The position numbers and the translations under genes are program-made. DNA of 64,000 nt from Pedobacter psychrophilus (GTDB lineage: Bacteria > Bacteroidota > Bacteroidia > Sphingobacteriales > Sphingobacteriaceae). Below the pieces are notes generated by a model. That model was not told the DNA's origin, searched no databases, and saw nothing but the letters and a program-made list of their open reading frames with translations. This document shows, one piece after another, positions 1 to 64,000 of this stretch; the first letter of the stretch is position 1; each line of letters starts with the position of its first letter. The stretch spans positions 248,001-312,000 of the forward strand of contig NZ_LWHJ01000030.1 in assembly GCF_001652725.1 (NCBI RefSeq), given 5' to 3'.

Positions 1-146
1 TCTGGAATGTTATTTATCAATGGTGTAGTAGTAATTAATCTTATTTCTAGACCTAAATGAGCCAATCCCTTTGCCAGGTATGAGGCAACATTTTCTAGAC
101 CACCAGTTTTAGGATAAAAGGAAGGACAATAAAATAGGATTTTCAT
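1..146 (-). CDS. GT4-type glycosyltransferase, N-terminal part only
   Basis: The gene begins with ATG at 146 and runs off the left edge, so only about 48 residues are visible. They open with MKILFYCPSFYPKTGGLENV, where a short beta strand is followed by a glycine-rich turn (residues 14-16). This is the usual N-terminal donor/acceptor loop of GT-B fold, family 4 glycosyltransferases. It is the last visible gene of the polysaccharide operon and lies 15 bases downstream of the next glycosyltransferase. Substrate and full length cannot be seen. Confidence 0.7.
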   Translation of the reverse strand, partial: MKILFYCPSFYPKTGGLENVASYLAKGLAHLGLEIRLITTTPLINNIP

Positions 147-161
147 TTGAACTTTAAGTTT

Positions 162-1037
162 TTAATTGAAATGTTTAACCATTTCAATCAATTCTTTTCT
201 ACCTTTTAACTTCAATTTATAATATGGACGTATATCAGTATACAAAATTATCTTTAATTTAATTATTAATGTTTCTAATAAAAGCCTACTAAGAATTAAA
301 GATTTGGTTATTATAGGAAACGGAATCAAATGAAATTTTTTTAATAATTGCCATCTACTTTTGTAAAATAGTAGAACTCTTTTACTGTCCTTTGGAATAG
401 AATTTCCTCCAACATGATAAATTTCAATTTCTGGATGGTAAATTAATTTCCATTTTGATTCATATATTCTATAACATAAATCAATGTCTGCATCTAATAC
501 AGGGAAGTAATCATCAAAATAATTTAAATCTTTTAAGCAGTTTTTTCTAAAACTTACGGCACAAGAAAAAGGTATTATTTTTCTGTTTCTTCTACGGTCA
601 TACTTTTTTAGGAATTTATGAATCTGCTGACCAGCAATTAAGCCATAAGCTGATGGGAAATACATGAAATTGCCACTATCATCTCCTAAATCATTAATGG
701 TTTTAAATCCTATGCAACCAATATTTAAATCTTCAAATTGTAAAATCAAGTCTTTAATAAACGGTTTAGTAGGATAAGCATCAGAATCTAATAAAACTAA
801 GATATCACTAATTGCGTTTTTAAGGCCTATGTTTACAGTTTTGGTATAGTGTAGGTTTGTCTCATTTCTTATAATCTTAACCTTACTTGGAAAATGAATG
901 TAATTTAATGTTGGTGAGCAATCGTCTACTACTATAATTTCTTCAATTAAATCATCATCATATTTTAAACAGGCAGTGATGTTTCTCTTTACTAAGTCCC
1001 AAGTATTATAATTAGGAATAATGATACTAACCTTCAT
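162..1037 (-). CDS. GT2 family glycosyltransferase (rhamnosyltransferase-like)
   Basis: This 291-residue protein shows the GT-A fold signatures of family 2: an N-terminal IIIPNYN strand (residues 5-11), VVDDCSP with the nucleotide-binding Asp pair at 38-39, and the LDSD metal site at 83-86. A late LDADIDLCYR stretch (181-190) and HVGG (208-211) resemble the WbbL/rhamnosyltransferase branch. It probably adds one sugar to the lipid-linked glycan on the cytoplasmic side of the inner membrane. It follows a methyltransferase gene with a 7-base gap, consistent with one operon. The sugar donor is not predictable from sequence. Confidence 0.85.
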   Translation of the reverse strand: MKVSIIIPNYNTWDLVKRNITACLKYDDDLIEEIIVVDDCSPTLNYIHFPSKVKIIRNETNLHYTKTVNIGLKNAISDILVLLDSDAYPTKPFIKDLILQFEDLNIGCIGFKTINDLGDDSGNFMYFPSAYGLIAGQQIHKFLKKYDRRRNRKIIPFSCAVSFRKNCLKDLNYFDDYFPVLDADIDLCYRIYESKWKLIYHPEIEIYHVGGNSIPKDSKRVLLFYKSRWQLLKKFHLIPFPIITKSLILSRLLLETLIIKLKIILYTDIRPYYKLKLKGRKELIEMVKHFN

Positions 1038-1044
1038 TCAAAAA

Positions 1045-1698
1045 CTATGTATTTTTTGCCAATGTAAGTTGAGATTTAAAAATGCGCCTCCACTTGCCCA
1101 ATTTTCTAATTAGATCTAAATCATTTAATTTTTTTAAGCCAGTTGGTCCATAAACCAATTCTTGATGAATAATCTCAAAAGAATATTCAATCAATAAATT
1201 AGAAATGTTTTGAAAATTCCATGAGTAAAAATGTTTGTGGACATCCTGATGTTTTATTGTTTTATCTTGAATTTTATCTATTGGTAACACCAAACACAAA
1301 ATACCGTCTTTCTTTAAATACTTTTTAAAATTTTCTAAAGCCGACGTTGGGTATAAATAATGTTCAAAAGAATGATTACATAAAATAATATCATAGTAAT
1401 TCTCTGATATTTGTTCTTCGCCTTTAAATACCTTCCTTCCTTCTTTTATTAATTTTTCTTGACAATACGAAGAAATATCGAAACAATCTGCATTGATGCT
1501 TTTTGTAATGTGACCCAAACCGCATCCAAAATCAAGGATTTTTTTTTCTTTAAGATCAATTCCATTTACTAAAAAATAATTATACATGTAAAAAGAAGAT
1601 AACTTTATTAGATATGAATCTTGATGGTTTTCACCTACATAAGTTTGATAGACACTCTTGAAATAATCTAAATCATAACTATTTTTTGTTTTAATCAT
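1045..1698 (-). CDS. SAM-dependent class I methyltransferase
   Basis: The 217-residue protein has a Rossmann methyltransferase core. Motif I is ILDFGCGLG (55-63), and HSFEH (109-113) sits at the usual motif IV region of the Methyltransf_11/23 type. Its ATG directly abuts the stop codon of the glycosyltransferase upstream (TAAATG), so the two are probably translationally coupled. In this setting it may methylate a sugar or terminate chain growth, as chain-end methyltransferases do in ABC-exported O-antigens, but a role on a nucleotide sugar is equally possible. Confidence 0.8.
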   Translation of the reverse strand: MIKTKNSYDLDYFKSVYQTYVGENHQDSYLIKLSSFYMYNYFLVNGIDLKEKKILDFGCGLGHITKSINADCFDISSYCQEKLIKEGRKVFKGEEQISENYYDIILCNHSFEHYLYPTSALENFKKYLKKDGILCLVLPIDKIQDKTIKHQDVHKHFYSWNFQNISNLLIEYSFEIIHQELVYGPTGLKKLNDLDLIRKLGKWRRIFKSQLTLAKNT

Positions 1699-2751
1699 TT
1701 ATAATCTTCTTTTTATTGTTTTTATAATTTGATGTGCATGGATATTTAAGTTTCTATTTACATACCAATTGAAACTATTTATCGATAAATCTTTGCCGTT
1801 CACTTGTCTTGGTATAGTAGACATTGAAATTAAATTTTTGCCCAATATTAAATCATCAGTTGTATTGCTTGTATCATCAACAAAATTTAAAATAGCCAAA
1901 CCATAAGCACAATAGGCAGCAAATATTCCCGATTTTCCTAGTAACTTATTAGGATAGTCTATAAATCCCCATTGGGATTGCGCTAATATTTGTGAAATAT
2001 CAAAAAGACTGATTTTGCCACATTTTATAAGGGGAATGTTCAGAGAAGATTCATTGATATTGAGTTCGCCATCACCAATATCAAAAATTTTCAAGATATT
2101 ATTTTGAATGATAAAATCATTTAAAAGAGGTATATTTTTATAAATGCTGTTACGCCTTCCCAAGGTACCAAAAACTACTGCATATGGCTTACGATCATCC
2201 CAGGAAATAAATTCTCCTAATTCAGGAATATTAGAGAAAATTCCAATATTTTTTGTTTTGACACCCCCGTCCTCTGTTTGTTGTTGTATTAAGTTTAAAA
2301 CAACTTCATTGCTGCAAAATACATTATCAGATAATTGATAGATCTTTTTAAATAAAAACACCTGGGCTGGTTTTAACCAAAAAGAAGATTCCCTAAAATT
2401 GCCGCTAGCGTATATTTCATGAAAAAACGTGATAATAGCTATATTTTGTTTTTTTATGGATGCTAAACTTATCCATAACCAAAAAGGAACTCCTCTTTTT
2501 TGATAACCATAATTACTATAGTTCAAAAAAACTAGATTTATACTGTGCTCTTTTACTATTTGATTTAAATTGTTTTTCTTATTAACTTCAATATATTTTT
2601 TTACGGACACAGATTCTTTTTGACCTAAACCCGCATAAAAAATCTGAAAGTCAATTTCTTCAGCTAATTTACTGCCTAGTATTTCACTATAATCCCCCAA
2701 GCCGTTGGTTGCAGTAGGGAAAGCGGGCGAGATGATTAGAATGTTTTTCAA
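1699..2751 (-). CDS. GT-B glycosyltransferase-like protein (GT4-related)
   Basis: The protein is 350 residues long when started at the TTG at 2751, which gives the natural N-terminus (M)KNILIISPAFP followed by NGLGDYSEILG (residues 16-26), a typical GT4 donor-loop pattern. A longer reading from an ATG at 2802 exists, but those 17 codons lie inside the 3' end of the upstream acetyltransferase in another frame, so it is not preferred. With the TTG, the start is one base after that gene's TAA. The C-terminal half (SGIFAAYCAYGLAI) fits a nucleotide-sugar domain, but the classic E-x7-E motif is not obvious, so family assignment is tentative. Confidence 0.7.
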   Translation of the reverse strand: MKNILIISPAFPTATNGLGDYSEILGSKLAEEIDFQIFYAGLGQKESVSVKKYIEVNKKNNLNQIVKEHSINLVFLNYSNYGYQKRGVPFWLWISLASIKKQNIAIITFFHEIYASGNFRESSFWLKPAQVFLFKKIYQLSDNVFCSNEVVLNLIQQQTEDGGVKTKNIGIFSNIPELGEFISWDDRKPYAVVFGTLGRRNSIYKNIPLLNDFIIQNNILKIFDIGDGELNINESSLNIPLIKCGKISLFDISQILAQSQWGFIDYPNKLLGKSGIFAAYCAYGLAILNFVDDTSNTTDDLILGKNLISMSTIPRQVNGKDLSINSFNWYVNRNLNIHAHQIIKTIKRRL

Positions 2752-2752
2752 A

Positions 2753-3309
2753 TTAAATTCTATCTCCAATTTTTCTAGCAGGTGTGCCGGCCCAAATCTC
2801 ATAAGGCGGTACAGCCTTATTTACTAAAGAGGATGCGCCAACTATAGCCCCCTTTCCAATAGTAACTCCTTTTAAAACAATTACATTAGCCCCTAACCAT
2901 ACATCTTCTTCAATAATGATTTCTTTTTCTAAACCATGTTGTAACCTAATCAGATTTTCTCTTTTTGTGCCATGATCATGTCGATAAATTTACAGCCAGA
3001 ACCAATCAAACAATTATCTCCAATCTCAATCAATTTTCTGATGTTAAATTCACAGCCGAAACCTATGAAAACATTATTTTTTAAAATGATAGTCAACCCT
3101 TCTGAGTAAGGACCATCGCATTTAAAATACAAATTACTTTCTAATACTACATTTTTTCCAATACTTACTTTATGCGGCCATGTGAAACTGGTGTTTAATG
3201 TATTAATTAAGGTTTGAGATTTTAAGCCTCTCATTTTTAAATACAAATACTTAAAAGTATTAGGCCTAATAAGCTTAAAGAGTATAATTCTGATAATTTT
3301 ATTAAACAT
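2753..3309 (-). pseudogene. Hexapeptide-repeat acetyltransferase, split by a one-base frameshift
   Basis: From ATG 3309 the frame gives 119 residues with left-handed beta-helix hexapeptides ([25 protein letters not shown]), then runs out of register at about 2981. One frame over, the family sequence resumes as HDHGTKREN, then [19 protein letters not shown] and [14 protein letters not shown], ending with TAA at 2753-2755. Restoring one base after the GA at 2981-2982 gives a continuous, full-length WcaF/NodL-like O-acetyltransferase of about 185 residues with the HxHG active-site region intact. The gene overlaps the upstream GT2 by 8 bases. It would O-acetylate a sugar if functional. Whether this is real inactivation or a sequencing indel cannot be decided here. 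Confidence 0.85.
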
Positions 3310-4273
3310 TTTTATCTCTGATAGATTTAAGCTTGATAAGTATGATAGTGGGAAGTAATCTACTGAAAATTCTATAAGTTAAAAGTTCATTAAAAGTATA
3401 TTTAAAAGAAAATATGACCTTTAATACTTCTATCATATGCTTAAATTCTTTTCTTTCATAGCTTTCTAAGTGGTTTATATGCCTGTCTAAATGTTTTAAG
3501 TAATAAAGATCAATAATCTTTTTGTTGAAGTTGTTTTTATTAATAAAACTAAGCATGGCAACAGATGAGGTACTTAAACGAAAACTTTTATCTCTCTTTT
3601 TTCCTCTATTTGTAAATGAGAAATTATGACCATGATTTCGCCATACCGAAAGAGGTTGATCTATTAAATAGGATTTACCGTTTAAACAGGCAGCATAAAT
3701 CAAATATTCGTCAATATACATATCAACATCTCCTATCATAAAAACAGATTTTAATTTATATGACCTGGCAGAAAAAGTAGAACCACCTCCAAATAATAGT
3801 TTAGTACTTAAAAATTCTTCTAATAGTTCATTGCCATTAACTATTTGATTAGAAATATTTGGTGGTATTAATTCTTTTTTTGTTATTAATCCATTTTCGA
3901 TAGTTTCAGCTGCATGACCAACGTGGGTTAGCTCTGGATATTTGTCAAAAATAGTTACAATGGTTAAAATTTTTTCTGGGTAAAAAAAGTCATCAGCATC
4001 AAGATTAAAAATAATCTCACCCTTGCAGAGTGATATTCCTTTTTGGGTTGCATTTGCTTTTCCTTTATTTTGTTGGTAATGATAAGTCAGGTTTAAAGTA
4101 CCCTTATAATTTTCAAATAATTTTGGGGTACTATCTGTTGAACCATCATCTATAATGATTACCTCTATTAATTCTTTTGGATAATTTTGATTTTCTATAC
4201 TTTTTAAAGCTTCTAAAATGTATTGAGCATAATTATAAGTTGGTATAATGACGGATATTTTAGTGTTTTTCAA
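3302..4273 (-). CDS. GT2 family glycosyltransferase
   Basis: The 323-residue protein carries ISVIIPTYN near the N-terminus, IDDGSTDSTP (41-50) and the catalytic metal motif LDADD (91-95), all standard for GT-A family 2 enzymes. The C-terminal third is basic and hydrophobic, suggesting membrane association. The start codon is TTG at 4273, since no ATG lies in frame ahead of the conserved strand. It overlaps the acetyltransferase gene downstream by 8 bases and sits 9 bases after the acyltransferase upstream. It likely transfers a single sugar during repeat-unit synthesis; the donor is unknown. Confidence 0.87.
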   Translation of the reverse strand: MKNTKISVIIPTYNYAQYILEALKSIENQNYPKELIEVIIIDDGSTDSTPKLFENYKGTLNLTYHYQQNKGKANATQKGISLCKGEIIFNLDADDFFYPEKILTIVTIFDKYPELTHVGHAAETIENGLITKKELIPPNISNQIVNGNELLEEFLSTKLLFGGGSTFSARSYKLKSVFMIGDVDMYIDEYLIYAACLNGKSYLIDQPLSVWRNHGHNFSFTNRGKKRDKSFRLSTSSVAMLSFINKNNFNKKIIDLYYLKHLDRHINHLESYERKEFKHMIEVLKVIFSFKYTFNELLTYRIFSRLLPTIILIKLKSIRDKNV

Positions 4274-4282
4274 GACAGAAGG

Positions 4283-5458
4283 TTATAACTCTTTAATTAA
4301 ACCAGAAAAGTACTTAGCCAGTTTTATACTAGGTTTTTCTAATGAAATATAGAAAATTATAGCAAATCCAAACGAGAATACTAACCCTAAAAATAATACT
4401 AATAAGCGTGAGGTACTAGCTGGTAAAACATGTACCATACTATTTATAACAACTTGATGTACTAAATATAAGCTGAAAGATATTTTACCAAGTTTTATTA
4501 ATAACGGATGTTCAAAAATATCCTTACCTCTGTCACTTAGTGCTAATAAAATGGATGCAAGAGCACTTATTAAGTAAATATAATTATTTACCGGTCCTAG
4601 TTTTTCAAATAAAGTATTGGGTAAAAACCAAAGGCTAAATGTATAGGTATAGGTAACAATAGTAAAAAAAACCAAAAACGAATACCACATCGATGATAAA
4701 TCATTTATTATTTTTAATAAACCGAATCGGTATTTGCATAAAATGGAACCCGCTATAAAAAACGAAAAGTAATATAAAACGCCTATTTCTGGTATATAAA
4801 TATTTAAACCAATAAAAATTAAAAAATGGTAAAAAACTATAAAAATTGGAATTAGAAAAATACTTATAAGGAAATTAGTTTTTTTTAATAAAAAGATAAA
4901 AGCGGGTAAAATAAGGGATAGTTTCAATTCTATAGGCAAAGTCCACAAGGCAGGATTAATGTTGTTAAAATTAGCATTAAGCGTAATGGCTTTCAAAAAC
5001 TCACTTATTTCAAAAGGATTTTTCCACATTATCTTTATCCATTCACTATAGTCATTAATCTTTATTGGATTATACAATAAATAGGCACTTAAATAAGATA
5101 TAATGATAATTGCCAAACAAGGTAAATAAAGCCTTATCGTTCTTTTTATAAAAAATTTAGGATAATTAATGCGCTTATCTTGCTTATCATTTGAAAAATA
5201 AGGTAAGGCCAAAACAAATCCACTCAAGACGAAAAACAACATTACCGCCGGACTAGCTGCCCATATATAATTTAATGGAGAATTGATTAAGAAAAATTCT
5301 ACCGAATGTGGTGTTGTATTTTGATGCGCTGCATAAACCCACCAACTAAGGCCAGGTATAGCAACTACGCAGTGGCACAACACAACCTGTAGAGAAGCAA
5401 TACCTCTTAAAGAGTCTAAAGAATGATATCTTTTTTTTAGAGGATTAAGTTCTTGCAT
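4283..5458 (-). CDS. OafA/acyltransferase-3 family membrane O-acyltransferase
   Basis: This 391-residue integral membrane protein starts with YHSLDSLRGIASLQVVLCHC. The arginine of RGIA (18-21) and the histidine about ten residues on (29) form the R-x10-H pattern of the acyltransferase 3 family (PF01757). About ten hydrophobic segments follow, including a serine/leucine-rich final pair around SFSLYLVHQVV. Family members move acetyl or other short acyl groups across the inner membrane onto sugars, so this gene probably decorates the exported glycan. It lies within the operon, 6 bases from the next gene upstream. Confidence 0.88.
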   Translation of the reverse strand: MQELNPLKKRYHSLDSLRGIASLQVVLCHCVVAIPGLSWWVYAAHQNTTPHSVEFFLINSPLNYIWAASPAVMLFFVLSGFVLALPYFSNDKQDKRINYPKFFIKRTIRLYLPCLAIIIISYLSAYLLYNPIKINDYSEWIKIMWKNPFEISEFLKAITLNANFNNINPALWTLPIELKLSLILPAFIFLLKKTNFLISIFLIPIFIVFYHFLIFIGLNIYIPEIGVLYYFSFFIAGSILCKYRFGLLKIINDLSSMWYSFLVFFTIVTYTYTFSLWFLPNTLFEKLGPVNNYIYLISALASILLALSDRGKDIFEHPLLIKLGKISFSLYLVHQVVINSMVHVLPASTSRLLVLFLGLVFSFGFAIIFYISLEKPSIKLAKYFSGLIKEL

Positions 5459-5464
5459 TTTTAA

Positions 5465-6460
5465 TTAAGAAAAATTCGATAGAAATTCCTTCGCTCTCTC
5501 TTTAGTAGTGTTTTTTTCAATCCACTTATAGCTTTCTATCTGCAGCTTTTCATACTCATTGGTAGAAATTCTATTAACTCTATCTATCAACAGGTTAGGA
5601 TTTGTATATGATATACAGTTTAAATCTGATGTTAAGCCCTTGGGCGCACAACTAATAGGTTTTAAATCTAAGTTCTTAAAACACAAAACACAACCGTTTG
5701 CTGCTAATTCATAGTGTCTTAAACAATCCCAACCGCCCCTTTTTGAAGTGATACCAAACTTAGATGCTGACAAATCTTGATAGTATAATGCTTCATCTGT
5801 AAAGATATAATCAGAAGATTTTTGAGGAAATAAAGCTAATATTTCCTTATCAACTATATGCGAATTAAATGTTTTATTCTTAGAAGTATTGTAATTGATT
5901 TTTTCGCTTGGTATGGAAAAAGAAATCTCGCGTAAATTTTTAACTAATTTATCTACTCTAAATCTATTGAATAGTTTTATTCCTTTAAATTTAAATAACA
6001 AATCAATACTTATTAGTTCTCTTTTAAAATAAAGACTTTCTTTAAAGCTTTCAAAAAAAATCAAAGGATTTATTCGGTAATTTCCGCTGATGTTTTCATA
6101 TGGTATTAAATAAGGATGATCGCCACCGTCTAAGATAGCAACCTTCCTTTTATTCTTTATTTTTTTATAAATAGTGTGTTGCTTTACAATATCATTAAAG
6201 ATAATAACGTCCGAGACTTCAATCAATTTCTCTAAAGAATTTTTTCTTTTTTTCTCTAAAAAATCATTATCAGTTAATAACCCGTATAGCGTAAATCCAT
6301 TACCTCTTAATCTATGCTTTTCTTCTTCAAATGAGTCTATATAAAGTTGATCATATCTTGGGTAATCAATACAGTTATTACCTAATAATTCTCTCAAACC
6401 ATGAAACAAACTTTCTGATAAATAATCATGCTTTTTATCATTTATAAAGAGAACTTTCAT
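5465..6460 (-). CDS. CgeB-like glycosyltransferase-related protein
   Basis: The 331-residue product lacks GT2 or canonical GT4 motifs. It has an N-terminal strand MKVLFIND, a DGGDHPYL stretch (111-118), and a conserved-looking RGGWDCLRHYELAANGCV block (241-258). That block resembles the C-terminal donor-site region of CgeB/spore-maturation-type GT-B proteins, where (R)xYE(A)xAxG is typical. A soluble cytoplasmic glycosyltransferase is the best guess. It starts at ATG 6460 and lies between a methyltransferase and the membrane acyltransferase. The assignment rests on one motif and position only. Confidence 0.55.
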   Translation of the reverse strand: MKVLFINDKKHDYLSESLFHGLRELLGNNCIDYPRYDQLYIDSFEEEKHRLRGNGFTLYGLLTDNDFLEKKRKNSLEKLIEVSDVIIFNDIVKQHTIYKKIKNKRKVAILDGGDHPYLIPYENISGNYRINPLIFFESFKESLYFKRELISIDLLFKFKGIKLFNRFRVDKLVKNLREISFSIPSEKINYNTSKNKTFNSHIVDKEILALFPQKSSDYIFTDEALYYQDLSASKFGITSKRGGWDCLRHYELAANGCVLCFKNLDLKPISCAPKGLTSDLNCISYTNPNLLIDRVNRISTNEYEKLQIESYKWIEKNTTKERAKEFLSNFS

Positions 6461-6473
6461 TAAAACATAAATT

Positions 6474-7346
6474 TTAGGCCTTTTGAATGCTTAAAAAAGC
6501 ATGATCAGCAAATTCTTTTTCTGTTCCATTAGGATATGAAATTTTATATCCTTTTGAGTTTGCCCAATCTTCTATTTCATATTTATTGGTAATATATACA
6601 GCATCAATATCAGGGCTTGCATCTCTAAGTCCATCCAAACATTTAGGGCTTGTGTTTACAGGAAAACTGCCATATTTTTTACTTGCATTTTTTAGCGCTC
6701 TTGGTAATCTAAATCTACTATCATAAATACTAATTATAACATCAAGAAACTTGAATTTTAATAATTTTTCTTTAGCTGTTGGAATATCACTTAAACCTAA
6801 AAACTGTGATGCAAATCTACCGGAGGCAACAAAATCAGGAAAAATGAGTATTAAAAATCCACCGGGTTTAATAACTCTCATCATTTCTATTAATGCCCTT
6901 TCTGGATAACACAAATGCTCTAATACATAAAATGAAAAACAGACTTCTATTGAATTGTTATCAGCCGGTAGTTCATACACGTTACCAAATTTCCAGATAG
7001 TTTCTGGAAATGTTACTTTGTTATTTTTAACAACTTCTTCAGATACTTCTATGCCTACATAATCAAGATTATTTACTTTTTTCTTTAAAAATTGATAAAT
7101 CCTACCACTACCACATCCAATTTCTAAAAAGGTGTTTAAATTTAAACTTACAACATAATCAATAAATGCAGTAGTTACATTTCCAGGTTTAGATACATCG
7201 TTATCAGTCAAATTTAACATCTGCTGATAAGATTCACGGCTTTCTGCTGAAGTGTAATAATTAGACATTTTTTTATCTAATGTATCAATCAATTTCTCAT
7301 TAAATTTATCTGCACTAGATGCCCAATTAAATTTTCTTTTATTCAT
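6474..7346 (-). CDS. SAM-dependent methyltransferase (Methyltransf_11-like)
   Basis: The 290-residue protein has a class I core in its middle: FLEIGCGSGR (73-82) is motif I, and the YVLEHLCYPERALIEMMRV helix followed by IKPGGFLILIFPDF gives motifs IV and V. An N-terminal extension of about 60 residues and a C-terminal region of about 100 residues lie outside the core and may bind the sugar acceptor. It is one of at least five methyltransferases in the locus, which suggests a heavily O-methylated glycan. Spacing to the gene downstream (13 bases) supports one operon. Confidence 0.82.
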   Translation of the reverse strand: MNKRKFNWASSADKFNEKLIDTLDKKMSNYYTSAESRESYQQMLNLTDNDVSKPGNVTTAFIDYVVSLNLNTFLEIGCGSGRIYQFLKKKVNNLDYVGIEVSEEVVKNNKVTFPETIWKFGNVYELPADNNSIEVCFSFYVLEHLCYPERALIEMMRVIKPGGFLILIFPDFVASGRFASQFLGLSDIPTAKEKLLKFKFLDVIISIYDSRFRLPRALKNASKKYGSFPVNTSPKCLDGLRDASPDIDAVYITNKYEIEDWANSKGYKISYPNGTEKEFADHAFLSIQKA

Positions 7347-7419
7347 AAATTAAAAGCATTTTTTTAAATAAGTTTGATTAATAATTTAAAACTGAAAATA
7401 TTAGATTCCATTTATCGTC

Positions 7420-8391
7420 TTAAGCCCTGTAAAATCGACTTAAAAAACCAATTATTTTAATTAAAACTAGCTTCCTTTTTATTTGGAAGTTATCATATAG
7501 TTTGATAGGATGAGCAGAATTTGACCAATAAAGTTTAGTAATAAATGAAGGCTTAATCCCTCTAAAAACCCACGACTTGATTAAACTATCTTTCCAAGGT
7601 TTCGGTTTTCCCAATGCATGAGGGATCACTAAAAATCCAGCATTAAAACCCATGGCTTCTTTACCCAAAAAACTAATAGGGCCATCGTAAACTTCTACAG
7701 TAGCATTTAAGGCGTCTTGATCTGTAGTGCCAAATGCATAAAAGTCACCATATTCTTTTTTATATAATTTATCTCGGTTTTTAAAAATTGAATTTGCCAA
7801 ACTTCCAGTTTCCTTGGCCATATTCTCTTGAAGCACTTTCCAAATAATCAGGAAATCTATATTTATTTTCTGTACCCCAACAAATCCACCATTTACATAA
7901 ATTGGGTTTTTATATTTCAATTGATGACCAAATTTGGCAAAATACTTTCTCCAGTACACTCTTCTTGGATGAAATTCATGTATGGGCGAATTAAAATCTT
8001 CACTTAACGCAACTCCCGCATTAACCCATTGCTCCATAAAATTCCAACTTATTTTTTGAAGAATGTCAGGATCGTAATAGAAAAGGCAATCCACATCTTT
8101 AGCGGGTCCATTTAACAAATCCAACATAAAATCGGGTTTATAATTTGTTAAATGATAGGTAGTTTGTAAAGGGATAAAATGAAGATGAATATCTTCTGAA
8201 ACTTTCAGGGATCTTACGCCTTCAAATCCTAAATCATCATTTAAATAACTACCATTTGCCCAAAAAGGTAAATCTCCCTTATAACCAGCATACACTTCAC
8301 CTTTAAATCCTTTATCGCATAAAGAATTTGTAAGTGATCCAACACCAAAGTGATAGGTTTTTTCAAATAGGGTACAAATTGCTGATTTCAA
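7420..8391 (-). CDS. Putative GT-A fold glycosyltransferase (GT8-like), hypothetical
   Basis: I do not recognise this 323-residue protein with certainty. It begins MKSAICTLFEKTYHFGVGSL, has FYYDPDI at about 104-110, which looks like a DxD metal site after two hydrophobic residues, and later IYVNGGFVGVQK and TTDQDALN, both reminiscent of GT8/GNT-type acceptor regions. The start is TTG at 8391, overlapping the TGA of the upstream GT4 gene by two bases, so translation is likely coupled. A cytoplasmic glycosyltransferase is inferred from these motifs and from the neighbouring genes. Confidence 0.5.
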   Translation of the reverse strand: MKSAICTLFEKTYHFGVGSLTNSLCDKGFKGEVYAGYKGDLPFWANGSYLNDDLGFEGVRSLKVSEDIHLHFIPLQTTYHLTNYKPDFMLDLLNGPAKDVDCLFYYDPDILQKISWNFMEQWVNAGVALSEDFNSPIHEFHPRRVYWRKYFAKFGHQLKYKNPIYVNGGFVGVQKINIDFLIIWKVLQENMAKETGSLANSIFKNRDKLYKKEYGDFYAFGTTDQDALNATVEVYDGPISFLGKEAMGFNAGFLVIPHALGKPKPWKDSLIKSWVFRGIKPSFITKLYWSNSAHPIKLYDNFQIKRKLVLIKIIGFLSRFYRA

Positions 8392-9416
8392 TTGATTTGA
8401 GTAATTTCTTTATAAAAGTCTAAATGTTGTTCACTTATTATACTCCAATCTAAATGGATTAAAGAAAAGTTGCGTATAGCCTCACTTAATTTTTGATTAT
8501 AATCTTTATCATTTAAAAGCCTTAAAGAAAATGAAACTAGATCTTCTAAATTTTCATTTTTGAAAACCGGATAAACAGTTTCACCACCATAAGATCTTAT
8601 CCCCCCAACATCATTGGTAACAATAGGTAAACCACAAGCTAATGCTTGTACTATTGCAGTATTAGCGCCACTATCCTTCATTGGCATCAAAAGTAAACAG
8701 CTGCTTTGATAATATTCTAAAAGGGCTTCATCTGTGAGGTTCTGATGAAAAAATACGTTCGTTAACTTCGTTAATTTATTAAGTGTGGGATGGTTTCGAT
8801 AAATCTCTGGAATGATTAAATGAAATTCTAAATCTTTAATCTGCATGTTTATTAAAGTAAAAGCCTTTTCTAATAGGTCGAAATCTCTTAAATAATGACC
8901 TATACAAAGTATCTGATTTTTCTTTCGTTTTTCATAATCAGGGCGAAAGAAATCATTATTTACACCATGCCTTATAAATTTTAAATGAGCATTAGGCATG
9001 TAAGATTTAAATTTTTCTAACCCTTGCTCAAATAATAATATGCCATATTTTAAGCGATGTAATGAAATTAAATTTTCTATCTTCCAATATGCCAATGGGA
9101 TATGAATAGTGCCTATCAAGTTTGAAGTAAATTTTTCTTTATCTAACAGGTTTAAATGATTTTCTATATAAAGAATATGTTTTATAGCAACATCAGATGA
9201 ACTTAAAAATCTATATCCTGTAGCAATTCCAAATGTAGTCTGATTATAGTTTTTATTTTTTAACTGAATCATTTTTCCAATAATTCGTTTCAAAAAAGTA
9301 TTCTCAGAGGCATTAAATAGGATTACATTTTCATTTTTAAATAAAGTGGTTAAGTACTCATAACCAGAATATTTACCAAACCAAGGAATTTTATTGTATA
9401 GAAAAGCTATTTTCAA
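8388..9416 (-). CDS. GT4 family glycosyltransferase
   Basis: This is a 342-residue GT-B enzyme. The C-terminal domain begins around ILCIGHYLRDFD (169-180) and contains PMKDSGANTAIVQALACG (245-262), the equivalent of the family's E-x7-E donor loop, followed by LPIVTNDVGGI. The first Glu of the usual motif is replaced by Asp-Ser, a modest oddity. Start is TTG at 9416; it overlaps the upstream WbsX-like gene by 4 bases and the downstream gene by 4 bases. It probably acts on the lipid-linked glycan at the cytoplasmic membrane. Confidence 0.82.
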   Translation of the reverse strand: MKIAFLYNKIPWFGKYSGYEYLTTLFKNENVILFNASENTFLKRIIGKMIQLKNKNYNQTTFGIATGYRFLSSSDVAIKHILYIENHLNLLDKEKFTSNLIGTIHIPLAYWKIENLISLHRLKYGILLFEQGLEKFKSYMPNAHLKFIRHGVNNDFFRPDYEKRKKNQILCIGHYLRDFDLLEKAFTLINMQIKDLEFHLIIPEIYRNHPTLNKLTKLTNVFFHQNLTDEALLEYYQSSCLLLMPMKDSGANTAIVQALACGLPIVTNDVGGIRSYGGETVYPVFKNENLEDLVSFSLRLLNDKDYNQKLSEAIRNFSLIHLDWSIISEQHLDFYKEITQIN

Positions 9417-10522
9417 ATTCTAAATTTATCTGCTGATTTCTTAAAAGCTTCTAAATATTGGAATCCATTTTTTGCTGTGGGTTCTAGTACATTTCCCTCT
9501 GCCCATTCATTCCAAGACTTAATAAATAAAAAGCGGTTGTCTAAGGGTTTGTGAATAATCCTTGAAATAGTTTTATTAGTATGTTCTTCAAATAATTCTG
9601 GAGTTGAATTAGTTAAAACTAATCCTTTTGACCCACTTCTGGGCGTATTGTCCCAACCTGGTAATATCACAGGATATTCATTTAATTCCAATTGATGAGT
9701 ATCATTATGATTCACAAATTTTTTGTAATCTACTAAGGTTGGCTTTCCATTAATACGTTGATAAATACTAGCAATATTAATTTTTGTCAATTTCAAAATT
9801 AGTCTTTCTACTAAACTTCTCTTAATTTTTGCTAAAACAGGGGTCGGGGAATTTGGAACTATTCCATCAAAGCCATAACTTTTAAAATCATTATTTTGGT
9901 CAATTGCAATGAAATGTATACCAGCTAATCCTTCTTTTACCGCCAATTGATTCCAATAAGAAGTAAACTCTTTTGTATCAGGTATTTTGTGAGGTCTATA
10001 AACTAAAAAAATTGGTTTTTCATTTAGTTTAATATATCGGGCATCTTTAAAGGCTGGCAGTATATTATAAAAATGTTTTCTATAATCTTCTAAGCCTGGG
10101 TACTCTTGTTTGGCAAGAACATTATCTTCCATTCCATGCCATATTCCTGTCCAACTTTCATTGGCCCATGCTAAACAAAATGGGAAATTTGGTTTTCGAG
10201 TATATAACATTTCATTTAAAGGTAATTCTAACAGCTTTTTACCGTTGCCAAACCAATAATGCCAATAACAAAAACCCTCAATACCATAAGATTTTGCCAA
10301 GTTTGCTTGTTCTATCCTGGTATTTTCTAAACGTAAATCGTAAAAACCCAATTCTCCTGGCAAATTTGGTTGTTCATGCCCTCTGTATAAAGGTTTTGCT
10401 TTGGTTACATTTGTCCATTCTGTAAATCCTTTTCCCCACCAAGCATCATTTTCTGGTATTGGGTGATATTGTGGTAAATAAAATGCGATTGCTCTAATTG
10501 GATTACGCGTACTATTGTTCAT
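9413..10522 (-). CDS. WbsX-family (GH99-like) polysaccharide biosynthesis protein
   Basis: The 369-residue protein matches the WbsX family (PF14307): AIAFYLPQYHPIPENDAWWG at 11-30, then GFTEWTNV and PNLPGELGFYDLR, FCLAWANESW near 115-124, and the C-terminal SWNEWAEGNVLEP. The family is structurally related to endo-mannosidase GH99 and is common in O-antigen and EPS loci, often as a stand-alone protein or fused to glycosyltransferases; its exact reaction is not settled. ATG at 10522 is chosen; an in-frame TTG two codons earlier, right after the upstream stop, is the alternative. Confidence 0.85.
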   Translation of the reverse strand: MNNSTRNPIRAIAFYLPQYHPIPENDAWWGKGFTEWTNVTKAKPLYRGHEQPNLPGELGFYDLRLENTRIEQANLAKSYGIEGFCYWHYWFGNGKKLLELPLNEMLYTRKPNFPFCLAWANESWTGIWHGMEDNVLAKQEYPGLEDYRKHFYNILPAFKDARYIKLNEKPIFLVYRPHKIPDTKEFTSYWNQLAVKEGLAGIHFIAIDQNNDFKSYGFDGIVPNSPTPVLAKIKRSLVERLILKLTKINIASIYQRINGKPTLVDYKKFVNHNDTHQLELNEYPVILPGWDNTPRSGSKGLVLTNSTPELFEEHTNKTISRIIHKPLDNRFLFIKSWNEWAEGNVLEPTAKNGFQYLEAFKKSADKFRI

Positions 10523-10528
10523 TGTCAA

Positions 10529-11386
10529 TTATTTAAAAATCAAAGAGGACAATAACAATGTTTTTTGTCTCATTAAAATAGCTTTTATTTTTTTTAATGT
10601 CTCTAAAAGATGAAATATTGGGTATTTTTTCAAAATGTTTTTTTTGAAAATGTGTGTTTGAATATTTGAAGTTGGCTTTATATTTAGATGCCAATCACGA
10701 TTAATACCAACTTGTTGATCGTCATGTATTCTGTATTTAATAAGATTTAAATCTAGATATCTAAGACCTCCGTTCAAAGTTGCATTTAAAGATATCCATG
10801 CATCATGCCAATATGCATTAGGTAATTCAAATGGGAAAATTACAGATATTAGATCTCTTTTAAAAGCTAACGTAGCACCAGTTGCATAATTTATATTATT
10901 TAGTAAATCATGAAATACGTTAAACTTACTTCTCCATCTTTTTTGTACGTCCAAATTGAAACCCCATTTTCCCCAAATATCTCCTTGTAATATTTCTCCT
11001 TTACCATCAATCAAAAAAGCGTTTGTAAATATAAGTTTGACTTTAGGATTACTAGAAAATTCACTTAAAATAATTTTAACCTTATTGGGTTGCCAAATGT
11101 CGTCTTGATCGCTTAAAAATATTGTCTCATTTTTTGTAAGCTTAATTGCTTGTTCAAAATTTTTAATAGCGCCTAATTTTTCTGGATTCTTAAAAACTGA
11201 AACGATTTCAGGATACTTTAAGAAATAATCATCTAAAATAGCTGAAGTGTTATCTGTAGAACAATCATCGCAAATAATTATTTCATCAGGTACTATTGTC
11301 TGATTCAAAATAGAATCTAATTGTTTAGTTATATATTTAGAACCATTATATGTACATAAAGCAACTGAAGTTTTGATTAAATTCAT
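10529..11386 (-). CDS. GT2 family glycosyltransferase (rhamnosyltransferase-type)
   Basis: The 285-residue protein has SVALCTYNGSKYI at the N-terminus, ICDDCSTDNT (38-47) and the hallmark LSDQDDIWQP (91-100) seen in alpha-rhamnosyltransferase-like GT2 enzymes such as RfbN/WbbL-type proteins. The aspartates of SDQDD are the likely metal ligands. A downstream YWHDAWISLNA stretch fits the acceptor side. ATG at 11386; a 72-base gap separates it from the next gene upstream. Rhamnose as donor is a family-based guess only. Confidence 0.87.
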   Translation of the reverse strand: MNLIKTSVALCTYNGSKYITKQLDSILNQTIVPDEIIICDDCSTDNTSAILDDYFLKYPEIVSVFKNPEKLGAIKNFEQAIKLTKNETIFLSDQDDIWQPNKVKIILSEFSSNPKVKLIFTNAFLIDGKGEILQGDIWGKWGFNLDVQKRWRSKFNVFHDLLNNINYATGATLAFKRDLISVIFPFELPNAYWHDAWISLNATLNGGLRYLDLNLIKYRIHDDQQVGINRDWHLNIKPTSNIQTHIFKKNILKKYPIFHLLETLKKIKAILMRQKTLLLSSLIFK

Positions 11387-11458
11387 AGCTTAAACTAATT
11401 CTAAAAAAAAAATATAGTATTGTGAAATTCTACTATTATTTAATTTGAAATATTTAAA

Positions 11459-12631
11459 TTATTTAGTTATTATATTAAGAAAATTTCTAGCTTGTTTGGC
11501 TAAGGTATAATTTGAAATTACTCGTTCATAAAGGTACTTTCCCATTTGAACTCTTTCAATGTTATCATTTGATAAACTTCTAATTCTACAGCAGAATTTA
11601 GTCACATCTAAATAAGGAATTTGAAATCTTTTATCAAAATTCACAATTTCTAAAGGTCCTCCAGAATTTTCAAAACACAAAATAGGTTTTTTTAGTAATC
11701 CTGCCTCTATTGTTACTAGTGAAAATGATTCTTCTCTGGAAAGAATCAATAGAATGTCAGCAATATTTATATAATCAATAGAATTAAATACGTTAAAAAT
11801 AAATGAAACATTTTGAAGTAAATTTAGCTTTTCTAAATCAAAAATCATCTGCTTGTATGCAATAGCTTTTGAATCACCACCTAACCAAATAAAATGAATC
11901 TCTTGGTTTGTCTTAGATAATTGGTACACTATCTGAACAAAGATATCTGTTCCTTTATGCCAGGTCATATATCCACAACACATTATTATAAATTTATCCT
12001 TTGGAATATTATTGTTTTTTTTAATGAACTCCTTAGATAAAGCAACTTTCTCAACATCGTTTATACACCCATTCAGCATATGTATAGGTTTGTTCAATTG
12101 AAAATTCTTTGTTAGCATATTTTTAACAAAGTATGAAACAGCTATTAGTTCATCTGATTGTTCAAAGTTGTATTTTACTAATTTACTTTGATTGAACGAT
12201 TTCAGAAACTTATATCCTTCGTGTACATAGGTTATTGTTTTACACTTAAAACAATTTTGCAATAACTTTAAATATTCGCCATTAACAGAGGTATTACTAA
12301 TTATAAGGTTAACGCGATAATTATTTTTTAATTTACTAGCAAATTTATCTGCTAGTCTATCATAATCTGGAAGCAACTTTACCAATATTTTAGAAATCAC
12401 ACGGTTCAACACTCCAGTATTATGCTTATGAACAATATCATTCCATATATATACAGGTCCTATCATTTCAAATTCCTTATATAATGGTCCGTTACTTCCT
12501 AAAATCACAATAAATTGTAACTCTGTCTTACTTTTTAACCAATTTAAATACCGCAAAATCAATATTGGAGCACCAGTTCTGCTAGCATCTGGAGATACAA
12601 CAGCAATAACGTCTTTCTTAATCTTAATCAA
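11459..12631 (-). CDS. GT4 family glycosyltransferase
   Basis: The 390-residue GT-B protein shows SPDASRTGAPILIL (13-26) as the N-terminal loop, GYMTWHKGTDIF (220-231) at the start of the C-terminal domain, and LSREESFSLVTIEAG (298-312), a good E-x7-E nucleotide-sugar motif. Start is TTG at 12631, overlapping the upstream methyltransferase by 8 bases. It most likely belongs to the retaining GT4 enzymes that extend the repeat unit. Nothing in the sequence gives the donor. Confidence 0.88.
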   Translation of the reverse strand: MIKIKKDVIAVVSPDASRTGAPILILRYLNWLKSKTELQFIVILGSNGPLYKEFEMIGPVYIWNDIVHKHNTGVLNRVISKILVKLLPDYDRLADKFASKLKNNYRVNLIISNTSVNGEYLKLLQNCFKCKTITYVHEGYKFLKSFNQSKLVKYNFEQSDELIAVSYFVKNMLTKNFQLNKPIHMLNGCINDVEKVALSKEFIKKNNNIPKDKFIIMCCGYMTWHKGTDIFVQIVYQLSKTNQEIHFIWLGGDSKAIAYKQMIFDLEKLNLLQNVSFIFNVFNSIDYINIADILLILSREESFSLVTIEAGLLKKPILCFENSGGPLEIVNFDKRFQIPYLDVTKFCCRIRSLSNDNIERVQMGKYLYERVISNYTLAKQARNFLNIITK

Positions 12632-13298
12632 AATATTTTTTTAAAAATATGTTGAAATTAGATATATTATTAATTTTATTCAATTCCCAAAGTCCTAAGC
12701 TCTTATCCTTATAAATTCCATCATTTTCAGTACAATTCTCATTTATTAAGAATAAAGGTTCTGGAAAATTAAATGGTGCTTTTTGTAAATTTAATGGTCT
12801 CCATTCGCCATCAGTAATATCAATATTGTTTTTCCTGTTTGTAAAAGTTGTAGTCAATAAATATTTGATTCCTGCTTTTTTATAATTTTTAAGAACCTTT
12901 TTAATGTTTTTAAAACTTAAATGTACTAAACAGTCTCTTGTTAAAATTAAATCTGCTTTAGGTAATTTATTTAATGTTAGGTCTGATAAATGAAAAGATT
13001 TTACCTCATTAGCATAATTTTCAATATTTAAATCAATTATTTCTTGTACTATATCATGTCCTTCATATTTTATTAATATATTATCTAGTTCATCTCCTAT
13101 AAGTTTCATCCAAAAAAAATCCCCACATGGTGCATCAATCATAAATCCAATCCCATATTTTTTTAGCAATAAAGGAATTTCTTTTCTAATAATTTCAGTT
13201 TGTATGAGATTAGAACCGCCACCAGAAATGGAATCTGAATCTCCCCAATGATTTTCATCTTTTATTTTAGTAAAAACGGTCTTTAATTTATCTGTCAT
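12624..13298 (-). CDS. Class I SAM-dependent methyltransferase
   Basis: This 224-residue protein contains MIDAPCGDFFWMK (53-65), a motif I variant with a proline-cysteine turn, preceded by a SGGGSN stretch (25-30). LTRDCLVHLSF later on fits the post-motif II/IV strand. This pattern is found in small methyltransferases of polysaccharide loci. It starts at ATG 13298 and overlaps the GT4 gene downstream by 8 bases. O-methylation of a sugar is inferred from neighbourhood; the substrate is unknown. Confidence 0.75.
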   Translation of the reverse strand: MTDKLKTVFTKIKDENHWGDSDSISGGGSNLIQTEIIRKEIPLLLKKYGIGFMIDAPCGDFFWMKLIGDELDNILIKYEGHDIVQEIIDLNIENYANEVKSFHLSDLTLNKLPKADLILTRDCLVHLSFKNIKKVLKNYKKAGIKYLLTTTFTNRKNNIDITDGEWRPLNLQKAPFNFPEPLFLINENCTENDGIYKDKSLGLWELNKINNISNFNIFLKKYFD

Positions 13299-13307
13299 TA
13301 TTATTAA

Positions 13308-14123
13308 TTAAAACTTGAACTGATCATTTATTTTCAATTTGGGATATCTTATCAATCCTATTTTAGAAAGTAAACGATGCACTTTTGATTTTTTAAAATC
13401 GTCGAAAAAAGATTTCAGCTGTTCTAGTTGCATGTAGTCATGTATTATATTTGGGAACTCTTCAACAAAGACTTTTACCTGTTCTTCCCTAATTAACGTC
13501 ATATTCTCAAAATTTGAACTTATTCCGTCTAATTGATATTCTGACAATGTAATATCTATAAATTTATAGCTACAATTATTTTTGCAAATCATTAAAAGGA
13601 AGAATTTCCAATCTGAGGATATTTTTAAACTTTCATCATACATTCCATAAGTATCAAATAGTTGTTTTCTGATAAAAGTTGCAGGATGCGGAAGACTAAA
13701 ATAAATAAAGTATTCAAAAGAAAGTTTCTTAGGATAACTTAAAACAGTTACAATTCCATCCTTATCAATACATGAAAGATTACCGTAAATAATATCAATA
13801 ATTTTAAAATTGGGGTTTAAAAAAACAGAAGCAATGCTTTCGTTACTTGTAAAAATATCACCTGAATTTAAAAACAATAAATAATCTCCTGTAGATTTAG
13901 CAATACCTTTATTCATAGCTGCGTAAATCCCATTATCCTTTTCACTAATCCAATAATTTATCTTACTTTTATATTTATCAATAATCTCTGCACTACCATC
14001 TATACTCCCTCCGTCTATAATAATATATTCTATATTAATATAATCTTGGCAGGTGACACTTTTTATAGTTCTTTCTAAGCCAATTTTATTATTGTAATTA
14101 ATAGTAATAATGGATATTTTCAT
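13308..14123 (-). CDS. WcaA-like GT2 glycosyltransferase
   Basis: The 271-residue protein has ISIITINYN (3-11), IDGGSIDGS (36-44), SEKDNGIYAAMNKG (60-73) and FLNSGD (84-89). The SEKDxGIYDAMNKG block is the recognition mark of the WcaA/Wbb GT2 subgroup, with the Asp of SGD as the metal ligand. It is a paralogue of the gene at 35045-35803, which shares the same block. ATG at 14123; it precedes the methyltransferase in the operon by 9 bases on the coding strand order. Confidence 0.88.
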   Translation of the reverse strand: MKISIITINYNNKIGLERTIKSVTCQDYINIEYIIIDGGSIDGSAEIIDKYKSKINYWISEKDNGIYAAMNKGIAKSTGDYLLFLNSGDIFTSNESIASVFLNPNFKIIDIIYGNLSCIDKDGIVTVLSYPKKLSFEYFIYFSLPHPATFIRKQLFDTYGMYDESLKISSDWKFFLLMICKNNCSYKFIDITLSEYQLDGISSNFENMTLIREEQVKVFVEEFPNIIHDYMQLEQLKSFFDDFKKSKVHRLLSKIGLIRYPKLKINDQFKF

Positions 14124-14149
14124 TAAAAACTACATTTCTTTATATAATC

Positions 14150-15415
14150 TCATATTCTATCTTTGATTATCTGGCTTTGGATTAGTGAATGATAAATATT
14201 TAAATAACTATTAATCACTTTAAGGTTTCCAAAATTATTAAGCGCATAGTTGCGAATTTTTTTAGGATCAAAAGTCTCTTTAATCCTTAAAAACTTCGTT
14301 ATAGCTTTAGCCAATGCGATAGAACTGATATCTTTGGCTAGTATTCCAGTTACACCTTCTAATATGTGTTCTTGGATTCCACCAACAGGTAAACCAATGA
14401 TAGGAGTACCGCAACTGACCGATTCTAATACGACATTTGGTAAATTATCTTCTCTACTTGGTATAATGAATGCATCAGCAACCGAATAATATTCACTTAA
14501 TAAATGGTTATCTGTAATAGTCCCTGTAAATCTTACCTTTAGATTAGAAATATCAAAAATTGACTCTTCACCAATAACAATAACCGTAATGTTATTTTCA
14601 ATAACAGTTTTTAGAGCGTCTATTAAAAGATCAAACCCTTTCCTAAAAACACCGACTGACTGGCAAGCAAAGAGAAAAACCGTTTCTGTCTCAGGAATAT
14701 TAAATTTATTCCTAACTAATTTTCTGCTTATTTTTTGAAAAACATGAAAATCAATAGTGTAAGGAATTGTAGCGACTTCTAGTCGATTCAATACTTTAGC
14801 GTTTTTTGCTGTCTTATACAACCATTTTGAAGGACAAACAATTTTAATAGTTGTATTACAAGATTTAATACTTTTTGCTTTAATTTTGTATGATAAAAGG
14901 TCTATTTTTCCAAAATTAAATCTATTTCTTTGCTCGTCTTGCTTATAATGAAAAATTCCTTGAAAAGGATTCATATCGTGAAAAGTCCACACAATAGGTT
15001 TTTTTACATTTTGAAAAAAACTTGGATAGTCTAACAACCCTGCTATCCAATGCAAATGAATGATGTCTGCAGATTTGACCAATAGGTTATTTAATACATC
15101 AAAATTGCTATAAGGTGTAGAACTATATTCACATTCAAGAAAACCTTGTGCATTATTATATTGTTTGAGAAAAATAGTTCTTTGATTAAAATATTCTAAA
15201 AAAATACGTTTGATTTTTTGAAATATTCTAGAAATCAAATTTCTCGCATATTGGTTTACAACCTCCTCTATTTTTGATACTTTTTTACCATTATTAATTT
15301 CATCGCAACAAAGGAAATTAGAATCTATTCCTTCAGCTAACATTGCTTCATGAATTCTAAATGCAGCAGTTCCAGCGCCCCCTTTTAATGAAGTGCAGAT
15401 GTGAACAATTTTCAA
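14150..15415 (-). CDS. GT4 family glycosyltransferase
   Basis: The 421-residue protein starts MKIVHICTSLKGGAGTAAFR, the glycine-rich N-terminal loop of GT4 enzymes, and has IPSREDNLPNVVLESVSCG in the C-terminal third with the E-x7-E pattern, then TPIIGLPVGGI. The start codon is TTG at 15415. It is preceded by GGAGGAG at a spacing of five bases, a rare clear Shine-Dalgarno-like site in this window that supports the TTG. It likely adds an internal sugar of the repeat unit. Confidence 0.88.
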   Translation of the reverse strand: MKIVHICTSLKGGAGTAAFRIHEAMLAEGIDSNFLCCDEINNGKKVSKIEEVVNQYARNLISRIFQKIKRIFLEYFNQRTIFLKQYNNAQGFLECEYSSTPYSNFDVLNNLLVKSADIIHLHWIAGLLDYPSFFQNVKKPIVWTFHDMNPFQGIFHYKQDEQRNRFNFGKIDLLSYKIKAKSIKSCNTTIKIVCPSKWLYKTAKNAKVLNRLEVATIPYTIDFHVFQKISRKLVRNKFNIPETETVFLFACQSVGVFRKGFDLLIDALKTVIENNITVIVIGEESIFDISNLKVRFTGTITDNHLLSEYYSVADAFIIPSREDNLPNVVLESVSCGTPIIGLPVGGIQEHILEGVTGILAKDISSIALAKAITKFLRIKETFDPKKIRNYALNNFGNLKVINSYLNIYHSLIQSQIIKDRI

Positions 15416-15428
15416 ATCTTCTCCTCCA

Positions 15429-15596
15429 TCATTCTCTTATTCCATGATAATTCGACATAAATCCAAATACAAGTGTAAGGATTAATTTGGCTGGATTTGA
15501 TAAAAGTGCTACTGCTCTAAAACAAGATGCTAATACAACACTTTTAACTAAAATCAAAGACTCTCTCATTTTTTTGAGGTAGATTATCTTCTGCAT
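15429..15596 (-). CDS. Possible small membrane peptide, 55 residues
   Basis: In the 294-base space between two operon genes, an ATG at 15596 opens a frame of 55 residues beginning MQKIIYLKKMRESLILVKSV, with a later hydrophobic run (LILTLVFGFM, residues 38-47) and a stop just before the GGAGGAG of the next gene. A basic N-terminus plus hydrophobic stretches could be a small membrane peptide. It might equally be a chance frame or the remnant of a lost gene. No family is recognised. Confidence 0.3.
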   Translation of the reverse strand: MQKIIYLKKMRESLILVKSVVLASCFRAVALLSNPAKLILTLVFGFMSNYHGIRE

Positions 15597-15709
15597 TGAA
15601 TTTTATAGTAATTGAATATATTTCTTTAAGAATCTCCGTTACTTAATATTTATAACAATATTTTTAAAAGATTTAGTAATTATTATTAATTGAGTTTCAT
15701 TGTAAAATT

Positions 15710-16561
15710 TCATTTTATAGCTTCTATAAATAAAGAGTCAGGTTTAAAAATGATATTATCCTTACTGTCTAATTGATATTTGTTCCAATTTGATATTTTG
15801 CTATCAAATGCTGTTTTAACTTCTATATTTTTGAATCCAATGTCTCTAAGTAATTTAGATAAAGAATATTTGTCATACATCCATTGATGAATTTCACCAC
15901 CTAAGCGGAATTCCCCTAATTTTCTGAATGAATTATGTTTTTCAAAAAAATTAACTTCCTCCTTAAAAAGTATATTTTTTAATTTATATTTCAAAATATT
16001 CTTTATTTTTCTAAAATATTTTTTGTCACTCTTATTTAAAGTTAACGGCAGTATTTTTTTAGTTTTATCAAAATCATTGAGGTGTAATTTTCTTAAGTTT
16101 TTTGCTTCTTCACCAAGTCTTTCAAAAACGTAATTCTCATTTGGCAGCGTATCCTGATAAATGTAAGTTGCCATATCACCACCACTTTTGGTTCTTACTA
16201 TTTGATCAAACAATTCTAGCATTATCCATTCGTAATTTAGTTGAGCCTGCAAATCACCTTCTATTGAAAGCTTTAAATTTTTAATATATTCTTTAACTAT
16301 TCTCTCAAGATCTGGAACAGCTATTCTTATTACCCCTTTAAATTTAAGAACTCGATAACATTCCTTTAAAAATTCCTTTCCATCATTTTTGTTAAAATGT
16401 TCTAAAACATGAGAATGATACACTCCTTCGAAACTTTCATTTTTATAAGGAATTCCTTGTAATAAATTATGCGTTATTACATCAAGAGAATTACTCACAA
16501 AATCAACATTTGTCCAAGAATTATGATAACGTGAGCCGCAGCCAAGATTAAGAAGTTTCAT
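15710..16561 (-). CDS. SAM-dependent methyltransferase (predicted SAM-MT, Methyltransf_11-like)
   Basis: The 283-residue protein opens directly with motif I, LLNLGCGSRYHNSWTNVD (3-20), as in the group annotated as predicted SAM-dependent methyltransferases of LPS loci. HVLEH (51-55) and ECYRVLKFKGVIRIAVPDLE (67-86) give the rest of the core. The long C-terminal part with many Lys/Asn residues is unusual and may bind the acceptor. Its ATG overlaps the stop of the fused gene upstream by one base (TAATG), so the two are translationally coupled. Confidence 0.82.
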   Translation of the reverse strand: MKLLNLGCGSRYHNSWTNVDFVSNSLDVITHNLLQGIPYKNESFEGVYHSHVLEHFNKNDGKEFLKECYRVLKFKGVIRIAVPDLERIVKEYIKNLKLSIEGDLQAQLNYEWIMLELFDQIVRTKSGGDMATYIYQDTLPNENYVFERLGEEAKNLRKLHLNDFDKTKKILPLTLNKSDKKYFRKIKNILKYKLKNILFKEEVNFFEKHNSFRKLGEFRLGGEIHQWMYDKYSLSKLLRDIGFKNIEVKTAFDSKISNWNKYQLDSKDNIIFKPDSLFIEAIK

Positions 16562-18300
16562 TATTTATAAGCAAAAATATTTAACTGTAAATCCATCCCA
16601 CTATGTTTTGTAATATTTATAAATGGATGCGGAGAAAATAATCCAATATGTTGTATTTGATATCTAAAACCTGCATTTTTTAATATATTTAATAATTTGT
16701 CCAAAGATTGATTTTGGTCGGTAAAAGAATGATACTCTACAAATAGATTTTTTACATTATGCAGCAAATCCTCACAATCTTGTAAAACGATTGTTTCTGC
16801 TCCTTCAATATCGATTTTAAGTAAATCTACCTTGCGCTGTAAATAGCCCCTTAAACTTGTAGTTTCTATTTCTACAAGTTTTTCATTTTCGTTTTCAATA
16901 GCAATTCTTCCACCATCTGCGCCTTCGGAATAAAATTTTAAAGTAGTTTCAGTATTCCAAAGCGCTTTTTTAATTAATGTTACATTACTCAAACTAAAAG
17001 TTTCCACATTAGTTTTTAATGCTTTAAAAACTTTATTGTCTGGTTCAAAGGCAACAATCTCAGCCTCTGTGTATAGCATTTTAAAGTAAATTACACTTAA
17101 TCCAATATTTGCACCCGCATCAATAATGTAAGGATTAGAATTATCTGCTTTAAATTTGTAAATCTCTTTATTAAATAACTCATCTTGAATAAATAATAAT
17201 GATGCACTGTCAATAAAAGAAATTGTCTTATGTAATAAATTACTTTCTCCAATAGTGTATCTAGGAATTAATTTTAATCTTTTAAGCTCCTCTTGATATT
17301 GAAAGGCTATATTATATTTAGGATATTTCTTTAAACGGTATTGATGTTTTAAACTTTTAGGTATAACTACTGATATATTATTTCTAATAAATTTTATGAG
17401 GCTTATTTTTTTTGTATTTCTTTCTTTGTATAAAGAATTATTAAACATCCTCATGCTTGCTCTTGCATTTTTGTTTTCTTCTAAAGGAATCTTCTTTACA
17501 GTTACAAATTTTGCTAATTTCCTCCAATTAAAATAATTGTTAGAAATACAGTTTTCTCCTAAACCATCATGTCCGATGTTTTGAACAAGAGAGGGATAAG
17601 GGTGTAGTGAAAAGCCTTTTTCTAAAAATAAACTCGCATACCAACGTACTGCCCAAGTCTTCATTGTGCCGTTTGCATTTGCTTCTAGATGACTGTAAAA
17701 CCCATAAGTATCTTCCACATTAAATTTGTGAATAAGATTTTGTTTTTCTATTAACGATAATGTTTTAGAAGCATTATTATTAAAGTAGATCCAAGCCCTC
17801 TTCCATGTAGCCCAACCCCAACAAGAAGTTGTATTATAAAAAAAAGTTTCCGGTAATTTCTTTTTCACAGGAAACATGTATCCGGAAATATGCATAACCT
17901 TTTCTTCGTTCTCATACAAGTATAAAGCATCGTTCATATATTTTAGAAAACCTACCGAGGTGACTAAATCATCTTCTAGAACAATTATTTTACCGCATTT
18001 GTTAACAATTTCGGTAACGCCGTCAACAATATTGTCAGCAAGACCATAATTCTTTTCTCTTTCAATGATATGAACTTCTTTACACCATTTCTTTTTTCTA
18101 ATAACAGCTCTTGTTTTTTCAATTAATGAAATTTGCGCCTCATCAGAATCTGTTTTCATTCCATCTGCATAGATATATAGCGTAGATTCATTTGCCAACT
18201 CATTAGCCATTAAAGCTTCTAAAGTTTGCTCTGTATGCCATGGACGATTGTATACAAATAGTATGATAGGAGCTAAAGTCTTTGATTTTATGAAAACCAT
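16561..18300 (-). CDS. Bifunctional protein: GT2-like glycosyltransferase fused to FkbM methyltransferase
   Basis: This 579-residue protein has two domains. Residues 10-250 form a GNT-I/GT2-like transferase: PIILFVYNRPWHTEQTL, IVLEDDL (106-112) as the metal site, and SCWGWATWKRAW (159-170). Residues 385-579 form an FkbM-type methyltransferase: IIDAGANIGLS (392-402), FEPD (418-421) and LLKIDIEGAE (493-502). A linker of about 100 basic residues joins them. The fusion suggests that a sugar is added and then O-methylated by one polypeptide. It overlaps the GT2 gene upstream by 13 bases and the methyltransferase downstream by one. Confidence 0.87.
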   Translation of the reverse strand: MVFIKSKTLAPIILFVYNRPWHTEQTLEALMANELANESTLYIYADGMKTDSDEAQISLIEKTRAVIRKKKWCKEVHIIEREKNYGLADNIVDGVTEIVNKCGKIIVLEDDLVTSVGFLKYMNDALYLYENEEKVMHISGYMFPVKKKLPETFFYNTTSCWGWATWKRAWIYFNNNASKTLSLIEKQNLIHKFNVEDTYGFYSHLEANANGTMKTWAVRWYASLFLEKGFSLHPYPSLVQNIGHDGLGENCISNNYFNWRKLAKFVTVKKIPLEENKNARASMRMFNNSLYKERNTKKISLIKFIRNNISVVIPKSLKHQYRLKKYPKYNIAFQYQEELKRLKLIPRYTIGESNLLHKTISFIDSASLLFIQDELFNKEIYKFKADNSNPYIIDAGANIGLSVIYFKMLYTEAEIVAFEPDNKVFKALKTNVETFSLSNVTLIKKALWNTETTLKFYSEGADGGRIAIENENEKLVEIETTSLRGYLQRKVDLLKIDIEGAETIVLQDCEDLLHNVKNLFVEYHSFTDQNQSLDKLLNILKNAGFRYQIQHIGLFSPHPFINITKHSGMDLQLNIFAYK

Positions 18301-19295
18301 CTCATATTAAGTCTAGATGCTTTATTTGAATGCTCGGTATAATAATCTGCCTTACTATTTAATGGCATTTCCCCCTTTTTAGTATAAAACATTTTTTTTA
18401 TGGACATTTTTAAACTAATTGGCAGAGGTTCGAGGATATAATCTTTTTTATTTAATTCTTTATAAAGAGAAAGAAAATCTTGAACATCTAAAGCTAATCC
18501 TTTAAAGTGTTCAATGCCAGCTATGATAAGTTCATTTGCATGATTTTGTTTAAAAGCTTTGGACAGGCCTAATCTATTGCTTTGTGTATGAACATACCCC
18601 ATTAATGCTCTTCCGTAGTAGAATTTAGATAGATTTCCGCTTCTTTGCTCTGGTTGTACCGTTACAGCTCCCCAAATTTTAGAAGTTTGGTAAACTGTAT
18701 TTATTTTAACTGGAGTAATACATGCCATTCTTATCCAAAAATCGGTGTCCGCAACCATATCGACTGTCGAATCTAAATAGTTAATCTCTTTAGCCCGCAG
18801 AAGTGAAAAAAAGGTAGCTCCCTGACTGAAATGATCTCTTAAAGTATAAATATTTTCTAAGGGCACATATTTTTCAATTCTTTCTTGAGTAGCTAATAAT
18901 TCTAAATCTTCGTTTACTACTAAAGATGCTCCAGCTATGATATTTAAGTCTTTATTATTATTATTATATATATTGTTAGCATCTTTAAAAACACAGTTTT
19001 GTGCAAAAAAATCATCAGAACTTTGTATTACTCCCAATGTACCGGATGCAATATTTAAAGCCTTGTTAACAGCATCCGCAAAACCTTTATCCTTTTCAGA
19101 ACTAAAAATTATTCTATTATCTAAGGCTGCATATTTCTCACATATAAAAATAGTACTATCTGTTGAAGCGCCATCTTGGATAATTAATTCCCAATTATGA
19201 TAATCTTGTTGGATTACGCTTTTTATACAATTTTCGATATAATCGCCTTGATTGTAAGAGGGAACTATTACCGTGATTTTAGTTTCTTCTTTCAT
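18288..19295 (-). CDS. WcaA-like GT2 glycosyltransferase
   Basis: The 335-residue protein has ITVIVPSYNQGDYI (7-20), IIQDGASTDST (38-48), SSEKDKGFADAVNKAL (65-80) and IQSSDD (90-95). These are the donor, lysine/aspartate and metal-binding motifs of the WcaA-like GT2 branch, in a GFADA variant in place of GIYDA. About 140 residues beyond the catalytic core may determine acceptor choice. ATG at 19295 overlaps the flavoprotein gene upstream by 4 bases (ATGA type arrangement), consistent with an operon. Confidence 0.87.
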   Translation of the reverse strand: MKEETKITVIVPSYNQGDYIENCIKSVIQQDYHNWELIIQDGASTDSTIFICEKYAALDNRIIFSSEKDKGFADAVNKALNIASGTLGVIQSSDDFFAQNCVFKDANNIYNNNNKDLNIIAGASLVVNEDLELLATQERIEKYVPLENIYTLRDHFSQGATFFSLLRAKEINYLDSTVDMVADTDFWIRMACITPVKINTVYQTSKIWGAVTVQPEQRSGNLSKFYYGRALMGYVHTQSNRLGLSKAFKQNHANELIIAGIEHFKGLALDVQDFLSLYKELNKKDYILEPLPISLKMSIKKMFYTKKGEMPLNSKADYYTEHSNKASRLNMRWFS

Positions 19296-20560
19296 TCTAG
19301 ATTTCTTCTTTTAATTTTATTAGCTAAAGACATAGCAGCTTCAATTGCTTTATCCATATTATAATATTCCCATTCTGCAAACCGACCTAGTAAATAAATA
19401 TGTTTAGTTTCTAAGATTTTTTTTATGCGATTCATCAAACTTTTTGTTTTATGATCTTGAATAACATAAGAATTTTGTTCATAATTCCACGATAATGGCT
19501 TTAAATTACCAGGTAAACTTATTAGTTCTTTAATCATTTCTTCATAAGATATTTTACCTGAAAATTCAACAACACAGGTTTTTCTAGATGATCCTCTATT
19601 ATTACTATCACTGAAGTTTCCAGTATAAATAATTCTATGTGCTTTAGTGAATGGCTCTGGTATATATAACCATGAAATTTCTGTATTATCTGTTTCACAG
19701 AAAAGATTAGATGTACCATTTGATTTTAAAGCTTTTAGCTCTTCTAAATCTATACCTCCACTAATTAATAAATTGTCAATTTCTATTGGAAGGCGTCTTA
19801 TGTCTCCAGTGTAAATTAGTTTGTCAAAAAAAAATTCCCCATTAATACATATTAAATTATCTTGAAACTCGATGTCTTCTATCTTAAAATTTTCAGTGAT
19901 GTTTAAGCCTTGGGATAACCTATTTACAATGAATTGCGATCCCTCATTTTTTGGATAATAAAAGCTAGAATGTACCATTGTATCCTCCTCTTCCCTTAAT
20001 ATATTACTTTTAATGATTTCAGAAAAATTTGGCATAGGTAATTTGCCTTCAAGCCATTCCATGGAGACATCTTTCAAGTCAGTTTTCCATAATTTAGTAT
20101 TATAGGGTTTAAAATAGATTTCAAAAAGCGTATTTCCAAAATTACCAATTAAAAAATCTTCAAAATTATTGTAGTCTTTTGGTGCGACAAGCTTGTTTTT
20201 TGATATTTCAATTTGCTCATCTATTATTTGGTTGATAAGCGTCTTGTCCAATGTGTAAACATAATTTTCAATAGGATAACCTATGATTTGCTTATTAAAA
20301 AATACTTTGGCATTTCTTTTGGCAGTGATAAATTCTTCATCCTTATCAAAAAAAGACCAAAACCAATTAAAAACCTTTTCATTTTTGGCATTAAAAACAT
20401 GTCCTCCTACTTTATGAAACAAACAATCATTTACTCTTTCACATTTAATCAATCCACCTATTTTATTTTTAATTTCTAAAACGGAGACATTATTTTCCTC
20501 TGATAAAAAATGAGCTATGCTTAAACCTGATATTCCAGAACCTAATACGGCAATTTTCAT
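19292..20560 (-). CDS. UDP-galactopyranose mutase-like FAD protein
   Basis: The 422-residue flavoprotein has an N-terminal dinucleotide fold, VLGSGISGLSIAHFL (5-19), and GGHVFNAKNEKVFNWF (52-67), which parallels the GGHLFHTNN-type active-site strand of UDP-galactopyranose mutases. Near the C-terminus, LLGRFAEWEYYNMDKAIEAA (390-409) parallels the family's GRLAxYxYYDMxxxI block that binds FAD. It probably makes a furanose sugar nucleotide, or is a related amine-oxidase-type enzyme of the cluster. The histidine of the GGH motif is kept. A galactofuranose product is inference. Confidence 0.72.
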   Translation of the reverse strand: MKIAVLGSGISGLSIAHFLSEENNVSVLEIKNKIGGLIKCERVNDCLFHKVGGHVFNAKNEKVFNWFWSFFDKDEEFITAKRNAKVFFNKQIIGYPIENYVYTLDKTLINQIIDEQIEISKNKLVAPKDYNNFEDFLIGNFGNTLFEIYFKPYNTKLWKTDLKDVSMEWLEGKLPMPNFSEIIKSNILREEEDTMVHSSFYYPKNEGSQFIVNRLSQGLNITENFKIEDIEFQDNLICINGEFFFDKLIYTGDIRRLPIEIDNLLISGGIDLEELKALKSNGTSNLFCETDNTEISWLYIPEPFTKAHRIIYTGNFSDSNNRGSSRKTCVVEFSGKISYEEMIKELISLPGNLKPLSWNYEQNSYVIQDHKTKSLMNRIKKILETKHIYLLGRFAEWEYYNMDKAIEAAMSLANKIKRRNLE

Positions 20561-20566
20561 TAGTAT

Positions 20567-21451
20567 TTAAAATTTCAACCTATTATTTATCATCAAACTT
20601 TCAAGACCATTTAATTCACCCATAAAATTTTTTTGATAATTTAAATTAATGTTTGGATTAGCATTCATGATATATTTTTTGCCATAAAATAAATTTACAT
20701 GATTGCTTTGTGTATCAAAAAGGTCTGAAAAATCTCTACCAGTTGCTTCACAAATTTTATCAATCATATTTTTGCAGTCTAAATTAGATTTATAATCTGC
20801 TACGTAAGGTCCTGAATGAAAAGAATTATTTACACCAATGCTATTTAAACTTATAGCTTTATATTGGAAAACATGGAATGAAATTAAATAAATTAATATT
20901 TGAGCACTTGCCCAACCAGATACGATAGTGTCATAAGGAAGCAAACGCTCTGCAGCATAATTACTAAAAAGAGTAAATTGAGCGTCAAACCATCCTAATG
21001 GCCTAAAAAACGATCCATTCCTCAAAAATGCTCTATCTAAAGACTGATTGATTAAATTATTAAGATTTCTAACACTTAGAATTTCAGGCTTGTTTTTTTT
21101 AATAATTGAATTTAGCTCATTAAAAAAAAAAGACGAATCACAATTCTTATAACAATTGATTGTCTCTTTGCCTATATATTTTTGATAAGCGAGATGTAAA
21201 TAGGGGTATATAGCAAATTTAGCTTTAAAAAACTCTAAGTCATCATCAATAAATAAATAATAGTCATATTTTCCCTTTACTTCTTCCCAAAGCCTATTTC
21301 TTCCATCCGACCAAGTAGAGGAAGGTAAGAAATCAATAGCTTTTCTGTTCTTCTCTTTGAAAGTGACAAAAAATAGATCATAACCTTTAAAAAATGTTTT
21401 ATAAAAATCAGAAAGATCTACCGCAGTTTGCGTTAATATACAAATTTTCAT
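20567..21451 (-). CDS. Putative glycosyltransferase with DDD motif, hypothetical
   Basis: The 294-residue protein is not a recognised family. It starts with a hydrophobic strand, MKICILTQTA, and YYLFIDDDLEFF (64-75) is a hydrophobic strand ending in three aspartates, as in GT-A enzymes' metal sites. A later GSFFRPLGWFDAQFTLFSNY region is aromatic-rich. ATG at 21451 lies one base after the stop of wzt and is preferred over a TTG three codons earlier that would overlap wzt. It is the first gene after the transporter and likely makes part of the repeat unit. Confidence 0.5.
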   Translation of the reverse strand: MKICILTQTAVDLSDFYKTFFKGYDLFFVTFKEKNRKAIDFLPSSTWSDGRNRLWEEVKGKYDYYLFIDDDLEFFKAKFAIYPYLHLAYQKYIGKETINCYKNCDSSFFFNELNSIIKKNKPEILSVRNLNNLINQSLDRAFLRNGSFFRPLGWFDAQFTLFSNYAAERLLPYDTIVSGWASAQILIYLISFHVFQYKAISLNSIGVNNSFHSGPYVADYKSNLDCKNMIDKICEATGRDFSDLFDTQSNHVNLFYGKKYIMNANPNINLNYQKNFMGELNGLESLMINNRLKF

Positions 21452-21452
21452 A

Positions 21453-22721
21453 TTAGACAATTTGATATTCCCAATTAGATTTTGGCCTTGTGCCTAATTC
21501 GGGATTTTCACTGAGTTGTATTGAGTCTATTGTTGAGATAACCTCGAATTTAAGTGCTGTTGGTAAATAGTCATAAGATCCTTTAAAAGCCAAAGGCCTA
21601 ATACCTATTGATAAGGTATATTGCCCAGGTGCAAGTGCAATTTGAGGTATATTTACAATTGCTGTTATATTTTTTCCTGCCTTTATGGAAGTTGGTTGAG
21701 TCAAATTTTCAACTGTAATGAGTCTTACTGCTGTCAGAGTGTTTATGCCTATTCCAATTACTATATTCTCAATATCAACTAAAGCTTCTATTGTAATCAG
21801 AATTTTTAAATCGTCAAGATTATTTATTGTTGTATTTAAAATTTCAGCCTTTCTGATTTTTCCTTTTTTATTATTAAGAATTTCTTCTTCTGTAAAGCTA
21901 GGAAGGGTGATTATGCTATCAAGTGATAATTCATTTTCTCCAAGATAAATTTCCGTTGCTTTGTTAATACTTCCAATAAATTTTTGAGTTCCATTTGCAA
22001 GTATAATTCCACTTTTGCACAGGTTTAATACTGAAGCCATGTTATGGCTCACAAATAAAACTGTCCTTCCCTCTCCCTTATTTACATCGCCCATTTTACC
22101 CAAACATTTCTTCTGAAATTCCGCATCACCTACAGCCAATACTTCATCAATAATTAAAATTTCAGATTCTAAATGAGCAGCCACAGCAAATGCTAAGCGC
22201 ACATACATCCCGCTGCTGTAGCGTTTTACAGGAGTATCTATATATCGTTCTACGCCACTAAAATCTACTATTTCATCAAACTTTCGCTGTATTTCGTGTT
22301 TGCGCATCCCTAGTATGGCGCCATTTAAAAAAATATTTTCTCTTCCGCTTAGTTCAGGATGAAAGCCAGTACCTACTTCTAACAAACTGGCCACACGTCC
22401 TTTCACTTTTACGCTGCCGGTGGTAGGTCCTGTAACCCTACTTAATATTTTTAATAAAGTGCTTTTGCCCGCACCATTGCGTCCAATAATACCAACTGCA
22501 TCTCCTTGTTCAATTTCAAAGTTAATGTCTTTTAAACTCCACACATATTCGCTTTCTCCTTTGGTGCTACGGTCGTTGGTGTCACCAATTTTTAAGTAAG
22601 GATTTTCTTTTCCACGTACACTATGCCACCAACGGTTAAGGTCATGAGATATAGAGCCTGTTCCTATTTCTCCTAATCGGTATTGTTTACTTAAATTCTC
22701 AACTTTTATAACACTACTCAT
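21453..22721 (-). CDS. wzt: Polysaccharide ABC transporter ATP-binding protein (Wzt-like)
   Basis: The 422-residue ATPase has Walker A GRNGAGKS (80-87), signature YSSGM (168-172), Walker B ILIIDEVLAVGD (188-199) and SHN switch (225-227). Residues from about 265 to the end form a beta-rich Wzt-C type domain (PF14524), which in O-antigen transporters recognises the modified non-reducing end of the glycan. A glycan-specific Wzt-C would fit the many methyltransferases downstream. With the permease at 23043 it should export the finished polymer. Two decayed copies of its first codons lie just upstream (22722-22907). Confidence 0.93.
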   Translation of the reverse strand: MSSVIKVENLSKQYRLGEIGTGSISHDLNRWWHSVRGKENPYLKIGDTNDRSTKGESEYVWSLKDINFEIEQGDAVGIIGRNGAGKSTLLKILSRVTGPTTGSVKVKGRVASLLEVGTGFHPELSGRENIFLNGAILGMRKHEIQRKFDEIVDFSGVERYIDTPVKRYSSGMYVRLAFAVAAHLESEILIIDEVLAVGDAEFQKKCLGKMGDVNKGEGRTVLFVSHNMASVLNLCKSGIILANGTQKFIGSINKATEIYLGENELSLDSIITLPSFTEEEILNNKKGKIRKAEILNTTINNLDDLKILITIEALVDIENIVIGIGINTLTAVRLITVENLTQPTSIKAGKNITAIVNIPQIALAPGQYTLSIGIRPLAFKGSYDYLPTALKFEVISTIDSIQLSENPELGTRPKSNWEYQIV

Positions 22722-22907
22722 ATTAACACGAATGTTAAATTTAAGATAAAATTAACTTCTCCCCTAATGGGGAGATAAGAGAGGGGCTTTTCTACTTTAA
22801 TAACTGATGCCATAGATTTGTGATGCTTGTTTAAACAATGATTGAACCTTCTCTCTATTGGAGAGATAAGATTAAGACTGATTTTCTACTTTAATTACAC
22901 TAATCAT
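22722..22907 (-). repeat. Two tandem decayed copies of the wzt start region, each with a hairpin
   Basis: Read on the minus strand, ATGs at 22907, 22813 and 22721 are spaced 94 and 92 bases apart, and each begins M-x-S-V-I-K-V-E: MISVIKVEN, MASVIKVEK, and the true MSSVIKVEN. The two outer copies diverge after VEN/VEK into a small inverted repeat (22758-22775, stem TCTCCCC with loop TAAT; 22850-22866, stem TCTCTC). They share an identical 14-base stretch at 22788-22801 and 22882-22895. The remaining space to 23042 contains no gene that I can see. Confidence 0.75.
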
Positions 22908-23042
22908 CTAAAATAATCTCATTTGTTGTATTAAATCTTTATATACTTAATTTGTCTTGATTTTACAATGAATTATACTTATTCTTTCGTCTTTAAATTT
23001 ATACCCATTCACTAATTCGAACTTCATTCATTCAAAATTCTC

Positions 23043-23903
23043 TTAAACTGTGTCCATAAATGTTTTCTCTACTCGGTTAAATATCACATAACCTAAACTC
23101 ACTGAAACTAACATAAATACAACGCTATAAAAAAGGGAATAAGGTTCTACTAAACCTTTCCCAAAAATGCAGTATCTATAAGCTTCCACTAAAGAACTCA
23201 AAGGGTTTAAATCGATGATCCATTTATAACTTTTACCCTTTAAGTAAGAAAGTGGATAAATTACTGGAGTAGCGTACATTAATAATTGGATTGCGAAGCC
23301 AAGCAATACTGTAAAGTCTCTATATTTTGTAGTTAACGACGAAAATATAATCCCTAAACCTAAACTGATACCTGCAATTATTATAAGTATAGCAGGAAGG
23401 AATAATAAGTTGAGTGATATTTGAATTGGATAGCCATTAAAATGATAATATAGGAGTATGGCAATCAACAGAATAAATTGGATAGCAAATTTTACTAAAT
23501 TAGACAAGATGATAGATATTGGAGTTACTATTCTTGGAAAATAAACTTTACCAAAAATACCAGCATTAGAAGTAAAAGTACTGGAAGTACCAGTAAAGCA
23601 AGACGCAAAATAACCCCAAATAGTTAAGCCAGACATATAAAACGCCGCAGGTGCAATGCCATCAGTCGGGATTTTAGCAATTTTACCGAAAACCAGCAGA
23701 AACATTATTGTTGTTAAAATAGGTTGTACCAAATGCCATAATGGACCTAAAATGGTTTGCTTAAATTGTGCTATAAAATCTCTTTTAACAAATAGCCACA
23801 TCAAATCACGATAATGCCAAACCTCTTTAAATTGGAGATCAAACAATTTGTTCTTGGGCTTAATTTCTATATCCCATTCTTCTAATCCTTCAGCTGTGTT
23901 CAT
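23043..23903 (-). CDS. wzm: Polysaccharide ABC transporter permease (Wzm-like)
   Basis: The 286-residue membrane protein is an ABC-2 type permease: LFVKRDFIAQFKQTILGPLW (residues 32-51) is the amphipathic coupling region, LGPLWHLVQPILTTIMFLLV follows as the first membrane helix, and about five further helices lead to a short C-terminus. The family forms the channel through which O-antigens, teichoic acids and capsules cross the inner membrane. It pairs with the ATPase encoded 321 bases downstream. Start is ATG at 23903. Confidence 0.92.
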   Translation of the reverse strand: MNTAEGLEEWDIEIKPKNKLFDLQFKEVWHYRDLMWLFVKRDFIAQFKQTILGPLWHLVQPILTTIMFLLVFGKIAKIPTDGIAPAAFYMSGLTIWGYFASCFTGTSSTFTSNAGIFGKVYFPRIVTPISIILSNLVKFAIQFILLIAILLYYHFNGYPIQISLNLLFLPAILIIIAGISLGLGIIFSSLTTKYRDFTVLLGFAIQLLMYATPVIYPLSYLKGKSYKWIIDLNPLSSLVEAYRYCIFGKGLVEPYSLFYSVVFMLVSVSLGYVIFNRVEKTFMDTV

Positions 23904-23948
23904 TTTAAAAATTTATTTTTTAATTTGATGATGTCTTTTATAGTTAAG

Positions 23949-25096
23949 CTATTGTCTATCTAATAAATTTATTATATTATTTTGATAAGCAATAAAGCTA
24001 TAATTTTCTAGTGTAAATTCTTGAATTTGATTTGCATTATAGGAAAAATTGAACAACATAAATATGTGATTTGCAATTTCAGGGATGTTTCCGTAAGGGC
24101 AAATTAAGCCTGTTTTGTTTGGTATAACGGCTTGTTTGCTGCCGTCAGCATCTGATGCTAGAACGGGTGTGCCACATGCGCTTGCCTCTATAAAGGAGAT
24201 TCCAAATCCCTCTCCCTTACTAGCATTACATAAACATTGGCCAATACGTAATGCGCTGTTAACTCTTCATTTGGGATATATCCCAGTAACTTTACCTGTT
24301 TGCTAAGTCCCAAATTGGTAATCAATTGATTGAGCCTTAAAAACTCAGCATCATCATATTTACCGCCGATTAAATAGATGATGTTAGGGTATTTAAGTTG
24401 TAATAAAGGTAGAGCCGCAATCACATCATCATAACCTTTATATTGTTCGGTAGTAGATAAACGGGCTAACGTAAAAAGTACTTTTGTTTCTTCATCTATA
24501 GCATACCTTTTTTTTAAAGTAGCACTAGGTGTAAAATCTTTTGGGATATCAAAATAGGGGTCTAAACAGTTAGGCCAAATTTCTATTTGATTGGAAGGTA
24601 TATGATAGTTCTGGATCAACTTGCTTTTAGTAAACTGGCTAACTGCTAAAATAGAACTAGCTTTTTTTAAAACTTTGATTTGAAAGCTGCTCAATTGCTC
24701 CCAAACCTCAATACCATGTGCATGGATATAAACTTTTAGCTTAGGTTTTATTTTTTGTATTAAAAATAGGATAGGAGATAAATGAATATGGCTTACAATT
24801 ACGATATCCGCTTTTAAAGCGTAGTAAATAACTTGTAAAGTGTAATTAATTTTATTGCTTTTAAAGCCTTTGAAATTGTTGCTGTTGATGTAAGATGTAT
24901 TGGCTTGATCATCTAATAAAAAACAAGAGATAAGTTTGATGTTAAGCGATGAACTGATATTTTGGAGTGCTTTTAACCATGCTCTGTTTACTTTCTCAAT
25001 CCCGCCTGTTTGAGAAAAACAGCATAAACCCAAAAAAACTACTTCAAGTGTTTTTGTTTGGTTAGCTATTGAAGGGGATGGGCTGCCAGTCAACAT
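23949..25096 (-). pseudogene. GT4 family glycosyltransferase, split by a one-base frameshift
   Basis: From ATG 25096 the frame gives a good GT4 N-terminal domain and the first part of the C-terminal domain (LFTLARLSTTEQYKGYDDVI, LLGYIPNEELTAHYV). It then reads VMLVRERDLESPL and stops at 24188. One frame over, the expected donor motif continues as KGEGFGISFIEASACGTPVL and the rest of the domain runs to TAG at 23949. One extra C in ATGCTAGT near 24229 restores VMPSKGEGFG and a 382-residue enzyme. The start abuts the asnB stop (TAAATG). It is either a pseudogene or an assembly indel. Confidence 0.88.
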
Positions 25097-26914
25097 TTAA
25101 TACTTAGCTTCAAAATTTGCTAAAACCATTAAACTCATTATTTTAGACCAATGCACTTTATTTTGTTCATAAGATTTAAACATATTCTGCATGGGTAAAT
25201 TTTGACTAAAACTCTCTTTTAAAGACAAATATTTAGGGTGTGTTTTTAACCATTCTTGAAACGGAAAGGTAAATCCCATTTTTGGGCGATCCCAAATTTG
25301 AGTAGGCAGTAGGTTCTTAAAAGCATGAATCAATAAATGCTTTGCGGGCTTATGTTTTGAATAAAGCACCTGCTTTGGTAGCTGATTAACAATATTGATT
25401 AATTGCTGGTCTAGAAAAGGTACCCTAATTTCTAAACCATGCTGCATACTCATAAAATCTGCATCTTTTAACAGTTGGTTTTGCATAAAGTAATGTTGTT
25501 CATACCAGGAAGCTTTTACGCCATCATATTGATGAGGACTTACCTTTGCAGTTGGTACGGTTAAATCATTTAAAAACTGCTGCTGCTGATTGCCAGATAT
25601 CTGAAATAATTTTTGGAGTTGTATCGGATTAAAAAAGCCCCTTAAAAATAAATATTCATAATTAGGGTTTTTTTGATTTTTCAAATAAGCAACCCTTTGC
25701 AACGCATCGTTACCTGAGATTTTAGCGTACGAACTTATTAATGGACCTAAACTCCTAAGCAATGGGACTTTATCAATTCTTTGGAAAGACGGATAACCAC
25801 CAAATAATTCATCAGCACCTAAGCCAGATAATACAGCCTTTAAACCCGCTTCTTGAGCTGCTTTGGAAACAAACCAGGTATTTATCCCATCAGAGGTGGG
25901 TTGATCCATTGCATCAAGTATCTCTTCAAAATGGTTGTTAAAGTCTGTTTTTGTTATTTCTTGCGAAATGTGTTTACCCGGTAAGTTTTTACTGATGATA
26001 TCTTGATATTTTTTTTCGGAATAGTTGATCTCTGGAAAATGTAGGGAAACGGTACAAAGCTTATCTTTTTGATACTTTGCTGCCTGCATAGCAATCAAAG
26101 AACTATCAATTCCGCCACTTAAAAAAACACCTAAAGGTACATCAGCAATTAACTGCTTTTCAATAGCATTATTTAAAGCGATATCAATTAATTCTTGTGC
26201 TTCAGGAATAGATATATCAAGCTTTGCTACTGCTAAAGCTGTAAAGTTTATAATTTCACAATGGTTTGCTTGATTTAATTTCAAGTAAGCATAACAACCT
26301 TTAGGAAGAGAAAACACATTTTTTAAAGTGGTGATGGGTTCTGGCAAATGTCCAAAAGTTAAAAAGGCTAAAGGCCAATCTAAATTTTTCTCTAACCCGA
26401 TGGGTAAACAACTAAATGCTTTTACTTCTGATGCAAATGCTAAAATGTTTTCTTGATGAAAATAATATAAGGGTTTAATTCCTTGGCTGTCTCTAATCAA
26501 GAATAGTTCTTTTTGAACCTGATCATAAATGGCTAGGGCAAACATACCCTCTAATTTTAGAAAACTGCTAGTGCCCCACTCTTCAAAAGCATGTAATATA
26601 ACTTCGGTGTCTGAATTTCCATTAAAGGTATGCCCACGTTTTTCTAAATCTTTTTTTAAGTCTTTAAAATTATAAATTTCGCCATTAAAAACAATCACAT
26701 ACCTATCCCGCAAAAACATTGGTTGATGGCCTAAAGGGGATGGGTCTAAAATAGAAAGTCTTTGATGACCTAAAGCCAAGTTAATGGTATCATCAATAAA
26801 ATTTCCATGATCGTCTGGCCCACCATGTTTTTGTAATTCACACATTTGGCGCACCAATTGATTGAGCCTTTTAGGATTGTCATTTTTATTGAATAGGCCA
26901 GCTATTCTACACAT
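25097..26914 (-). CDS. asnB: Asparagine synthase (glutamine-hydrolysing)
   Basis: The 605-residue protein has the N-terminal nucleophile Cys2 after Met, class II glutaminase motifs (RLSILDPS, VFNGEIYNF, SDTEVI), and the ATP-pyrophosphatase loop LSGGIDSS (265-272) of the synthetase domain. It is close in length to AsnB-like enzymes encoded in many O-antigen and EPS loci, where they may amidate a sugar acid or another acceptor, not only make asparagine. It follows the antiterminator gene after a 444-base leader and leads the biosynthetic genes. Confidence 0.9.
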   Translation of the reverse strand: MCRIAGLFNKNDNPKRLNQLVRQMCELQKHGGPDDHGNFIDDTINLALGHQRLSILDPSPLGHQPMFLRDRYVIVFNGEIYNFKDLKKDLEKRGHTFNGNSDTEVILHAFEEWGTSSFLKLEGMFALAIYDQVQKELFLIRDSQGIKPLYYFHQENILAFASEVKAFSCLPIGLEKNLDWPLAFLTFGHLPEPITTLKNVFSLPKGCYAYLKLNQANHCEIINFTALAVAKLDISIPEAQELIDIALNNAIEKQLIADVPLGVFLSGGIDSSLIAMQAAKYQKDKLCTVSLHFPEINYSEKKYQDIISKNLPGKHISQEITKTDFNNHFEEILDAMDQPTSDGINTWFVSKAAQEAGLKAVLSGLGADELFGGYPSFQRIDKVPLLRSLGPLISSYAKISGNDALQRVAYLKNQKNPNYEYLFLRGFFNPIQLQKLFQISGNQQQQFLNDLTVPTAKVSPHQYDGVKASWYEQHYFMQNQLLKDADFMSMQHGLEIRVPFLDQQLINIVNQLPKQVLYSKHKPAKHLLIHAFKNLLPTQIWDRPKMGFTFPFQEWLKTHPKYLSLKESFSQNLPMQNMFKSYEQNKVHWSKIMSLMVLANFEAKY

Positions 26915-27358
26915 AAAAAAGCACTTGGATTAATATTAAAATAATAAGGGTATGACATATTATTGCTTAAATGCCAATGAAAGCAATGAATTGAATAAAA
27001 TATATTTTTGTATAATATGGTACTGTCATAGCTTCGCCGCCTCAGTCCCAGTTTTTAAAGGAAGAGCAAAACACACGACTGTAAAAATATTATAAATTTC
27101 TTAAGCGCAAGCCTCTTTTAGGTTAAAATTTAATTTAAATACTGAAAATCTTTATGGAAAATGGAAATTTTATCTCATACGGTGTAAGAACCACTTATGA
27201 GTCAAGTGTTTCATTTAATTTAAGGATAAGGAAATTAATTTTTACTATTAAATAAGCGAGAAGTGATATCAATTATATTACTTTTTGAGGACTTTTAAAA
27301 CAAGCAGATTCTTAGCTACCGCTCTGAATGACGAGTAAAACTGAAAAGGAAAATGCAA
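26915..27358 (-). other. 444-base untranslated leader between the antiterminator and asnB
   Basis: No convincing gene is seen on either strand. On the minus strand this is the long leader of the biosynthetic genes, immediately after a NusG/UpxY-type antiterminator, which is the position where UpxY proteins act in Bacteroides. A weak hairpin lies at 27263-27285 (AAGTGATAT, loop CAATT, ATATTACTT, one G-T pair). No strong TAnnTTTG box was found. A regulatory role is inferred from position. Confidence 0.4.
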
Positions 27359-27871
27359 TCAATACACCACTTCAACATCAGCTGCTGAAATTCTAAGCAA
27401 GAGAGATTGACCAAGGGCATCTATACGCAATACCAATCTTTGTTGTTGTTGCCAAGAAACTAATTCTGCATCATAGCCTTTTAATTTTCCAGAAATGATT
27501 TTGACTTTTTGTCCTGCGGCTAAATCTTCAAATGTAAGTTCTGGTATTTGTTCTCCTGATAGGTAATTCTTTAAAATTTCAATTTGTTTGTCCGGAATAA
27601 ATGCTGCTTTACCAGAAAAATGAATAAATCTTACTACACCATAGCTTTGGATTACTAAATCATATTCTTTGTGACTGATGTAAACAAAAAGATAAGATTT
27701 AAATAAAACTTCTTCTACCCATTTTCTTCTATCGCTCCATTGCTTTAATGTTTTGTATAAAGGGAGGTAGGTGTTAATGCCTTTTTTTTCAAGCAAATTA
27801 TGCGTTTTCTTCTCAGCTCTTGGTAACGTATAGATAGGGTACCAACGATAGGTTTCATCTATTTTATTCAT
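27359..27871 (-). CDS. UpxY/NusG-like transcription antiterminator
   Basis: The 170-residue protein has a NusG N-terminal domain beginning YRWYPIYTLPRAEKKTHNLL (residues 8-27), and WVEEVLFKSYLFVYI, where the FxSYLF pattern is typical of RfaH/UpxY paralogues (PF02357). The C-terminal KOW-like part reads LAAGQKVKIISGKLKGYDAEL. In Bacteroides, UpxY proteins ride on RNA polymerase and prevent premature termination in capsule leaders. The gene sits between wzc and the biosynthetic genes, so it probably controls read-through of this operon. Confidence 0.88.
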   Translation of the reverse strand: MNKIDETYRWYPIYTLPRAEKKTHNLLEKKGINTYLPLYKTLKQWSDRRKWVEEVLFKSYLFVYISHKEYDLVIQSYGVVRFIHFSGKAAFIPDKQIEILKNYLSGEQIPELTFEDLAAGQKVKIISGKLKGYDAELVSWQQQQRLVLRIDALGQSLLLRISAADVEVVY

Positions 27872-27947
27872 TATAATATTTTATCGCTAAAATAATTAAT
27901 ATTATAAAAAAACAATTCCACTAAAACTAAAGCAAATCATAATTGGC

Positions 27948-30341
27948 TTACCATCCTAAAATTCTTTTCCATAAAGGTTTAATATGATCATCAGTGTAAT
28001 AACCATAACCCTTTCCGCTATTTTCAGAATAGTAATAACCGTAATAGTTATCAGAATATTTAGTGCTGTAATAATTAGAATGGAGCGAGACTTGTCTAAA
28101 ATCATTTAATACTATAAAGACATTTTTAAGATGATATTCATTTGCTATTCTATTTGGGATACTTGCGGCCGAGTATTTAGACTTACCCGTTCTGATTACA
28201 AAAAGATTAATATCACACATTCTAATTAAAGGTAAAGCATCAGATACTAAACCAATGGGTGCAGTATCAAACAAAATAAAATCGTACCTAAGTTTTAACT
28301 CCTCTATTAATTCTTTCAATCTGTCAGAATACATTAGTTCTGCAGGGTTTGGCGGTACTATTCCAGCAACTATTAAATCTAAATTCTTTTGATTGGTAGG
28401 GTGAATGATATCATCCACTTCATGTTGATTTGCCAAATAGGTACTTAAGCCTTTTTTATCTTTAATATTGAAAGTACGGTGTACTTTTGAACGACGTAAA
28501 TCTGCTGCTATAAAAATCACTTTTTTGTCAATTAAGGCTAATGAACTGGCCAAATTGATGGTCACAAAAGATTTTCCTTCTCCGGCAATTTCAGAACTTA
28601 CACAAATAACCTTACTTTTTTCTTCGCTTGCTATGAAACTCAAATTAGTTCGTACAGACCGAACCGATTCTGCAAAAATAGATTTTGGTTTTGCAATAGC
28701 TAAAATTTCTTTATTGTCAGCATCCACTTTCTCAGGATAATGCCTAATCATTCCGATAATTGGAGTGTTGGTCAAACTCTCAATAGTTTCCTTGTCGTAA
28801 ATGTATGGATTAAGAAGCCTTACTAAAAATATTAAACCAATGCCACTACCTAATCCAATAATCCATGCAAATTGCCAGATGGATTTTTCTATAGGCGCAA
28901 TTGGATTTAAATTTGGCTTGGCTAAATCTACTATGCTAGCATCTGATAGAATGGACGCTTTAGAAATCTGGGCTTCTAATTTCTTTTCGGATAGATAACT
29001 AAAAATTTTCTCATTTATGCCATAATCTCGTTGTAAACCAAATAAGTCACGTTCTTGTTGTGGTAGATCTTTTAAATTAGCGTAAGATTTAGTCAGTTCT
29101 TTTTGATTGAATAGTTTTGTCTGTTCAATTCGATTAATGTTTGCTTGAATATTATCACCAGCAGCCTCTCTTAAAATTCGTAATTTAGCGTCTAATTCTT
29201 CTATTGGCTTAGCACCCTCTTTAAATGTATTTAAAAGGCTCGCTCTTTCTTGAATTAGGCTATTCCATTGGGAAATTAAACTCCCCAATAAAGGGTCAAC
29301 ACTGCCATCCAAATTAAAATTTAAACTGATGGTTTCTTTATTCTTTTGAAATTGCTTTAGCAACCGTTTGAGTATAAGCAATTGTAAATCAGAAGCTTCA
29401 TTAAGACTTTCTAAACGAGTTACTTCATTTAGCACTGAACCCGCAGCAGAACTTAAATCTAAAAAATTATTAGCTTGTTTAAAGTCTTTTAATTTTTCAC
29501 CAGAATTCTGTACTGCATTAGAAAGATTTCCTAATTGTAAATCTATAAATTCTATAATCTGTTTTGCAGACTGCGTTTTTTCATCAAGGCCTTGTTGTAA
29601 ATAAACCTTCATGATGGCGTTTAGTGCATCAGCAGCAAAATATGGATTACCGTCTATTTTAGATACAGAAGCGATAGATGAAAATTTAGCCGCTTCATCA
29701 ATATTAAGCCCCCCACCCATCCTGCCATAAAATTCGCTCTTATAATTAAATTTAAATAGGTAATTGGCTCCTTCTGTTAAATTTAATACTTTTTTAATAT
29801 AAAAAGTAACACCAGGTATTTTGATAATATCGCCAAATTGATAATAATGAGTAGCTTCTTTCCCCTTATTATTATAACTTATTTTTAAACCATTAGATTC
29901 TGGGATTAAAGAGATATTTTGATTGTAAAATTGTAAGGTATCTTGTTTTAAGATTTGGATGATAAAAGGTTTCTGCGGATACAATTCTACTGTTCTTACT
30001 CTTCCCTCTAAGAAATAGCTTACACGCCAATCTATGTAATCAACAGAAGCAATTATTGTTTTACTACTCCTAAATGTCCAGCTTTCAGATAAAATTTTAT
30101 TAGTATAATTCCTTGTTGTTGGGCTAAGAGTAACAGAATTACTTAAATTAGTTTGCTTTTCTTCAAATTTGAGATAGGCAGATGTACTGTACACTTTTGG
30201 GGTGTACCAAATATTAATATAAGCAATTAGTAAAGAAATGATAAGAGTTGCTGCTATCCAATACCATCTGCTTAAAACGATATTAATAAATTTACTGTAA
30301 TCTATTTCCTGTTTATTTTTAGAGCTAATTTTTTCTGGCAT
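27948..30341 (-). CDS. wzc: Wzc-like polysaccharide co-polymerase and tyrosine autokinase
   Basis: The 797-residue inner-membrane protein has a Wzz domain with a first membrane helix near 31-51 (WIAATLIISLLIAYINIW), a long periplasmic coiled-coil region with PQQERDLFGLQRDY, and a second helix near 490-515. The cytoplasmic BY-kinase follows: Walker A SEIAGEGKSFVTINLA, Walker A' VIFIAADLRRSK and FILFDTAP. The C-terminal tail after about residue 752 holds eleven tyrosines, the autophosphorylation cluster. It acts with the Wza-like protein encoded one base upstream to regulate chain length and export. Confidence 0.93.
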   Translation of the reverse strand: MPEKISSKNKQEIDYSKFINIVLSRWYWIAATLIISLLIAYINIWYTPKVYSTSAYLKFEEKQTNLSNSVTLSPTTRNYTNKILSESWTFRSSKTIIASVDYIDWRVSYFLEGRVRTVELYPQKPFIIQILKQDTLQFYNQNISLIPESNGLKISYNNKGKEATHYYQFGDIIKIPGVTFYIKKVLNLTEGANYLFKFNYKSEFYGRMGGGLNIDEAAKFSSIASVSKIDGNPYFAADALNAIMKVYLQQGLDEKTQSAKQIIEFIDLQLGNLSNAVQNSGEKLKDFKQANNFLDLSSAAGSVLNEVTRLESLNEASDLQLLILKRLLKQFQKNKETISLNFNLDGSVDPLLGSLISQWNSLIQERASLLNTFKEGAKPIEELDAKLRILREAAGDNIQANINRIEQTKLFNQKELTKSYANLKDLPQQERDLFGLQRDYGINEKIFSYLSEKKLEAQISKASILSDASIVDLAKPNLNPIAPIEKSIWQFAWIIGLGSGIGLIFLVRLLNPYIYDKETIESLTNTPIIGMIRHYPEKVDADNKEILAIAKPKSIFAESVRSVRTNLSFIASEEKSKVICVSSEIAGEGKSFVTINLASSLALIDKKVIFIAADLRRSKVHRTFNIKDKKGLSTYLANQHEVDDIIHPTNQKNLDLIVAGIVPPNPAELMYSDRLKELIEELKLRYDFILFDTAPIGLVSDALPLIRMCDINLFVIRTGKSKYSAASIPNRIANEYHLKNVFIVLNDFRQVSLHSNYYSTKYSDNYYGYYYSENSGKGYGYYTDDHIKPLWKRILGW

Positions 30342-30342
30342 A

Positions 30343-31119
30343 TTAGTTTTTTAATCTGTCGATCAATAAATACGCACTAACCGCACTAATTCCGATCCCC
30401 AATATTGTACTACCAGAACTAATCCCATCTAAAAATTTATAGCTATTTTTAGTTTCTGCATAAATAATGTCGTTGTTATGAAGATATAGTTTATCATTAC
30501 CTAAAGAATTAAGATCTTGAAGATTGACTAAAATTACCTCCGGGTTTTTTAAATTACCTCTAATAATTTTAATTTTCTTAAGATTCGCTCTCTTGCTCAA
30601 ACCTCCAGCTTCAGCAATTATATCTGTTAAAAAAGTCTTATTTGGTTCTAATGGAATGTTGCCCACTCTGCCAAATTCTCCCATTAATGTTACCTTTAAA
30701 TTAGTGATTGTTATTTTAATAATAGGTTCTTTTAAAAGATTTTTAGAATAGCTTTGATTCAAAAAATTTTCTGCTTCGGGCACTAACATTCCTCCTAATT
30801 TCATTCTATTAAGAAAAGGAAGTGTTACAGTACTATCATTTTCTACTAAATAATTAGTACTTATACTTGCCCCTGAAGAAGATGAATAGCCTAATACCTG
30901 AGTTTCATTTTGTAAGTTTCTAATACTTAATAAGTCTCCTGGTAGTATTTTTTGATCAAAAGATTGTTTGTTTTTAATATCTCCGGGCAGCAGAATACTA
31001 ACAGATGAGTTTATTTTACCTTTTGACTTAACATAAAATAAAGTATTTGTTTTATTGTTGCAAGAGGTAAATAATATTATAGTTACTATGATTAAAAAAA
31101 AAATATTCGTTTTGTCCAT
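30343..31119 (-). CDS. wza: Wza-like polysaccharide export lipoprotein (SLBB domain)
   Basis: The 258-residue protein starts with a lipoprotein signal, FFLIIVTIILFTSC, with the acylated cysteine at 20. The Poly_export domain (PGDLLSIRNL) and one SLBB domain (LMGEFGRVGNIPLEPNKTFL) follow, and a membrane helix near the C-terminus (residues 232-252) replaces the outer-membrane helix of E. coli Wza. It is the first gene of the minus-strand locus and forms or gates the outer-membrane export channel with Wzc. Length and order match Bacteroidota capsule and EPS loci. Confidence 0.9.
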   Translation of the reverse strand: MDKTNIFFLIIVTIILFTSCNNKTNTLFYVKSKGKINSSVSILLPGDIKNKQSFDQKILPGDLLSIRNLQNETQVLGYSSSSGASISTNYLVENDSTVTLPFLNRMKLGGMLVPEAENFLNQSYSKNLLKEPIIKITITNLKVTLMGEFGRVGNIPLEPNKTFLTDIIAEAGGLSKRANLKKIKIIRGNLKNPEVILVNLQDLNSLGNDKLYLHNNDIIYAETKNSYKFLDGISSGSTILGIGISAVSAYLLIDRLKN

Positions 31120-31153
31120 TAATTTATTTTAGAAAAATCAATCATCCGTGAAA

Positions 31154-31161
31154 CAAATATA
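31154..31161 (-). promoter_or_regulatory. Candidate -7 box of the polysaccharide operon promoter
   Basis: On the minus strand TATATTTG, a perfect match to the Bacteroidota -7 consensus TAnnTTTG, lies 34 bases before the wza start codon. No clear TTTG -33 box is found 19-21 bases upstream. It is the best candidate for the main promoter of the 31-kb locus. Confidence 0.5.
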
Positions 31162-31278
31162 CAATCAATAATTACTAGATTATAAATAATGAAATTTTAT
31201 TTAAAAATACCAGAAAACCAGTATCTATATAATAACGTTTTTTTTGTAAGTTTGTAAATATTTGATTATTATAATGAT

Positions 31279-34200
31279 ATGAAGTTAACAACTACCATTA
31301 AAATATCTTTTTTTATATTATTTAGCTTACTTTTAAATATCTGTTTAGCCTCTTCTCCATCAGATTATTTTAGAAGTAAACAAAATGGCAATTGGAGCGA
31401 TATTTCCACTTGGGAAAGTTCTGTTAATAAAATAACATGGGTTAACGCTAATTTAACGCCAACATCATCTTCTATAGAAATTGAAATTCAATCTACACAC
31501 ACTATAAATGTATTAAGTAGTATCGCCGTTAATAAATTAATTATAAGTGCTAATGCTGAGTTAATATTAAATTCAGGTGTTAGTTTAAGCGTTAATAATG
31601 GTGTTGCTTTAAAAGATGTTCAAGTATTTGGAATATTAAATAATGCGGGTTCATTAAACTTAACTGGGCTTTTATATTTTGAAAATGGGGGTAGCTATGT
31701 TCACAACTATAAAACTACAATAGGCACAATTCCGACCGCTGTTTGGTTAGATGGCTCTAATTGTTTAATAAGTGGATACACTACAGCAACTTCAGGCACT
31801 TTATTAGGAGCAACCCAGAGTTTTTATAATTTTACATACAATTGCATAAATCAGTTAAATACTTTTTTATATCTTGGTTTTACTTCATCAACAATAGTAA
31901 GGAATAATTTTAATGTACTTTCAACTGGTAGTGGCAATTTTGTTCTTTTCCCTCCTATAAACGCTTCTGCTACAATTAAAAATTATACACAAACTGGTGG
32001 TGTTGTTAATTTAACTTCATCTAATAATGCTAGTTTTACAGCAAATTTACAAATAAGTGGTGATTTTAATATTTCCGGTGGTTTAGTTCGAAATATAGAT
32101 CAAAGTAGAGGAAACATTATTTTTAACGGAACAAACAGTCAAATATTTAATAAAACCGGTGGATCAATTGGGGGTAGTTTGAATTTCGCAATTAATAGTT
32201 CTGCTATTGTCAACTTTGGGAATTCTATTTTATCAGGTAACATAGGTACGTTTGTTTTAAATAGCAATGCTACATTACTAACCGCAAATACTGCTGGTAT
32301 TACTTCTTCAGGTGCAACCGGGTCAATTCAAAGTACAGGCATAAGATCATTTAGTTCAGCCGCTTCCTACGTTTATAATGGATCATCAACGCAAAACACA
32401 GGAACAGGCTTGCCTTCTACGGTAAAAAAATTAATCATTAATAATCTTTCAGGAGTTAATTTAAGAACAGGTTCAATAAATGTAACCGATTCGCTTAGAA
32501 TTACAGGATCATTAAATTTAGGAACTAATGCGCTAACTTCAACTAATGGGGGTTTTGGATCAGGAACTTTATCTACCCAAAATACAGGGGCATCACCAAT
32601 AGGAAACGGTAAAAATTGGTTATGTTCTGTAAATTATAATGCTGCTGGTGGTCAAATTATTTCTGATGGGAACTATTCAAATTTATTAGCATCCATTTCA
32701 GGGTCTAAAATAATGTCTAATCCAGTTACTGTTTCAGACAATTTGATCGTTACGGGCACTGCGGATATTACTTCAAATGGGAATTTAACCCTTTTAGCTA
32801 CAGCCAGTAAAAATGCTAACGTTGCGGAATTAGTCGGTTCTGCAAATGTAATTGGTAATGTTAATGTTCAATCTTATTTATACGGAGAACCTAGCGGAGC
32901 TTTACGGGGTACAAAATCAATGTCCTCTCCAATAAATGATGCGGCGGTTGGTGGTGCAAAAACTTTTCAGCAATTAAAAAATTATGTCATTATCTCTGGG
33001 CCAGGTGGTACTGCAAATGGTTTTGATGCGGGTCCAGGTCCTGTGCCTACTTTCAATCCAGTAACGCTAAACTTTTATAACGAACCAGCTTCACCAACTG
33101 TAAGCGCTTTTACAGCGGTACCAACGCTTGCTACCAGCACTTCTCCAGGAACTGGTTTTCTTTTATTTTTTAGAGGAAATAGGTCTGGAATTTATGCCAA
33201 TCCTGGCAAAATGTTAGCTCCATTTTCGCCTGCCGAAGATATGTTAGTTACCTACGCCGGACCAATTAATAAGGGAGATATAAATGTAAACATTGGATTT
33301 ACCAATTATGGGGACGCTTATGATGGATTTTATTTAGCCGGAAATCCATATCCAGCTACCATAGATTGGGATGCAGTGAGAAGTGCCTCTAATAATTTAA
33401 ATAGTTCTATTACTATAGTTACAGGCGGAAAGGCAAATGCTACTTATAATTCAATTGGTGGTATTTCTGCAAATGGGGGATCAAGATATATACAGCCTGG
33501 TCAAGGATTTTACATCCAGTCAAATAGCGGTGGAGGTACTTTAAGATTTAGGGAAAACCAAAAAAATATTGTGAATACTCCAGCTAGATTATTAAGTATA
33601 CCTTCAGAACCTAACTTACAATTAACTACATTAAATAGCACAACATCTTTATCTAACAAATACAGTGCGCCTGCATCATCAGTTTTATCAACTGGAAAAA
33701 AGATCTTGCGTATGAAGCTTAAGCAGGATGATTTTGAGGAAGAAACAGTCGTATTATTTGATACTAGATTTATTTCATTGTCAGATGAAAACGATTCTAA
33801 GTATTTTCCAGGATTTGATGTAAGTTTAGCTACAATGTCTTCAGACAATAAGCCAATGGCTATTAATTTAATGCCTGATATTGATCAAGTTGAGGATTTA
33901 AGAGTCAGCGTCTCTGGTAAACAGTTTGGTAATATGTCATTATCGTTTTCTGAAGTTGGTTTTGGTGATTCAAAAGAATTATGGTTGCAAGACAATTATT
34001 TGAATACTTTAACGCCTATCATTCAAGGGTCTGTATATAACTTTAATACAATTAAGACCATTGCAACTAGCTTTGGTGATAAGAGGTTTAAACTTTTATT
34101 TCAACCACCCACCACTTTACCTATAAAGTTAGTTTCTTTTGATGCCAAAAAGAATAATAATGGGGTTGATTTACAATGGACAACCTCCGAAGAAAAAAAT

Positions 34201-34671
34201 AATAAAGGTTTTGAAATAGAAAGAGCTGGAGATCAGAATCAGGATTTTATTAAAATCGGTTTTGTAAATGCTACAGTTGTTGCGCAAACGCTAAATAGTT
34301 ATACCTTTAAAGATGCTTACCCATTGCAGGGAAATAATTATTACAGATTAAAACAATTGGATAACGACGGGAAGTTTGAATATTCTTTGATAAAGAATAT
34401 TAAGTTTGATTTTAACAATCAACAAGATTTAATATCTGTTTATCCAAATCCTGCTACTAACTTTATAAAAGTTAATTATGGTACTAATCAAACAAAAGAA
34501 CTAAAAATCAATATTGTTAATGTAAACGGGGCTATCATCACTAGTGAAAAATATAATGCAGGACAAGAATTAAAATTAAATGTTTCTAATTTACCTTACG
34601 GGATGTATTTGTTAGAAATAAGAGATGAAAAGAATATCTTGTTAGGCATGAATAAATTTATTAAAAAATAA
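31279..34671 (+). CDS. Large secreted protein with type IX secretion sorting domain
   Basis: The 1130-residue protein has a signal peptide (FFILFSLLLNICLASS, cleavage near 24), a GNWSDISTWES motif seen in many surface proteins of this phylum, and then long Ser/Thr/Asn/Gly-rich beta-helix-like sequence. PIKLVSFDAKKNNNGVDLQW near 950-970 and the following NYYRLKQLDNDGKFEYS lead into a C-terminal domain of about 80 residues (SVYPNPATNFIKVNY... NLPYGMYLLEI), the T9SS type A signal. It is secreted and probably anchored or released at the cell surface. It diverges from wza and may share its regulation. Confidence 0.85.
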   Translation: MKLTTTIKISFFILFSLLLNICLASSPSDYFRSKQNGNWSDISTWESSVNKITWVNANLTPTSSSIEIEIQSTHTINVLSSIAVNKLIISANAELILNSGVSLSVNNGVALKDVQVFGILNNAGSLNLTGLLYFENGGSYVHNYKTTIGTIPTAVWLDGSNCLISGYTTATSGTLLGATQSFYNFTYNCINQLNTFLYLGFTSSTIVRNNFNVLSTGSGNFVLFPPINASATIKNYTQTGGVVNLTSSNNASFTANLQISGDFNISGGLVRNIDQSRGNIIFNGTNSQIFNKTGGSIGGSLNFAINSSAIVNFGNSILSGNIGTFVLNSNATLLTANTAGITSSGATGSIQSTGIRSFSSAASYVYNGSSTQNTGTGLPSTVKKLIINNLSGVNLRTGSINVTDSLRITGSLNLGTNALTSTNGGFGSGTLSTQNTGASPIGNGKNWLCSVNYNAAGGQIISDGNYSNLLASISGSKIMSNPVTVSDNLIVTGTADITSNGNLTLLATASKNANVAELVGSANVIGNVNVQSYLYGEPSGALRGTKSMSSPINDAAVGGAKTFQQLKNYVIISGPGGTANGFDAGPGPVPTFNPVTLNFYNEPASPTVSAFTAVPTLATSTSPGTGFLLFFRGNRSGIYANPGKMLAPFSPAEDMLVTYAGPINKGDINVNIGFTNYGDAYDGFYLAGNPYPATIDWDAVRSASNNLNSSITIVTGGKANATYNSIGGISANGGSRYIQPGQGFYIQSNSGGGTLRFRENQKNIVNTPARLLSIPSEPNLQLTTLNSTTSLSNKYSAPASSVLSTGKKILRMKLKQDDFEEETVVLFDTRFISLSDENDSKYFPGFDVSLATMSSDNKPMAINLMPDIDQVEDLRVSVSGKQFGNMSLSFSEVGFGDSKELWLQDNYLNTLTPIIQGSVYNFNTIKTIATSFGDKRFKLLFQPPTTLPIKLVSFDAKKNNNGVDLQWTTSEEKNNKGFEIERAGDQNQDFIKIGFVNATVVAQTLNSYTFKDAYPLQGNNYYRLKQLDNDGKFEYSLIKNIKFDFNNQQDLISVYPNPATNFIKVNYGTNQTKELKINIVNVNGAIITSEKYNAGQELKLNVSNLPYGMYLLEIRDEKNILLGMNKFIKK

Positions 34672-34922
34672 TGAAGGATTTTTTGAAGAACAGTAAAGGA
34701 TTTATCAGAGTCTTTATGATAATGTCTTTTGTTTTTATATCGTCATCAAGTTTTGCATTTGATGATTGTAGCGATCCGCTAAATCCAAATCCGGATTTAC
34801 CCGATTGTGATCCTGATATATACGTTCCTATCGACGATGGAGTTTACTTTATTTTGATTGCAGGAATTTTAATTGGATATCAAGTTCTTAAAAATAAAAA
34901 GCAACAAAATTTAAACTATTAG
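34671..34922 (+). CDS. Small secreted protein with PID-type C-terminal membrane tag
   Basis: This 83-residue protein has a signal peptide (FIRVFMIMSFVFISSSSFAF), a short acidic region rich in Asp and Pro (SDPLNPNPDLPDCDPD), then YVPIDDGVYFILIAGILIGY and a Lys-rich tail. Pro-Ile-Asp, one hydrophobic helix and basic residues match the layout of the PID-CTERM group of short Bacteroidota proteins; membership is my recollection of that group, not a search. The ATG overlaps the stop of the secreted protein upstream by one base (TAATG), so the two are co-translated. Confidence 0.6.
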   Translation: MKDFLKNSKGFIRVFMIMSFVFISSSSFAFDDCSDPLNPNPDLPDCDPDIYVPIDDGVYFILIAGILIGYQVLKNKKQQNLNY

Positions 34923-34925
34923 TCA

Positions 34926-34969
34926 ACTATAGGATAATCATACTAAAACTATAGGATAACTATAAGATA
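34926..34969 (+). repeat. 11-bp phased direct repeats upstream of a GT2 gene
   Basis: The 11-base word ACTATAGGATA occurs at 34926-34936 and 34948-34958, and as ACTATAAGATA at 34959-34969. The starts lie 22 and 11 bases apart, so copies fall on the same face of the helix; the intervening 11 bases (34937-34947) look like a diverged copy. It sits 75-119 bases upstream of the GT2 start, after the small secreted protein gene. A binding site for a regulator is possible. Confidence 0.5.
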
Positions 34970-35044
34970 GATTTGAAAAATCTTCCTTCTAATTTACTTT
35001 GGAATAAATATATTTAATTGTAAATTATATTCTCTTGTCTCCAG

Positions 35045-35803
35045 ATGTTAATTTCTATCATAACAGCAACTTATAATTCAGAGAAATTCTTACAATCAGC
35101 AATTGATTCTTATAACAAACAAGATTATATCAATAAAGAATTAATAGTTGTTGATGGGAAAAGTAATGATGGGACACTAAAAATTATTCTCGATAACAAG
35201 TCTATAATTAATCAGCAGATATCAGAAAAAGATAAGGGCATTTACGATGCGCTAAATAAAGGAATCAACTTAGCCAAAGGTGGGGTTATTGGGATCCTTC
35301 ATTCTGATGACTTCTTTGCAGATGAGTTTACTTTGTCTCAGGTTAACAATTTATTTGAAAATGACTCATCTATACAGGCTGTTTATGGCGATTTACAGTA
35401 CGTGGATAGAGATTATCCAACTCAAATTATCAGAAATTGGATCTCAGGTTATTATAATAGGGATAATTTTAAATACGGATGGATGCCCCCACACCCCACA
35501 TTATTTATCAAAAAATCCTGTTTTGTGAAGTATGGATCTTATGATTTAAATTATCACTCAGCCGCAGATTACGATTTAATCTTGAGGTTTTTATTTAAGC
35601 ATCAGATTAAAACTGCTTATTTGCCAAAAGTATTTACCATAATGAGAGTAGGTGGTTTAAGTAACCACTCCTTTCAACATCGGCTTAAAGCCAATAAAGA
35701 AGACCGGATAGCTATGTATAAAAACGGGATAAAGTTCCCCTTGTTAATCTCAATCTTAAAGCCTTTAAGGAAATTAAGGCAGTATTGGAATAAAAATTCT
35801 TAA
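35045..35803 (+). CDS. WcaA-like GT2 glycosyltransferase
   Basis: The 252-residue protein has ISIITATYNSEKFLQSAID (3-21), VVDGKSNDGT (35-44), SEKDKGIYDALNKG (60-73) and LHSDDFF, the full motif set of the WcaA subgroup. It is a paralogue of the gene at 13308-14123. It lies just upstream of the initiating sugar-phosphate transferase (10 bases), so it may add the second sugar of the repeat unit. It starts at ATG 35045, after a 122-base stretch carrying the phased repeats. Confidence 0.9.
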   Translation: MLISIITATYNSEKFLQSAIDSYNKQDYINKELIVVDGKSNDGTLKIILDNKSIINQQISEKDKGIYDALNKGINLAKGGVIGILHSDDFFADEFTLSQVNNLFENDSSIQAVYGDLQYVDRDYPTQIIRNWISGYYNRDNFKYGWMPPHPTLFIKKSCFVKYGSYDLNYHSAADYDLILRFLFKHQIKTAYLPKVFTIMRVGGLSNHSFQHRLKANKEDRIAMYKNGIKFPLLISILKPLRKLRQYWNKNS

Positions 35804-35812
35804 TTTTAAACC

Positions 35813-36924
35813 GTGAATTTCGATCTGTCTTTCTTAAATATTGAGTGGTTATATTATTTGATAGTAATTGCCGTATCTGCCTTTGTATCCTTTATCGCAA
35901 TTCCATCTATATTATTTGTAGCAAGAGAAAGGCATCTGTATGACGATTTGCAAAGTCATAGAAAAGAACATGACCATGGTATTCCTCGTTTAGGTGGAGT
36001 AGCTATATTTTGCAGTTTTACGATCGTTTCACTCTTATTTGCAAAATACGATTCAGTATTACCAACCAATATCTTACTAACCTCTTGTATTATTTTATTT
36101 GCCGTGGGTTTAAAGGATGATTTAGCTGGAGCAGGTCCAGGCACCAAATTTATGATGCAGTTTTTAGTAGGTATCATTTTGGTTGTACTTGGTGATGTAC
36201 GCCTAACCGGATTATATGGTGTATTTAATGTACAAAGCATCCCTGACTATGTAAGTTTGCCTGTTTCTGTGATAATTATTATGTTTATTGTAAACGCATT
36301 TAATTTAATTGATGGGATAGATGGTTTGGCTGGTACAATTGGTTTAATTGTAAATTTAACTTTTGCATTGCTATTCATCCATATGAGGCAATGGAATTGG
36401 CGGCTTTGGCCTTCAGTATGGTAGGTGCTATTGTTGGTTTTCTATATTACAATTACTCCCCGGCAAAGATTTTTATGGGAGATACCGGAAGCTTATTAAT
36501 AGGTTTGGTTTCGGTGGTTTTAGCCATAAAATTTATAGAATTAAACAAGTTTACAGAAGCTAATTATCTCCCTGCTTTCATTTCGGCTCCTGCGACAGCA
36601 GTCGCAATTATTATTATTCCTTTGTTTGATACTTTTAGGGTGTTTTTTTTAAGAGTAATAAAAAGACAATCACCCTTTACAGCAGATAGAAATCATATCC
36701 ATCACCGCATTTTAAAGTTGGGTTTTACACATTTGCAGGCTACTTTTGCATTAGCATTAACTAATCTATTATTCATTTATATGGCACTCACCCTACGTTC
36801 TTGGGGTAATTTTGGATTGATATTTATATTCTTAGGGGTATGCATCCTTATCAATTGGGGCACTACTATTTTAATCCGTATCAAAGAAAGAAATGGATTT
36901 AAAATCAGTTATTTTGTGCGATAA
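35813..36924 (+). pseudogene. WecA/MraY-family undecaprenyl-phosphate sugar-phosphate transferase, one-base frameshift
   Basis: From GTG 35813 the frame runs with family motifs DDLQSHRKEHDHGIPRLGGV, FAVGLKDDLAG and [15 protein letters not shown], then leaves register at about 36394 and stops at 36424. In the next frame the sequence continues as [32 protein letters not shown] and NHIHHRIL to 36924. One extra G in the GGAA at about 36393 joins them as a 370-residue polytopic enzyme with all catalytic aspartates. It would start glycan synthesis on undecaprenyl phosphate. Because this step is essential for the locus, a sequencing indel is a strong alternative to true decay. Confidence 0.88.
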
Positions 36925-36929
36925 AAAGA

Positions 36930-38141
36930 TTAATTACCATTAGAACTCATAATGGTATGTCCCATTCTATCCCTTTTGGTTTTTAGATATAACTCATTAT
37001 GTTGATTAGATTGAATTTCTATAGTGACGTTTTCTACAACCTCTAAACCGTAACCTATAAGTCCAGCTCTTTTAGTAGGATTGTTAGTCATTAAACGCAT
37101 TTTAGAAACGCCTAAACTTCTTAATATTTGGGCGCCTACACCATAATCTCTTTCATCCATTTTAAAACCTAATGCAAGGTTGGCATCTACGGTATCCATA
37201 CCGTTTTCTTGTAAATTATATGTTTTTAACTTATTTATTAAACCAATTCCTCTACCTTCTTGGTTCATATATAATACCATTCCTTTACCTTCCTTTTCTA
37301 TCATTTCCATAGATTTATGAAGTTGTGGGCCACAATCACATCTGCATGAACCAAAAATATCTCCTGTAATGCAAGAACTATGTACTCTTACCAATATGGG
37401 TTCATCTTCTTCCCAACTTCCTTTAATTAATGCGATATGATTTTCTTGAGTATTAATTTGAGTAAAAGCAACCATTTCAAAATCGCCCCATTGGGTGGGT
37501 AATTTTACGGAAACCTCTTTTTTAATTAAGGATTCCTTTCTTAAACGGTAAGCAATTAAATCTTCAATAGAGATGATCTTCATATCTAGTTTTTCCGCCA
37601 TTTTTAATAAATCAGGTAATCTGGCCATTTCGCCGTCCTCATTCATGATTTCACAGATAACACCAGCAGGTTCAAAACCAGCCATTACTGCTAAATCTAT
37701 TGCCGCTTCTGTATGTCCTGATCTTCTTAAAACACCTCCATTCTTGGCTATTAAAGGAAAAATATGTCCGGGTCGACCTAAATCATCTGCCTTGATAGCA
37801 GGATCTATAAGTGAAAGTATGGTTCTGGAACGGTCTGAAGCAGAAATTCCAGTAGTACATCCATGTCCATTCAAATCTACTGAAACCGTGAAATTTGTTT
37901 CAAAAGTTGCAGTATTCTTTCCAACCATAAGGTCTAATTCCAATTCCCTGCAACGATCTAAGGTTAATGGCGCACATATTAGACCTTTGCCATGCGTAGC
38001 CATAAAATTAATCACTTCTGGAGTTGCATTTCTGGCGGCTGTTAAAAAATCACCTTCATTTTCACGGTCTTCATCATCAACAACAATGATCATCTCACCA
38101 TTTTTTATAGCTTCAACCGCCTCTTCTATCGTATTTAACAT
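36930..38141 (-). CDS. ribBA: Bifunctional DHBP synthase / GTP cyclohydrolase II
   Basis: The 403-residue protein joins two riboflavin enzymes. Residues 1-200 are 3,4-dihydroxy-2-butanone 4-phosphate synthase, with [10 protein letters not shown] (22-31) and the [14 protein letters not shown] substrate motifs. Residues 205-403 are GTP cyclohydrolase II, with zinc cysteines C257, C268 and C270 (SSCITG...CRCDCG) and NQEGRGIGL. Together they make the two precursors of lumazine. It is one base downstream of a GT2 gene in a minus-strand operon and does not belong to the glycan pathway. Confidence 0.95.
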
Positions 38142-38142
38142 C

Positions 38143-39300
38143 TTATTTTACCCTTTGTGTAATATCCCAATAACCAACTTTTACTCCCTTTTTATATTGG
38201 TAAAACCCAGCTAATAAAGAAAAGTTCATCATTAAAAAATAATGAGCAAATTTAATTATTTTATGAAGTGGTTTTATGGATTTGCTGAGCTGGTAAGTCA
38301 GCGGGGTGCAATAAAAGAAAACTTGTAAGATTAGGGTTACTTTGTAAAAAAAGGATTGATCTATTAAAAAAATATTGGAAATTAATAATAAAAATAAGAG
38401 TACGGGCGTAAACCATCTGATACCTTTATGAGACCAAAAGCAAAATCCAACGGGTTTAGCAATATTTGAAAATAGGTCTATGAAATAGCCTAAATTTTGA
38501 AAGTTACCTGTAGAGATTCTCTTTCTACGGTTCATCTCGGCCAATAAAGAACCATTTAATTCTTCAAAGCAAATGGATGTTTTATCTAATATGCAATTAA
38601 ATTTTTTCTGTAAAACGGTAGCCGCAATAAAGAAATCATCAACTAAAAAGTTTTTAGGAATCGGGTTAAATAATTCTTTTCTGAAAGAGAAACAAGCTCC
38701 AAATGGAGCAATAGTACAACCCCAAATTAATCCTTCATTATATTTGGTCTCGTTTTCCCAAGTAACATATTTTTGCTCTTGATTGCTATGATTATTATTG
38801 ATTTTAGGAGGGTTAATCACATAGCTTCCTACCAATCCAATGTTATCGAGTTGATAATTTTTAACATTATTTTTAATGGTATCATCATCAAAAATAATAT
38901 TTGCATCAGTTAATATGATGATATCAAATTTAGCATGACTAATTAATTGATTTATCGCAAAAGATTTCCCCCTTCTTCGATTATTATGCAATAGACTAAT
39001 AAAAGGAAATTCAACAGATAAATTATTGACAATTGAATCGGTTTCGTCATCAGAGCCATCAGAATAAACAATAATCTCAATTTTTGTTAAAGGATAGCTC
39101 CCATTACATATAGATTTTATTTTTTGCTCTATTAATAAAGCTTCATTATGTGCTGGAATAATAATGCTTACCCAAGGTTCAAACGTTGTTAGTTGATTTT
39201 TAGATTTTATATCCTTTGCTAACCATTTTAATAAAATTGGATATAATAAGTAGCTATAACAGATTAAAAAACCTGCCATCCAAAAAAAAGTCTCAACCAT
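38143..39300 (-). CDS. Membrane GT2 family glycosyltransferase
   Basis: The 385-residue protein has an N-terminal membrane helix ([20 protein letters not shown]), then [27 protein letters not shown] and [12 protein letters not shown] as GT-A motifs. The R/KR-rich [13 protein letters not shown] corresponds to the QxxRW-like site of processive GT2 enzymes in a reduced form. Three hydrophobic segments follow near the C-terminus. This layout is found in cellulose-synthase-like and BcsA/HasA-like enzymes. It overlaps the permease gene upstream by 8 bases. The product is not predictable. Confidence 0.82.
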
Positions 39301-40732
39301 TCACAACCTTTTTCTTTCTGAAAATCTTCTTAAAAAGATTTTTATATAAATCAACATCAAACAAGGCAGAATCTATGGTAGCTTTATAAGTTAGAAATAA
39401 GCCTAGTGGCGTCAACACAATAATGGCTAACCACATTCCCAAAACTGGCGACATATTACCTTCTTTAACTGATTTTTCTCCAACGGTACTTATGATATGG
39501 TAAATTAAAAAGAAAACAACTGAAACTACAACAGGTAAACCTAAGCCACCTTTTCTGATAATAGCTCCCAATGGTGCGCCAATAAAAAACAACACTAAAC
39601 AAGAAACAGCAAGCGTAAACTTTTTATTGTATTCTATCAGATACCTTCTAATTGTAGAAACAAAATCTTTAGATTGTTCTGTTGTAGTGTTTAAACTATT
39701 TTTAAGGGTACTAATATTCTCTTTTGCATTATTAATGACTAATCCCCTGGTAGTAGAATCAATTCCGGTAAAAATACCACCTTTATTAAAATCAAGGCTA
39801 TCCATAACTTTACCTTTCCTATAATTTTGGGTCGCAAAATAAATCTTATAATAAGGATTTATAGTTTTAAAGACGGTCTTATTAATGCTATCATTAAGAT
39901 GATTGACAGAATCTTTAGAAGCTACCAATTGCCTTAAATTTAACATCTGATAATTGTTTTTAAATAGGTTTTCGTCTTCTCTTTTAAATTGAAAACTAGA
40001 TAGATCAAACTTTTGCTCTGTCTCTTTAAATCTTAAGCGAGTGAGTTCTTGCCTTGGATTGTAGCCGCTTTTACCCTGCTTTTCTTCATACCTTACACCA
40101 TCCCGAAGTTTTAAAATTAAAAATCTACCATCTTCAGTTTTATAAATCTCTCCCTCTTTTGCCATTAATACATTGGTATTGCCAGATCCATTGCTTTGAT
40201 CGTAAATAACAACATCTTTCCAAAGTTCACCATCATTTTCTTTTTTCTCTACCCTTATAGAATAACCTGGGATACTATTGTTAAAAATACCCTCTTCAAT
40301 TAAAAATGAAGCTTTTTGTTCTCTTACATCATATAAAAGAGAACCCATTTTTAAATTGGCTACAGGAAGCATATAGTCCGAAAATAAGAAAGCACTAATT
40401 CCTAGTCCTGTGATTAAAATAAATAGGGGAATCATGGCCCTTTGGAGAGAAATACCTGCAGATTTAATGGCAACCAATTCATAGTTTTCACCTAAATTAC
40501 CAAATGTCATGATGGAAGAAAGAAGAATAGATAAAGGAAGGGCCATGGCAACATTAGTGGCCGCAGCATACATCAACAGCTGTAAAATTACATACCATTC
40601 AAATCCTTTTCCTATTAAATCATCAATATATTTAAATAGAAAAAGCATCAAAAGCAAGAACATCACTACAAAAAAAGTGACAATAAAAGGTCTGATAAAT
40701 GCTTTTAAAACTAAAAGATGTATTTTCTTCAC
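39293..40732 (-). CDS. LptF/LptG family permease (YjgP/YjgQ)
   Basis: The 479-residue protein begins LLVLKAFIRPFIVTFFVVMF and shows three membrane helices in the N-terminal 110 residues, a periplasmic jellyroll-like domain from about 120 to 370, and three C-terminal helices (LFFIGAPLGAIIRKGGLG). The family (PF03739) forms the LPS export ABC permease with LptB. The GAPLGAIIRKGG loop is well conserved. Bacteroidota members are longer than E. coli LptF because of a larger periplasmic insert. Start is GTG at 40732. Confidence 0.87.
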   Translation of the reverse strand: MKKIHLLVLKAFIRPFIVTFFVVMFLLLMLFLFKYIDDLIGKGFEWYVILQLLMYAAATNVAMALPLSILLSSIMTFGNLGENYELVAIKSAGISLQRAMIPLFILITGLGISAFLFSDYMLPVANLKMGSLLYDVREQKASFLIEEGIFNNSIPGYSIRVEKKENDGELWKDVVIYDQSNGSGNTNVLMAKEGEIYKTEDGRFLILKLRDGVRYEEKQGKSGYNPRQELTRLRFKETEQKFDLSSFQFKREDENLFKNNYQMLNLRQLVASKDSVNHLNDSINKTVFKTINPYYKIYFATQNYRKGKVMDSLDFNKGGIFTGIDSTTRGLVINNAKENISTLKNSLNTTTEQSKDFVSTIRRYLIEYNKKFTLAVSCLVLFFIGAPLGAIIRKGGLGLPVVVSVVFFLIYHIISTVGEKSVKEGNMSPVLGMWLAIIVLTPLGLFLTYKATIDSALFDVDLYKNLFKKIFRKKKVVNG

Positions 40733-40751
40733 GCTACAAAATTAGAAAATT

Positions 40752-41135
40752 TTATGCGCCAATTACGTTTAGTAGGCTTTCTATTTGAACGTTCCAAATC
40801 ATTTGGCGGTCTTTCAAGTTTTCCGATAAAGCAAAATCTGTGATCACCAATGCAACATCATTAGTTAACTCATCTTTGACAATTTCCAATTCGAAATAAG
40901 TATATGGTTCATCATCAACCCAATGAAACTTAACCGCTTTATTTTCTTTAAAAGAAAGCATTTTGGCTTTTTGTTCTTCTCCGTCGTCCCATATGAAAGT
41001 GAAAATTTGGTCTTTCACTTTCACATCATCAGCAAACCATTCTGACAAACCATTAGGCTGACTGATATAATTATAAAGAATTTTAGATGATGATCTGATT
41101 TCGTATTCTAATGTAAATTTTACTTTTTCGCTCAT
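40752..41135 (-). CDS. START-like domain (AHSA1/SRPBCC) protein
   Basis: The 127-residue protein has KFTLEYEIRSSSKILYNYIS, PNGLSEWFADDVK and an FIWDDGEEQKAKMLSF strand, a small START-like fold in which a hydrophobic pocket binds an unknown ligand. This single-domain form (START_2 type) is common in Bacteroidota and often lies near LptF/LptG genes, as here, 19 bases upstream of that gene. Function is unknown; a role in lipid handling is only a guess from context. Confidence 0.75.
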   Translation of the reverse strand: MSEKVKFTLEYEIRSSSKILYNYISQPNGLSEWFADDVKVKDQIFTFIWDDGEEQKAKMLSFKENKAVKFHWVDDEPYTYFELEIVKDELTNDVALVITDFALSENLKDRQMIWNVQIESLLNVIGA

Positions 41136-41214
41136 TTCGTTTTTATAAGAACCGGTTGTAAAATAGGTAAAATAATTTTTTTTACATTCTTTTTCTTAAG
41201 GAATTTATTTAGCC

Positions 41215-41222
41215 TATATTTG
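41215..41222 (+). promoter_or_regulatory. Candidate promoter of the tRNA-Met array (-7 box)
   Basis: TATATTTG matches TAnnTTTG exactly and lies 21 bases before the first tRNA-Met-like copy. A TTTC at 41192-41195, 19 bases further upstream, could be a weak -33 element. The promoter would transcribe the broken copies and the intact tRNA-Met together. Confidence 0.5.
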
Positions 41223-41243
41223 CAGTCCTAAAAAAGACCACTT

Positions 41244-41316
41244 GGCGGGGTAGCTCAGATGGTTAGAGCGCAGGATTCATAACCGCCAGCTGGCGGACGG
41301 CAGATTAAAAACTGCT
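41244..41316 (+). pseudogene. Broken tRNA-Met copy 1
   Basis: Bases 41244-41284 equal the 5' half of the intact tRNA-Met, through the CAT anticodon loop. The anticodon-stem 3' side and variable loop are then replaced by a palindrome (CCGCCAGCTGGCGG, 41283-41296), followed by a T-arm with GGCAG and CTGCT but an altered loop. The acceptor 3' strand is missing, so it cannot fold as tRNA. Confidence 0.8.
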
Positions 41317-41340
41317 TTGAAAATATAAGATAACACCCTC

Positions 41341-41412
41341 GGCGGGTTAGCTGAGATGGTTATGCGCAGGATTCATATCCGCCAGTTGGCGGACGGCAGA
41401 TTAAAAACTGCT
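41341..41412 (+). pseudogene. Broken tRNA-Met copy 2
   Basis: This copy lies 97 bases after copy 1. Its last part and the following spacer match copy 1 except for one missing G. It has a changed D-arm (GTTAGCTGAG), a missing base after the D-loop, and palindrome TCCGCCAGTTGGCGGA at 41378-41393. The near-identity points to recent tandem duplication. Confidence 0.8.
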
Positions 41413-41435
41413 TTAAAATATAAGATAACACCCTC

Positions 41436-41509
41436 GGCGGGGTAGCTCAGATGGTTAGAGCGCAGGATTCATAACCCTGAGGTCGGCAGTTCGATCCTGC
41501 TCCCCGCTA
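41436..41509 (+). tRNA. tRNA-Met (CAT)
   Basis: This 74-base sequence folds as a full cloverleaf: acceptor GGCGGGG with CCCCGCT, D-stem GCTC/GAGC, anticodon loop TTCATAA with anticodon CAT, and T-arm GGCAG-TTCGATC-CTGCT. The discriminator is A and CCA is not encoded. The anticodon stem has an A-C mismatch at 31-39 and the acceptor ends in a G-U pair. Elongator versus initiator status is not certain, but a paired 1-72 position favours the elongator or an isoleucine-modified form. It is the only intact copy of the array. Confidence 0.93.
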
Positions 41510-41510
41510 C

Positions 41511-41534
41511 AAAGCCACCGGAAGGTGGCTTTTT
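41511..41534 (+). terminator. Hairpin after tRNA-Met
   Basis: AAAGCCACC, loop GGAA shared with the arms, then GGTGGCTTT forms a strong stem directly after the tRNA and is followed by T residues, fitting a rho-independent terminator. Near-identical hairpins recur at 41863 and 42209, so it also marks module boundaries. Confidence 0.75.
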
Positions 41535-41545
41535 GTTTTTCTAAA

Positions 41546-41794
41546 ATGTTCAAAGTATATGCTCTTTATTCTGAGAAGTATAATAAAATCTATATTGGTT
41601 TTACATCAAATTTAGAACAGCGATTAACTTCACATAACGAACTTGCCACTAAAGGATATACTATAAAATATAGACCTTGGAAACTGATTCATCAGGAAGG
41701 ATTTGAAACTAAGTCAGAGGCTATGCAAAGAGAGAAACAGCTGAAATCAGCAAAGGGAAGAGAATTTATTTGGGCGATGATCATTAATGGGTAG
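41546..41794 (+). CDS. Small GIY-YIG nuclease-fold protein, copy 1
   Basis: The 82-residue protein is a minimal GIY-YIG domain: VYALYSEKYNKIYIGFTSNL holds the Y-(x)n-IYIG core, with R21-class arginine in LEQRLTSH, HNELATKG, and E59/K67-type residues in SEAMQREKQLKS. This is the YhbQ/UPF0213-like group. ATG at 41546 is preferred; an in-frame GTG at 41525 lies inside the terminator hairpin. Its last codons and TAG coincide with the D-loop sequence of a broken tRNA-Met copy. It is 84 percent-like to copy 2 by eye; no exact value was computed. Target unknown. Confidence 0.85.
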   Translation: MFKVYALYSEKYNKIYIGFTSNLEQRLTSHNELATKGYTIKYRPWKLIHQEGFETKSEAMQREKQLKSAKGREFIWAMIING

Positions 41795-41861
41795 AGCGTA
41801 AGATTCATATCCGCAGCTGGCGAACGGCAGTTCTCCGCCAGCTGGCGGATGCTCCCCGCTA
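41787..41861 (+). pseudogene. Broken tRNA-Met copy 3 (3' part) with two palindromes
   Basis: The sequence starts in the D-loop (ATGGGTAGAGCG), overlapping the nuclease stop codon, and runs to CCCCGCTA. The 5' acceptor strand is absent. A degenerate palindrome is in the anticodon region (41810-41823) and a perfect 16-base one, TCCGCCAGCTGGCGGA, interrupts the T-loop at 41834-41849. Confidence 0.8.
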
Positions 41862-41862
41862 C

Positions 41863-41888
41863 AAAAGCCACCTTCAGGTGGCTTTTTT
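41863..41888 (+). terminator. Hairpin after broken tRNA-Met copy 3
   Basis: AAAAGCCACC, loop TTCA, GGTGGCTTTTTT. It has the same stem as the hairpin after the intact tRNA but another loop, followed by a T run. Confidence 0.75.
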
Positions 41889-41901
41889 GTTTATTTTACA
41901 T

Positions 41902-42150
41902 ATGTCTAAAGTATATGTTCTTTATTCCGAGAAGCATAAGAAGATATATATTGGCTTCACCTCGAATCTAGAACAGCGAATGATCTCACATAATGAGCTC
42001 GCTACAAAAGGTTACACCATAAAGTTCAGGCCTTGGAAACTCATTCACCAAGAAGAATTTTTAACTAGGGGAGAGGCAATGTTAAGGGAGAAACAGCTGA
42101 AATCGGCAAAGGGAAGAGAATTTATTTGGGAGATCATCAATAATGGTTAG
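41902..42150 (+). CDS. Small GIY-YIG nuclease-fold protein, copy 2
   Basis: This 82-residue paralogue of copy 1 has VYVLYSEKHKKIYIGFTSNL, LEQRMISHNELATKG and GEAMLREKQLKSAKGREFIW, so the whole GIY-YIG core is kept. Differences are mostly synonymous or conservative, which points to selection on the protein. The stop TAG (42148-42150) is part of GGTTAGAGC, the D-arm of a broken tRNA-Met copy, as in copy 1. ATG at 41902; an in-frame GTG at 41878 lies in the preceding hairpin, again as in copy 1. Confidence 0.85.
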   Translation: MSKVYVLYSEKHKKIYIGFTSNLEQRMISHNELATKGYTIKFRPWKLIHQEEFLTRGEAMLREKQLKSAKGREFIWEIINNG

Positions 42151-42207
42151 AGCGTAGCATTCATATCCGCCAGTTGGCGGACGGCAGTTCGATCCTGCTC
42201 CCCGCTA
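42142..42207 (+). pseudogene. Broken tRNA-Met copy 4 (3' part)
   Basis: It begins AATGGTTAGAGCG at the D-loop, shares its first bases with the nuclease stop, carries TCCGCCAGTTGGCGGA (42166-42181) in the anticodon region, and then has an unaltered T-arm and acceptor 3' strand (GGCAGTTCGATCCTGCTCCC and on to GCTA). The 5' half is missing. Confidence 0.82.
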
Positions 42208-42208
42208 C

Positions 42209-42233
42209 TAAGCCACCGGAAGGTGGCTTTTTG
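42209..42233 (+). terminator. Hairpin after broken tRNA-Met copy 4
   Basis: TAAGCCACC, GGAA, GGTGGCTTTTT: the same stem and loop as after the intact tRNA-Met. It closes the second nuclease module. Confidence 0.75.
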
Positions 42234-42291
42234 CTTTTAAAGATTTTACCAACACAGCAGACCTAGCCCAGCTTCATTTTTCAAAAAAAAC

Positions 42292-42299
42292 TATATTTG
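42292..42299 (+). promoter_or_regulatory. Candidate -7 box for the LacI-type regulator
   Basis: TATATTTG fits TAnnTTTG exactly and ends 35 bases before the ATG of the regulator gene. No clear -33 TTTG is seen at the right distance. Confidence 0.45.
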
Positions 42300-42334
42300 A
42301 TTTTTAAGATCACAATGAAATTAGCTTAATTTAC

Positions 42335-43369
42335 ATGATCCTCCCAAAGCGTACTACCATTTATGATATTGCAAAGAAATTAAATTTGAATGCATCTTCA
42401 GTTTCTAGAGCTTTGGCAAATAATAGTAATGTAAGTGAAGCCACTCGAGACCTTATTTTAAAGACAGCAAAAGAATTAAATTATAAACCTAACCGAATAG
42501 CTTCAAACTTAAGAAAAGGGCAAAATCAAACTATTGGGATTGTTGTGCCACGCATAAATCAGAATTATTTTTCTAATGTAATTGCTGGTATAGAAGAAAT
42601 AACTTATCAAAAAAGATATAACATAATTATATGTCAGTCTAACGAATCGTACCAAAAAGAAGTGGAATGTATCAATACACTTGTTAACCAACAGGTGAGT
42701 TGTATTGTAATTTCTACCAGTGCAGATTTTGCTAAAGATGACCATCTTCAAGCCGTATTAGATCAAGGAATTCATCTTGTACAATTTGATAGAGTTGCTC
42801 CAAACTTAGATACCCATAAAGTTTTGAATGACACTCAAGAAGCATCTATGGAAGCTGTTTCGCATCTAATCAATCAAGGATATCATCGCATTGCATTACT
42901 AGAAGGACCTCAAAATCTTAGTATTTTTAGAGAACGAAAAGCCGGATACTTAGAAGCTTTGAGAAAATATAATTTACCAATAAATGAAGATTTAATGATA
43001 GAAAATGCGTGGACTAAAGAACTTGGAGAAAAGGCTACAGAAATGCTTTTAGATTTGCCCAATCCTCCAGATGCCATATTTGCATCCACATCAGATTTTG
43101 CTGCACTTGGGGTATTAACGGTTGCACAAAAAAGAAATATAAAAGTGCCCCAGCAGCTAGGTATATGTGGTTATGCTAATGAGTCTTTCACTGAAATTAC
43201 CAATCCACCATTGACCACAATAGACCAGTTTAGCAATAAAATGGGTAAGGCAATAGCAAATTTATATTTTGAGGAAATAAAGAACAAACAAATTAGTACA
43301 TCACGTAAAATAGTTAATATTAAGCCAGAATTGATTATTAGAGCCTCTTCTCAAAAGAATAAGATTTAA
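42335..43369 (+). CDS. LacI-family transcriptional regulator
   Basis: The 344-residue protein has an N-terminal helix-turn-helix, TIYDIAKKLNLNASSVSRAL (8-27), followed by the hinge NYKPNRIASNLRKGQ, and a periplasmic-binding-protein-like sensor domain beginning IGIVVPRINQNYFSNVI. The C-terminus holds GICGYANESFTEITNPPLTT, the ligand and dimer region of the LacI/PurR group. It is not next to sugar catabolic genes, so its targets cannot be told. It starts at ATG 42335, downstream of the tRNA/GIY-YIG array. Confidence 0.93.
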   Translation: MILPKRTTIYDIAKKLNLNASSVSRALANNSNVSEATRDLILKTAKELNYKPNRIASNLRKGQNQTIGIVVPRINQNYFSNVIAGIEEITYQKRYNIIICQSNESYQKEVECINTLVNQQVSCIVISTSADFAKDDHLQAVLDQGIHLVQFDRVAPNLDTHKVLNDTQEASMEAVSHLINQGYHRIALLEGPQNLSIFRERKAGYLEALRKYNLPINEDLMIENAWTKELGEKATEMLLDLPNPPDAIFASTSDFAALGVLTVAQKRNIKVPQQLGICGYANESFTEITNPPLTTIDQFSNKMGKAIANLYFEEIKNKQISTSRKIVNIKPELIIRASSQKNKI

Positions 43370-43374
43370 TTTTA

Positions 43375-43471
43375 TTAGGGCGCTTTATCCGCCAACTGGC
43401 GGATTCCACTATATCTTTTTTTTGCTAAAAAGCACAAAAAAAAGGATGCCGCTCCAATCGTTAGCGCAAAT
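43375..43471 (-). repeat. Dispersed intergenic repeat, copy A (with nested palindrome)
   Basis: Read on the minus strand it shows GCGCTAACGATTGG, CGGCATCC, a T-run/A-run hairpin, GATATAGTGGA, the palindrome TCCGCCAACTGGCGGA (43388-43403), and AGCGCCC. The same order is found at 51404-51498 and 60497-60607. The ends pair GCGCT with AGCGC, while the other two copies pair GCGTT with AACGC. Confidence 0.8.
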
Positions 43472-43536
43472 ACCGTTTAATTAAAACCTAAAATTTAGCA
43501 CTTAAATAGTAATCCTATATCCAATTCACAAATTAT

Positions 43537-43567
43537 TTTGCAATACAAAGATGATTTCCTATTTTTG
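43537..43567 (+). promoter_or_regulatory. Promoter of tRNA-Arg (TTTG-N19-TATTTTTG)
   Basis: TTTG at 43537-43540 and TATTTTTG at 43560-43567, separated by 19 bases, match the full Bacteroidota sigma consensus. It lies 55 bases before the tRNA-Arg gene and is the best-formed promoter in the window. Confidence 0.75.
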
Positions 43568-43622
43568 CAATCCGATTTACATCAAGAATTTTATCAGTAT
43601 AAATAAATTAAGAATACAAATT

Positions 43623-43696
43623 GGACCTGTGGCTCAACTGGATAGAGCACTTGACTACGGATCAGGAGGTTAGGGGTTCGAATCCCTTCAGGTTCA
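43623..43696 (+). tRNA. tRNA-Arg (ACG)
   Basis: The 74-base gene folds with acceptor GGACCTG and CAGGTTC, D-stem GCTC/GAGC, anticodon loop CTACGGA with anticodon ACG, a five-base variable loop and T-arm AGGGG-TTCGAAT-CCCTT. The discriminator is A; CCA is not encoded. The A34 is expected to be edited to inosine. It stands alone, with a matched promoter and a terminator. Confidence 0.95.
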
Positions 43697-43709
43697 CAAT
43701 ATTTAAGGT

Positions 43710-43743
43710 AAAGCCTTTTTGCCAACAAGCAAAAAGGCTTTTT
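43710..43743 (+). terminator. Terminator after tRNA-Arg
   Basis: AAAGCCTTTTTGC, loop CAACAA, GCAAAAAGGCTTT followed by TT forms a 13-base stem with a T tail: a rho-independent terminator between tRNA-Arg and adk. Confidence 0.85.
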
Positions 43744-43761
43744 AAATTTTAAACCATATAC

Positions 43762-44334
43762 ATGCTAAACATTGTACTATTTGGGCCTCCGGGCGCTGGT
43801 AAGGGCACACAATCTCAAAATTTAATCTCAAAATTTAATCTTATACATTTATCTACGGGAGATATTTTGAGAGGAGAAATCAGTAATAATACGCCATTAG
43901 GTTTAGAAGCAAAAAAATTAATGGACCAAGGTTTATTAGTGCCAGACGAGGTGGTTATTGGTATGATTTCTAATAAGTTAGATGCAAACCCAAATGCAAA
44001 AGGTTTTATTTTTGATGGTTTTCCTCGTACTGTTGCACAAGCAGAAGCATTAGATTCGCTTTTAATCACAAAGAATGATGGGATTTCTGGAATGATAGCT
44101 TTAGAGGTCAATGAAGAAGAATTAGAAAGAAGATTATTATCAAGAGGAAAAGAATCTGGTAGGCCAGATGATCAAAATCCAGAAATAATAAAGCAAAGGG
44201 TGCAAGAATATACCAATAAAACTGCGCCAGTAGCAAATTACTATAAAGATCAAAACAAATTTTATGCTGTAAGAGGAATAGGATCTGTAGAAGAAATTTT
44301 TGAAAGTATAGTTAAAGTTGCTAATCAGCTTTAA
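43762..44334 (+). CDS. adk: Adenylate kinase
   Basis: The 190-residue enzyme interconverts ATP + AMP and 2 ADP. It has the P-loop GPPGAGKGTQ (8-17), the AMP-binding HLSTGDILR and FDGFPRT, and RLLSRGKESGRPDDQ. Here the lid is short and lacks the 27-residue zinc-type insert, so the protein is 190 and not about 215 residues, which is usual in Bacteroidota. Start ATG 43762; a terminator separates it from tRNA-Arg. The obg gene follows, a frequent pair. Confidence 0.96.
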   Translation: MLNIVLFGPPGAGKGTQSQNLISKFNLIHLSTGDILRGEISNNTPLGLEAKKLMDQGLLVPDEVVIGMISNKLDANPNAKGFIFDGFPRTVAQAEALDSLLITKNDGISGMIALEVNEEELERRLLSRGKESGRPDDQNPEIIKQRVQEYTNKTAPVANYYKDQNKFYAVRGIGSVEEIFESIVKVANQL

Positions 44335-44353
44335 TCTTATATTTTATTTAAGG

Positions 44354-44390
44354 ATAGGATGTTTCATTTTTTGGCATCCTATTTTATTTT
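44354..44390 (+). terminator. Terminator between adk and obg
   Basis: ATAGGATG (44354-44361), a T-rich 13-base loop, and CATCCTAT (44375-44382) form an 8-base stem followed by TTTATTTT. This suggests partial termination between the two genes. Confidence 0.6.
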
Positions 44391-44410
44391 AAAAAATATC
44401 ATAAATAATT

Positions 44411-45409
44411 ATGTCTCAAGGAACCAATTTTGTTGATTATGTGAAGATTTCCTGCAAATCAGGAAAGGGCGGGCCGGGTTCTGCATACCTGCATCGAGAT
44501 AAAAAAACCAGCATGGGTGGCCCAGCTGGTGGAGATGGCGCTAGAGGTGGACATGTAATTGTGCGTGGTAATGCCCAATTATGGACATTATTGCATCTAA
44601 AATTTAAAAAACATGTTTTTGCTGGAGATGGTGGTGCAGGTGGAGCTACCATGAAAAGTGGTAAAATGGGACGTGATGAGATTTTAGAAGTCCCCCTTGG
44701 TACAGTTGCTAAAGATTCTGAAACTGGAGAAATTTTGTTCGAGATAACCAAAGATGGTGAAGAGCAAATTATTATGGAAGGCGGAAAAGGAGGTTTAGGA
44801 AATTCTCATTTTAAATCTTCTACACACCAAACTCCACGTTATGCGCAACCTGGTTTACCTGGAGACGAAGCCTGGAAAATATTAGAATTAAAAGTTTTGG
44901 CGGATGTGGGTTTAGTAGGTTTTCCTAATGCCGGTAAATCTACCTTACTATCTGTTATTACGGCGGCAAAACCAGAAATTGGAGATTATCCTTTTACAAC
45001 TATTGTCCCTAATTTAGGTATTGTTTCTTACCGTGGTCATCAATCATTTATAATGGCAGATATTCCTGGAATTATTGAAGGTGCATCTGAAGGTAAAGGA
45101 TTAGGATTTAGGTTTTTAAGACATATTGAAAGAAACGCTGTTTTACTTTTTATGGTTCCTGCGGATACTTCACGAACTATTAAAGAGGAATATGAAATTC
45201 TATTATCAGAATTGACCGCTTACAATCCTGAGTTATTACAGAAGCCAAAAATAATTGCCATTACCAAAATGGATTTATTAGATGATGAGCTTCAGAAAGA
45301 AATGAAAAAGCAATTGCCCAAAAACATTCCTTCTATATTTATTTCATCTATTGCCAATAAAGGGTTAATGGATTTAAAGGATATGCTTTGGAAAGCGATT
45401 AATGATTAA
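44411..45409 (+). CDS. obgE: GTPase Obg (ribosome assembly)
   Basis: The 332-residue protein has the glycine-rich Obg fold in residues 1-158 ([32 protein letters not shown]) and a G domain with G1 GFPNAGKS (170-177), G3 [11 protein letters not shown], and G4 ITKMD. It lacks the C-terminal OCT domain, as is usual in this phylum. It acts in 50S assembly and stress response. It follows adk by 76 bases that hold a terminator-like hairpin. Confidence 0.95.
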
Positions 45410-45458
45410 CGTTTTATTAGGATAACCTAGAAAACCACTAGTTTAATTAGATTTTAAA

Positions 45459-45491
45459 AGACTTACGAAGTTTTTAAAACTTCGTAAGTCT
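45459..45491 (+). repeat. Near-perfect 33-base palindrome between convergent genes
   Basis: AGACTTACGAAGTTTT, one T, and the exact complement make a 16-base stem with almost no loop. It lies between obg and the M1-fusion gene, which converge here. The 20 bases 45472-45491 recur unchanged at 58726-58745. It may act as a bidirectional terminator or belong to a mobile palindrome family. Confidence 0.75.
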
Positions 45492-45535
45492 AACAAATAC
45501 ATGTGCTTACCTACACTTATTACCTTATTTTCCTT

Positions 45536-48500
45536 CTAAATATCCTTTATATTATCATCTGGGATACGATCAATTAATTTTACGTAAGGATCTATGCCGC
45601 CTTTTACTGGTTCTCCTTTTACAGTGATTGTAACGGTATGTTCACCCGGAGTAAATTTGTATTTTTTAAGATATAATGGATTGGTTATTTCTCGTCCGGT
45701 TTTATCTTTAGTATTCGCAGCAAAAACGCCTATGTCAATATAATCATTCATGGTTGGTTCGGCCTTTTCATTTCCTTTGCTATCGGCGTACATTTTACGT
45801 GTAGAAATTTTTAGAGTAACCTTGTTTTCTCCCTTAATTTTAGTTGGTTCTACTTTTATATCTATTACTTTATTCTCGTACAGTGTAATTTTTTTCCAGG
45901 TATCTACTAAGTAGTATTTTAAAGAATCTGGTACATGTTTATCAATGGTGTTGTATAAATCATGACTGGTAGCAAAAGGCGGGTCTTCCTTAAATGCCCA
46001 TCGCTGATTAAACTCTTTTAAAGCAGTATTCAGTTTAGTTTCGCCTATTAAATCGCGAAGGCCGTATAATATTAATGCGCCTTTTTGATACCACTCATAA
46101 GGACGATTACAATCAATGAACAAATTTTCCTTTTTTGCTTCGTTAGCCCTGCCTTGTAAATATCCATCTAACTCTTGTTTTAAAAAGCGTTTCATGTTAT
46201 CTCTTCCGTATTTTCTTTCGCATAAAATTAAAGCTGTATATTCTGCTAAAGATTCCGAAATTAAATTTGCTCCAAGAGTGCGACTAGGAACCACTTGATG
46301 CCCCCACCATTGGTGAGCCAATTCATGTGCAGTTACAAAATAGCCATAGTCAAAATCTGAGGGTTTAAAATCCGCAGTATAACCAAATGCTTCAGAATAA
46401 GAAATTGTATTTGGAAAAGATTGGGCAAATTGGCGGTATTTAGGAAATTCTAATAACCTCAATTGACTAAATTGGTAATTGCTATAAGATTTTGAGTAAT
46501 AATCTAAACCATCTTTAAAAGCACTCATAAAACGATTTAAAATTTTATCATGTCCTTTATGGTAGTATAGTTCTAAATTTACGTTTTGGCCATTTGGTAA
46601 TTTTTGATTACTTTTTAATTCTAAATATTCAGCAGAAACTACATCAAAAAATAAATCTACTTTTGGTGAATTTTGTAAATAGCGGCTATAAACTCTTCCA
46701 TTTTTTTCCCAGCTATTAATCTTTTTACCCGGTGCTATAGCAGTTTGTCCTTTAATGGTGCTTACCGTAATATCCATAGAAACTAAATCTGCATCTTTGT
46801 TAAATAATAAATTACTTAGACCTTGTTTATCATTGTAAGGGGGTAATTGATCATCTTTTTTAGGTAAACCAAACTTTTTACGTTTTTCATCACTTTCAAG
46901 TTCTCCTTGTGAATCATACCCAAATGTTGGCAATCCACCAGAGAAAAAAGTTCCGTTTTTTAGAATATTTGTTCCTGATTGGTCGTTAGTAAACCCCGGA
47001 TTTGTATTTACAGAATAAACTTCTAAAACTGCCGAATCCTTAGGCATTAAAGGTTTTGCTAAATGGTAAATTCTATAATTAATAGTGTCTTTTTTAGAAC
47101 GGAATAGGTTAAATTTTCCTCTTTTAGAAATTAAAGGATAACTGATGTTTTTAATAGAAACACCATTATATTTTATGCTAAAAGAATCTAAAGAACTACC
47201 ATTTAAATGAATATCTTTTATAGGTTGGGTGCTTTTATTTTCGATTTTAAGTTTAGCATTAGTATGTGTTGTTCGGGTATTAGGAAAAACATCAATAGTA
47301 ACTTTTATAGATGTAACTTTTGGCTGGATAATGTTTTCGTATTTTTTTAGCTTCTTTTCATATTCTGCTTGGCGATACCTTCCCTCATCTACAGTTAAGT
47401 AATTGTTTAAAATACTCACATTATAATAGGTATAAATACCAGTTGCTATAAATCCTAAAAAAAACAAAGCCATGGCATAAGGCACAAAACCTTTAAACCT
47501 TTGTTTAGCCATTTGATATCTTTCCTTGCGGCCCGATAGAGCCCCACGATTAAAAAATAAGGCCGCTAAGGTGAGTAAAAATGAACCGAATAAAATCCAG
47601 TATAAATTGAACCAGAATATTCCCTTTATCGAACTATTTATACCATCCATATCAGACCATTGGTAGGCTGGGAAATAAGAATAGAAAAACAAATTGTAAT
47701 TCATTTCACCAAAAGTACGGAGCATAAACATCGCTATCCAAATGAGCAAACCTACAGCATGGCCAGCAAATTTATTATTTACAAAAATGTGTACAGTAAA
47801 AGATAAAAACACAATTTGCATATATTGAGGAAAGCTAATGAGGTACAATTCTTTAAAATAAACAGGGAAATTAAAATCAAAATATCCTTTTATAACTTGT
47901 ACTATAATTCCAATTATTAAAGGAAAAGTAGCTAATAACAATGCTAAGCCAGTTAAACCCAAAAGTTTTGACCCATATAAAACCCAATCTGGAGTAGGTA
48001 GCGCATCATTAATTAAACCAAAGCCACTTGCCTTTTCTCTATGAACAGATTCTCCAGTATAAAAAATAATGATGATGAAAATGAACAATACATAATCAAA
48101 GTTTTTGTATTGCATTAAGTTTACTGTAAGCGGTAATGAAGCCACGCTATAAGTAGTAATTCCTATCCAAAAATCAATGCCTAAAAATATAATAGCACCT
48201 AATAAAATAGCTTTAAAATAATTATCTCTGACAATGTTTAGGAACTCAATTTTAGATAGGTTGAGCATTATTTTCCTATAATAGCCAGCGGTGAAATTGA
48301 TACTAACCACCGGCATTTTATTGCCGAAAAATTGTTTCTTAACTTCTGAAATATTAGTTTTTGATTTTGTTTTACTTCCAGAGAAAAAACGCTCTAAACT
48401 AAAACTGAAATAAGTAATTAATAGAATTAGTAATCCTAAACCACTCCATAACAACCTGTTTACTAAAAACAGGCCTTTAATTGGTACTAATAAAGTGTTC

Positions 48501-49186
48501 TTTTCTACCGGCGTATAAAAACGAGTTTCTAGATTAAAGGTGTTAACTGCGAAAGCATCAAGTACTTTTACAAGTTCTTTATTATCGATATCTCTTGTCA
48601 AAAAATTAGATAATAAATATGCAATAAACAGGAGGATACTTCCAGTATAAATCACTTTTACATTTTTGAAAAATGCTACTAATCCAAAGAATATAGATGA
48701 TGCTAAAAAAAGGTTAGGTAATGTTAAAGTTAAATAGGGATAAATATAATTAGCAAGATGATTAGGCCCTATCCTTTCTGCAGGTACCCAGCCAAAAATT
48801 GGCCCAATTAAAGCGCCCAAATAAAAACCAATTGACAAAGACATCCCAATAATGGCTACAAAAATAAAAGATCCAAAATAGCGTCCCCAAAAATATCCTG
48901 CCTTAGAAATAGGGTAGGTTAAGTAATAATTTTTGGTATTATGTTCAATATCCCTATAGAGTGGAACGCCCATAATTGCCGAGCAAACCAACATCATTAC
49001 CATACTAAAGAATACATTACCTTCGGCAATTACATAAGCAGAATTATGAAATACTTTTTCTGTTGCAGGTGTTGAGCCAGTTGCGGAAGATAAAAAGGCA
49101 ATTAATAAAAAGACTAAAAAATAAATATAGGTCGCAGGTCTTTTGATCCTATATTTTAGTTCGAAAATGAATATTTGCCAAAACAT
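45536..49186 (-). CDS. ABC transporter permease / M1 family aminopeptidase fusion
   Basis: This 1216-residue protein has an N-terminal half with about twelve membrane helices of ABC-2 type (starting IFIFELKYRIKRPATYIYFL) and a C-terminal M1-like peptidase with the zinc motif HELAH (954-958) and the third ligand Glu in ISESLAEY. The Glu is 19 residues after the second His, as in this fusion group. The GAMEN-like region reads ISYSEAFGY, so the N-terminal recognition site is altered. The ATPase lies 10 bases upstream. Substrate is unknown; peptide handling at the membrane is inferred. Confidence 0.9.
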   Translation of the reverse strand: MFWQIFIFELKYRIKRPATYIYFLVFLLIAFLSSATGSTPATEKVFHNSAYVIAEGNVFFSMVMMLVCSAIMGVPLYRDIEHNTKNYYLTYPISKAGYFWGRYFGSFIFVAIIGMSLSIGFYLGALIGPIFGWVPAERIGPNHLANYIYPYLTLTLPNLFLASSIFFGLVAFFKNVKVIYTGSILLFIAYLLSNFLTRDIDNKELVKVLDAFAVNTFNLETRFYTPVEKNTLLVPIKGLFLVNRLLWSGLGLLILLITYFSFSLERFFSGSKTKSKTNISEVKKQFFGNKMPVVSINFTAGYYRKIMLNLSKIEFLNIVRDNYFKAILLGAIIFLGIDFWIGITTYSVASLPLTVNLMQYKNFDYVLFIFIIIIFYTGESVHREKASGFGLINDALPTPDWVLYGSKLLGLTGLALLLATFPLIIGIIVQVIKGYFDFNFPVYFKELYLISFPQYMQIVFLSFTVHIFVNNKFAGHAVGLLIWIAMFMLRTFGEMNYNLFFYSYFPAYQWSDMDGINSSIKGIFWFNLYWILFGSFLLTLAALFFNRGALSGRKERYQMAKQRFKGFVPYAMALFFLGFIATGIYTYYNVSILNNYLTVDEGRYRQAEYEKKLKKYENIIQPKVTSIKVTIDVFPNTRTTHTNAKLKIENKSTQPIKDIHLNGSSLDSFSIKYNGVSIKNISYPLISKRGKFNLFRSKKDTINYRIYHLAKPLMPKDSAVLEVYSVNTNPGFTNDQSGTNILKNGTFFSGGLPTFGYDSQGELESDEKRKKFGLPKKDDQLPPYNDKQGLSNLLFNKDADLVSMDITVSTIKGQTAIAPGKKINSWEKNGRVYSRYLQNSPKVDLFFDVVSAEYLELKSNQKLPNGQNVNLELYYHKGHDKILNRFMSAFKDGLDYYSKSYSNYQFSQLRLLEFPKYRQFAQSFPNTISYSEAFGYTADFKPSDFDYGYFVTAHELAHQWWGHQVVPSRTLGANLISESLAEYTALILCERKYGRDNMKRFLKQELDGYLQGRANEAKKENLFIDCNRPYEWYQKGALILYGLRDLIGETKLNTALKEFNQRWAFKEDPPFATSHDLYNTIDKHVPDSLKYYLVDTWKKITLYENKVIDIKVEPTKIKGENKVTLKISTRKMYADSKGNEKAEPTMNDYIDIGVFAANTKDKTGREITNPLYLKKYKFTPGEHTVTITVKGEPVKGGIDPYVKLIDRIPDDNIKDI

Positions 49187-49196
49187 AAAAATAGGT

Positions 49197-50084
49197 TTAA
49201 AGTGTAACTACGTCAGTTTTTTGAGAAATAGTATGGAAATATACATCCTCTAATATGGCAGGTGAGCTTATAAAGCCATTCCCAGGATCTGTATCGCTAA
49301 CAATTCTTACATTTAAAGCTCCACTTTTTAATTGAGTTGATATTAGATTGTATTTTTCTTTATATAGTAATACCTCTTCTTTATCTATAGACTTATTGTA
49401 AACCTTACCGTCTACTAATCCAATTGCTTCGTCAGGATTGCCTTTATATAAAAGCTCTCCCAAACAAATAATTGCAAAGTCTGAACACAGTGTTCGCACA
49501 TCTTCTACAATATGGGTAGAAAGAATGACAATGGTGTTTTCGCCAATTTGGCTTAGTAAATTATAGAATCTATTTCTTTCTGCTGGATCTAAACCTGCAG
49601 TTGGTTCATCAACAATTATCAATTTTGGGCTGCCAATTAGTGCTTGAGCGATGCCAAAACGTTGTTTCATCCCGCCAGAATAAGTGCCTAAATTTTTATG
49701 TTTATGGCTTTGAAGATTTACTTTTTCTAATAAATAAGCAATCACTTCTTTTCTTTCTTTAGGATTTGATATGCCTTTTAGCTGGGCAATATGATCCAAC
49801 ATCTGTTCGGCTTTTATTTTAGGATAAACGCCAAAATCTTGAGGGAGATAACCTAAATTGCGTCTAACATATTCTTTATCCTTTAACACATCTATATCAT
49901 CTAACATTACAGATCCAGAATCGGCTTCTTGTAAAGTTGCTAATGTGCGCATTAGAGATGATTTTCCTGCTCCGTTTGGCCCTAATAAACCAAACATACC
50001 TTTGTTAATTTCTAAAGAAATATTTTGGAGAGCCTTTACCCCGTTGGGATAAGTTTTAGAAAGAGAGTTGATAGTCAGTTTCAT
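49197..50084 (-). CDS. ABC transporter ATP-binding protein
   Basis: The 295-residue ATPase has Walker A GPNGAGKS (35-42), signature YSGGMKQRFG, Walker B LIIVDEPTAGLDP and the switch His in ILSTHIVED. Its C-terminal 80 residues are a small extra domain. With the permease/peptidase fusion encoded immediately downstream it forms one transporter. ATG at 50084. The pair resembles ABC-2 exporters of drug or multidrug type. Confidence 0.93.
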   Translation of the reverse strand: MKLTINSLSKTYPNGVKALQNISLEINKGMFGLLGPNGAGKSSLMRTLATLQEADSGSVMLDDIDVLKDKEYVRRNLGYLPQDFGVYPKIKAEQMLDHIAQLKGISNPKERKEVIAYLLEKVNLQSHKHKNLGTYSGGMKQRFGIAQALIGSPKLIIVDEPTAGLDPAERNRFYNLLSQIGENTIVILSTHIVEDVRTLCSDFAIICLGELLYKGNPDEAIGLVDGKVYNKSIDKEEVLLYKEKYNLISTQLKSGALNVRIVSDTDPGNGFISSPAILEDVYFHTISQKTDVVTL

Positions 50085-50183
50085 AAAGAAAAAATTTTTT
50101 GAAAATATAGAAATAAAATTTCTTCAATTCAAAAAAAATTACAATAATTTTTTGTTTATCAGCTTGTTAGCTATAGAATTAGC

Positions 50184-51293
50184 TTAAGAAGAAGTTAAAT
50201 ATTGATAAATTAACTTTGCCGATTTTTCAGATGCGCCCGCTTCCCCCATTTTTTTCAATAAAATATTATAATTTTCTAGCATTTCATTTCGCTTAGGCTG
50301 AGTTAAAATATCATCTAATTCATTAGAAATCATGGTGAGGTTACAATCTTCTTGGATAAGTTCGGTTACGGTTTTTTTATCCATAATCAAATTCACCAAA
50401 GATATAAACCTAATTTTCACCAACATTCTGGCAATGCCGATTGAAATTTTGCTGCCTTTGTATAAAACTACTTGAGGGACTTTAAATAATGCAGTTTCTA
50501 AAGTTGCTGTTCCTGATGTGACCAAAGCTGCCTCGGCAATGTTCAATAAATCGTAGGTGGCGTTAAATACAATTGTAATTTCTAATCCATTTAAATATTG
50601 CTGATAAAAATCTTTATTGAATGATGGTGCCCCAGCAATTACAAATTGATAATTAGGAAACGAATTGATGACACCCAACATATCTGGTAAAATATAATTG
50701 AGCTCCTGCTTTCTGCTTCCTGGCAGTAAAGCGATAATTGGTTTTTCGTTAAGATTGTTTTCTATTCTAAAATTGAGGTTAGGCGTAAAAGCAGCTTTTG
50801 CATCTAAAAGAGGATTGCCTACATAATCTACTTCCATTCCCCATTTATGGTAAAAATCGACCTCAAAAGGTAGAATGCAGAACATTTTATCTACATCTCG
50901 TTTAATTTTTAAAACTCTTTTTTGGTTCCATGCCCAAACTTTTGGCGAGATATAATAGTAAACTTTGATGCCTTGTTCTTTGGCAAATTTGGCAATCTTT
51001 AAATTGAAACCAGGGAAATCTATCAACACTAAAACGTCAGGGCGATTTTGCAAAATATCTTCTTTACATTTTTTGATGTTTTTGAGAATGGTTGGCAAAT
51101 TCATGGCGACTTCTAAAAAGCCCATAAAAGCCATATCAGAATAATGCTTTACCAATTTGCCACCTTGAGCTTGCATCAAATCTCCTCCGTAAAACCTAAA
51201 ATCGGCTTTTTCATCTACCTCTTTTAAAGTTTTTATAAGGTTGGAGCCATGTAAATCTCCAGATGCTTCGCCAGCGATAAGGTAGTATTTCAT
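50184..51293 (-). CDS. lpxB: Lipid-A-disaccharide synthase
   Basis: The 369-residue GT19 enzyme joins UDP-2,3-diacylglucosamine and lipid X to form the lipid A disaccharide. It starts YYLIAGEASGDLHGSNLI, has FYGGDLMQAQGG, YYISPKVWAWN (residues 113-123) and LLPGSRKQELNYIL, all hallmarks of LpxB, and ends with the C-terminal swap helix. It lies in a surE-hypothetical-lpxB order common in this phylum. ATG at 51293. Its presence shows that the organism makes a lipid A-based outer membrane. Confidence 0.95.
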   Translation of the reverse strand: MKYYLIAGEASGDLHGSNLIKTLKEVDEKADFRFYGGDLMQAQGGKLVKHYSDMAFMGFLEVAMNLPTILKNIKKCKEDILQNRPDVLVLIDFPGFNLKIAKFAKEQGIKVYYYISPKVWAWNQKRVLKIKRDVDKMFCILPFEVDFYHKWGMEVDYVGNPLLDAKAAFTPNLNFRIENNLNEKPIIALLPGSRKQELNYILPDMLGVINSFPNYQFVIAGAPSFNKDFYQQYLNGLEITIVFNATYDLLNIAEAALVTSGTATLETALFKVPQVVLYKGSKISIGIARMLVKIRFISLVNLIMDKKTVTELIQEDCNLTMISNELDDILTQPKRNEMLENYNILLKKMGEAGASEKSAKLIYQYLTSS

Positions 51294-51403
51294 TATTGGG
51301 AGATGTGAGAATTGAAATATGAGAATTGAGAATCTAGATTGGAGAATCGAGATAAAAGAGTTAAGATGAAAGAACTTAATCTAATGTAGATGCTTTGATT
51401 ATT

Positions 51404-51498
51404 GGGTGCGTTAACGATAGGAACGGCATCCTTTTTTTGCTCTATACATAACGCAGGTAGCAAAAAAAGATATAGTGGATAGCGTGTTAAAACGCCCA
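51404..51498 (+). repeat. Dispersed intergenic repeat, copy B
   Basis: GCGTTAACGATAGGAACGG, CATCC, CTTTTTTTGC, a 19-base loop, GCAAAAAAAG, ATATAGTGGATAGC, and AACGCCC. The inner T and A runs form a 10-base stem and the outer GCGTT and AACGC pair. It lies between a hypothetical membrane protein gene and lpxB. A frame of 83 codons on the minus strand runs through it but looks spurious. Confidence 0.8.
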
Positions 51499-51554
51499 AA
51501 TTCTTATACATTATATTCTTTATTAAAGTCATCTCAAAAATCACTCAACATTTA

Positions 51555-51830
51555 CTACTTATTAAACTTATAATAAAAGAAGATAAATGCACACACAAAA
51601 GTTGCGGAAATGATGCCTTTTGCTGTTTGCTCCATATCTTTTTTATAGGCATATTTTAATAAAATCATATTGATTGCAACACAACCAATATATAATAAAT
51701 CGTCTTTTTGGAAGATGATTAGGTTCTTTTTGATAATTTCTACAATAAAAAAAGCGACAGCAGGGAAAAACAACCCTGCTCCTAAACCTAGCCAAACACT
51801 ATCTTTTTTAAATATTGAAATTCCACGCAT
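51555..51830 (-). CDS. Hypothetical membrane protein, three helices
   Basis: The 91-residue protein has three hydrophobic segments: VWLGLGAGLFFPAVAFFIVE, LLYIGCVAINMILLKYAY and GIISATFVCAFIFFYY, with a lysine-rich loop between the last two. I recognise no family with confidence. It overlaps surE by 23 bases and precedes lpxB, so it is likely co-expressed with both. Confidence 0.65.
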   Translation of the reverse strand: MRGISIFKKDSVWLGLGAGLFFPAVAFFIVEIIKKNLIIFQKDDLLYIGCVAINMILLKYAYKKDMEQTAKGIISATFVCAFIFFYYKFNK

Positions 51831-52584
51831 TTAATGAAGAGATTGCGTGGTGTGCCGTCATATCAAATTGAACCGGAACCACAGATACATAATGATTATT
51901 TAATGCCCAAACGTCAGAATCTTCCCCTTTATCATTGTTTTGGAAAACTCCAGTTAACCAATAATAATTACGTTTATATGGGTCTTGACGTTCCTCAAAA
52001 TCTTCGGCCCATTTCGCATTAGCTTGTCGGCAAATTTTGATGCCTTTTAATGGTTTATCATTTTTAGGAAAATTAACATTTAGCAAAACGCCTTGTTGCA
52101 ATCCATTAGCTAAAACTTGAGTACAAATTTCTTTGATGTATTTTTTACAGCCTACAAAATCGGCTTCCCAAGTATAATCATCGTATGAAAATCCAACTGA
52201 TGGAATACTTTCTATGGCACCTTCTACCGCTGCCGACATGGTTCCAGAATAGATAACATTAATGGAATTATTTAAACCATGATTAATTCCTGAAACGCAT
52301 AAATCGGGCTTTTGACCCTTAAAAATTTTATTAACGGCTAGCTTTACACAATCAACAGGAGTGCCGCTGCATTTATACATTTCTACGCCTTCGTAAAGTT
52401 TAATTTTATCTAAACGCAATGGTTTGCCAATAGTTATTGCATGGCCCATACCACTTTGTGGACTATCTGGTGCAACAACGGTTACTTCGCCAAGCTCTTT
52501 TACAACTTCTATTAATGCTTTTATACCTGGTGCGGTTACGCCATCATCGTTTACAACCAGTATTCTATATTTTTTATCTGCCAT
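51808..52584 (-). CDS. surE: 5'/3'-nucleotidase SurE
   Basis: The 258-residue enzyme dephosphorylates nucleoside monophosphates. Motifs are RILVVNDDGVTAPGI (7-21), whose DD binds the metal, VVAPDSPQSGMGHAIT, SGTPVDCVKLA and VSGINHGLN. The start at ATG 52584 (MADKKYRILV) is preferred; a longer reading from 52629 would add 15 residues lying in the divergent promoter region of the ClC gene. It overlaps the downstream hypothetical gene by 23 bases. Confidence 0.94.
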   Translation of the reverse strand: MADKKYRILVVNDDGVTAPGIKALIEVVKELGEVTVVAPDSPQSGMGHAITIGKPLRLDKIKLYEGVEMYKCSGTPVDCVKLAVNKIFKGQKPDLCVSGINHGLNNSINVIYSGTMSAAVEGAIESIPSVGFSYDDYTWEADFVGCKKYIKEICTQVLANGLQQGVLLNVNFPKNDKPLKGIKICRQANAKWAEDFEERQDPYKRNYYWLTGVFQNNDKGEDSDVWALNNHYVSVVPVQFDMTAHHAISSLNAWNFNI

Positions 52585-52610
52585 TTTAGAATAATTTATC
52601 ATATTTGAGT

Positions 52611-54401
52611 ATGCCCATGAGAAACCCAATTACATCTACAAAGATAAAAAAGCTAAGGGTTAAATTTAGGCGCATTGCCGAAAAGCAAAAAAACAAACAA
52701 ATCACCATTATTTTTCTAAGCATTTTGGTGGGTTTGATAGTTGGTTTAGCTGCTATAGCTATCAAGCAGATCACTTATGGCATTGAAAATTATGCTACCA
52801 AATTTTTTCCTGGTTTCTTATTGATTTTGACTCCATTAGTAGGTTTACTATTGGTAAACATCTTAAATATAAATGTTTTTAAGAAAGTAGCTGACTATAA
52901 AGGAATGCGTAATGTGATTGATTCGATAGAAAACCATCAATCTTTTATAAAGCTTAGGCTGATTTATACCAAGTTTATTACCGCTGGTATTACGATAGGT
53001 TTTGGAGGTAGCTCTGGAATGGAGTCGGCAATTATTACTTCTGGAGCTTCAATTGGCTCTAATATGGGTAAATCATTCGGTTTAAATTATCAATTAAGAA
53101 CACTTTTAATAGGTTGCGGAACAGCTGGTGGAATATCAGCAATGTATAATGCACCAATTGGTGGATTTCTTTTCGCTTTGGAGGTTATTCTTCCAGAATT
53201 TACTCCTGCATTGTTAATTCCACTATTACTTTCTTCTGCAACCGGAAAGATTTTGTTTGAGCTAATAATGGGTGAAAACTTAAGGTTTGATGAACATATA
53301 GATAGTTTTTCTTACCACAGTTTGCCTTATGTGATATTGGTTGGTTTGGCTGGAGCCTTAACCGCCATGTACATGAAAAAAACTTATAGCTTATGTTTTA
53401 AGTACTTATCAAGGTTAAATAATCCTTATGTAATTGCCTTGGTTGGTGGTTCTGTCTTAGGGTTATTAATATATTTTTTTCCTGCTCTTTACGGTGAAGG
53501 TTATGTTTCTATTAATGATTTACTGCATAATAACGAAGCAGGCATATGGAAAAATTCTATTTTGGCAAATCCGGGTTTTCAGCCTTTTCATGGTACGTTT
53601 ATTTTAATTGTACTTTTCTTTTTACGACCAGTAACTACAGGTTTAAGTTTAGGCTCTGGAGGAGAAGGCGGTTATTTTGCACCTAGTTTAGTGGCTGGAG
53701 GTTTAACAGGATACCTAGTTTTTAAACTGATATTTTCAATCTACGGAAGTAGGTTAGGATTAGAGCCAAATACATTGATATTTTTAGGGATGGCAGCAAC
53801 TTTTGCCTGTGTAATGCGAGCACCCGTAACAGCCATATTTTTAATAGCCGATACCACTCAAAGTTATGGGTTGATAGTGCCTTTAATGATTACTACTACA
53901 ATTGCTTACACTTTCAAAAATTATATTGATTCTTATAATCCTTTGCAAAAAGGTGATCATGGCACTTTACAAATGGAAAAATTTATCCTTAATCAAATAA
54001 ATTTAAGGGATATTATTGAACCTATTTTTGGAAAAATAAAAGCAGACGATAAACTAAGAAAACTGATTGCTCATTTTTCTGGTCATGAAAATAGCGTTAC
54101 GCCAGTTTATGACGATAAGGAAAAAGTGATAGGTATTATTGAACTTAAAAAAGTGAGGGCTTTGATGAAGAACTTCGAAAGTTATGATTCTGTAAATGCT
54201 TCGGAATTAATGGATACAAATTTTGATGTGATAAATTATACTTCACTAAGAAAAACTTTATTAGATAATCCTTCCATAATAAAGGAGCATCACATTTTGA
54301 TAAGTAAAGAGGATATGATTATTGGACATGTTTCAAGTTATAAAATGCTGTCCATATATAATCAATATCTAAATAATCCTGATAGGTTGTTTGCGAAATA
54401 G
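52611..54401 (+). CDS. ClC-family chloride channel / transporter
   Basis: The protein is 597 residues from ATG 52611 (an ATG at 52617 is the alternative). It has about ten membrane segments, GGSSGMESA (132-140) in place of the usual GREGP loop but with the gating glutamate kept, and GSGGEGGYFAPSLVAGGLTG at the second anion-site loop. The C-terminal 120 residues form CBS-like regulatory sequence (SVTPVYDDKEKVIGII). It is divergent from surE. A CATATTTG near-match to the -7 box ends 3 bases before the first ATG. Confidence 0.92.
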   Translation: MPMRNPITSTKIKKLRVKFRRIAEKQKNKQITIIFLSILVGLIVGLAAIAIKQITYGIENYATKFFPGFLLILTPLVGLLLVNILNINVFKKVADYKGMRNVIDSIENHQSFIKLRLIYTKFITAGITIGFGGSSGMESAIITSGASIGSNMGKSFGLNYQLRTLLIGCGTAGGISAMYNAPIGGFLFALEVILPEFTPALLIPLLLSSATGKILFELIMGENLRFDEHIDSFSYHSLPYVILVGLAGALTAMYMKKTYSLCFKYLSRLNNPYVIALVGGSVLGLLIYFFPALYGEGYVSINDLLHNNEAGIWKNSILANPGFQPFHGTFILIVLFFLRPVTTGLSLGSGGEGGYFAPSLVAGGLTGYLVFKLIFSIYGSRLGLEPNTLIFLGMAATFACVMRAPVTAIFLIADTTQSYGLIVPLMITTTIAYTFKNYIDSYNPLQKGDHGTLQMEKFILNQINLRDIIEPIFGKIKADDKLRKLIAHFSGHENSVTPVYDDKEKVIGIIELKKVRALMKNFESYDSVNASELMDTNFDVINYTSLRKTLLDNPSIIKEHHILISKEDMIIGHVSSYKMLSIYNQYLNNPDRLFAK

Positions 54402-54417
54402 AAATCCTTATAAAAAG

Positions 54418-54448
54418 AGAAAAGGAAACGATGGGCGTTTCCTTTTCT
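54418..54448 (+). terminator. Hairpin after the ClC gene
   Basis: AGAAAAGGAAACG, loop ATGGG, CGTTTCCTTTTCT makes a 13-base stem 16 bases after the stop codon. No T tail follows, so it may work as a processing or rho-type end. Confidence 0.65.
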
Positions 54449-54629
54449 ACTAAACCTAAACCTAAACGTATGAAATTTATCTTCTTTTGAGTGAAGATGT
54501 TTATTAGTATACAAAGTGGATGCCAAAAATTATTTCAGCTATTAAATTTTACTATAGTTCTCATAAATGCATTAAAAATACCTGAATGATGGTATTTGTA
54601 TTTCGTATTAAATTTAGTTATTTAGTAAA

Positions 54630-55229
54630 ATGCGCTTTTGTTTGTACGCTTTACTATTAGTTCCTTTTATTTGTAATGCACAATCTTCATCATTGCAATA
54701 TGATATTTTCTTTAAAACCTCAAAAATAGGGGACATGCAAATCAATGCCTTTAAAGATGGGAATAAGTCTACTATAACTATGAAATCTTATGTAGAAGTA
54801 AGTTTTATTATTAGCCAAACCTTTAAAATTTTAGAAAAAGCTTTATTTGAAAACGATAAACTAATGTATTCTGAAGCCAGGCGTATAAAAAGTGGGACAA
54901 TTACTCTTGATAATCAGACAAAAGCTATAGATAATTATTACCATTTGAAAAATAAGGAAGGCAGTAAAATTTTAAAAACAAATGCCATAAGCTATAATTT
55001 TTTAATGCTTTATCTAAAAGAACCAAAAAACATCACTTCAGTGTATTCTGATAATTTTCAAAAGTTTTTAAGCATTACAAAGCTTAAAGACCATCATTTT
55101 AAAGTGGTTCTTCCCAATAATGACTATAATGAATACTTTTATATTAATGGATTATGTAGTATGGTTAAAATACACACTGGTTTTTTTAATGTAGAAATGA
55201 GGCAACAAAATATCTTCATCAAAGACTAA
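54630..55229 (+). CDS. Secreted DUF6134-like protein
   Basis: The 199-residue protein has a signal peptide (LYALLLVPFICNAQ, cleavage after Ala18) and a beta-rich body beginning LQYDIFFKTSKIGDMQINAF, which fits DUF6134, a family of secreted or periplasmic Bacteroidota proteins thought to form a beta barrel or lipocalin-like fold. It stands alone between the ClC and LysE genes. The family name is from memory of its pattern; no function is known. Confidence 0.6.
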   Translation: MRFCLYALLLVPFICNAQSSSLQYDIFFKTSKIGDMQINAFKDGNKSTITMKSYVEVSFIISQTFKILEKALFENDKLMYSEARRIKSGTITLDNQTKAIDNYYHLKNKEGSKILKTNAISYNFLMLYLKEPKNITSVYSDNFQKFLSITKLKDHHFKVVLPNNDYNEYFYINGLCSMVKIHTGFFNVEMRQQNIFIKD

Positions 55230-55276
55230 ATTCTATTTTAAAATTTTACGTATCGAAGTTACATTCTCAATTTATA

Positions 55277-55284
55277 TATATTTG
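55277..55284 (+). promoter_or_regulatory. Candidate -7 box, leaderless LysE gene
   Basis: TATATTTG matches TAnnTTTG and ends 5 bases before the ATG of the LysE-family gene. The transcript would start at or near the start codon. Confidence 0.5.
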
Positions 55285-55289
55285 AGGAC

Positions 55290-55910
55290 ATGCTTTTACT
55301 TACTTTTTTAGTCGCTGTTGTCGTAAATTTTCTTGGTTATATTCCTTTAGGCAATATTAACCTAACTTCTATGCAGATTAGCATCAATAAGGGATTAAAA
55401 CAGGCCATTGTATTTGCAACTTCATTCTCAATTGTAGAGGCTATTTTTACATTTATATTAATGCATTTTGCCGAATGGTTTGCTGGCAAAAAACAATTAA
55501 TGGTATGGTTGGGATGGATTTTAATTGCTGTATTTATTACTATGGGTGTCATTAGTTTAATTCAAGCATATAAAAAACCTAAACCAAAAGAAGAATCAAG
55601 AAAAAGGGATAGCATTAGAACCGGAATAATTTTAGGGATTTTTAATCCGATGATTATTCCATTTTGGACAATCGGCGGTACTTTTTTGATTGCCAATAAT
55701 TGGATAACCACTAGAGGATTAGGGTTAGAAATTTTTGCAATTGGTGCAGGTCTTGGCTCTTTTCTTTGTTTATATCTCTTCGCAAGGTTTGCGCAATACA
55801 TTCAAAATAAGTTTTCTTTCAATCATAAAATTATAAACAAAAGTATTGCTACTGTTTTTTTTGGATTAGCGATATTTCAGATTTGCAGGGAATTGTTTTT
55901 TACGAGTTAG
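55290..55910 (+). CDS. LysE/RhtB-family exporter
   Basis: The 206-residue membrane protein has six hydrophobic segments, a GYIPLGNINLTSMQI N-terminal loop resembling the PGP motif region of LysE, and GIILGIFNPMIIPFW in the middle, where NPx is typical. Family members export amino acids or related compounds. ATG at 55290 lies just after a promoter box, so a leaderless mRNA is probable. The exported compound is unknown. Confidence 0.8.
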   Translation: MLLLTFLVAVVVNFLGYIPLGNINLTSMQISINKGLKQAIVFATSFSIVEAIFTFILMHFAEWFAGKKQLMVWLGWILIAVFITMGVISLIQAYKKPKPKEESRKRDSIRTGIILGIFNPMIIPFWTIGGTFLIANNWITTRGLGLEIFAIGAGLGSFLCLYLFARFAQYIQNKFSFNHKIINKSIATVFFGLAIFQICRELFFTS

Positions 55911-56101
55911 ATTTAAAAGTAAATATTAATAATTCAAAATTGATTGATTAATATTTCATTACCATTAAGGCATTAAGAAAAGCTGTAATCATCTAAATGT
56001 ACCTTAACTTCTTAATGTTAAATTTAAAAAATCTGCAAAAATCAGCGTAATCTGCGGGCTTAAATTTTTATCACTTAGGTAATTAATCTGGTAATAAAAA
56101 T

Positions 56102-57151
56102 TCACTTTGAGTCTTCTTTTTTCAAAAACTCCAAGTTCCAAATTTTTTCAGCCTTTCGGCCGATGAGCCAAAACGAAAGGGCCAAAACGCTAAAGAACAT
56201 CGCTTTATGCCAACTTTCCCAAAAATATTCGAAAAACCTACTATACAGATTGATGATTAGAAAAGTTGCTCCAAATTCCCTGGCCATTTCATCCTTAAAT
56301 TTAAACCCTAAAAAGAAAGTTAAACCACAAATAAATAAAGATAATCCGGCCCAAAAGAACAAATTTAATTGACTCACACTATACCATTGATCTATCGAGG
56401 CATAATTTCCGAAAATTGAGAGTAACCACAAAGCCGAAAAAGTATAAACTAAACCTATAAAATAAGTGGATTGGAAAAGAAAATTCAATTTATTTATCCT
56501 TTTAAAAACAAAAGAACATGCGGTGAGTAGAAATCCAAAAACCACAAATCTTAAAGGATAATTCATCCCTAAAAAATAAAAATTACTTTTTCCTAAATAG
56601 CTAGTTTGCGTTCCAAACCAAGCTCCTAAAGAAAGTAATGCAAAAGCCCAAATCAGTTTAGATTTAAAATAATAACCCAAAAATCCATAAATGGGGACAG
56701 CCATTAAAAATATCAGCGCATAATTTTCAATATCTTTATTCACTGTTTTGCCAAAATAAGCTAAGCCATTAGCAATAAACATCACTCCACTAAATAATAA
56801 AGCCTCATTACTAAAAACCTGCTTAGATTTCGTTTTTCTTCTTTTATTACCGATAAATAAAAAATAAGCAGCTGCACCAAAAGACAATAAACTGATCACT
56901 ATATTAGGAGTATAGTACAATTTTTCTAGAAGGAGCGTCATTTTTTTATCCAAAAGCAAAGAGCCTAATGCAAAAACACCGCAAGCCAAAGCCACATAAA
57001 TAGAATATTGAGCTAGTTTTTGCCAATCAAAAGACTTTACTGAATAACTGTTTTTTAGCTCGGCGGCTTTATCAGCTGATATAAGTTGATCTTGTTGCCA
57101 AGTATCAATCATTTCATCTAAAAATTCAGCTTTTTCCTGGTTGATATTCAT
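56102..57151 (-). CDS. DUF2157 membrane protein
   Basis: The 349-residue protein begins MNINQEKAEFLDEMIDTWQQ, a short helical cytoplasmic segment (residues 1-50) that ends DWQKLAQYSIYVALACGVFA, and then about nine membrane helices. This is the DUF2157 layout (PF09925). The ATG at 57151 is chosen over a TTG three codons earlier. It is divergent from GAPDH. Function is unknown; no partner gene is adjacent. Confidence 0.8.
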   Translation of the reverse strand: MNINQEKAEFLDEMIDTWQQDQLISADKAAELKNSYSVKSFDWQKLAQYSIYVALACGVFALGSLLLDKKMTLLLEKLYYTPNIVISLLSFGAAAYFLFIGNKRRKTKSKQVFSNEALLFSGVMFIANGLAYFGKTVNKDIENYALIFLMAVPIYGFLGYYFKSKLIWAFALLSLGAWFGTQTSYLGKSNFYFLGMNYPLRFVVFGFLLTACSFVFKRINKLNFLFQSTYFIGLVYTFSALWLLSIFGNYASIDQWYSVSQLNLFFWAGLSLFICGLTFFLGFKFKDEMAREFGATFLIINLYSRFFEYFWESWHKAMFFSVLALSFWLIGRKAEKIWNLEFLKKEDSK

Positions 57152-57262
57152 CAGAAGCAAATTAAATAAATTTTATGGATTTCAATTTTACTTAGTGTAA
57201 AGATGATGAATCATAAAAATATAATTCTTTCAATTTTGGTAAATTGCGCAAAAATAACTTTA

Positions 57263-58276
57263 ATGAAGATAGGAATTAATGGTTTTGGCAGGATAGGAAG
57301 GACTTTGATGAGGGTTTTAATCCAAAGAAATTTGGATAATTATGAAGTTGTTGCCATTAACGATTTAACAGATACCGCAACGCTTGCCCATTTATTAAAA
57401 TACGATTCTGTTCATGGAAATTTTAAAGGAAAGATTAGTTTTGATGAAAACCATCTAATTATAAATGGAAAAAAGATACAGGTTTCTGCAGAAAAAAATC
57501 CAATCGATATTCCTTGGAAAAACCTAAAAGTTGATCTAGTTATAGAAGCTACGGGTAAGTTTTTAACAACCCAACTTGCTCAAAAACATATAGAAGCAGG
57601 CGCTAAAAAAGTTTTGCTATCAGCTCCTTCTCCGGATAAAAATATACCAACAGTAGTTTTAGGAGTAAATGATCATATGATTGATTGGAATAGTCCAATT
57701 CTTTCAAATGCATCTTGTACCACAAATAACGTTGCTGCAATGGTCAAGATTTTGGATGAAAACTGGCAAATTAAAGAAGGTTATATTACCACAGTTCATT
57801 CCATGACGGGCGATCAAAATTTACATGATGCACCACATAGAGATTTGCGACGGGCTAGAGCTGCCTCGTCTTCAATAATCCCAACATCTACAGGAGCAGC
57901 GAAAGCTATTACCAGTATTTTTCCTCATTTAGAGGGTCATTTAGGCGGTGCCGGGATTCGTGTTCCGGTTTTAAATGGATCATTAACGGATTTTACCTGT
58001 GTTTTAAAAAAACAAACAACAGTTGGAGAGATAAATAATGCTTTTAAGGCTGCCGCCGAGGTAGAAATGAAAAATATTTTGGAATACACAGAAGACCCAA
58101 TTGTTTCCGTTGATATTATTGACAATCCACATTCTTGCATTTTTGATGCACAATTGACTTCTATTGTTGGCGGATTAGTAAAAGTAGTTGGCTGGTATGA
58201 TAACGAATTTGGTTATGCTAGCCGTTTAGCCGATTTAATAGAAAAATTAGCTATTGATTTTAACAAGCATGATTAA
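57263..58276 (+). CDS. gap: Glyceraldehyde-3-phosphate dehydrogenase
   Basis: The 337-residue glycolytic enzyme has the NAD fold GINGFGRIGR (4-13), SNASCTTN (148-155) with catalytic Cys152, HSMTGDQNLHD and RAAS, and WYDNEFGYASR at the C-terminus. The start at ATG 57263 gives the canonical N-terminus; a frame opening at 57203 would add 20 residues. The CDS overlaps the GNAT gene by 8 bases. One gap paralogue is seen here; whether another exists elsewhere is unknown. Confidence 0.95.
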   Translation: MKIGINGFGRIGRTLMRVLIQRNLDNYEVVAINDLTDTATLAHLLKYDSVHGNFKGKISFDENHLIINGKKIQVSAEKNPIDIPWKNLKVDLVIEATGKFLTTQLAQKHIEAGAKKVLLSAPSPDKNIPTVVLGVNDHMIDWNSPILSNASCTTNNVAAMVKILDENWQIKEGYITTVHSMTGDQNLHDAPHRDLRRARAASSSIIPTSTGAAKAITSIFPHLEGHLGGAGIRVPVLNGSLTDFTCVLKKQTTVGEINNAFKAAAEVEMKNILEYTEDPIVSVDIIDNPHSCIFDAQLTSIVGGLVKVVGWYDNEFGYASRLADLIEKLAIDFNKHD

Positions 58277-58703
58277 ATTTATAACAACAGAGCAGGTTTT
58301 ACCCTTGCGAAATGAAATTTTGCGAGAAGGAAAGTTAAAGTTAGAAGAATGTATTTTCTTAAATGATGATACTGAAAGTACTTTTCATTTAGGATATTTT
58401 GAAGGCGATGAATTGGTTTGCGTAGCCTCTTTTCATAGTCAACGATATGAAAAATTTGATGGTGAAGCTTTTCAATTGAGAGGAATGGCAACAGCATCAA
58501 AATATCAAGGAAAAGGAATTGGAAACAAGTTGGTCAATTTTGCAATAGTTTATTTACGAGGGCAAAAAATCAATTATTTATGGTGTAACGCAAGGGAAAA
58601 AGCCGTTAAATTTTACCAAAGTTTAGGTTTTGAGTTAGTGAGCGATTTTTTTGAAATCCCAGGAATTGGGAAACACAAAGTGATGTATTTGAAGATATTT
58701 TAA
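58269..58703 (+). CDS. GNAT family N-acetyltransferase
   Basis: The 144-residue protein has the GNAT fold: ECIFLNDDTESTFHLGYFEG, QLRGMATASKYQGKGIGNKL (motif A with the acetyl-CoA pyrophosphate loop Q/RxxGxG/A), and WCNAREKAVKFYQSLGFELV (motif B). It starts at ATG 58269, overlapping the end of gap by 8 bases, so the two are likely co-translated. The acceptor is unknown. Confidence 0.87.
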   Translation: MIKFITTEQVLPLRNEILREGKLKLEECIFLNDDTESTFHLGYFEGDELVCVASFHSQRYEKFDGEAFQLRGMATASKYQGKGIGNKLVNFAIVYLRGQKINYLWCNAREKAVKFYQSLGFELVSDFFEIPGIGKHKVMYLKIF

Positions 58704-58725
58704 TCTGCTAACTAGGCTTAAGATT

Positions 58726-58802
58726 TTTTAAAACTTCGTAAGTCTCAAATGATTATATTACAATATTATTCCACCACCATGGTTCGTGTCCTCACGAACC
58801 AT
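58726..58802 (+). repeat. Half palindrome and hairpin between convergent genes
   Basis: TTTTAAAACTTCGTAAGTCT at 58726-58745 is identical to the right arm of the palindrome at 45459-45491; the left arm here is diverged. A second element, ATGGTTCGTG, loop TCCT, CACGAACCAT (58779-58802), is a perfect 10-base stem. Both lie between the GNAT gene and the oxidoreductase, which converge, and can serve as bidirectional terminators. Confidence 0.7.
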
Positions 58803-58806
58803 CAAA

Positions 58807-59778
58807 TTACTCATTACTCAGAATAATTTTGCCAATATGCTCACTACTTTCCATTAATTCTTGGGCTTTTCCAGCTTCTTTCAATGGAAAAACTTGATGA
58901 ATAATTGGTTTAAATTTTCCTTGTTCTACTAAAGGCCAAACATGTTTTTCTACTTCCTTGGCTAAAGCAGATTTAAAATCAAGATCTCTGCTGCGTAAAG
59001 TGCTGCCGGTAATCATAATTCGTTTTTGCATCATTTTCATGATATTTAGTTCTTTAGGATTTCCTTTCATGGCATTAATGAAAACCATCCTTCCATCAGG
59101 ATTTAAGATATTGATATTTTTTTCTACATAATCGCCACCAATCATGTCTAAAATCACATCAACACCTTCATTTTTCAAAATATCCTCAAAGTTTTCATCC
59201 TTATAATTGATACAAATATCTGCTCCTAAATTTTTACAGGCTTCACATTTTTCGTCTGATCCTGCGGTTGCAAAAACTTTTGCACCAAGTGCTTTAGCAA
59301 TCTGAATCGCTGTAATACCAATTCCACTGCTGCCACCATGAACCAAAAAGTTTTCCCCCGATTTTAAAGCTCCTCTTTGAAAAATATTATTCCACACTGT
59401 AAAAACTGTTTCTGGTAAAGAAGCCGCTTCTACAAAGCTTAGGTTTTTGGGAATTGGTAAACAGCTGCCGGCATCAACGGTTACAAATTGGGCATAGCCA
59501 CCACCGCTTAATAAAGCAACAACTTTATCTCCTTTTTTCCATCTTTTAACGTCTTCGCCACAAGCTTCAATAATTCCAGAAACCTCTAAACCTAGGATAT
59601 CTTGCGGAGCATCTTTTGGTGCAGGATATTTCCCTTTACGTTGTGCTACATCGGAGCGGTTTAAACCAGCCGCTTTTATGCTGATTAAAACCTCATTTTT
59701 ATTTGGAATAGGAGTTGGTTTTTCTTCGAAGTTTAAAACTTCTGACCCGCCGGGTTTGGTGATGATGATTGCTTTCAT
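58807..59778 (-). CDS. NAD(P)H:quinone oxidoreductase, MDR family
   Basis: The 323-residue medium-chain reductase reduces quinones or enones with NADPH. It begins MKAIIITKPGGSEVLNFEEK, has GLNRSDVAQRKGKYP, LGLEVSGIIEACG and the Rossmann loop VHGGSSGIGITAIQIAK (residues 143-159), and lacks zinc ligands, so it is of the QOR/PIG3 type. ATG at 59778. It stands alone on the minus strand. Confidence 0.92.
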   Translation of the reverse strand: MKAIIITKPGGSEVLNFEEKPTPIPNKNEVLISIKAAGLNRSDVAQRKGKYPAPKDAPQDILGLEVSGIIEACGEDVKRWKKGDKVVALLSGGGYAQFVTVDAGSCLPIPKNLSFVEAASLPETVFTVWNNIFQRGALKSGENFLVHGGSSGIGITAIQIAKALGAKVFATAGSDEKCEACKNLGADICINYKDENFEDILKNEGVDVILDMIGGDYVEKNINILNPDGRMVFINAMKGNPKELNIMKMMQKRIMITGSTLRSRDLDFKSALAKEVEKHVWPLVEQGKFKPIIHQVFPLKEAGKAQELMESSEHIGKIILSNE

Positions 59779-59968
59779 TATAGATATAGTTGTTTACAAC
59801 GTAAATAAGCCGCAAAATGATGCCAACAGTTTCACAAAGGTTTTGAGTAAATCTTTTTATGCCTTTATAATTCAAATCTCAAAGACCCTTAGATTCAACT
59901 TCATTATCAATGCTTTATCCATATTACAAAATTATTTTAGTTAAATTTGATTAACCAAAAAGTTTATC

Positions 59969-60445
59969 ATGAAAAAAAAGTTGCCTTTCATCAGTTGTAT
60001 CTTGATTTTTTTATTAATTGGTTTAAATAAAAAATCAAATGCTCAGAATAATAACGAAACAAAAGACAGTACAGCTATACATTCCAGAATCAATTTATAT
60101 AATGCTCTAAATAAAAAGAAATTAGTGATGCAGAAGCATGGTGATGGTTTTATAATAGATACATTAAAATCTAATTTCGATTTCAATAAAAATCACGACG
60201 TTTTCTCTGATTTTAGTAATAAAAATTTAAATCTTGATTTCAAAAATATAGATAGCAACAATTCTATAAGACCAATCATCTTATCAGAGAATTACAATAA
60301 TCTAATTGATTGGAAAATGGTTCATATAGAGAAGCCATTAGAAATTTCTATGATGCCGGTTTATATTTACGAAAACTCTAAATTTTTTCAGCAAAAAAAA
60401 TCTAATGATCTGAAATATCAACTTATTGTTGAAGATGTAAGATAA
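59969..60445 (+). CDS. Hypothetical secreted protein
   Basis: The 158-residue protein has a signal peptide (LPFISCILIFLLIGLNKKSNA, cleavage near 25) followed by a lysine- and asparagine-rich body with no recognised domain. It contains HGDGFIIDTLKSNFDFNKNH and ends LIVEDVR. A TAAATTTG box at 59942-59949, a match to TAnnTTTG, ends 19 bases before the ATG. Function is unknown. Confidence 0.65.
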   Translation: MKKKLPFISCILIFLLIGLNKKSNAQNNNETKDSTAIHSRINLYNALNKKKLVMQKHGDGFIIDTLKSNFDFNKNHDVFSDFSNKNLNLDFKNIDSNNSIRPIILSENYNNLIDWKMVHIEKPLEISMMPVYIYENSKFFQQKKSNDLKYQLIVEDVR

Positions 60446-60496
60446 ATGAATAGATAAAGGGCTTTACTCTAACATCAAATGTAAAGAAGTTTACAG

Positions 60497-60607
60497 TTGC
60501 GTTAGGGATAAAAACGGCATCCTTTTTTGCTATCGCCATAAAGCAAATGGCAAAAAAAGATATAGTGGATAGCCCGACCCCACTTTTTTTGGCGGGGAAA
60601 CGCCCAA
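60497..60607 (+). repeat. Dispersed intergenic repeat, copy C
   Basis: GCGTTAGGGATAAAAACGG, CATCC, CTTTTTTGC, a 20-base spacer, GCAAAAAAAG, ATATAGTGGATAGC, then a GC-rich insert (GACCCCAC to GGCGGGG) and AACGCCC. The insert stands where copy A carries its palindrome and copy B has only a few bases. Confidence 0.8.
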
Positions 60608-60613
60608 ATCATA

Positions 60614-61000
60614 TTACTTATAAGGGTAGTAAATAAAATTTGCGCCTTCTGGCACTATCGCAAATACGCACATAAAATCGTCGGCAGGTTTAAAGCTTTG
60701 GATAAACATTTCTCTTTTGCTGTGTTGGATGATACTTTTTTCTACAAACTCTTCAAGCGTAGAAGCTTGGATACTCCAATTAGTGCCTAGTTCTTTACTA
60801 TCTAAAATCATTTCGCCCAAAGCCACTTCATGTTGATGGGCGACAAAAATTGGATAGGCAGAAAGTCCTTCTACCATAATGTCCACGGCAACTTCACGCA
60901 AAGTATCCTTATAAAATTCTAAGTCTTTTTTTAAACTAATTAGCGGACTTTCCTTTGGTGCTTCACCTTCGTTTTGTCCTAATAATTCTTCTGGATTCAT
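60614..61000 (-). CDS. Conserved hypothetical protein
   Basis: The 128-residue soluble protein has an acidic N-terminus (MNPEELLGQNEGEAPKESPL) and a compact alpha/beta body with YPIFVAHQHEVALGEMI and FAIVPEGANFIYYPYK at the end. I do not recognise the family, although the short form is frequent in this phylum. Its ATG overlaps the rlmD stop by four bases (ATGA), so the two are coupled. Confidence 0.7.
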   Translation of the reverse strand: MNPEELLGQNEGEAPKESPLISLKKDLEFYKDTLREVAVDIMVEGLSAYPIFVAHQHEVALGEMILDSKELGTNWSIQASTLEEFVEKSIIQHSKREMFIQSFKPADDFMCVFAIVPEGANFIYYPYK

Positions 61001-62418
61001 TTCTTTATTTTTAAAAGTACCACGTTTTCAACGTGTTGCGTATGGGGAAACATATCGACAGGTTTTATGCGCACTAAATCATACTTTTCTTTTAAACGGA
61101 TTAAATCACGGGCTTGGGTGGCGGCGTTGCAACTTACGTAAACAATTTTTTCTGCTTTTAACTCCATCAAACGCTCCACCACATCAGGGTGCATCCCAGC
61201 TCTTGGCGGATCTGTAATTACTACATCTGGTTTGCCATTTTGGTTGATGAAATCATTGTTTAAAATGTCTTTCATATCACCAGCGTAAAAAACTGTATTA
61301 TCAATTCCGTTGATCTGCGAATTGATTTTTGCATCTTCAATAGCATCCGGAACATATTCCACACCGATAACTTTCCTGGCTTTTTTCGCTACAAAATTAG
61401 CGATAGTGCCTGTTCCGGTATATAAATCGTAAACTAATTCGTTACCTGTTAAATCGGCAAAATCACGAGTGATTTTATAGAGTTCGTAAGCTTGAAGCGA
61501 GTTGGTTTGGTAAAAAGATTTTGGCCCGATACGGAATTTTAAACCTTCCATTTCTTCGTAAATAAACTCGCGTCCGCTAAAAAGTAATACTTCCTGGTCA
61601 AAAAAAGTATCGTTCTTTTTTTGATTGATAATGTATAAAAGCGATGTGATTTGTGGGAATTGATTTTTTACAAACTCCATCATCAAATTTACCTGACCTT
61701 CTTCTGGATAAGCAAAAATCACGATAACCATCAATTCGCCGGTAGAAGAAGTACGAATTACCAAGTTTCTTAAAGCGCCTTCATGGGCTCTTAAATCGTA
61801 AAATGAAATATCCTTTTCTTTGGCAAAAGCCGAGATTTTATTTCTTAAATCGTTAGAAGGATCAGCCTGTAAATAGCAATGGTTAATCTCTAAAATTTTA
61901 TCAAAACGGAGTGGTACATGAAAACCTAAAGCATTCATTTCTTTTTCGTCTGTTATCTCGCCGTCTAAATCAGTTAACCAGCGTTTGTTAGAAAAAGTAT
62001 ATTCAAGTTTATTTCGGTAATAACGATCTTGGGCAGAAGGTAAAATTTCTTCTGCATGAGAGGTTTCTAAACCTGCTAATCGCTGTAAAGCATCTAAAAC
62101 TGATTTCTGTTTATATTTTAATTGCGTTGGATAATTCATGTGTTGCCATTTGCAACCACCACATACACCAAAATGCTCGCAAAAAGCATCAACTCTATCA
62201 GGAGAAGGCGTAATTAATTGAGCAATTTTGGCTTGTGCGAAACTCTTTTTCTTTTTATAAACTGCAGCGTCTACAACATCGCCGGGAATAGCTTTCTCTA
62301 TAAATACTACCAAATCATCGGCTCTGGCCACACCTTTTCCTTCTTCTGCTATATCAAATACGCTTAATGCTGATAAAATTTTTTGCTCTCTCAAAACTGG
62401 ATTTTTATTGAGCGGCAA
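60997..62418 (-). CDS. rlmD: 23S rRNA (uracil-5-)-methyltransferase RlmD
   Basis: The 473-residue enzyme has a TRAM domain in residues 15-70, an iron-sulfur site with C80, C86 and C89 (AFCEHFGVCGGCKW), the SAM fold YDLYTGTGTIANFVA, ITDPPRAGMHPD and the catalytic Cys430 in VSCNAATQARD. It methylates U1939-type uracil in 23S rRNA. The start is TTG at 62418. It is followed by a coupled small gene. Confidence 0.92.
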   Translation of the reverse strand: MPLNKNPVLREQKILSALSVFDIAEEGKGVARADDLVVFIEKAIPGDVVDAAVYKKKKSFAQAKIAQLITPSPDRVDAFCEHFGVCGGCKWQHMNYPTQLKYKQKSVLDALQRLAGLETSHAEEILPSAQDRYYRNKLEYTFSNKRWLTDLDGEITDEKEMNALGFHVPLRFDKILEINHCYLQADPSNDLRNKISAFAKEKDISFYDLRAHEGALRNLVIRTSSTGELMVIVIFAYPEEGQVNLMMEFVKNQFPQITSLLYIINQKKNDTFFDQEVLLFSGREFIYEEMEGLKFRIGPKSFYQTNSLQAYELYKITRDFADLTGNELVYDLYTGTGTIANFVAKKARKVIGVEYVPDAIEDAKINSQINGIDNTVFYAGDMKDILNNDFINQNGKPDVVITDPPRAGMHPDVVERLMELKAEKIVYVSCNAATQARDLIRLKEKYDLVRIKPVDMFPHTQHVENVVLLKIKK

Positions 62419-62564
62419 ATTTAGTAAAAAGGATTTAAGGTTTTAAGAGGAAGGTTTTGTAGAATTAGATTATTGGTGAAAGATTAATTAAGTTATTTGA
62501 AATTGAGCATATTTATCTACTCATCCTAATCTAAGAAAGTAATGTTAAATTTTATTGATGTTTT

Positions 62565-62669
62565 TTAAATGAAAAAACTGAATATAAATCCCCAAAATCC
62601 TTGTGGTTTTTCAAATAAATCAAATTGCTCATCAATCATTAAAGAGAAATCTTGTAGTTCTTTTCTCAT
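62565..62669 (-). CDS. Possible 34-residue peptide
   Basis: In the 385-base gap between rlmD and the MiaE gene, the minus strand has MRKELQDFSLMIDEQFDLFE plus KPQGFWGFIFSFFI and a stop. An acidic amphipathic half and an aromatic hydrophobic tail make a peptide-like pattern. There is no matched promoter and it may be a chance frame. The rest of the gap (62419-62564) shows no gene. Confidence 0.3.
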   Translation of the reverse strand: MRKELQDFSLMIDEQFDLFEKPQGFWGFIFSFFI

Positions 62670-62704
62670 GATATATATGTTTTTGATAAATTTAAGCATT
62701 TTTT

Positions 62705-62799
62705 ATACCAAAAACCAAATTGGTATATTGAAGTTTATCGTAATATGACTTTTCGCTTTTAGCATTTCGCTTTAAGCCTTTATAAATTTCTTATTTTTG
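62705..62799 (+). promoter_or_regulatory. miaE upstream region: inverted repeat, direct repeats, -7 box
   Basis: Three elements lie ahead of miaE. ATACCAA (62705-62711) and TTGGTAT (62720-62726) form an inverted repeat with an 8-base spacer, an operator-like site. TTTCGCTTTTAGC and TTTCGCTTTAAGC (62751, 62765) are direct repeats 14 bases apart. TATTTTTG (62792-62799) matches the -7 box and ends 4 bases before the ATG, so the mRNA is probably leaderless. Confidence 0.5.
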
Positions 62800-62803
62800 C
62801 AGC

Positions 62804-63412
62804 ATGAGCGAGAAAACCATGTTTAAGCTACAATTGCCTACTGACCCTACCTGGGTTAAAAATGTAGTTGAAAGTAACATTGAAGAAATTTTGACAGATC
62901 ATGCTTATTGTGAACAAAAAGCGGCTACAAATGCAATTACTTTAATCATTCAAAATCCTAATATTTCTGAGTTGGTGCAAGAAATGGCCGAACTTGCAAA
63001 AGAAGAGATGGATCACTTTAAACGAGTACATGATTTGATTTTAAAGCGAGGTTTTACTTTGGGTTTAGAGCGGAAGGATAATTATGTTAACGAGTTGATC
63101 AAGTTTTTAAAACGTGGTGGGGGAGAAGCAAAAAGAACGGAAAGTATGGTTGATCGTTTGCTGTTAGCAGCTATGATTGAAGCAAGAAGTTGTGAGCGTT
63201 TTAAAGTGCTTTCAGAATATGTAGAAGATCAGGAGCTTTCAGAATTTTATCATGAATTGATGATTTCTGAAGCCACACATTATACCATGTTTATTGGTTT
63301 GGCCCGTAAATACGGTGAGGGAATTGATGTTGAAAAACGTTGGCAAGAATGGTTGGATTATGAAGGCAAAGTGATTAAAAGTTATGGAAAGGCAGAAACC
63401 ATCCATGGATAA
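62804..63412 (+). CDS. miaE: tRNA-(ms2io6A)-hydroxylase MiaE
   Basis: The 202-residue di-iron enzyme hydroxylates the isopentenyl side chain of ms2i6A37 in tRNA. It opens with MFKLQLPTDPTWVKNVVESN and DHAYCEQKAA, and KEEMDHFKRVH, IEARSCERF and ISEATHYTMF give the E/ExxH ligand sets of the ferritin-like fold. ATG at 62804 lies 4 bases after a -7 box. It overlaps the small membrane protein downstream by 8 bases. Confidence 0.93.
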   Translation: MSEKTMFKLQLPTDPTWVKNVVESNIEEILTDHAYCEQKAATNAITLIIQNPNISELVQEMAELAKEEMDHFKRVHDLILKRGFTLGLERKDNYVNELIKFLKRGGGEAKRTESMVDRLLLAAMIEARSCERFKVLSEYVEDQELSEFYHELMISEATHYTMFIGLARKYGEGIDVEKRWQEWLDYEGKVIKSYGKAETIHG

Positions 63413-63602
63413 TTCTCCAAAAAAAGATCTTTCTAAGTATAAGAATAGTTTTTTCTTCTTTGATGCCGATGATGAAGATTTAATTGTGCCAATGCGCAAT
63501 CCTAAATTTGGTTATACCTTAAACTTTGCCAAACCTTTAGCATATATATTTCTACTGATTGTATTACTAGTTTTAATTCTGATTACAAGATTGCTTGCAT
63601 AA
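63405..63602 (+). CDS. Small membrane protein (DUF5808-like)
   Basis: The 65-residue protein starts at ATG 63405, inside the end of miaE. The first half (FFFFDADDEDLIVPMRNPKF) is acidic with a GYTLNFAKPLAY motif, and one long helix (YIFLLIVLLVLILITRL) ends it. The GYTLNFxxP pattern resembles DUF5808, from memory. It is likely anchored in the inner membrane and translated with miaE. A 21-base longer frame from 63384 is less likely. Confidence 0.6.
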   Translation: MDNSPKKDLSKYKNSFFFFDADDEDLIVPMRNPKFGYTLNFAKPLAYIFLLIVLLVLILITRLLA

Positions 63603-63653
63603 AATTTAAATTGTATAATAAAATTTATTAATGCAAATTTGGGTTGAAACCCA

Positions 63654-64000
63654 ATGAAAATCAATTATACAGCAAACGCTAGAAAATACGCCTTTCAACA
63701 TCCGCTAATTAGCGCAATACTAATTCAAACTACTTTTTGGATTATTGCTTTTTTGTTTCTGAGCCTCATTCTTCATTATGCGGCAAACGGGTTTGGAAAA
63801 ATCTATCAGGTTGCTATTCCAAGCTCCATAAAACCAATTATTGTAATCTCGTTTGCAATGGGCTTGCTTTACGGAGCTTCATTAGGTTTTTTAGATTTCT
63901 TTTTTTACCGAAAATTGTTCAAGGGAAAATCTACAGGAGCATTAATTTTAGTAAAGAGCATTTTCTATTTTTTAGTAATGATAATGATGTTCTTTTTTGT
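63654..64000 (+). CDS. Membrane protein, N-terminal part (possible adenylate cyclase membrane region)
   Basis: An ATG at 63654 opens a frame that runs off the right edge with 115 residues visible. It has three hydrophobic stretches: ISAILIQTTFWIIAFLFLSL, IIVISFAMGLLYGASLGFLD and FYFLVMIMMFFFV, with KLFKGKSTGALILVKS between the last two. This arrangement, with LLYGxxLGFLDFFFYRK, resembles the membrane part of Bacteroidota adenylate/guanylate cyclase-domain proteins, but the catalytic domain would be outside the window. Confidence 0.6.
   Translation, partial: MKINYTANARKYAFQHPLISAILIQTTFWIIAFLFLSLILHYAANGFGKIYQVAIPSSIKPIIVISFAMGLLYGASLGFLDFFFYRKLFKGKSTGALILVKSIFYFLVMIMMFFF

Follow-up and report, generated by a model that had tools for sequence, protein, structure and literature searches.

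The tRNA-Met array at 41215-42233 of a 64,000-nucleotide stretch of the Pedobacter psychrophilus genome (the window, meaning the whole stretch of DNA that was analysed) raises the question of how two small nuclease genes came to end within damaged copies of a tRNA gene that stands intact beside them. The array is made up as follows, with one related palindrome lying outside it:

41244-41322, + strand: broken tRNA-Met unit 1, with tRNA positions 1-41, the palindrome CCGCCAGCTGGCGGA at 41283-41297 and a decayed remainder
41341-41415, + strand: broken tRNA-Met unit 2, with tRNA positions 1-38 (89% identical), tRNA 39-48 replaced by the palindrome TCCGCCAGTTGGCGGA at 41378-41393, then a decayed remainder
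41436-41510, + strand: intact tRNA-Met (CAT), from ARAGORN and Rfam
41511-41533, + strand: terminator-like hairpin, copy 1, after the intact tRNA
41546-41794, + strand: GIY-YIG nuclease gene 1, 82 aa from the ATG at 41546, with its TAG stop in the D-arm of the next tRNA fragment
41787-41862, + strand: tRNA-Met 3' fragment 1, starting at about position 16, with the palindrome TCCGCCAGCTGGCGGA at 41834-41849 and a decayed palindrome near 41810-41826
41863-41886, + strand: terminator-like hairpin, copy 2
41902-42150, + strand: GIY-YIG nuclease gene 2, 82 aa, with its TAG stop in the D-arm of the next tRNA fragment
42143-42208, + strand: tRNA-Met 3' fragment 2, starting at about position 16, with the palindrome TCCGCCAGTTGGCGGA at 42166-42181, then tRNA 49-74 (100% identical)
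42209-42230, + strand: terminator-like hairpin, copy 3
43388-43403, + strand: dispersed palindrome outside the array, in surroundings that by eye resemble a longer dispersed repeat

A sequence-only reading of this DNA had counted one intact tRNA-Met among five units, and ARAGORN and Rfam agree on this: across 41100-42400 the Rfam tRNA model matches the intact unit only (61.9 bits), and all remaining Rfam matches are below their gathering scores. The two units upstream of the intact tRNA keep its 5' half and the two downstream its 3' part. The nuclease stop codons, which had been placed in D-arm words of the broken tRNAs, are indeed TAG within GGGTAGAGC / GGTTAGAGC, and the proposed module periods of about 352 and 346 bases are borne out by measured spacings of 353 and 345 between hairpins and of 352 and 346 between tRNA ends. 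The stem described as bounding the modules, AAGCCACC/GGTGGCTT, occurs three times and, with the T that comes after it, looks like a terminator; it is apparently the terminator of the tRNA, copied along with the fragment. We saw no integrase-like ORF between the intact tRNA and the 3' fragments, where the two GIY-YIG ORFs are accompanied by short unassigned ORFs only.

Both proteins clearly belong to the GIY-YIG family (PF01541 at 71.1 bits for ORF 41546-41794 and 63.1 bits for ORF 41902-42150, cut-off 22.6), family searches of nuclease 1 having started at 41549. The domain spans residues 3-71 of the 81 submitted and is not an HUH Y1 tyrosine transposase. Among 12 aligned relatives Y4, Y15, G17, R25, H29 and E62 are invariant, in roles that would fit an active site, presumably including the catalytic tyrosines, arginine and glutamate. 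The solved chains closest in sequence are 1ywl and 1zg2 (UPF0213), with SLX1 next, families described as hypothetical or structure-specific and with no tRNA or REP link in the structure listing. A group I intron endonuclease was rejected, TIGR01453 scoring 19.8 and 23.5 bits, far under its 56-bit cut-off, and PADLOC gave no match to a known defence system for three proteins. PHROG returned one weak match of unknown function for protein 1 (20.8 bits) and none for protein 2. A phage origin found no support, since phage tblastn gave two weak records (40% over 77%) and a viral scan 5 loci.

The association of these small nucleases with tRNA genes extends well beyond the window. The same genome has six small GIY-YIG genes, and five of them lie at broken tRNA-Met, -Asn or -Arg, three kinds in all. 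Protein similarity alone yielded 49 relatives; an intact tRNA lies within 400 nt in 30 of them and in 19 it does not, and the linked loci rise to 34 when fragments detected by BLAST are counted. Near the nucleases we found 33 tRNAs in 34.9 kb, 33/33 on the same strand, against 5 in 121.4 kb far from them. We met the layout again at Met, Val, Asn, Arg, Phe and other tRNAs, and chance or an assembly artefact was rejected because it is repeated in many of 49 other contigs and at these other tRNAs. Nuclease clade also tracks tRNA identity: on a tree of 105 domains, 65 of them labelled and loci L119-L138 hand-picked from the hit listing, the anticodon changes 17 times compared with at least 34 in 300 shuffles, and the side of the tRNA 4 times compared with at least 10. 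These labels leave out L111, L115 and L127 as ambiguous; L108, L110 and L112, where the ARAGORN names came from pseudo-tRNAs, count as Val with an upstream tRNA. An alternative labelling, in which only the names of L108, L110, L112 and L127 are changed, gives 17 changes for tRNA and 7 for side.

At the orthologous locus, which we located in 16 of 18 same-genus genomes, presence of the nuclease is patchy. GIY sequence occurs at 3 of the 16 loci (N-terminally truncated in one), 2 have short tRNA pieces but no GIY, and at 1 the tRNA match breaks off; the other 10 have one tRNA-Met, no further piece and no GIY match. The intact tRNA-Met is 100% identical over 74 nt at 13 of the 16, the window's own included. 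The 3' fragments and terminators copy local host sequence in 31 of 47 comparable loci, seven duplicate loci being left out, the own terminator being tied with another in 3 and not the best match in 13. As they are so often local host copies, local duplication is therefore part of the process. The interpretation given with that first reading is partly supported. Its proposal of a tRNA-linked GIY-YIG element beside which a working copy is left has strong support, and neither outcome set against it, one order at one locus in all relatives with vertically inherited nucleases or nucleases elsewhere without tRNA fragments, was what we saw. The proposed layout holds here, where the nuclease stop lies in a 3' fragment, and is not universal, since in another clade it is a 5' fragment that lies upstream, and the end of the nuclease gene falls within the intact tRNA. 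That interpretation had also missed the palindrome in the broken tRNAs and its link to dispersed repeats.

The palindrome, of the form TCCGCC...GGCGGA, is present in 4/4 broken units of the array. With up to 2 mismatches, the pattern has 10 matches in the window (five places on both strands, four within the array and one at 43389) against 0.06 expected. Each nuclease clade has its own palindrome, at a mostly fixed place in the broken tRNA. With clades read by eye from the tree, or assigned by hand for L004, L057, L102 and L138, which were too short for it, the own palindrome lies near the nuclease in 21/34 Met, 14/19 Arg-type, 13/15 Val and 5/7 Asn cases, and off-kind palindromes number 3 across all clades. 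Exactly ten bases (39-48) are lost at the palindrome in 16 of 20 placed tRNA-Met cases, the 4 exceptions being one at L041, two at L057 and one at L095. The loss is also ten bases in 6/6 Asn cases, 17 in 2/3 Val cases and none in 7/8 Arg-type cases; further exceptions are L067 (Arg-type), L129 (Leu) and L132 (Val), the last being T-arm and not REP. Plain hitch-hiking of dispersed repeats is weakened by this positioning and by the cognate table.

These palindromes are dispersed, REP-like repeats: TCCGCCARYTGGCGGA has 27 matches in the own genome (reversed control, 0), and a looser pattern has 14 to 43 in six other genomes. Across 151 genomes, with palindrome patterns and score thresholds set after the sequences were seen, palindrome number rises with the cognate nuclease (medians of 13 versus 1, 24 versus 4 and 14 versus 3). 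For the Met type the threshold was 89 bits, just over one Arg-type hit at 87, and G071 was counted on a partial match of 51/80 positions. The counts take in palindromes within arrays; with 6 subtracted per carrier, p is 0.0036 for Met, 0.0006 for Val+Asn and 0.15 for Arg-type. Off-diagonal differences occur for TCCCGA with Arg-type (15 versus 6, p 0.01) and Met-type nucleases (11.5 versus 6, p 0.049), and for CTGCCT with Met-type nucleases (6 versus 3, p 0.007). One Met-type carrier holds a single TCCGCC palindrome, and 11 of 137 genomes without this nuclease hold at least 10 (maximum 32); the nuclease may have been carried there once and then lost, or something else may act on the palindromes.

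Alternatively, the palindromes might be REPs spread by Y1 (RAYT-type) transposases, with the GIY-YIG genes merely near the REPs or sharing hot spots with them. There are 8 Y1_Tnp matches in the own genome and at least one in 77 of 151 genomes of the family, TCCCGA counts go up with Y1 number (rho 0.43), and in one genome (G037) two TCCGCC-type palindromes (C96:914133-914223) stand beside a Y1 match (C96:914354-914695). Nevertheless, palindrome number does not track Y1 in two of the three kinds, TCCGCC (rho 0.08) and CTGCCT (rho 0.13), and in Y1-free genomes the nuclease effect persists for Met (4 carriers, 12.5 versus 1, p 0.002) and for Val+Asn (9 carriers, 8 versus 3, p 0.0003), although not significantly for Arg-type (2 carriers, p 0.12). 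We hold this explanation to be improbable.

Based on our results, we give a probability of roughly 0.6 to the reading that a tRNA-embedded nuclease module, composed of a GIY-YIG gene, a partial local tRNA-Met and the clade palindrome, is present in the window as a tandem pair, together with the mechanism that follows. We infer that the nuclease cleaves and that the module is mobile. The enzyme would cut or nick the tRNA gene, perhaps in cruciform form, at the site that now holds the palindrome; this putative site lies in the anticodon arm for the Met, Val and Asn types, whereas for the Arg/Phe/Met-B type it lies in the D-loop or elsewhere, often following TA. The module would then be duplicated locally by repair and recombination between stretches that copies have in common (nuclease end, tRNA and terminator), with selection maintaining an intact tRNA. 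Palindrome-bearing broken copies would have lost the target and so be immune, and the enzyme may have a part in making or spreading the palindrome, a role proposed for RAYTs with REPs.

The closest parallel for the tRNA side of this model is SegB of T-even phages, which is reported to cut within phage tRNA genes (PMC13096335, PMC2988022) and to be required for tandem amplification of segB with tRNA-Tyr, ascribed by the authors to microhomology that the 5' region of the tRNA shares with the 3' region of segB (PMC13096335). The window genes share with SegB and the other free-standing seg homing endonucleases a small GIY-YIG enzyme coded beside tRNA genes and a patchy presence at a conserved site. 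They could thus be ordinary homing endonucleases of this kind, with unrelated palindromes that landed in broken, neutral tRNA copies; the tandem modules and the nuclease 3' ends lying in tRNA sequence would fit. We consider this unlikely, as each clade has its own kind of palindrome, mostly at a set position, and genome-wide palindrome numbers rise with the cognate nuclease. Unlike segB, the genes of this family are chromosomal, in Bacteroidota and other phyla; the window pair encode 82 aa each, barely more than the GIY-YIG domain, and have only weak phage similarity, judged from the PHROG and phage tblastn matches; the module has its own palindrome and the broken tRNA copies stay in the array. 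The other parallel is RAYT / TnpA-REP, described in PMC3733652 as an enzyme gene next to its own dispersed short palindromes. REPtrons and REPINs share this arrangement with our modules, whereas here the enzyme is GIY-YIG rather than an HUH Y1 transposase and the palindrome lies inside tRNA copies. The best reading is of modules aimed at tRNA genes that multiply through local duplication; they resemble both systems and belong to neither. The recurrence of the nuclease-palindrome pairing at many tRNA genes in many bacteria points to a type of selfish or amplifying DNA module that has been overlooked.

A domesticated nuclease, co-duplicated with the tRNA for a host function such as control of tRNA dosage or tRNA-gene repair, would account for the merging of nuclease stop codons with tRNA sequence and for the strong constraint on the window pair (dN/dS about 0.08), a level suggesting constraint that would not be required of a parasite in decay. 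With GIY at so few of the genus's orthologous loci, some relatives showing internal stops or matching partially, and tandem arrays, we see little chance of this.

More tentatively, with the odds somewhat against it, small single-domain GIY-YIG enzymes could form a second, non-HUH class of REP partners across several phyla, each lineage making and spreading its own palindrome, CGTC REPs included, and one branch cutting tRNA genes, with the palindrome as cut mark and immunity and the intact tRNA kept by local duplication. If true, an enzyme would be assigned to dispersed palindromes that have none, the broken copies and pseudo-tRNA calls at tRNA genes in Bacteroidota and other phyla would be explained, and intronless homing or SegB-like amplification would be shown in bacterial chromosomes. 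Among the papers listed (20 of 50, 15 of 318 and 30 of 40 matches) there was no GIY-YIG/REP link. CGTC REPs (including dRS3 and RPE-4/6) are said in PMC3733652 to lack a dedicated transposase, with their mode of spread a stated open question, which could be put directly to the test with short DNA substrates and a protein of some 80 residues. The window palindromes differ from them in having no CGTC-AT-stem form, judged by eye alone; such REPs do occur near plasmid-record relatives of the nuclease. In 18 of these, hand-picked from two hit sets, one holding 45 records, CGTC-type REPs lie within 300 nt on either side of the nuclease in 12 and on both sides in 8, with none found at 6, and their density is 3.4 per kb near, 0.64 far and 0.02 in shuffled sequence. 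At L002 and L136 the CGTC finder gave nothing; related repeats, left out of the counts, are visible there by eye.

The tRNA-Met array at 41244-42230 in the window belongs to an arrangement of tRNA gene, small nuclease gene and palindrome that is real and widespread. The array is a row of five tRNA-Met-like units, only one of which is intact: the two upstream of it keep their 5' half, and the two downstream retain their 3' part, and in front of each stands a GIY-YIG gene of 82 aa that ends, with a TAG stop, inside the D-arm of that fragment. A terminator-like hairpin follows the intact tRNA-Met and each 3' fragment, and a TCCGCC...GGCGGA palindrome is present in all four broken units. The nuclease pair is under constraint (dN/dS 0.08 at a dS of about 1.1, from our own Nei-Gojobori script); the enzyme is little more than a catalytic domain, and by sequence the solved proteins closest to it are those of UPF0213 and SLX1. 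The 64-kb window comes from a genome of 4.0 Mb in 33 contigs, which gave eight GIY-YIG matches, two of them resembling larger known proteins by reading-frame length (619 and 460 aa). The arrangement is not confined to this locus, and five of the six small genes sit at broken tRNAs: besides the Met pair, a tandem pair accompanies tRNA-Asn and a TCCCGA...TCGGGA palindrome, one of the two having an internal stop, and a single gene, likewise with a stop inside it, has a broken tRNA-Arg on one side and an intact one on the other. No tRNA is present in the 3.2-kb stretch of the sixth gene (L002). By eye, most of 15 dispersed palindrome copies of this genome (window 43380-43470 and loci L009-L023) are embedded in a longer repeat that is itself dispersed, gggcgtttta - palindrome - ...aaaaaggatgccgcttcaatcgttaacgc, and some occupy the loop of another hairpin.

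Beyond this genome, the association between small GIY-YIG genes and tRNAs holds in relatives, taken as 49 loci from a protein-pattern scan of genome contigs. Their records include many Bacteroidota MAGs and isolates, as well as MAGs of Patescibacteria, Verrucomicrobia, Rickettsiales, Rhodospirillales and Armatimonadetes, among others. An intact tRNA lies within 400 nt of the nuclease in 30 loci and a BLAST-detected tRNA fragment in four more; 15 have neither within that distance. Up to 400 nt from the nuclease we counted 33 tRNAs in 34.9 kb, every one on the nuclease's strand, and beyond 800 nt five in 121.4 kb, three of them on the same strand. Two layouts recur: in the Met, Val and Asn types (nuclease clades named by their tRNA) the order is intact tRNA, nuclease, 3' fragment, and in the Arg, Phe and a second Met type it is 5' fragment, nuclease, intact tRNA. 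At four loci (L061, L063, L070, L073) the TAG stop of the nuclease falls within the intact tRNA, as its bases 8-10. A tree of 105 nuclease domains, with labels on 65, requires 17 changes of anticodon and four changes of tRNA side; in 300 shuffles these numbers were at least 34 and at least 10. At L078 and L079, related small GIY-YIG genes appear, by eye, inside tyrosine-recombinase-like coding sequence.

The palindrome usually has a defined position in the tRNA, as judged from 38 palindromes in 25 loci where both flanks could be placed on an intact tRNA. It replaces exactly ten bases, 39-48, in 16 of 20 cases at tRNA-Met (bases 38-47 by count at L042, whose tRNA is initiator-like by eye), ten bases, 26-35, in all six at tRNA-Asn, and 17 bases of the anticodon arm, 29-45, in two of three at tRNA-Val. 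The CCTGCC...GGCAGG kind is a clean insertion with no base loss in seven of eight cases; these seven are at several places, and TA precedes five of them. The kind of palindrome is also specific to the nuclease clade: with patterns chosen after the sequences had been read, the own kind was found near the nuclease in 21 of 34 Met, 14 of 19 Arg-type, 13 of 15 Val and five of seven Asn loci, with three off-kind palindromes in total and five matches more than 800 nt away. In a group of nine nuclease loci (L069, L071, L075, L076, L080, L082, L084, L085, L087), a CCCTCCG...CGAAGGAGGG palindrome stands upstream of the nuclease in L076, L082 and L085 under the strict pattern, and some others have looser forms by eye. 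ARAGORN called a tRNA-Leu(taa), a Stop(tta), a Phe(aaa) and an unassigned tRNA at L108, L110, L112 and L127; on inspection those at L108 and L110 turn out to be broken copies of tRNA-Val with a palindrome as anticodon arm, and such copies are a source of false tRNA annotation.

The same pairing is visible genome-wide, in three palindrome patterns counted and four nuclease profiles scored across 151 genomes of the family. Carriers above a score gap numbered 20 for Val, 11 for the Arg type and 10 for Asn; the 14 Met carriers have no clear score gap, the next match sitting at a tRNA-Arg. Median TCCGCC numbers were 13 in Met-type carriers vs 1 in the 137 others (p 1e-7; within-genus permutation p 0.0004), median TCCCGA numbers 24 in the 29 Val or Asn carriers vs 4 (p 5e-8; 0.0002), and median CTGCCT numbers 14 in Arg-type carriers vs 3 (p 8e-5; 0.0006). 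After subtraction of six palindromes per carrier for array copies, the Met and the Val and Asn effects stay significant and the Arg-type effect is no longer so. Among the off-diagonal pairs, Arg-type carriers also have more TCCCGA (15 vs 6, p 0.01), Met-type carriers have slightly more of it (p 0.049) and more CTGCCT (6 vs 3, p 0.007), and the remaining pairs in the 151 genomes are not significant. Eleven genomes have at least 10 TCCGCC palindromes and no Met-type nuclease. Y1 transposases (RAYT-type, the enzymes known to partner REPs) are present in 77 of the 151 genomes, that of the window included; across these 151, their number correlates with that of TCCCGA palindromes and shows no correlation with TCCGCC or CTGCCT, and in a joint fit with Y1 the nuclease effect persists for all three kinds. 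In genome G037 (C96:914133-914695), two TCCGCC-type palindromes adjoin a Y1 match, so in some genomes repeats of this sort may be used by Y1 enzymes.

Presence is patchy even at one site. The gene adjoining the array was located in 16 of 18 same-genus genomes, and GIY sequence occurs at three of these loci (L024, L025 and L030, the last copy cut). L031 and L033 carry 20 nt of tRNA sequence upstream and gave no match to GIY. The sequence-only reading had proposed looking in relatives for empty sites with an intact tRNA-Met; ten of the 16 have a single tRNA-Met, and the sequence compared there contains neither another tRNA piece nor a GIY match. Gain and loss thus both occur at one site. In L028 (genome G002) the tRNA-Met match ends after 39 nt, at CATAA, and is followed by coding sequence that, by eye, looks integrase-like; near its anticodon, this tRNA-Met may serve a further element.

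Copying is local. At 54 loci where an intact tRNA lies upstream, the 45 nt past the tRNA were compared with the sequence downstream of the nuclease, and 47 of them had a foreign locus of the same tRNA for comparison. The own sequence scored best in 31, tied in three and was not best in 13; at 13 loci the own score was at least 37 of 45 with a best foreign score of at most 16. Fragment and terminator are thus often copied from the tRNA end of the host itself. In genome G001 (L119, C1:2471500-2478000), seven tRNA-Val-type module copies have equal scores and a spacing of 358; an eighth is found at a greater distance, beyond an insertion that is transposase-like by eye.

The mechanism of the module (nuclease gene plus partial tRNA copy with palindrome) is plausible but unproven. 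The palindrome would mark the nuclease's target within the tRNA gene, and tRNA copies bearing it would be immune. Because the enzyme is little more than a catalytic domain, DNA shape (a hairpin or cruciform) may guide it as much as sequence does. Modules could be amplified by recombination via the shared tRNA and terminator sequence, in likeness to SegB, a phage GIY-YIG enzyme that, according to PMC13096335, cuts in tRNA genes and is required for the segmental amplification of segB with tRNA-Tyr; the survey described there covers phages and archaeal viruses. Intronless homing is reviewed in PMC2988022. The nuclease might also help the palindrome to spread, as RAYTs are thought to do for theirs. 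The arrangement is not described in the open-licence literature that was searched, where no paper was found for GIY-YIG together with repetitive extragenic palindromic, and where none among the matches listed describes a GIY-YIG and REP pairing or chromosomal GIY-YIG genes at bacterial tRNA genes. A GIY-YIG/palindrome link is absent from the term matches within PMC1564403 and PMC12306157, and the matching part of PMC9465073, the one listed paper to combine GIY-YIG, RAYT and extragenic palindrome, gives both genes by name in a table of clade-specific genes and nothing more.

Relatives in plasmid records come from Sinorhizobium, Azospirillum, Rhizobium, Shinella, Photobacterium, Aeromonas and Neisseria, and palindromes of the form CGTC-AT-stem-loop-stem-AT-CCA often adjoin the nuclease in them. 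With a finder built to the description of CGTC REPs in PMC3733652, none was found in six of 18 plasmid-record loci picked by us (Planktothrix, Novosphingobium, Spirosoma, two Sphingobium, Salinivibrio). Such REPs lie within 300 nt of the nuclease in the other 12 and on both sides in eight, with 37 in 10.8 kb near the nuclease, 23 in 36.2 kb far from it and 0.02 per kb in shuffles. On the Azospirillum lipoferum plasmid AZO_p3 (L163), the nuclease, flanked on either side by CGTC REPs, is located between sufB and sufC.
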